Shown: positions 1 to 20,421 of the stretch, one piece after another
Layout: the number at the start of each line of letters is the position of its first letter
Numbering within the stretch: the stretch's first letter is position 1
Origin: a virus
Direction: 5' to 3' (one strand)
Virus record (IMG/VR): IMGVR_UViG_3300009790_000105
Coordinates: 1-20,421 of that record
Length of the DNA stretch: 20,421 nucleotides
Notes under the pieces: model-generated
What the model was told of the DNA's origin: nothing
The model's database searches: none
The model's input: the letters and a program-made list of their open reading frames with translations, nothing else
Made by a program: the position numbers and the translations under genes

Positions 1-2
1 AG

Positions 3-1352
3 GATGTACAAAAAAACTCATTAAATAATGCTCTCTTAAAACTATCAACAACAGTAGACGATCAGGATAATAAGCTTGGTATGTCTGGTGCTTTTGATCA
101 TGTAATTACACACCTAAAAGCTAAGGCAGATGCAGGTGAGTTAAACAATGCTGATATAGACAAGCTTCTTGAGCAGAAACCAACTCATGCAGGTGGTCAG
201 AAGTACAAAGATCTTACTAACTTTAGAACAAAACTAGAAGAAGTAAAAATCTATAATACAGCAGCTAAAAACAGGATCATAGCAGCAAACTTAAAAGAAA
301 AAGACAACGAAGGAAAGATAATTGCAGATAACTTTAGGGAAGCCGTTAAAGAAAAAGGTCAAGGTGTATTCACTGATGCAGAGCTTCAATGGTATGCAGA
401 TGAGTACAACAGTAAGACTGGTAAAAGTGGTATGCCTGATTTCCTTACTAAATACGACACAGTTGAAGATGAGGTAAGAAAGGATGAAGTAGAAGAACTT
501 GAAAGACTACGATCTAACAGAGGTTATCTACTAAAAAGTGATCTAGTTGGTATGTCTTATCAAACAAGAAATCAATACCTTGACCGTGTTAAAGAGGATC
601 AACCGTTAGCTCAAGCTTCTTTAAAGGGAGTTACAACTGAGACTGATGCTTTAATTAAATCTTTTGTATCGTCAGCAACTGGTATAGCTATTGGTGATAA
701 GAGTAAAAGTAGTCCTGACTTTAATCGTATTTATATGAGAGCCAGTGCTGACTTTGAGAAAATATATATGGATCAAGTCAGAGCAGGTGTACCTCTTGCT
801 GAAGCTCAAAACAATGCAATTGTTCAGGTAAGAGAAAAGCTAAAAGTACCTGCAGCTGGTGAGAAGATTAATGCTAAAACTCAGTTAAAAGATATTCCAT
901 ATAATGCTCCGTTTGAAAAAACAGATATAAGTGAGCAAGTATACAAAGTGAATATGGGTCGAGATCAGATAGATGTTGATCCTAGAGTCATTGATACTCA
1001 AGTCTTAGCAGGAAGTGAAGATCATCTTGAAGTTCTTAAAAACAATTTAGAAAAAGGTATTACCACTATCCCATTATATTACAAAGCTGTCTCAGATTCA
1101 TTCCCTAATTTAAGTGACTGGGAACTAGCTGATAAACAACTTAAGGCATCAGGTCATCCAGGTTTAGACCCTAACCCAATTGCTGAGGAATTAAATAATC
1201 TACCTGAATTAAAGAGATACTTTTACTACCGCCTAACTCCTAACCGAGTACAACAGAACATCGGTAAAACAGAAGATATAAATAATCCACAAGAGATTTC
1301 TTATTTTAACCGCAACCAAGATGTATTACTTCCTGGTTTATCAATAGCTTAG
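3..1352 (+). CDS. Internal virion (core/ejection) protein, gp15-like, C-terminal part
   Basis: The reading frame is open from the first bases of the window, with no stop before the first ATG at 81, so the gene almost certainly starts upstream and 81 is an internal Met. About 450 codons are visible. The product is hydrophilic, rich in Lys, Glu and Asp, with long predicted helices and no signal peptide, membrane segment or catalytic motif that I can recognise. The call rests mainly on position: it sits 5 bases before a giant gp16-like gene and then a gp17-like fiber, which is the T7 order 15-16-17. In T7, gp15 is part of the internal core ejected into the periplasm to form a DNA-transport tube. 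I infer that role here; sequence similarity alone would not let me name it. The stop is TAG at 1350-1352. Confidence 0.6.
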   Translation, partial: DVQKNSLNNALLKLSTTVDDQDNKLGMSGAFDHVITHLKAKADAGELNNADIDKLLEQKPTHAGGQKYKDLTNFRTKLEEVKIYNTAAKNRIIAANLKEKDNEGKIIADNFREAVKEKGQGVFTDAELQWYADEYNSKTGKSGMPDFLTKYDTVEDEVRKDEVEELERLRSNRGYLLKSDLVGMSYQTRNQYLDRVKEDQPLAQASLKGVTTETDALIKSFVSSATGIAIGDKSKSSPDFNRIYMRASADFEKIYMDQVRAGVPLAEAQNNAIVQVREKLKVPAAGEKINAKTQLKDIPYNAPFEKTDISEQVYKVNMGRDQIDVDPRVIDTQVLAGSEDHLEVLKNNLEKGITTIPLYYKAVSDSFPNLSDWELADKQLKASGHPGLDPNPIAEELNNLPELKRYFYYRLTPNRVQQNIGKTEDINNPQEISYFNRNQDVLLPGLSIA

Positions 1353-1357
1353 ATATT

Positions 1358-4300
1358 ATGCAAAGCGAATACGATCCTACGGGATTTAAAAGAGGCACAG
1401 TCAAAGAAGATATAGAAGCAGGTCAACGATTAATAGACGAACAAGCTGAAGCTGATAGGCTTAAACGCCAACAGGAAATTCAACAAGAACAACCTACAGC
1501 TCAACCTCAACAACAGGAACCTTCTACGGAAGGTAATAACTTTGTTGAGGAGCTTGGATCTGCAATAGGCAAAGGTGTTCTAGGCGCAACTCAATCAGTA
1601 GCAACTGCACCTGAACGATATTACGATATGATCACGTCTGGTGATTCAAATGATAAAGATGAAGTAGATGCTGACTGGAAACCAGATTTCGATCCACTAG
1701 GAATCAGTAATGTAAAAGACCCACTAGTTGAGACATGGTGGGGAAACATGGTTGAACGTGTAACTCATTATGGTGTATTAACAGGTGGTGTGCTTGCTAC
1801 AGGTGCATTAGTGACAGGTGGTTCAACTGTAGGTTTACCTGTTTTAGCCGTTGGAGCTATTGTCGGTGGTACAGCTGCAGCCCTCTCTCATTACTCACAA
1901 AGAGAAGATAATATCTCTAGTCTTGTTGTAGAAAAGATACCTCAACTAAGTCCAATATTCGGTCATACAGCTATCAAAGAAACAGATCATCCATTGATGA
2001 AAACTTTCAAGACAGTTGTAGAAGACATGGGAGTTGGAATGATAGTTGATAAGATCTTCACACAGATTGGTGGTAATGGAGCTGAGATTGCTGCAAAGAG
2101 AGGAAAGAATGTAGACGACCTAACCTTAGAGAAAGCAAAGGTAGAAATGGAAGACCCTGGATTCAGAGGTCATAAGAACAAACCAATTGCTGATAGCTCA
2201 CAAGGTAGTCCTAACTCAACTGGTACACCTGGACGGGTATATAAACAGTTAAATCTAATTGATGAGCTTGGAGAGGATCTTGGATCTACGGATGCAGTAT
2301 TCACACCAACTCAATTAGAGAGAATGGTTAAATCTAATGATGTAACTGATGTTGAATATAAACAGTTAGCTCAAAAGTTAGTTGGTGATACTAAATATCA
2401 AGAGATGGTTTCATCTGCTAAGAAGCAAGGTATGACGTTTGGAGAGGTGCATAAGCATACTCTTATGCGTACTCAAGAGGTTCTTGGTAGACATACAACA
2501 GGTATGACACCAGAGGAGTTCTGGGAACCGTTACTTAAGAATCAGGATAAGTCATTAGGTCTTGAGCATATGTCACCAGCTGATATGGCTACAGCTGATT
2601 TGGTAAATGCAAGTCTATTTAAAAAGTTAAGAGACCACGGTATAGCTGGAAGAGAACTATTTGATTATCAAGATGTCTTTGCTGAAGATGGAATAATGAA
2701 AACCATCGCTGAACAGCTAGTTGTTGGTCTAGGACAAGCAAAGAAAACTAGATATCTATGGGGTGTATCAGGTCAAGTTATGCAGAAAACTGATCCAGCT
2801 GCACGCTTCAAAGAGATGCAAAAGGTTACTAAGAACTTAGCTGACATACATGACGAGACTGTTGATGGTGTGCGTCTAATGATGCAGATGTTGAAAGATA
2901 GTCCATCTGATGAATTAGCTCATGGAATATTAGAAGTCTTCTCTATGAACAATAAAATTCATAATTGGACTGACTTCAATGCATGGATGAGACAGAAGAT
3001 AGTTGGTGGTGAGTTTAACGGTAAAGTTCAAACTGGCCAGATGGTTAAAGAGCTACAGGGGATGATGGTTAACAGTGTTCTTAGTGGTCCTAAAACACCA
3101 CTCAGAGCGATCATGGGAACCACAAGTAATGCTTACCTTAACTCTTTTAACACAGCACTTGGAGCGTTGGTTAGAGCACCATTTACAGGTGATACAACAA
3201 CCTTAAGAGCTAGTGCAGCATCGTTAAAGTCGATGGCTGAGATTATCCCAGATGCTTGGAAAGTATTTAAAACTAAAGTTGATGCCTACTGGACTGGTGA
3301 CATAGCCACTATTAAAAATAGATACCAAGAGTATCAACCATTAGATGTTAACTGGGAGTTAATGGGTAAATGGGCGCATGAGCAAGGAACAGCTGGTGAA
3401 AAAGCTGCTTTTAATATTGCTAATGCTGCTAAATGGGTGAACTCTCAAACCTTCTTTACATACAGTACAAGGATAATGGCTGCTACTGATGACACCTTTA
3501 GGTACATCATGGCTAAGTCTAGATCAAGAGAGAAAGCACTAAGAGAAGCACTCGATGCAAAAGCTGCAGGAGATATATTTGATATCACTCCTGACATACT
3601 TAAGCAAGCTGAAGATCTTGAATACAAGAAACTACTTACACCTGATGGAGATTTAGATTTAGCAAAGGATGCTTATCTCAATAGCCAATTCAAAGAAGTT
3701 ACCTTAACTAGTGAATTAGGTAGTATGGGTAAGAACTTAGATCAGGTATTCAATCAAGCACCATTTTTAAAACCATTCTTCCTATTTGCACGTACTGGTA
3801 TTAATGGTTTAAAGGTATCTGCTAAGAACTCACCACTAATGTCGCTAATGCTAAAGGAGAGTAGAGATATAGCTTTTGGAAGTGTTGATGATCTACCTAA
3901 GTTAGCTAAGTACGGTATTGAAACTGCAGAGGATTTAGCTCAGGCTAAGGCGTTATTTGCTGGGAGACAAGCTCTTGGTATAACAGCGACAATACCAATT
4001 ACTCAAAAATATCTAGCTGGTGAATTAACTGGTAATGGTCCTGTTGATCATTCAATGAAACAGATGTGGATTGATACAGGTTGGCAACCTAGAAGTATGA
4101 AAATAGGTGATGCTTGGGTTTCTTATGATTCATTTGAACCTTGGAACCTTGTACTTGCCAGTGTTGCTGATATAGGAGATAACCAAAAACTAATGGGTGA
4201 TGAATGGGCTGAAGATAGGTTATGGAGAACGGCTATGGCTGTAGGTCTTGCTAACCCTGCAAGTAAAACATATCTACAAGGTCTTAACCAACTTATTGAT

Positions 4301-5038
4301 TTTGCACGTGGACAGCCTGGTAGTGGTCAAAGAGTTATAGCTAACTTGGCGAATAACACCTTTCCAATGTCTAGTCTTAGAAATGAGATAGGTAAAGTGT
4401 TAACTCCATATATGCGTGAGTTAAACTCTGGTATTTTCCAATCAATACGAAATAGAAACTTATGGGCTGAACATCTTGCAAAAGATGAGTTACCTATTAA
4501 GTACGACATGCTTAATGGAGAACCAATCAAGAATTGGAACTTCATGCAACGTATGGTTAACGCCATATCACCTGTCACTTTCAACATAGATAAGAAAAGC
4601 AAAGGTAGAACTTTACTTTGGAACAGTGGTTACGATCTAAGACTTACAACCTTCTCAGCACCTGATGGTACATCTCTTGAAGATAGCCCCAGGATTAGAT
4701 CTATGCTTCAAAAAGCAATGGGAGATTACAACCTAGAAGAGGTATTAAATCAACTAGCTGAAAGAGAAGATGTAAAAGCTTCTATGGCAAGGATGAATCA
4801 ATTAAGAAGAAGTGGACAGTATGATCTAAATCCTTCTGAATCATTCTTACATCTTGATCTTATTAGTATGCACATAGAGGCAGCTAAGAGACAAGCTTGG
4901 GCTTCAATACAACATGAAGAAGAAGTACAAGACCTCCTACAAACGAGAGAGGAGTTAAAAGGTCGTCAACGTGTAGAAAAATACAACACCCAAAACTATT
5001 CATCCGAAAAAGATCCCTTAACAATGAGGAATAAATAA
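1358..5038 (+). CDS. Giant internal virion protein, gp16-like (DNA ejection)
   Basis: This 1226-aa protein is close in size to T7 gp16 (about 1320 aa), which crosses the host envelope during DNA ejection. Residues 1-60 are charged and then Gln/Pro-rich. Residues about 137-176 form a long Gly/Ala/Val/Leu hydrophobic stretch that could insert in a membrane. The rest is a long, mostly helical soluble body. I see no lytic transglycosylase signature at the N-terminus, where T7 gp16 carries its muralytic domain, so wall degradation must come from elsewhere or is not used. It lies between the gp15-like gene (5-base gap) and the gp17-like fiber, overlapping the latter by one base (TAATG at 5036-5040), which suggests coupled translation. 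No clear Shine-Dalgarno precedes its ATG. The identity is inferred from size, hydrophobic segment and synteny. Confidence 0.7.
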   Translation: MQSEYDPTGFKRGTVKEDIEAGQRLIDEQAEADRLKRQQEIQQEQPTAQPQQQEPSTEGNNFVEELGSAIGKGVLGATQSVATAPERYYDMITSGDSNDKDEVDADWKPDFDPLGISNVKDPLVETWWGNMVERVTHYGVLTGGVLATGALVTGGSTVGLPVLAVGAIVGGTAAALSHYSQREDNISSLVVEKIPQLSPIFGHTAIKETDHPLMKTFKTVVEDMGVGMIVDKIFTQIGGNGAEIAAKRGKNVDDLTLEKAKVEMEDPGFRGHKNKPIADSSQGSPNSTGTPGRVYKQLNLIDELGEDLGSTDAVFTPTQLERMVKSNDVTDVEYKQLAQKLVGDTKYQEMVSSAKKQGMTFGEVHKHTLMRTQEVLGRHTTGMTPEEFWEPLLKNQDKSLGLEHMSPADMATADLVNASLFKKLRDHGIAGRELFDYQDVFAEDGIMKTIAEQLVVGLGQAKKTRYLWGVSGQVMQKTDPAARFKEMQKVTKNLADIHDETVDGVRLMMQMLKDSPSDELAHGILEVFSMNNKIHNWTDFNAWMRQKIVGGEFNGKVQTGQMVKELQGMMVNSVLSGPKTPLRAIMGTTSNAYLNSFNTALGALVRAPFTGDTTTLRASAASLKSMAEIIPDAWKVFKTKVDAYWTGDIATIKNRYQEYQPLDVNWELMGKWAHEQGTAGEKAAFNIANAAKWVNSQTFFTYSTRIMAATDDTFRYIMAKSRSREKALREALDAKAAGDIFDITPDILKQAEDLEYKKLLTPDGDLDLAKDAYLNSQFKEVTLTSELGSMGKNLDQVFNQAPFLKPFFLFARTGINGLKVSAKNSPLMSLMLKESRDIAFGSVDDLPKLAKYGIETAEDLAQAKALFAGRQALGITATIPITQKYLAGELTGNGPVDHSMKQMWIDTGWQPRSMKIGDAWVSYDSFEPWNLVLASVADIGDNQKLMGDEWAEDRLWRTAMAVGLANPASKTYLQGLNQLIDFARGQPGSGQRVIANLANNTFPMSSLRNEIGKVLTPYMRELNSGIFQSIRNRNLWAEHLAKDELPIKYDMLNGEPIKNWNFMQRMVNAISPVTFNIDKKSKGRTLLWNSGYDLRLTTFSAPDGTSLEDSPRIRSMLQKAMGDYNLEEVLNQLAEREDVKASMARMNQLRRSGQYDLNPSESFLHLDLISMHIEAAKRQAWASIQHEEEVQDLLQTREELKGRQRVEKYNTQNYSSEKDPLTMRNK

Positions 5039-6582
5039 TGTCTCTAGTTTCTCCTGTACGTCCAGTGGAGTACACAGGGAATGGAGCTAAGAAACGTTAT
5101 ACTTTCCCATTCCCTTATGATAATAAAAAAGATGTAGTTGTAGAATTAGATAGTTATGGTACATGGATTGAACAAAGTGAAGGTGGTAGTTATAGATTTG
5201 TAAATGACAATACAATCGAATTTAAAGTTGCACCTAAGAATAAAATTAAGATATCGAGAAAGACTTATTCTAGAAAGGTAGTAGCTAATAAGTTTGCTAC
5301 ATCTAGACCTGAATGTGAAGTAGTTGATATTACTTGTAGAGGTAATACTGATGGGACAAATGGTACTATCACTGATGATAGAGATGAAGCATTAAGACCT
5401 TATAAGGTTGGAGATACAATTACATACACATCTCCATGTGATGATGGGGCGAATGTCTATTGGTACACTACACCTACTTCAGGAGGTTCAGCTACTTTAA
5501 TTAGAACAGATCATTTAAGAGGTTTAACTAAGACAACATCTTTAACATTAGAACCTATTCATATAGATAAAAGAATTAGTGTTAAAATTAAATGTTTAGG
5601 TTGTGGTCCTCCAGATGGTTTATGTTGTGAATGGACTGTTAATACTGATAATGATGTATTAAAGAGTGATGTCTGTGGATTGAATGCAGTTATTGGTTCA
5701 GCAGATTCTAAAGTTCTACATGATATTAGAGCTGCACATGGGGTTATAAAAGTAACTTTTACTAGTCCTGATATTGGTAGAATATTTAATGTAACCTTCC
5801 CAGATGGTACAAGTTATAACTACACAGTAGGAGGTGGTAGTACACCATCAGCTGAAAAAGTTATACCTAAACCAACTAACTCTGCTTATGTAATAATTAC
5901 AGTACCTAATGCCTCTGGTAAGGGTTGGCAATACTCCTTACGATGTACAGAAGCTGTAGATACATCTAAATATAAATATGTTAGATGGGTTGGATCTGGT
6001 AAAACATACTCTGGTTCATTCAGAAGTATATGGGGTAGTGAATATCCTAGTTCAACTCAGGAACCATCATCAGGTTTCCCAAAGACAACTCAATGGTTGG
6101 AATATAATTCAGGTACACAAACTGATGGTTATGCAACTATTAATGGTCCAGGTATAGCTACTTGGAGTTCTTGGTCATATACTGTAGGTAAATATGGTCC
6201 ATGGTATTTTAACGATAGACCTTGGGATAATGTATATAACTACCAAGTAAAACCTTGGAGATCTTCATTTACTGTGTATGGTGGTCATAATGGATTAGGT
6301 ATATATTTTGGAGCTTTAAGTGTTAACAATAAAGGTCTTCCAAATCATAAACCTAATGGCAATAATCAAAACGCAACCTATGGAGTCCATTATTCATTAT
6401 CTAATACAAGCTATCAAACTGTAGCTGGTTATTGGGAATTCTCAAACGATACAGCAGTAGATAAAGTAGTAGAGGCAAGATGGGATGGTTATAGAGGTGA
6501 CGCTTGGAATACTAACCATATGGAACCAGTTAAAGAATTCACCGTAGACGATTCATATATGCCAAATCTTTCAGACATTTAA
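5038..6582 (+). CDS. Tail fiber, T7 gp17-type N-terminus with cysteine-rich body
   Basis: Residues about 8-80 resemble the T7 gp17 N-terminal domain, which anchors the fiber to the tail: an opening V-E-Y-T-G-N-G stretch, the F-P-F-P-Y strand at 23-27, a VVVEL strand at 33-37 and a K-I-K-I-S-R-K segment at 69-75. The T7 domain is roughly twice as long, so here it looks shortened. The body is unlike T7: residues 90-305 hold nine cysteines (93, 100, 134, 186, 189, 196, 197, 213, 303) in a strand-rich, possibly Ig-like region, and residues 310-514 are rich in Trp, Tyr, Gly and Ser, as in adhesins. The protein therefore probably bridges the tail and a receptor or a second fiber. The ATG overlaps the stop of the previous gene. 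Confidence is good for fiber, low for fold. Confidence 0.75.
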   Translation: MSLVSPVRPVEYTGNGAKKRYTFPFPYDNKKDVVVELDSYGTWIEQSEGGSYRFVNDNTIEFKVAPKNKIKISRKTYSRKVVANKFATSRPECEVVDITCRGNTDGTNGTITDDRDEALRPYKVGDTITYTSPCDDGANVYWYTTPTSGGSATLIRTDHLRGLTKTTSLTLEPIHIDKRISVKIKCLGCGPPDGLCCEWTVNTDNDVLKSDVCGLNAVIGSADSKVLHDIRAAHGVIKVTFTSPDIGRIFNVTFPDGTSYNYTVGGGSTPSAEKVIPKPTNSAYVIITVPNASGKGWQYSLRCTEAVDTSKYKYVRWVGSGKTYSGSFRSIWGSEYPSSTQEPSSGFPKTTQWLEYNSGTQTDGYATINGPGIATWSSWSYTVGKYGPWYFNDRPWDNVYNYQVKPWRSSFTVYGGHNGLGIYFGALSVNNKGLPNHKPNGNNQNATYGVHYSLSNTSYQTVAGYWEFSNDTAVDKVVEARWDGYRGDAWNTNHMEPVKEFTVDDSYMPNLSDI

Positions 6583-6603
6583 TTCTTATACATTACAAAC
6601 AAT

Positions 6604-9600
6604 ATGACAAACTCATTTCAACCAGGCAATGCTATAAGAGCAGATGCTCTGAACGAAAACTTTGATCAAGTACTTCTATCAATACAAGAATTAGAAGGTA
6701 AGGTCACAAACGCTGAAGGGACAATGACGGGTCCACAAGGAACCCAAGGTGTACAAGGTCCAACTGGTGCAACTGGTGCAACTGGATCTACAGGTCCAAC
6801 AGGACCGACTGGAGCTACAGGTGCTACAGGTGCAGCAGGTCCAAAAGGTGATACAGGATCACAAGGTCCAATAGGTCCAGCTGGTCCAACAGGAGCAACG
6901 GGTTCTACTGGAGCTACTGGTCCTAAAGGTGATGTAGGAACAGGTTTATTACTAAAAGGTTCCTATGCCTACACAGGTGCGCCAAATACATCCACAACTG
7001 GAAGTAGCCCTAGTCAAGGTGATTTATGGAAGTCTAGCAATAATGATTGTTGGGCTTATGATGGATCAGCTTGGACTAATGTAGGAGCTATAGCAGGTAG
7101 TGCTGGTGCTCAAGGTGCTACAGGTGCTCAAGGTGCAACTGGTGCAACTGGTGCTCAGGGGGCTACTGGAGCCACAGGTGCTCAAGGTCCACAAGGTGAG
7201 ACAGGTGCTCAAGGTCCAGCTGGTGGTCAAGGTCCAAAAGGTGATACTGGAGCTACTGGTACAACAGGAGCTACTGGTCCTCAAGGTGCAACTGGTTTGC
7301 AAGGTCCAGCTGGTACAGCTACTACTATGGAGTCGCTTACTAATGTAAGTATCTCTAGTGTATCTGCTTTAGATAGACTTGAATATGATGGTACTAACTG
7401 GGTAAATAAAGGATTAGCTGAAGGTGATACTCATTATAATGTTATAGCTAACGTAGCTGCTATACCAGATTTTACTGTAGCTAGTATATCCGTAACTAAT
7501 GGTGGTTCTGGATATTCAAGTGCTCCTACAGTAACGATCTCTAACACATCAGGTAGTACAGGATCAAATGCAGCTGGTACAGCAGTTTTAGATGGTAATA
7601 CAGTAAAAAGCGTTACTATAACTAATGCTGGTTCTGGTTACTCAGCTGGTGCTACTATTGCCTTCTCAGGAGGTGGTGGATCAGGAGCTGCAGCAACAGC
7701 TACTACTAATCCTACAAATGGTACAGCAATTGAAATAACAGATTCATCTGGTATTCAATCATTTACTCCTCTGTCTGGAATGCCATCAGGCTTCACAGGC
7801 GATTCAGGTTTATCAGTAAGAATACAATATGATACTAGCGGTACTGATACATGGAAGTGGAAGAGATACTTTGCTAACACTCCAGAAACTAGATATGCAT
7901 CTATAGCTGGTGAGACATTTACAGGTGCAGTTAACCTTGATGAGAACTTAACTGTTAAAAACAACAAAGAAGTTAGAATTAGTGAAGCTACTTCAAATGG
8001 TAGTAACTATATAGCTTTAAAAGCACCAACATCATTATCTTCAAATGTTACCTATCAACTACCTGTTGATGGTAATAATAATGAGATATTGAAAACTGAT
8101 GGTAATGGTAATTTATCGTTTGCTACAGCATCAAGTCTAACTCAATCTGGTATTACTGAAATATCAGAGGATACTACACCTGAACTTGGTGGTGATTTAA
8201 GTGTCAATAATAAGTCAATTATCTCACCAACTGGTAATGCAAATATAAATATCACTCCACACGGTACAGGTAAAGTTGTTTTAAGTGGTCAGAAGTTTCC
8301 GCATACTGATGGAAACCAAAATCAAATTTTAAAAACTGACGGACAGAATAATCTAAGTTGGACAAACGGTTACTCGATAGCTAATGATCTTCTTGATGAA
8401 GATAACTTCAATACTAACAGTGATACAAAACCTGCTAGTCAACAGTCGATCAAAGCTTATGTAGATGCTAATGATTTATCTTTAATTGATGAAGATAACT
8501 TTGCTTCTGATAGTCCTACACGTCCTCCTAGTCAACAGTCAGTTAAAGCTTATGTAGATGCTAAAACTTATCCTGCTAATTTAGGTAATGCTGCCTCAGG
8601 TACAGCTTTAACAGTTACATCTAGTTCAGGTACTAACACTAATCTTCCAGCTGCTACAACCTCAGCTTGGGGTGTGATGACAGATGAAGATAAGACAAAG
8701 TTAGATGGTATTGAAACAGCAGCCACAGCTGATCAGACTGATGCAGAAATTAGAACTGCTGTTGGAAATGCTAGTGATTCAAATGTATTCACTGATGCCG
8801 ACCATACAAAGTTAGATGGAATAGCTACCTCAGCTAATAACTATACACACCCTAACCATAGTGGTGAGGTTACATCTACTGCAGATGGAGCTACAGTTAT
8901 TACTGATGATACTGTTGATGAAGCTAATTTAAAGATTAGTAATGCTGGTAGTAATGGACAATTCTTATCTAAACAATCTGGTAATACAGGTGGTTTAACT
9001 TGGGCTACACCAACCGATACGACATATACAGCTGGTACAGGAATATCTATTAGTGGTACGACTATCTCTGCAGGTGCTTTAGCAATAACTACAGTACAAA
9101 CTGCAGCCAACCAATCTGCTCATTTAGGATTAACAGCAGAACAAGGTGATGTAGTTGTTAGATCTGATGAAAACAAATCGTATATCCATAACGGTGGATC
9201 AGCAGGTACTATGGCTGATTACACATTACTTGCTACACCTACAGATGCTGTATTAAGTGTCAATGGAAATACAGGTGCTATTACAGCTGCACAAATAGCT
9301 ACAGCAGTAGAGGCAGCTAGTGATTCAAATACATTTACTGATGCAGATCATACGAAGCTAAACGCAATAGAAGCTTCAGCTACCGCTGATCAAACAGCTG
9401 CTGAAATTGTTGCTCTTGTAGCTGATCAAACTATTGCTCCTTCAACCATTGATATGGAGGACAGTGAAAAGATTCTGCTTGGGACAGGTGATGATCTCCA
9501 GATCTATTACACAGGTTCCGCAGGATGGATATATCAATCTGAATCAGGTAATGACGTAACTTTAGGAGCTAATGCGGGTAATGTTTGGTTAAGGACAGGA

Positions 9601-10548
9601 GCTTCCGCTAATGATGATGCAATTAAGTGCGTTTCTGACGGAGCCGTAGAACTCTATTACGACGGTGTGAAGAAGTTTTATACAGGTAGTGCAGGAGTTG
9701 CTTTTGTTGGTGATTTATACGGAAATGATAATGAGAAAGTTCGATTAGGTACTAGCCAAGATTTGGAGATCTTCCATAATGGGACATACTCAGCAATACG
9801 AGCAAATACTTTATATTTACAAGATAATAATGGGAGTGGTCATGCCTACATAACATGTGTTGCTGATGGTGCTGTAGGACTTAGGTATGACAACAGTCAG
9901 AAGCTTGCGACACGTTCCGATGGTTGTGAAGTTTTTGGGAATATAGTTTGCGATGGACATTACGAGGCAAATGATAACTCAGAAATAAGATTAGGCTTGC
10001 ATGATGATTTAAAGCTCTACCATGATGGATTGGATTCATACCTTACTAATGCTACAGGAGAGCTAAGGGTTTATAGCAACGGAGGAATACTTCGTATGCG
10101 AGCTAAAACCAATGAGAACGCTATCCTTGCAATACCTGACGGAGCCGTAGAACTCTATTACGATAACGTTAAGAAGTTTGAGACTACGAGTACTGGTGTT
10201 TCTGTCACTGGAACGGTATCAGACGGCAGAGGAAATCTAAGAAGACTTTCTGGAATAAATACAACAGGTGCTTATACTGTAGTAGCTGGAGATAGTGGAA
10301 CTCAAGGTAGATATCTTTTAACTAGTCATGATATTACCTTGGCAAATGGTATGACTGCTGGAGATATGATAACGATTATCAATAATGGTAGTAGTGCTAT
10401 ATCAATTAATGCTTCTACAAATAGTGTTACGCTGACTAATTCAGCAGATGGTGCTACAGGTAATAGAACTCTTGCAGCTAAGGGTATGGTGACAGTTTTA
10501 TATGTAGGAAGTGCGACTGCCTTTATTTCAGGTGCGGGGTTAAGTTAA
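6604..10548 (+). CDS. Long collagen-repeat tail fiber
   Basis: This is a 1314-aa modular fiber. Residues 1-42 carry an [16 protein letters not shown] segment of a kind seen at the start of many cyanophage fibers, probably the attachment end. Two perfect Gly-X-Y collagen-like blocks follow at 43-112 (23 triplets) and 165-237 (24 triplets), separated by a 50-residue Trp/Tyr module. After that come a G-S-G-Y repeat region (about 296-350), a tandem pair of about 31-residue repeats containing D-E-D-N-F and S-Q-Q-S-[IV]-K-A-Y-V-D-A (about 595-655), copies of D-A-D-H-T-K-L (about 735 and 918), and at about 950-1205 several copies of a module containing D-G-A-V-[EG]-L-[YR]-Y-D. The collagen blocks should trimerise into a rigid rod. 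The last base of its stop is the A of the next ATG, so the downstream adhesin is probably translated with it. Confidence 0.85.
6730..6939 (+). repeat. Collagen-like Gly-X-Y coding repeat, block 1
   Basis: This stretch encodes 23 consecutive Gly-X-Y triplets plus a closing Gly (residues 43-112 of the long fiber), dominated by G-A-T, G-P-T and G-P-K. At DNA level it is a degenerate 9-base periodicity around ggtgcaact or ggtccaaca. Collagen-like blocks in phage fibers form trimeric rods. Confidence 0.9.
7096..7314 (+). repeat. Collagen-like Gly-X-Y coding repeat, block 2
   Basis: This stretch encodes 24 consecutive triplets plus a closing Gly (residues 165-237), richer in G-A-Q and G-A-T than block 1. 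The near-identical 9-base units, such as ggtgctcaa followed by ggtgcaact, make this stretch prone to length change by slippage or recombination. Confidence 0.9.
9637..9662 (+). repeat. 26-bp direct repeat, copy 1 (fiber module)
   Basis: The 26 bases here recur exactly at 10138-10163, 501 bases (167 codons) downstream and in frame. They encode D-G-A-V-E-L-Y-Y-D of the fiber's C-terminal repeat module. A third, diverged copy lies between them (about 9861-9891). Confidence 0.9.
10138..10163 (+). repeat. 26-bp direct repeat, copy 2 (fiber module)
   Basis: Exact copy of 9637-9662 within the same fiber gene. It is identical even at synonymous positions, unlike the third, diverged copy, which suggests recent duplication or gene conversion. 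Confidence 0.9.
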
Positions 10549-11441
10549 TGCCTATTCAACAAATGCTTCTAGGTGCAGGTGGTGCTGTTACTGCAGAGCC
10601 TGGACAAGCTTTATTTACAACAGCAGGAAGTACTACATGGACTTGTCCTGCTGGTGTCAGTTCTATAAGTATTATTTGTGTAGGATCTGGACAAGATAAA
10701 ACTAGTAGCTATGGACAAGGCTCTGGTGGTGGAGGACTTGGATATAAAAATGGTTATAGTGTTACTGCTGGTACTACTTATAACATACAAGTAGGTAATG
10801 CTAATGATGGAAATGTAACTAATAGAGATTCTTGGTTTAACAACGCATCTACTGTAAAAGGTGGTGGAGGCAGTCAACGCACAGGCAATACTGCTCAAAA
10901 TGGTACAGACAGCCAAGGTACTTACACTGGAGACGGTGGAGGTAAAGGAGGCCAAGGAGGTAAAAAACTATGGGTATTTGGTTCTGGTGGCGGTGGCGGT
11001 GCTGGAGGTTATTCAGGTGATGGTGGAGATGGAGGTCATGGATCTTCATCAAACGCATCGACAAGTGGTGGTAATGGTCAAGGATATGGAGCAGGTGGCT
11101 CTGGTGGTGCAACAATGGATAACTCCTCTAGAGCTGGTGGTGTAGGTCTGGAAGGTGCTAGTAGTGGAGATGAGTATGGAAATGCTGGCGTTGGTGGTGG
11201 CGGCGGCGGTGGCGCATATTCAGCTGGTGCTCACGGTTCTGGTAATTCTTATACAAAAGCTTCTACTGGTGGATTAGCTGGAACTACAGCTAGTGGCGGT
11301 CCTGGTGGAAGATTTGGATCTGGAGGATCAGGTCATAATGCATTAAATGATGTAGCTACACCTCTACCAGATGGTGCAGTTCGAATTATCTGGCCAGGTG
11401 ATGAACGATATTTCCCTACAACTAGAACTACAGATGAATAA
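10548..11441 (+). CDS. Glycine-rich tail tip / receptor-binding adhesin
   Basis: This 297-aa protein has three parts. Residues 1-75 are a strand-rich domain containing T-T-W-T-C-P-A-G-V, an opening I associate with glycine-rich phage adhesins. Residues 75-270 are extremely rich in Gly with Ser, Ala and Asn, with runs of five to seven Gly, and resemble the polyglycine-helix adhesin tips of other phages. The end, around G-A-V-R-I-I-W-P-G, is a C-terminus I recognise from cyanophage and pelagic phage adhesins. It directly follows the long fiber with a one-base overlap (TAATG), so it is probably a distal fiber tip that determines host range. The repetitive coding sequence is also the likely source of the many spurious open frames on the opposite strand here. 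The general class is fairly secure; the receptor is unknown. Confidence 0.7.
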   Translation: MPIQQMLLGAGGAVTAEPGQALFTTAGSTTWTCPAGVSSISIICVGSGQDKTSSYGQGSGGGGLGYKNGYSVTAGTTYNIQVGNANDGNVTNRDSWFNNASTVKGGGGSQRTGNTAQNGTDSQGTYTGDGGGKGGQGGKKLWVFGSGGGGGAGGYSGDGGDGGHGSSSNASTSGGNGQGYGAGGSGGATMDNSSRAGGVGLEGASSGDEYGNAGVGGGGGGGAYSAGAHGSGNSYTKASTGGLAGTTASGGPGGRFGSGGSGHNALNDVATPLPDGAVRIIWPGDERYFPTTRTTDE

Positions 11442-11459
11442 ATTCTTAACGAAAAACTT

Positions 11460-11789
11460 ATGACTATTATTTGGAAAGTTGTAAAATTGGAATCCGTATC
11501 TTCAGAAAATAATTTATCTAATGTATGTAAAAAAGTAAGTTGGGTAGCTAGTGAAGAATATTCAGATAGTTTTCCAGATTACAACGCATTCGTATTAGGT
11601 GAAACTCTACTTAATGACGCAAAGTCTGATTCATTTACACCATTTGAAAGTATTACTGAAGATAATTGTATGAATTGGGTTAAAACTCAGATAGGTACTA
11701 CTGAAGTAAGCAATATTGAAAATAATATTGCAAATCAAGTAAATAAACAAAAAAACGGCAATACAAAACTAACAATGCCGTGGACTTAA
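11460..11789 (+). CDS. Small conserved phage protein (paralogue of next gene)
   Basis: This is a 109-aa hydrophilic protein of unknown function. It shares a scaffold with the 103-aa protein encoded immediately downstream: W-x-V-x-x-L near the N-terminus, a V-x-x-V-x-W/Y strand, an F/V-x-P-F/Y segment followed by I/L-T-E, then W-V/I-K, an I-E-x-x-I/V helix, Q/G-V-N-x-Q-K, and a terminal P-W-T/S. It therefore looks like one of a diverged tandem pair. Such small proteins occur next to fiber genes in cyanophages, so a role as a minor virion protein or fiber chaperone is possible, but nothing in the sequence proves this. No clear ribosome-binding site is seen before its ATG; the gap from the adhesin gene is 18 bases. 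Confidence 0.7.
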   Translation: MTIIWKVVKLESVSSENNLSNVCKKVSWVASEEYSDSFPDYNAFVLGETLLNDAKSDSFTPFESITEDNCMNWVKTQIGTTEVSNIENNIANQVNKQKNGNTKLTMPWT

Positions 11790-11808
11790 TTAACAAAATT
11801 ACAAAACA

Positions 11809-12120
11809 ATGGCAACAAAAACTTGGCAAGTAAACACCCTTCAACGCGAACTAGCAGACGGGTATGTAAATAAAGTTATCTATCGTGTTAACGGCGAGGA
11901 TGGCACTTATAAATTCAGAGCTACAGGTGAAGTTGATCTTCCTAAGCCTGATACTCTTGTACCTTATGCTGACCTTACTGAAGCAACAGTACTTGGTTGG
12001 ATAAAGGCAAAACTAGATGCTGATAAAGCTGGTACTGTAGCTGCTATTGAAGCTGCTGTAGAGAACGGTGTTAACGAGCAGAAGACTCCAACAACAGGTG
12101 TAGGTAAACCTTGGAGCTAG
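11809..12120 (+). CDS. Small conserved phage protein (paralogue of preceding gene)
   Basis: This 103-aa protein opens with T-W-Q-V-N-T-L and ends G-K-P-W-S, matching the scaffold of the upstream 109-aa protein (see that entry) but with clearly different residues and somewhat higher G+C. Its central V-N-K-V-I-Y-R-V strand, L-T-E-A-T-V-L-G-W-I-K segment and V-N-E-Q-K motif align with the first copy. It has no membrane segment, signal peptide or catalytic motif. The gap from the previous stop is 19 bases. The next gene starts with GTG immediately after its TAG. Function is unknown; a minor structural or fiber-associated role is only an inference from position. Confidence 0.7.
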   Translation: MATKTWQVNTLQRELADGYVNKVIYRVNGEDGTYKFRATGEVDLPKPDTLVPYADLTEATVLGWIKAKLDADKAGTVAAIEAAVENGVNEQKTPTTGVGKPWS

Positions 12121-12525
12121 GTGAAGGTTCCTAGTCTACCCAAAGCTTTAGATATGCCTAGCATCCCTCTAAAGCAACCATCAGCAGAGATGCCAGTCTT
12201 TCCACCTATTGTCATCCCTCCAGGTAATATCAAAGCTCCAGCTGGAGTTGAACTGGAGGAAGTGCCAGAGGAAACAGATACTGAAACTGCAACGACTGAA
12301 CAACCAACTCTTAGAGTTCCTGTTGTAAAAATAGATCTACCCTTACCTTCAGCTGAAGTAGTCGCAACGGCTACCTATGCAGCTGTTGCAGCTGTAGCCA
12401 CTACCACCCTTGCTACTCCTTTATTTGACAAGATAAAGAAACAAATTCAAAAGTTCTTACAAAAGAAAGTTGATAAATGGAAGGAAAACCGCCAGAAAAA
12501 GAAAAAGGAGTCCTTGGAAAGCTGA
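12121..12525 (+). CDS. Proline-rich single-span membrane protein
   Basis: The frame opens with GTG directly after the stop of the preceding gene, with GGAG at 12113-12116 as a plausible ribosome-binding site; an in-frame ATG at 12154 is an alternative start. The 134-aa product has an N-terminal Pro-rich region (residues 1-75, with S-L-P, S-I-P, F-P-P and I-P-P units and an acidic patch at 45-60), one Ala/Val/Thr-rich hydrophobic segment at about 78-101, and a very basic Lys-rich tail. By the positive-inside rule the tail would be cytoplasmic and the Pro-rich part periplasmic. I recall similar Pro-rich proteins near cyanophage fiber and lysis genes, but no function is established to my knowledge. 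It overlaps the holin-like gene by 49 bases. Confidence 0.65.
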   Translation: MKVPSLPKALDMPSIPLKQPSAEMPVFPPIVIPPGNIKAPAGVELEEVPEETDTETATTEQPTLRVPVVKIDLPLPSAEVVATATYAAVAAVATTTLATPLFDKIKKQIQKFLQKKVDKWKENRQKKKKESLES

Positions 12526-12788
12526 AAGATGCTGTAGAGGATAAAGAACATCAAATAGAGGTGCTTGGAACATTCGTGAGGCTCGGAGTAGTCGTATGGT
12601 CTGGGTTCATCATCACTATGAATTATGTCGAGTTACCAATGGTGAAGAAATCAGGTAACTCAGATATCACGTTCGTTGCCAGTGTCTTTACGGGCGCACT
12701 TGCAACATTCGGCTTGACCACTGGTAATAAGAACAATGGCAAACCACAAACCGTAGACTGTCCTATGGCTAAGAAAAAAGAAACATGA
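12477..12788 (+). CDS. Holin-like two-span membrane protein
   Basis: This 103-aa protein has a charged N-terminus, a first hydrophobic span at about 33-50 (L-G-V-V-V-W-S-G-F-I-I-T-M), a second at about 63-82 (F-V-A-S-V-F-T-G-A-L-A-T-F-G-L), and a charged C-terminal tail. Two spans with both ends likely cytoplasmic is the class II holin layout. In T7 the holin gene (17.5) lies between fiber and small terminase, the same place as here, so holin is my best guess, but holins have little conserved sequence. The ATG lies within the previous gene (49-base overlap, different frame) without an obvious ribosome-binding site. Its stop overlaps the next ATG (ATGA at 12785-12788). Confidence 0.55.
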   Translation: MEGKPPEKEKGVLGKLKDAVEDKEHQIEVLGTFVRLGVVVWSGFIITMNYVELPMVKKSGNSDITFVASVFTGALATFGLTTGNKNNGKPQTVDCPMAKKKET

Positions 12789-13156
12789 AGAAATGGCTTT
12801 TACTTTTCCTACTGGTTTCACCCACGGTAGTAAAAGCTGAATTAGTACAACCCAACTTCACCCAGGGTTCTATGAACAGTACTACAACTACAACTCAAGA
12901 CATAACTGAAGAGATAACAACAACCACCTATGGAGCAGCGTTAAACAAATGGTCTGGGGACAACATAACCCACACCTCAGCAACCTCTGGAGGAATAGCA
13001 GACACCGATTCAATCTTCAATATGACAACAGCTGGTTCCGACTTCTCATTAGAGGTCGTGACACGAGCAGCCAGTCAGGTAATCGAATTAACAGAGATCG
13101 AAAGAACTATCGAAACGGAATCTACTACTGTCTCCTTATCAGTCTTCTCTCAATAG
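12785..13156 (+). CDS. Secreted Thr/Ser-rich protein with signal peptide
   Basis: The 123-aa product starts with a textbook Sec signal: M-K-K, a W-L-L-L-F-L-L core, then V-V-K-A with cleavage expected after Ala18. The mature part of about 105 residues is rich in Thr and Ser (T-T-T-T-T-Q and T-T-T-T-Y runs) with no cysteine and no recognised domain. It is coupled to the holin-like gene by an ATGA overlap, and its 3' end overlaps the coding region of a second secreted protein in another frame. Placement in the small-gene cluster suggests action in the periplasm or at the envelope during lysis, or attachment to the virion. It lacks a lipobox, so it is not a typical outer-membrane spanin. Confidence 0.6.
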   Translation: MKKWLLLFLLVSPTVVKAELVQPNFTQGSMNSTTTTTQDITEEITTTTYGAALNKWSGDNITHTSATSGGIADTDSIFNMTTAGSDFSLEVVTRAASQVIELTEIERTIETESTTVSLSVFSQ

Positions 13157-13728
13157 CTCCTGTTAAGGCAGAAGGTGAAACTAATAACACGTCTAATCCC
13201 GTTGCAGCAGCTACTGGGAATGTCACAAATCAGGCGGTTCAATTCCAGAACAATGGTGCTCCTTCAAGGCAGCACTACGGTTCTGGGGTTAGCTGTAATG
13301 GTTCAACGATGACGTTTAGCCCATTCTATATGGGTAATCATACAAAACCTTTTGACGAAGAGATGTCACAGAGAAGCTACACCGTAGCTGAGAACTGGGG
13401 AGGTCAAATCAACTTCATGTTTCCTTTGGATCGTAGAGGTTTAGCACAATGTAGACGTATAGCCAAACGGCAAGAAGAAAAGATGAGGCTTGATTATGAG
13501 CTTGTACGTGTATTGAAATGTGCTGAACTTCAACGAAAGGGATTCATGTTAGCTGAGGGTACTCGTGTTTATGACATGTGTAATGACGTAGTACCAATCG
13601 TTGAATACAAAAAAAATAAAGAGGATGCTGTTAAAGAGTATCTAGAAACAAAATGTACTCCTAAAAAAAAGAAATTCCTTTGGAGCGAACAGGAGTACGA
13701 ATGTCCAATTACCACTAAACAAGAATGA
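12949..13728 (+). CDS. Secreted Cys-containing protein, start uncertain (probably near 13087)
   Basis: Coordinates run from the only in-frame ATG (259 aa), but the sequence argues for a later start. Residues 58-70 are a hydrophobic core preceded by a basic N-R-D-R-K-N-Y-R stretch and followed by P-V-K-A, a Sec signal peptide with cleavage after residue 74. It would be buried 57 residues inside the protein if translation began at 12949. No ATG, GTG or TTG lies between; an ATT at 13087, with AGG 8 bases upstream, would give a normal 28-residue signal. The mature part contains G-N-V-T-N-Q-A-V-Q, a motif I recall from secreted proteins of T4-like cyanophages, a Y-G-S-G-V-S-C-N-G segment, six cysteines and a basic helical stretch (168-195). 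Function is unknown. Its stop overlaps the next ATG. Confidence 0.55.
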   Translation: MVWGQHNPHLSNLWRNSRHRFNLQYDNSWFRLLIRGRDTSSQSGNRINRDRKNYRNGIYYCLLISLLSIAPVKAEGETNNTSNPVAAATGNVTNQAVQFQNNGAPSRQHYGSGVSCNGSTMTFSPFYMGNHTKPFDEEMSQRSYTVAENWGGQINFMFPLDRRGLAQCRRIAKRQEEKMRLDYELVRVLKCAELQRKGFMLAEGTRVYDMCNDVVPIVEYKKNKEDAVKEYLETKCTPKKKKFLWSEQEYECPITTKQE

Positions 13729-13826
13729 GTACATTAAGTGATCAATGGCAAAAAGAAGTAGAAGAAAAAGCCAAACCTAAGAAAAAAAAATCTACTAAAA
13801 AAACAGTAAAGACAAATGAAAGTTAG
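13725..13826 (+). CDS. 33-aa lysine-rich microprotein
   Basis: This frame starts at an ATGA overlap with the previous stop and ends inside the next gene. The N-terminal half (M-S-T-L-S-D-Q-W-Q-K-E-V-E-E-K) is a short amphipathic helix and the C-terminal half is almost all Lys, Thr and Ser. Its support is the gap-free chain of overlaps on both sides, not similarity. It may be a real microprotein or simply keep ribosomes moving to the next start. Confidence 0.45.
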   Translation: MSTLSDQWQKEVEEKAKPKKKKSTKKTVKTNES

Positions 13827-13995
13827 AATCGCAATATTTGTCTTAGTTATTGCAGGTGCGTCGTTCGGTATCCATAAGGTAAACGAATTCAGAAACTCAC
13901 CATCTGGTCAACTAATAGAAACACTTCAAGAACGTAAACAACTAATTGAGAGCTATACAAAATCACCAACTATTCAACTCCCACTAAGCAAATGA
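13816..13995 (+). CDS. 59-aa single-span membrane microprotein
   Basis: M-K-V-R is followed by a hydrophobic span (I-A-I-F-V-L-V-I-A-G-A-S-F-G-I) and then a short polar, helical tail with Q-L-I-E-T-L-Q-E-R-K-Q-L-I-E. This N-in, C-out layout with a helical tail is what a minimal inner-membrane spanin or an antiholin would look like, but at 59 aa it is shorter than usual spanins. It overlaps both neighbours (11 bases upstream, ATGA downstream). I cannot assign a family. Confidence 0.5.
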   Translation: MKVRIAIFVLVIAGASFGIHKVNEFRNSPSGQLIETLQERKQLIESYTKSPTIQLPLSK

Positions 13996-14168
13996 TCATT
14001 ATTAAACCCATCCTAATGACTTTCCTCTCCACTAATGCAGTGAAGAACTTAATTGTTCAACTGCTAGAGGCATATGCGAAATCCACTGATAATACTATTG
14101 ATGATAAAGCAGTAGAGATTGTCAAACGTAACCTATTTCCAGGAATGAAAGATGCCAAAGAAGTTTAA
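13992..14168 (+). CDS. 58-aa small helical protein
   Basis: The frame begins at an ATGA overlap and ends 17 bases inside the next gene. The N-terminus (M-I-I-I-K-P-I-L-M-T-F-L) is hydrophobic but short. The rest looks like two amphipathic helices (N-A-V-K-N-L-I-V-Q-L-L-E-A-Y and D-K-A-V-E-I-V-K-R-N-L). I have a vague memory of similar short proteins in cyanophages but cannot name a family. It may be a peripheral membrane protein. Confidence 0.5.
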   Translation: MIIIKPILMTFLSTNAVKNLIVQLLEAYAKSTDNTIDDKAVEIVKRNLFPGMKDAKEV

Positions 14169-14343
14169 ACCTAAAAGTGACTACTCAAGGAGAGGTGGTC
14201 AAGCAGCCTTATTAAGAGATCTCGAAGAACACAATCTAAAAGAATATGGTACTAAATCACCATATAAAAAATCTATAACTGAAGCTTTAGGAATAAAGAA
14301 AAAAAAGAAAAACAAAGAAAAACTTAAAACGAATAAGAAATGA
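14152..14343 (+). CDS. 63-aa basic protein of unknown function
   Basis: A 63-aa, very lysine-rich protein. The middle (R-G-G-Q-A-A-L-L-R-D-L-E-E-H-N) is probably helical and the last 15 residues are nearly all Lys, Asn and Glu. It overlaps the preceding microgene by 17 bases, and its TGA overlaps the ATG of the small terminase gene, so the two are probably translated together. The charge suggests nucleic-acid contact, but no domain is recognised. Confidence 0.55.
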   Translation: MPKKFKPKSDYSRRGGQAALLRDLEEHNLKEYGTKSPYKKSITEALGIKKKKKNKEKLKTNKK

Positions 14344-14582
14344 AGAAACGAGCCACTGAAGACCAATTTAACGAACTACATAACCTTGTTACCTCTGAGT
14401 TTCTAAAGCGAGTCAAGAGTGGCGAAGCTTCTACTCAAGATCTCAAGGCAGCCTGTGAATGGCTTAAAACAAATGACATTAGCGGTATTGCTATTGACGG
14501 CAACCCTCTTTCTAAATTGGCAGCAGTCATGCCAAAGGTAGACCCCGAACTCGTACAACAGAGACTTTATGGTAAAAGGTAG
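14340..14582 (+). CDS. Terminase small subunit (T7 gp18-like DNA maturase A)
   Basis: This 80-aa protein is close in size to T7 gp18 (89 aa). Its first half, with L-H-N-L-V-T-S-E-F-L-K-R-V-K-S-G-E-A-S, then a D-L-K-A-A-C-E-W-L-K helix and N-D-I, is a pattern I associate with small terminase subunits of marine T7-like phages. The subunit recognises concatemeric phage DNA and delivers it to the large subunit at the procapsid portal. The family is small and varied, so the call also leans on position: upstream of the large terminase, downstream of the holin-like gene. Unlike T7, about 1.8 kb with three genes separates it from terL. Its ATG overlaps the previous stop, and its last 14 bases overlap the next gene. 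Confidence 0.7.
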   Translation: MKKRATEDQFNELHNLVTSEFLKRVKSGEASTQDLKAACEWLKTNDISGIAIDGNPLSKLAAVMPKVDPELVQQRLYGKR

Positions 14583-14829
14583 CGGAGCCAAATATGCCAA
14601 TGGCAACTTTAAAAATCAACAAAAGGCATACAACAAAACAGAACATGGTCTAAAGATACGAGTAGCAGCAAATAAAGCAGATAGAAAGACAAAACGAAAT
14701 GGTACTGGACATGTGGGTGATAAAGACGACAACTCCCATGTTGAAAAAGGTAAAACCCGTTTAGTTTCTCAATCTAGAAATCGTGCTGGCTTAGGCATTC
14801 ATAAAAGAAGAAAACCTCGTTATACATGA
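14569..14829 (+). CDS. Small basic protein, possible compact His-Me-type nuclease
   Basis: An 86-aa, strongly basic protein rich in Lys, Arg, Asn and Gly. The recognisable part is D-K-D-D-N-S-H (His57), then S-Q-S-R-N-R (Asn71). I recall phage proteins with an S-H ... S-x-N-R pair beside terminase genes, and it also resembles the start and end of an HNH site with the middle shortened. This is a weak resemblance. It overlaps the small terminase gene by 14 bases, and its TGA overlaps the start of the HNH gene, tying it to the packaging group. A DNA-binding role is plausible from charge alone. Confidence 0.5.
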   Translation: MVKGSGAKYANGNFKNQQKAYNKTEHGLKIRVAANKADRKTKRNGTGHVGDKDDNSHVEKGKTRLVSQSRNRAGLGIHKRRKPRYT

Positions 14830-15155
14830 CCCCACTACTACCAACCCCTGATCACTATTTATTCAACCTAATAACCATGACAAATTCAGATGCACGAAAG
14901 CTCTGGAGAAGAGCTATTAAAGAGCACTTCAATTGTACATGTGTTTATTGTGGAAACAACTATGAAATTAATGAACTTACACTCGATCATGTCAAAGCTA
15001 GAACAAATGGCGGAGAGGATCTTACAAGCAATTTGGTCCCCGCCTGTCAATCGTGTAATCAAGGGAAAGGTAGCAGTCATTGGCTCGGATGGATGCGTCA
15101 GACATATGGACGTAACCATACCAGAGAACAACTTATTATAAATCATATTAGTTAA
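14826..15155 (+). CDS. HNH endonuclease
   Basis: This 109-aa protein is a complete zinc-HNH nuclease. The first zinc pair is C39-V-Y-C42, the active-site pair is D54-H55 in L-T-L-D-H-V, then come N-G-G, N69 in T-S-N-L, the second zinc pair C74-Q-S-C77 and N78. Such proteins make nicks or double-strand cuts; next to terminase genes some are needed for packaging (known for HK97 gp74) and others are homing endonucleases. The frame begins at an ATGA overlap at 14826; an alternative ATG at 14877 removes 17 poorly conserved-looking residues and gives a more typical N-terminus. The gene is followed within 10 bases by a Rho-independent terminator, so it closes a transcription unit. Confidence 0.9.
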   Translation: MTPLLPTPDHYLFNLITMTNSDARKLWRRAIKEHFNCTCVYCGNNYEINELTLDHVKARTNGGEDLTSNLVPACQSCNQGKGSSHWLGWMRQTYGRNHTREQLIINHIS

Positions 15156-15161
15156 CTAACC

Positions 15162-15184
15162 GCCTCCGTAAGGGGGCTTTTTTT
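15162..15184 (+). terminator. Rho-independent terminator after the HNH gene
   Basis: A six-pair stem (GCCTCC at 15162-15167 with GGGGGC at 15172-15177, one T-G wobble), a GTAA tetraloop and seven Ts (15178-15184). The T-run ends exactly where the next ATG begins (15185), leaving no room for a separate ribosome-binding site. Confidence 0.85.
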
Positions 15185-16405
15185 ATGTCTGAAATAGTCA
15201 AAGTAGATGGTGCTTGGAATTTAACTCCACAACTTGCTAAAGACATGGGTATGACCCTGTTTCAATTAAAACAGCATTTTGCAAGGGAATACGTTATACC
15301 ATATTTAGCAAAACAGATTGATGATAGAAAGTTAAAAGGTAAAGATAGAAGTGGACAAAAGGGAGCTAGATCAGGTTTTGGTGAGATCTTTATTGATGGT
15401 AAAAAGAAAACAATACAAAATGTAACTGCCTATTTTGATAAACGTGCAGATAACATTACATTTACCGATGTAAAAAAAAATCAAGCAGTTGCACACGATA
15501 GATCTGAAGGTCAGTATGGATTCAACCCAGACACGGTTAAACAGGTAAAATTCTTAGATAATGTTGAGGAATTAAAAGCTGAATTAAAAGAGAGAACTGA
15601 TTTTCCTAAAGGTCCAAACGACGCACGTAATGCTGAGAAAGATTTCCACAATAAAATGAGGAAATTATTTAGAAAGCATTACCGAGGAAGAATTCAATAC
15701 GACCCTAATATAGGTACAAATTACGGTTGGCCTGAAGGTAAATCTCAAAAAGGTTTTATGAAATGGCAACGATATGTCTATAACCGACTAAAAGGTGGAG
15801 ATGGAGATATAGTTCATGTAGGTCACGGTAAACCTGTAAACCAGGAAGGAACCAACGCAGCCTCTAACTTAGCTCTTGAAGATGCTAAATCTAATGTAAG
15901 CACAGGTGCTAAAGAAGGAACTTTTAGACCAGATGAAGAGTTAGAAAATGTTTATGTCTCTCATGGTAAAAGTCTTGCTCTACAAGAGTATCTAGCTTTT
16001 GAAGATGATGAGAATATCTTAACCCCAATGGATCTTCCACCAGAGGATCATGCTAATCTACTTCAAAATGTAGATGAAGATCCCGAAGCTATATTTGCTC
16101 AAGGTCTAGATAAAAGATATAACAGCTCATTCGAGGATAGTAGAACGATTTATGAGAAAGAAAATAAACCACTTACACAAGTTCAAGCCGCTTTAGAAGC
16201 TTTCGGTAAAAGTGAATATATGAATTATTTAACAGGTGGTGCATCAGGTCAAATAGTAGATGCAAATAGAACGTTAAATAGTTTGTCTAAGGGAAATATA
16301 CCAGAAGCTGCTATGAATGTAGCTCCTTTATTAATTAACGCTTCAACTATCACAACTATCAGCCCTTTAAAAGAGACTGAGAAGTACTTAAAAGCTGCTC
16401 AATGA
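15185..16405 (+). CDS. 406-aa packaging-region protein with HNH-like site
   Basis: I do not recognise this as a named family. Residues 1-135 are Lys-rich with strand segments, 140-205 are basic and helical (F-H-N-K-M-R-K-L-F-R-K-H-Y-R), and 240-406 are acidic then Ala-rich. Residues 209-240 hold what I read as a His-Me finger: H214 in H-V-G-H-G, N228 in A-A-S-N-L, and N237 in A-K-S-N. The spacing, 14 and then 9 residues, equals that of H55, N69 and N78 in the HNH protein just upstream, but there are no zinc cysteines. It could thus be a packaging-linked or virion-packaged nuclease. The ATG at 15185 touches a terminator T-run and lacks a ribosome-binding site; Met21 (15245) and Met23 (15251) are fallback starts. 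The large terminase follows 10 bases later. Confidence 0.65.
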   Translation: MSEIVKVDGAWNLTPQLAKDMGMTLFQLKQHFAREYVIPYLAKQIDDRKLKGKDRSGQKGARSGFGEIFIDGKKKTIQNVTAYFDKRADNITFTDVKKNQAVAHDRSEGQYGFNPDTVKQVKFLDNVEELKAELKERTDFPKGPNDARNAEKDFHNKMRKLFRKHYRGRIQYDPNIGTNYGWPEGKSQKGFMKWQRYVYNRLKGGDGDIVHVGHGKPVNQEGTNAASNLALEDAKSNVSTGAKEGTFRPDEELENVYVSHGKSLALQEYLAFEDDENILTPMDLPPEDHANLLQNVDEDPEAIFAQGLDKRYNSSFEDSRTIYEKENKPLTQVQAALEAFGKSEYMNYLTGGASGQIVDANRTLNSLSKGNIPEAAMNVAPLLINASTITTISPLKETEKYLKAAQ

Positions 16406-16415
16406 TTAAACACAC

Positions 16416-18155
16416 ATGACCAACCCTTTAGAGGCCTTACAGGACGATTTCAAGCTGTTTCTGACCGCTTTATGGGAACAGCTTGAACTCCCTCCACCAA
16501 CAAGAGCACAATTCGCAATTGCTGACTACCTACAACACGGACCTAAACGTCTTCAAATCCAAGCCTTCCGAGGAGTCGGTAAAAGTTGGATTACTGGAGC
16601 GTTCGTGTTGTGGACATTATTCAACGACAGTGAAAGAAAGATCATGATTATCTCTGCCTCTAAAGAGAGAGCAGACAACATGTCTATCTTCCTACAAAAA
16701 CTAATTATTGAGACACCATGGTTAACACACCTAAGACCAAAAAGCGACGAGGCAAGGTGGAGTCGTATCTCCTTCGACGTACAATGCTCGCCTCATCAGG
16801 CTCCCAGCGTAAAAAGCGTTGGTATTACTGGGCAACTAACTGGTTCTCGTGCAGATCTCATGGTCCTGGACGACATAGAAGTACCAGGAAACAGTATGAC
16901 GGAGTTGATGCGTGAAAAACTTCTTCAACTTTGCACAGAAGCCGAAAGTATCCTTACCCCCAAAAGCGATAGCCGTATTTGCTACCTTGGGACTCCTCAG
17001 ACTGTTTTTACTGTTTATCGTAAGTTGGCAGAGCGTAACTACCGTCCGTTCGTTTGGCCAAGTAGATACCCAAGAAAAGACAAACTCACTAAGTACGAAG
17101 GACTACTAGCACCACAGATACAAGAAGACCTAGAACAAGGTGTAGACGAATGGAGTGTAACCGACCCTGATCGCTTCGCAGAAGACGACCTCCTAGAGCG
17201 TGAAGCAGCTATGGGTCGTAGCAACTACATGTTGCAGTTCCAATTAGATACAAGTTTAAGTGATGCAGAGAAATTCCCTCTTAAGATGGCTGATCTTATC
17301 GTTACCAGTGTTAACCCTAAGTCTGGTCCCGATCAAATCATCTGGTGCTCAGACCCAAAAAACGTTATTAAAGACTTACCCACAGTCGGTCTCCCAGGAG
17401 ATTACTTTTACTCTCCTATGCAACTCCAAGGAGAATGGTCCAACTATTCAGAAACAATATGCAGCGTCGATCCATCAGGTAGAGGAACTGACGAAACAGC
17501 CGCAGCATTCATATCTCAGAAAAACGGCTTCCTATTCTTGCATGAAATGCGTGCTTACAGAGACGGGTACTCTGATAACACCTTGCTCAATATTCTCAGA
17601 GGATGTAAAAAATACAACGTCACTAAACTAGTAATTGAAACTAACTTCGGTGATGGAATCGTAGGTGAACTATTCAAGAAACACCTACAAATGACAGGTC
17701 AAAATATAGACATAGAAGAGGTACGTGCAAATGTACGAAAAGAAGATAGGATTATTGATTCTCTTGAGCCTGTCCTTAATCAGCATCGTCTCGTTATCGA
17801 TAAGTCAGTCATCGAATGGGATTACAAATCTAACCCAGACGAAGCTCCAGAAAAAAGACTCATGTACATGCTCTTCTACCAAATGGGTAGAATGTGTAGA
17901 GAAAAAGGAGCAATTAAACATGACGACAGATTAGATTGCCTTGCTCAAGGTGTTAAGTACTACACAGATGCTCTATCTATATCTGCTCATGAAACCGTTA
18001 AACAACGTAAACGAGATGAATGGGCTTCAATGATGGAAGAATTCTTAGATAATCCTACTAACAGTGCTAATCATATGGTCTTCGGTATGGATAAAGACCA
18101 AAGAGACCAAGCTAATTTAATCAAAGACAACAAGTCAGTCCACACCTGGGTTTAG
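16416..18155 (+). CDS. terL: Terminase large subunit (T7 gp19-like)
   Basis: This 579-aa protein matches T7 gp19 (586 aa) in size and motif order. The ATPase domain has a Walker A at 51-58 (F-R-G-V-G-K-S-W), a Walker B at 148-155 (L-M-V-L-D-D-I-E) and a coupling motif at 191-195 (L-G-T-P-Q). The C-terminal RNase H-like nuclease has its acidic residues at D354 (C-S-V-D-P-S-G-R-G), E410 (V-I-E-T-N-F-G-D-G) and around D505/D509 (H-D-D-R-L-D). It translocates DNA into the procapsid and cuts the concatemer; in T7 relatives the cuts create the direct terminal repeats. The sequence is intact and slightly G+C-richer than neighbouring genes. It is followed by a structured non-coding region and then the metabolic genes. 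Confidence 0.97.
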   Translation: MTNPLEALQDDFKLFLTALWEQLELPPPTRAQFAIADYLQHGPKRLQIQAFRGVGKSWITGAFVLWTLFNDSERKIMIISASKERADNMSIFLQKLIIETPWLTHLRPKSDEARWSRISFDVQCSPHQAPSVKSVGITGQLTGSRADLMVLDDIEVPGNSMTELMREKLLQLCTEAESILTPKSDSRICYLGTPQTVFTVYRKLAERNYRPFVWPSRYPRKDKLTKYEGLLAPQIQEDLEQGVDEWSVTDPDRFAEDDLLEREAAMGRSNYMLQFQLDTSLSDAEKFPLKMADLIVTSVNPKSGPDQIIWCSDPKNVIKDLPTVGLPGDYFYSPMQLQGEWSNYSETICSVDPSGRGTDETAAAFISQKNGFLFLHEMRAYRDGYSDNTLLNILRGCKKYNVTKLVIETNFGDGIVGELFKKHLQMTGQNIDIEEVRANVRKEDRIIDSLEPVLNQHRLVIDKSVIEWDYKSNPDEAPEKRLMYMLFYQMGRMCREKGAIKHDDRLDCLAQGVKYYTDALSISAHETVKQRKRDEWASMMEEFLDNPTNSANHMVFGMDKDQRDQANLIKDNKSVHTWV

Positions 18156-18162
18156 TAGGTGG

Positions 18163-18248
18163 TCTCCGTATACAGGGGAGAGAAGGGTGGACTCGCCCCT
18201 CAAAGGGGGAAAAAGCTGCCTACTCACGTAGACAACTCTTCCCCCTTT
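18163..18248 (+). terminator. Structured non-coding RNA / terminator region after terL
   Basis: Several pairings compete here. TCTCC at 18163-18167 pairs with GGAGA at 18177-18181. AGGGG at 18174-18178 can pair with CCCCT at 18196-18200, but that CCCCT can instead pair with AGGGG at 18204-18208 over a 3-base loop. The strongest is a perfect 10-bp pairing of AAAGGGGGAA (18202-18211) with TTCCCCCTTT (18239-18248), enclosing a small CTAC/GTAG hairpin (18220-18231). The 3' arm ends in TTTATA, so it could end terL transcripts, though there is no long T-run. Confidence 0.55.
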
Positions 18249-18253
18249 ATACA

Positions 18254-18277
18254 TATATCGACAGAGGTTTCGATATA
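18254..18277 (+). repeat. 8-bp perfect inverted repeat
   Basis: TATATCGA (18254-18261) and TCGATATA (18270-18277) with an 8-base spacer. It overlaps a promoter-like sequence, so it could be an operator or a small hairpin. Confidence 0.5.
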
Positions 18278-18285
18278 CTTATAAC
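18258..18285 (+). promoter_or_regulatory. Candidate sigma70-type promoter for the thyX-talC run
   Basis: TCGACA (18258-18263) and TATAAC (18280-18285) are each one mismatch from consensus with a 16-base spacer. The position, after the terL terminator-like structure and 51 bases before the first microgene, suits a promoter for 18336-19891. In this A+T-rich DNA such matches arise easily by chance, and a phage RNA polymerase promoter is an alternative. Confidence 0.3.
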
Positions 18286-18335
18286 ACCTTCACCTAACAC
18301 CCTAACTAACTGTATATATATTATACATATTATAT

Positions 18336-18485
18336 ATGACTATTCCACACCAACCTAAACAGGTTAAGTCTAAATGGTACTACCTCTTCTGGGGGTCTGC
18401 TACCTTAGTAGTAGTTATGGGACAGATTTATATAGCTAATAGCTATAGATACTTAGCAGAACTTCTACAACAATCTTTAGCATGA
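18336..18485 (+). CDS. 49-aa single-span membrane microprotein
   Basis: The product has a basic N-terminus (P-K-Q-V-K-S-K-W), an aromatic-edged hydrophobic span at about 15-35 (Y-Y-L-F-W-G-S-A-T-L-V-V-V-M-G-Q-I) and a short helical tail ending Y-L-A-E-L-L-Q-Q-S-L-A. Basic residues before the span put the N-terminus inside. The TGA overlaps the next ATG (18482-18485), a typical coupled pair. I recall similar short proteins in cyanophages but not a function. Upstream is an A+T palindrome-like stretch (18311-18335) with no ribosome-binding site. Confidence 0.55.
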   Translation: MTIPHQPKQVKSKWYYLFWGSATLVVVMGQIYIANSYRYLAELLQQSLA

Positions 18486-18646
18486 TAGCTAAAGAGGATA
18501 AGATAATAAGTATGTTACTACTTAATAGTCATGAGTCTGATATGACTTATAGACGACCTGATAGTACGACTTATGTATGTCAAATAAGAAAGAATAAAGA
18601 AGATACTTTCTATATCCCTGAAACTCAACTAGAACTTAATTTATGA
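18482..18646 (+). CDS. 54-aa small soluble protein
   Basis: This frame is locked between two ATGA overlaps, with the 49-aa membrane microprotein before it and thyX after it, so translational coupling through the run is likely. The sequence suggests a small helix followed by strands (T-T-Y-V-C-Q-I-R and T-F-Y-I-P-E-T-Q-L), ending E-L-N-L, and has one cysteine. I do not recognise a family. Its fixed place before thyX hints at a link to the metabolic genes, but this is only positional. Confidence 0.55.
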   Translation: MIAKEDKIISMLLLNSHESDMTYRRPDSTTYVCQIRKNKEDTFYIPETQLELNL

Positions 18647-19269
18647 GTAAAGTAACTCTAGTTCATTCAACCAAAGATGGTGATGAACTGATAGCCTATA
18701 TGGCTAGAGTCTCCAACCCTACTAATCAAGATAATAAAGATAGTTCTAAGTTAATTAAGTATCTCATTAAACATAAACACTGGTCTCCTTTTGAGATGGT
18801 GAATATGTGTGTAGAGATTAATACAACTAGATCTATTAGTGCTCAGATACTTAGACACAGATCATTTAGCTTTCAAGAGTTTAGTCAACGGTATGCAAAT
18901 GTAGAAGAACTAAAACTTCCTTCACCCCCTGACCTAAGACTTCAAGACTCTAAGAACAGACAGAACAGTATAGATAGTGATACTATTGATACGCTTAACT
19001 GGCAAAGCTCTATACAGCTTCATTATGCTCATTGCTATAGGTTATACCAGAATCTTATTAAAGATGGTATAGCTAAAGAATGTGCTAGAGAAGTGTTGCC
19101 TATGGGTGCTCCAACACGTTTGTATATGAATGGTACGTTAAGGTCTTGGATCCATTACTGTGATCTTAGAACCGCTAACGGTACTCAGAAAGAACATCAA
19201 GACATAGCAGAAGCTTGTCAACAATTAATTAAAACTCAATTCCCCCTTACTTATGAAGTTATTTCTTGA
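18643..19269 (+). CDS. thyX: Flavin-dependent thymidylate synthase ThyX
   Basis: ThyX makes dTMP from dUMP using FAD, NADPH and methylene-tetrahydrofolate, supplying thymidine for phage DNA. The signature R-H-R-x-x-S-x-x-x-x-S-x-R is complete at residues 71-83 (R-H-R-S-F-S-F-Q-E-F-S-Q-R). Other family landmarks are A-R-V-S-N at 21-25, H-W-S-P-F-E at 46-51, A-R-E-V-L-P-M at 148-154, and the C-terminal L-R-S-W-I-H-Y-C-D-L-R with Q-x-E-H. The length of 208 aa is normal for ThyX. It overlaps the 54-aa gene by ATGA and talC by 17 bases. A folate- and flavin-dependent enzyme of this type is common in cyanophages, and it would relieve the dTMP demand of an A+T-rich genome. Confidence 0.96.
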   Translation: MSKVTLVHSTKDGDELIAYMARVSNPTNQDNKDSSKLIKYLIKHKHWSPFEMVNMCVEINTTRSISAQILRHRSFSFQEFSQRYANVEELKLPSPPDLRLQDSKNRQNSIDSDTIDTLNWQSSIQLHYAHCYRLYQNLIKDGIAKECAREVLPMGAPTRLYMNGTLRSWIHYCDLRTANGTQKEHQDIAEACQQLIKTQFPLTYEVIS

Positions 19270-19891
19270 TACAGCTATAGTATCTGAACTTGAAGATAGA
19301 GTATCTACTGGTCTTATCTCAGGTATTACAACTAATCCTACCCTTATCAAGAAGAGTGGTAGAGATCCTTGGAAAGTTTATAGAGATATTATTGAACTTG
19401 GAGTAGATGATCTCAGTATTGAAGTAATGGGAGAGTCTTCTAAAGAATTAATCAATAATGGTATCAATGTTAACGAGACTTATGGTAATGTAGCGACTAT
19501 TAAGCTTCCTTGTACGATGGAAGGGCTTAAAGCGTGTAAATACTTAACGAACATTGGCCTTAGAGTTAATATGACTCTTATATTTAGTGTTAGTCAAGCT
19601 ATTCTCTGTTCTTTAGCAGGTGCTACTTATATATCACCGTTTATTGGTAGAATGGACGATAATAGCCTCACAGGGCTTAGTTTGATAGCTGATATAGCAG
19701 ATGTCTTTAAGAAGCAAGAGATAACCACACAGATCCTTGCAGCGTCCATACGTGATGTACAGTCAGTCGGTAAGGCATTCGAATTAGGTGCTAATATATG
19801 TACAATACCTCCTGCAGTGTTTGATCATATGGTTGAACATGTGCTAACAGATAAAGGATTGGAACAATTCAACCTTGACTTTTTGGCATAA
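19253..19891 (+). CDS. talC: Transaldolase TalC (short phage type)
   Basis: This 212-aa protein belongs to the short TalC/fructose-6-phosphate-aldolase-like group of (beta/alpha)8 barrels. Visible landmarks: F-L-D-T-A with D6, T-T-N-P-T-L-I-K with N28, the Schiff-base lysine K84 in A-T-I-K-L-P-C-T, the I-S-P-F-I-G-R segment at 127-133, and I-L-A-A-S-I-R at 161-167. Cyanophage TalC moves dihydroxyacetone units between sugar phosphates and, with inhibition of the Calvin cycle, pushes host carbon through the pentose phosphate pathway to give NADPH and ribose for nucleotides. Its ATG lies 17 bases inside thyX, so the two are co-translated. It is the last recognisable gene before the terminal region, as in other T7-like cyanophages. 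No clear terminator follows. Confidence 0.96.
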   Translation: MKLFLDTAIVSELEDRVSTGLISGITTNPTLIKKSGRDPWKVYRDIIELGVDDLSIEVMGESSKELINNGINVNETYGNVATIKLPCTMEGLKACKYLTNIGLRVNMTLIFSVSQAILCSLAGATYISPFIGRMDDNSLTGLSLIADIADVFKKQEITTQILAASIRDVQSVGKAFELGANICTIPPAVFDHMVEHVLTDKGLEQFNLDFLA

Positions 19892-19964
19892 ATTTCTGAA
19901 GCCTATTAACGAGTGTACGGGGACGGATTTACCCCCAGGGGGGGGGTCGTGCGCGGTAGTTGGA

Positions 19965-19976
19965 ACGCGATCGCGT
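19965..19976 (+). repeat. 12-bp palindrome containing a HIP1 site
   Basis: ACGCGATCGCGT is a perfect palindrome with GCGATCGC at its centre (19967-19974). This octamer is the highly iterated palindrome HIP1 of many, mainly non-marine, cyanobacteria. A single copy may be chance, but it sits in the terminal region. Confidence 0.7.
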
Positions 19977-19984
19977 GTTGATCC

Positions 19985-20006
19985 TGTCCAAACCGTGTCC
20001 AAACCG
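19985..20006 (+). repeat. Tandem 11-bp direct repeat
   Basis: TGTCCAAACCG occurs twice in a row (19985-19995 and 19996-20006). The second copy runs into the palindrome AAACCGGTTT (20001-20010). Such iterated sites can be protein-binding sites. Confidence 0.8.
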
Positions 20007-20030
20007 GTTTCCACAGGGGTAGATCCATTG

Positions 20031-20079
20031 GTATGACTAGGCTGCATAACTGTGTAAAAGGCAGTTATGCATGTCATAC
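20031..20079 (+). repeat. Long two-part hairpin
   Basis: Inner stem: TGCATAACTG (20043-20052) with CAGTTATGCA (20062-20071), 10 perfect pairs and a 9-base loop. Outer stem: GTATGAC (20031-20037) with GTCATAC (20073-20079), 7 perfect pairs. They are joined by a 5-base and a 1-base bulge. Seventeen pairs is far beyond chance for this spacing. Confidence 0.85.
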
Positions 20080-20171
20080 ACGCGTGGTTCTATCTTCGCG
20101 GGTGCATATGGGCAGGCGTGGTAGTTGGTATGGCGTGGGTAGGTATGTGGGGATCTGTACGCGATCCCTAG
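20067..20171 (+). CDS. Possible 34-aa hydrophobic microprotein
   Basis: An ATG with AAAAGG five bases upstream opens a 34-codon frame rich in Trp, Gly and Val (W-A-G-V-V-V-G-M-A-W-V-G-M-W-G), which would make one membrane span with a G-x-x-x-G motif, ending at TAG (20169-20171). The start codon lies in the 3' arm of the hairpin at 20031-20079 and the AAAAGG in its loop. It may be chance in non-coding DNA; G/T-rich sequence naturally encodes Val, Gly and Trp. Confidence 0.2.
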   Translation: MHVIHAWFYLRGCIWAGVVVGMAWVGMWGSVRDP

Positions 20172-20217
20172 CTTCGCTAATGAATCACCAGCTGATTGAT
20201 AAGCTATGCTAATATCT

Positions 20218-20235
20218 ACTGCTATCACTGCTATC
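20218..20235 (+). repeat. Tandem 9-bp direct repeat
   Basis: ACTGCTATC occurs twice in a row (20218-20226, 20227-20235). It is followed by TCAGCAGATA, which partly mirrors it, so the block can also fold back. Confidence 0.7.
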
Positions 20236-20281
20236 TCAGCAGATAATGTGGTAATGTCAGCAAATCCACACCGAACATCGC

Positions 20282-20310
20282 TTGACTTCTCGAACTGGAT
20301 GAACTAGATT
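20282..20310 (+). promoter_or_regulatory. Candidate sigma70 early promoter facing right
   Basis: TTGACT (20282-20287) is one mismatch from the -35 consensus, followed by the ideal 17-base spacer and TAGATT (20305-20310) as -10, two mismatches from consensus. In T7 relatives strong host-polymerase promoters stand just inside the left genome end and drive early genes. If the map is circularised here, this promoter would serve that role. Confidence 0.45.
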
Positions 20311-20375
20311 GATTCTTGAAGATTGAGATCTTTCGAACTCTCGTTAGAGGGTGAGAGAGTTCTCAAGATTCAATC
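20307..20375 (+). repeat. Large imperfect inverted repeat after the promoter
   Basis: GATTGATTCTTGA (20307-20319) pairs with TCAAGATTCAATC (20363-20375) with one mismatch. Inside it GAACTCTC (20335-20342) pairs with GAGAGTTC (20355-20362). The right arm is continuous, while the left arm is interrupted by 15 bases including AGATCT. It begins in the -10 region of the promoter-like pair, so it would fold at the very 5' end of the transcript or act as DNA structure. Confidence 0.7.
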
Positions 20376-20421
20376 AGAATCAACTAAGAGAACTTTCTGG
20401 TGGTGTCCCTTCAGCCAGCTC

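Follow-up and report, generated by a model that had tools for sequence, protein, structure and literature searches.

The gene that lies between the small zinc HNH gene and terL in the window, the whole 20,421-nucleotide stretch of viral DNA analysed here, is one allele of a polymorphic nuclease slot found throughout the MPP-B cyanopodoviruses. Judged from sequence comparisons, the best supported reading of its 406-aa product is a zinc-free His-Me-finger (HNH-type) nuclease carried in a swappable conflict cassette. We regard it as probable that this reading holds as a whole, namely that the protein is a His-Me nuclease encoded in a polymorphic, recombining slot, that it is a late product made at low level and that it plays a role in conflict. 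The window belongs to a T7-like cyanopodovirus of the MPP-B group, with a TerL up to 81% identical to that of isolates. The features discussed below are collected in Table 1.

Table 1. Features of the slot and its flanks in the window (codons and modules are numbered on the 406-aa protein)
Feature	Position	Strand	Basis
Terminase small subunit	14340..14582	+	Pfam DNA_Packaging_2, E 5.3e-17
Small zinc HNH endonuclease, conserved, left flank of slot	14826..15155	+	Pfam HNH, E 2.2e-12; phage homologues
Terminator-like hairpin GCCTCC-GTAA-GGGGGC + U7, abutting ATG of 406-aa gene	15162..15184	+	G+C stem, GNRA-type loop
406-aa slot protein, putative hidden zinc-free HNH-type (His-Me) nuclease core	15185..16405	+	ORF
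N-terminal module, residues 1-95, common to L073, L081 and L086	15185..15469	+	BLAST 48%, 33% and 45%, N-terminus only
Putative nuclease core (residues 96-310), also in L001 (95-96%) and L002	15470..16114	+	Segment identities
HNH-like segment, residues 196-245	15770..15919	+	phrog_4590 match, E 2.4e-6
H214 codon, predicted catalytic base, end of strand 1	15824..15826	+	Invariant among homologues; strand 210-214
N228 codon	15866..15868	+	Invariant among homologues
N237 codon, within predicted helix 234-242	15893..15895	+	Invariant among homologues; predicted helix
C-terminal module, residues 341-406	16205..16402	+	85% to L040, 27% to L001
Terminase large subunit, right flank of slot	16416..18155	+	Up to 81% identity to cyanopodovirus TerL

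An HNH-type site in the 406-aa protein

In the list of open reading frames the 406-aa ORF is flanked directly by the small HNH gene and terL. Residues 214, 228 and 237 of its product are His, Asn and Asn, with the spacing H-x13-N-x8-N of H55, N69 and N78 in the small HNH protein, and in both proteins the middle Asn lies within S-N-L (AASNLAL in the 406-aa protein, TSNLVP in the small one). The 406-aa protein has no Cys at all and hence lacks the two CxxC zinc motifs of the HNH packaging proteins of the HK97/GVE2 type. These are the features from which the original prediction had deduced a hidden zinc-free HNH-type site, and inspection of the sequence bears out each of them. In the 406-aa protein and in its homologue from locus L001 the predicted catalytic His is preceded by Gly instead of the usual Asp. 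Gly also occupies this position in NucA/Serratia-type enzymes. The substitution implies that the site may be inactive or may bind metal in a different way. The gene is under purifying selection, with a dN/dS of about 0.25 (against L001, residues 1-310).

The exact spacing arises by chance in shuffled copies of the 406-aa protein with a P of about 0.035 and, since 3.5% of shuffles also have it, is weak evidence when taken alone. Among slot families it is seen in 15 of 151, with 2.25 expected. The triad is retained in all four members of the window's own family: the 406-aa protein itself, the L001 protein (80% identical), the L002 protein (49% over the core), where it takes the classical form D-H...GGTN..NL..N, and the L040 protein (47% over the full length), which also has D-H. 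It is also present in 17 aligned slot fragments, in which the invariance of the His is by construction, the fragments having been selected around it. The segment around the triad matches phrog_4590, a family with no annotated function, which also matches S-RIP2 gp50 and the slot protein of L095, both of which independently match annotated HNH/Endo VII families. Finally, a 40-position HMM built from the HNH-like segments of other slot families, with every member of the window's family excluded, scores residues 211-244 at 30.6 bits, against 7.4 for the best of 2000 shuffles; its independent E value of 1.6e-9 should be read in the light of seeds that were picked by eye. The conservation in L001, L002 and L040, the phrog_4590 match and the leave-family-out HMM together place the triad beyond chance.

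Direct similarity to the neighbouring small HNH protein is suggestive. When the small HNH family, as 137 bona fide proteins, was compared by hhalign, H214 was aligned with H55, N228 with N69 and N237 with N78, at an E value (0.055) that is not significant, and a BLAST comparison of the 406-aa protein with the small HNH protein did not align the active sites. Pfam and NCBIfam searches with the 406-aa protein gave no match, a sequence search of the PDB returned nothing useful, and tblastn with the 406-aa protein and with that of L002 against 50,697 phage records found zero matches.

AlphaFold2, supplied with residues 100-310 and the 17 aligned slot fragments, predicts a strand (210-214) ending at H214, a second strand (229-233) just after N228 and a helix (234-242) containing N237. 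This is the order expected of a beta-beta-alpha element, at a low pLDDT of about 35-55 at the site; a prediction from three sequences reached a pLDDT of 42. Foldseek returned zero hits below E 0.001 in the PDB and the viral library BFVD, and no meaningful match in the PDB. An HNHc protein tops the BFVD list (E 0.19, probability 0.96). The name HNH is borne by 22 of the best 50 BFVD neighbours, and gp54, the slot protein of S-TIP37, comes 11th. The original prediction had named a beta-beta-alpha fold and conservation of the three residues as its tests. Conservation was found in L001, L002 and L040, and the element is predicted where it was proposed, at low model confidence and with weak Foldseek E values. 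Neither of the outcomes that were to refute the prediction was seen, and the proposed site is supported.

A hypervariable slot in MPP-B cyanopodoviruses

The position between the small HNH gene and terL is occupied by a different 'hypothetical protein' in nearly every reference phage (P-SSP7, P-SSP2, S-CBP1, S-CBP3, S-CBP4, S-RIP1, S-RIP2, NATL1A-7, S-SBP1, P-GSP1, S-TIP37, WH11-B, DSL-LC07 and S-B28). When IMG/VR was scanned with three distinct small-HNH queries, the small HNH gene turned up at 219 loci, of which 175 have both flanks. At 60% identity the slot proteins of the 219 loci fall into 151 families, 127 of which have at least 200 aa. Most slots hold a single large ORF. Six are empty, with the HNH gene and terL nearly touching, and the slot gene is therefore dispensable. 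At 37 loci the small HNH protein is at least 80% identical to that of the window and a complete large slot ORF is present; a slot protein related by BLAST to the 406-aa protein was found at two of these. The median TerL identity to the window across loci is 81%.

A term search of a comparative paper on 20 cyanopodoviruses (PMC4646655) found no account of the slot; its variability may have been described elsewhere. In P-SSP10 the transaldolase gene (L019 2146-2811) takes the place of a nuclease in the slot. Small extra nuclease-like genes are also found in slots (L008:3153-3476, L012:2355-2747): a 107-aa protein in S-CBP1 that by eye looks like PD-(D/E)XK, and a second zinc HNH-like protein in S-RIP1 and S-CBP4.

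Mosaic structure of slot proteins

Identity between the 406-aa protein and its relatives changes abruptly along the chain. It is 93-96% to the L001 protein over residues 1-310 and 27-34% beyond; to the L040 protein it is 68% over residues 1-95, 26-36% in the core and 85% over residues 341-406. In L073, L081 and L086 a different, GHH/AHH-like nuclease segment stands behind the shared N-terminus. Against L001, dS is 0.12 in residues 1-95 and 0.03 in residues 96-250, a difference between segments that is consistent with recombination inside the gene. Among the slot proteins there are 95 pairs that have a segment of 40 aa or more in common, at 50% identity or higher, and cannot be aligned elsewhere; the shared segment is C-terminal in 83 pairs, N-terminal in 11 and in the middle in one. 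N-terminal, core and C-terminal segments of slot proteins are thus recombined, and the 406-aa protein is itself such a mosaic. The exchange of a nuclease domain against shared modules, a trait resembling that of polymorphic toxins, is seen in the 406-aa protein and in 95 further mosaic pairs. Linkers of Asn-Gly repeats (GNGNGNG...NGKNG) join the nuclease part and the shared C-terminal module in L046, L054, L062, L060 and L005.

Nuclease-like motifs among slot proteins

Reading of the slot sequences distinguished motifs of the D/G-H..N..N, [AGEL]HH and D-R-G-H-like types. Of the 127 slot families of at least 200 aa, 92 contain one or more of five histidine motifs, against 35.7 in shuffles. In 76 control families taken from the same contigs the count is 27, with 26.3 expected (slot versus control, Fisher P 4e-7). 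For loci fetched after the motif classes had first been noticed it is 51 of 61 families, with 15.6 expected, a set that is not strictly blind since the final list of five was written after these loci too had been viewed. With an earlier list, fixed beforehand, xHH was found in 24 of 54 families (1.2 in shuffles). The signal is carried only by the more specific motifs: broad histidine expressions (GH or DH alone) barely exceed shuffles. About a quarter of slot families have none of the motifs. Pfam and PHROGs recognise few slot domains, so these nuclease-like domains are largely undescribed.

A hairpin fused to the start codon

The U-run of a terminator-like hairpin ends immediately before the ATG of the 406-aa gene (Table 1), and the same succession of hairpin, U-run and ATG precedes 62 of 191 large slot ORFs, including those of L005, L007 and L040. 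There are 25 distinct hairpin sequences (tail included), 22 of them with a GNRA loop. The stem covaries: the fourth pair from the loop appears as G-C, C-G, A-T and T-G, with pairs counted in a register anchored on the loop (MAFFT misaligned the hairpins). Loci with the hairpin, which include P-SSP7 and P-SSP2, are nearer to the lineage of the window (median small-HNH identity 79% versus 58%). In L001 a separate ORF intervenes between the small HNH gene and the hairpin, yet the hairpin remains attached to the slot gene. Neither P-SSP7 nor the window contains another GNRA hairpin followed by a U-run, and P-SSP2 contains one more; on this strand P-SSP7 has a single further terminator, of generic type, after the capsid gene. 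Thermodynamics alone is not decisive (z -1.23), and the case for the hairpin therefore rests on covariation and position. An Rfam search with the hairpin gave zero matches.

The GGGGG in the 3' arm of the hairpin is likely to be the ribosome-binding site of the slot gene. We read the hairpin as a putative leash, which would keep expression of the slot gene low through termination, through hiding of the start site, or both. An alternative role would be that of a putative recombination anchor.

Proposed function

The swappable, reshuffled and often nuclease-like slot proteins suggest a fast-evolving weapon in phage conflict. In the 406-aa protein H214 would act as the general base, and N228 and N237 would be the metal-binding or structural Asn residues of a beta-beta-alpha metal site. 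Within the slot, many kinds of nuclease core would be joined by recombination to N- and C-terminal modules, and whole cassettes would be replaced by homologous recombination through the conserved flanks. The start of the gene lies within the tail of a terminator-like hairpin, and for this reason we propose late, low-level production of the protein. It would then cut the DNA of competing phages, whether co-infecting or superinfecting, or that of the host. A bolder version can be offered only tentatively: virulent T7-like cyanophages might possess, next to the terminase, a polymorphic weapon slot of one gene, with hundreds of recombining His-Me nuclease alleles whose expression is restrained by the hairpin, and might use it to destroy the genomes of rival phages in co-infected marine cyanobacteria, possibly by way of the virion.

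P-SSP7-like podoviruses are a model for infection of Prochlorococcus and Synechococcus. If the proposal is true, more than 100 allele families at a single locus would point to intense warfare between phages (or between phage and host) in the ocean, and functions would become available for the hypothetical proteins P-SSP7 gp50, P-SSP2 gp9, S-RIP2 gp50 and others. The only feature of the P-SSP7 record labelled 'genomic PCR only' (L222 40435-41124) falls inside the slot gene gp50, which may mean that multicopy cloning was difficult. It was set aside as a sign of toxicity, being only suggestive: the entire P-SSP7 genome was later cloned in a single fosmid (PMC3350473).

A close parallel to the slot is found in the HNH/EndoVII toxin classes, which include AHH, LHH and GHH (PMC3482391). 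In both, His-Me subtypes are swapped between otherwise similar proteins, and [AG]HH, LHH and GH motifs are found in slot proteins. In contrast to these toxins, the slot proteins are encoded in the late operon of virulent phages, their variable nuclease can stand at either end or in the middle, neither a secretion leader nor an immunity gene was identified for them, and the Pfam AHH and LHH models do not match them. Immunity to the slot nuclease could be provided by sequence avoidance or by an unrecognised small ORF.

Alternative explanations and known systems

The locus might instead be a hotspot for free-standing homing endonucleases, which cut replaceable alleles and spread through gene conversion, bringing the phage no direct benefit. 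A single insertion site with conserved flanks, the empty slots, the many nuclease types and the modular domains would all fit, and Barth et al. describe a hot spot for HEG-like endonucleases upstream of the terminase in HK97-related phages (PMC10448857). Like the slot, HEG hot spots and HEG-islands are places of genetic exchange that harbour nuclease genes, some of them upstream of the terminase (PMC10448857), and nuclease-based competition between co-infecting phages is known from an HNH homing nuclease whose interference favours one phage in co-infection (PMC11620839). However, the DNA-binding domains known from homing enzymes (NUMOD, AP2, T5orf172) were not recognised in slot proteins, and several slot subtypes resemble the AHH/LHH/GHH classes typical of toxin nucleases (PMC3482391), for which a homing site is unneeded. 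The slot also adds extreme allelic diversity at one site and a hairpin fused to the start codon. We consider homing possible but doubtful as the explanation.

Delivery with the virion, in which a few copies of the protein would be packaged and injected for an early attack on the DNA of the host or of a rival phage, in the manner of MuF toxins or polyvalent proteins, seems to us rather unlikely. In its favour, the gene has late genes around it, different nucleases are attached to interchangeable N- and C-terminal modules, other slot proteins weakly match internal head or virion structural families (E values in the 0.02 range), and the annotation of Syn5 calls gp58, encoded two genes before terL, a structural protein. 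On the other hand, a shared packaging signal was not identified among slot proteins, and their hydrophobicity does not differ from that of control ORFs. Hydrophobic C-termini had been entertained as a membrane signal and were rejected, control ORFs being no different. Precedents exist in polyvalent injected proteins (PMC5512222) and in the MuF polymorphic toxins of temperate phages, over half of which carry a nuclease domain and for which delivery with the phage DNA has been suggested (PMC5576092). MuF toxins are, like the slot proteins, modular and phage-encoded, but the survey found none that had a known toxin domain in virulent phages (PMC5576092), whereas the slot is found in T7-like phages. 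A Pfam search found no MuF domain in the 406-aa protein, and none is among the families listed for 68 slot proteins.

That the 406-aa protein is no nuclease at all, and is a fast-evolving structural or decoration protein in which the H/N/N triad is a coincidence, is improbable: the low AlphaFold2 confidence at the site and the Gly before the His would agree with it, but the conservation of the triad, the leave-family-out HMM and the phrog_4590 match argue against it.

The original prediction had offered two possibilities, a virion-delivered nuclease and a partner in packaging. Such partners of the terminase are the HNH proteins encoded beside it in HK97 and GVE2, which are small, conserved and equipped with zinc [CxxC]2 motifs (PMC5304195); the 406-aa gene is likewise an HNH-type gene beside a terminase gene and lies immediately upstream of terL, but its protein is zinc-free, large, variable and sometimes absent, and since a partner should be conserved with the terminase, slot proteins that are unrelated between phages with about 80% identical TerL, together with the six empty loci, leave this role highly improbable. 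The conserved HNH nuclease on the terminase side is the separate small zinc protein, which may still have a role in packaging. The habit of reading nucleases adjacent to the terminase as packaging components is called into question by this locus.

Other features of the window

Two long ORFs upstream of the terminase genes (12785-13156 and 12949-13728) lie in different frames and have some 200 nt in common, and both match conserved PHROGs (650 for the first, 848/1755 for the second); the arrangement recurs in L001 and L002. A 59-aa ORF at 13816-13995, also present in L001 (L001:1002-1181), has a hydrophobic stretch at its N-terminus; in the copy from L001 a lipobox-like GGC is present, and the product might be a spanin or a small lipoprotein. 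Further upstream, a 1314-aa protein (6604-10548) with collagen-like Gly-X-Y repeats is probably a tail fibre.
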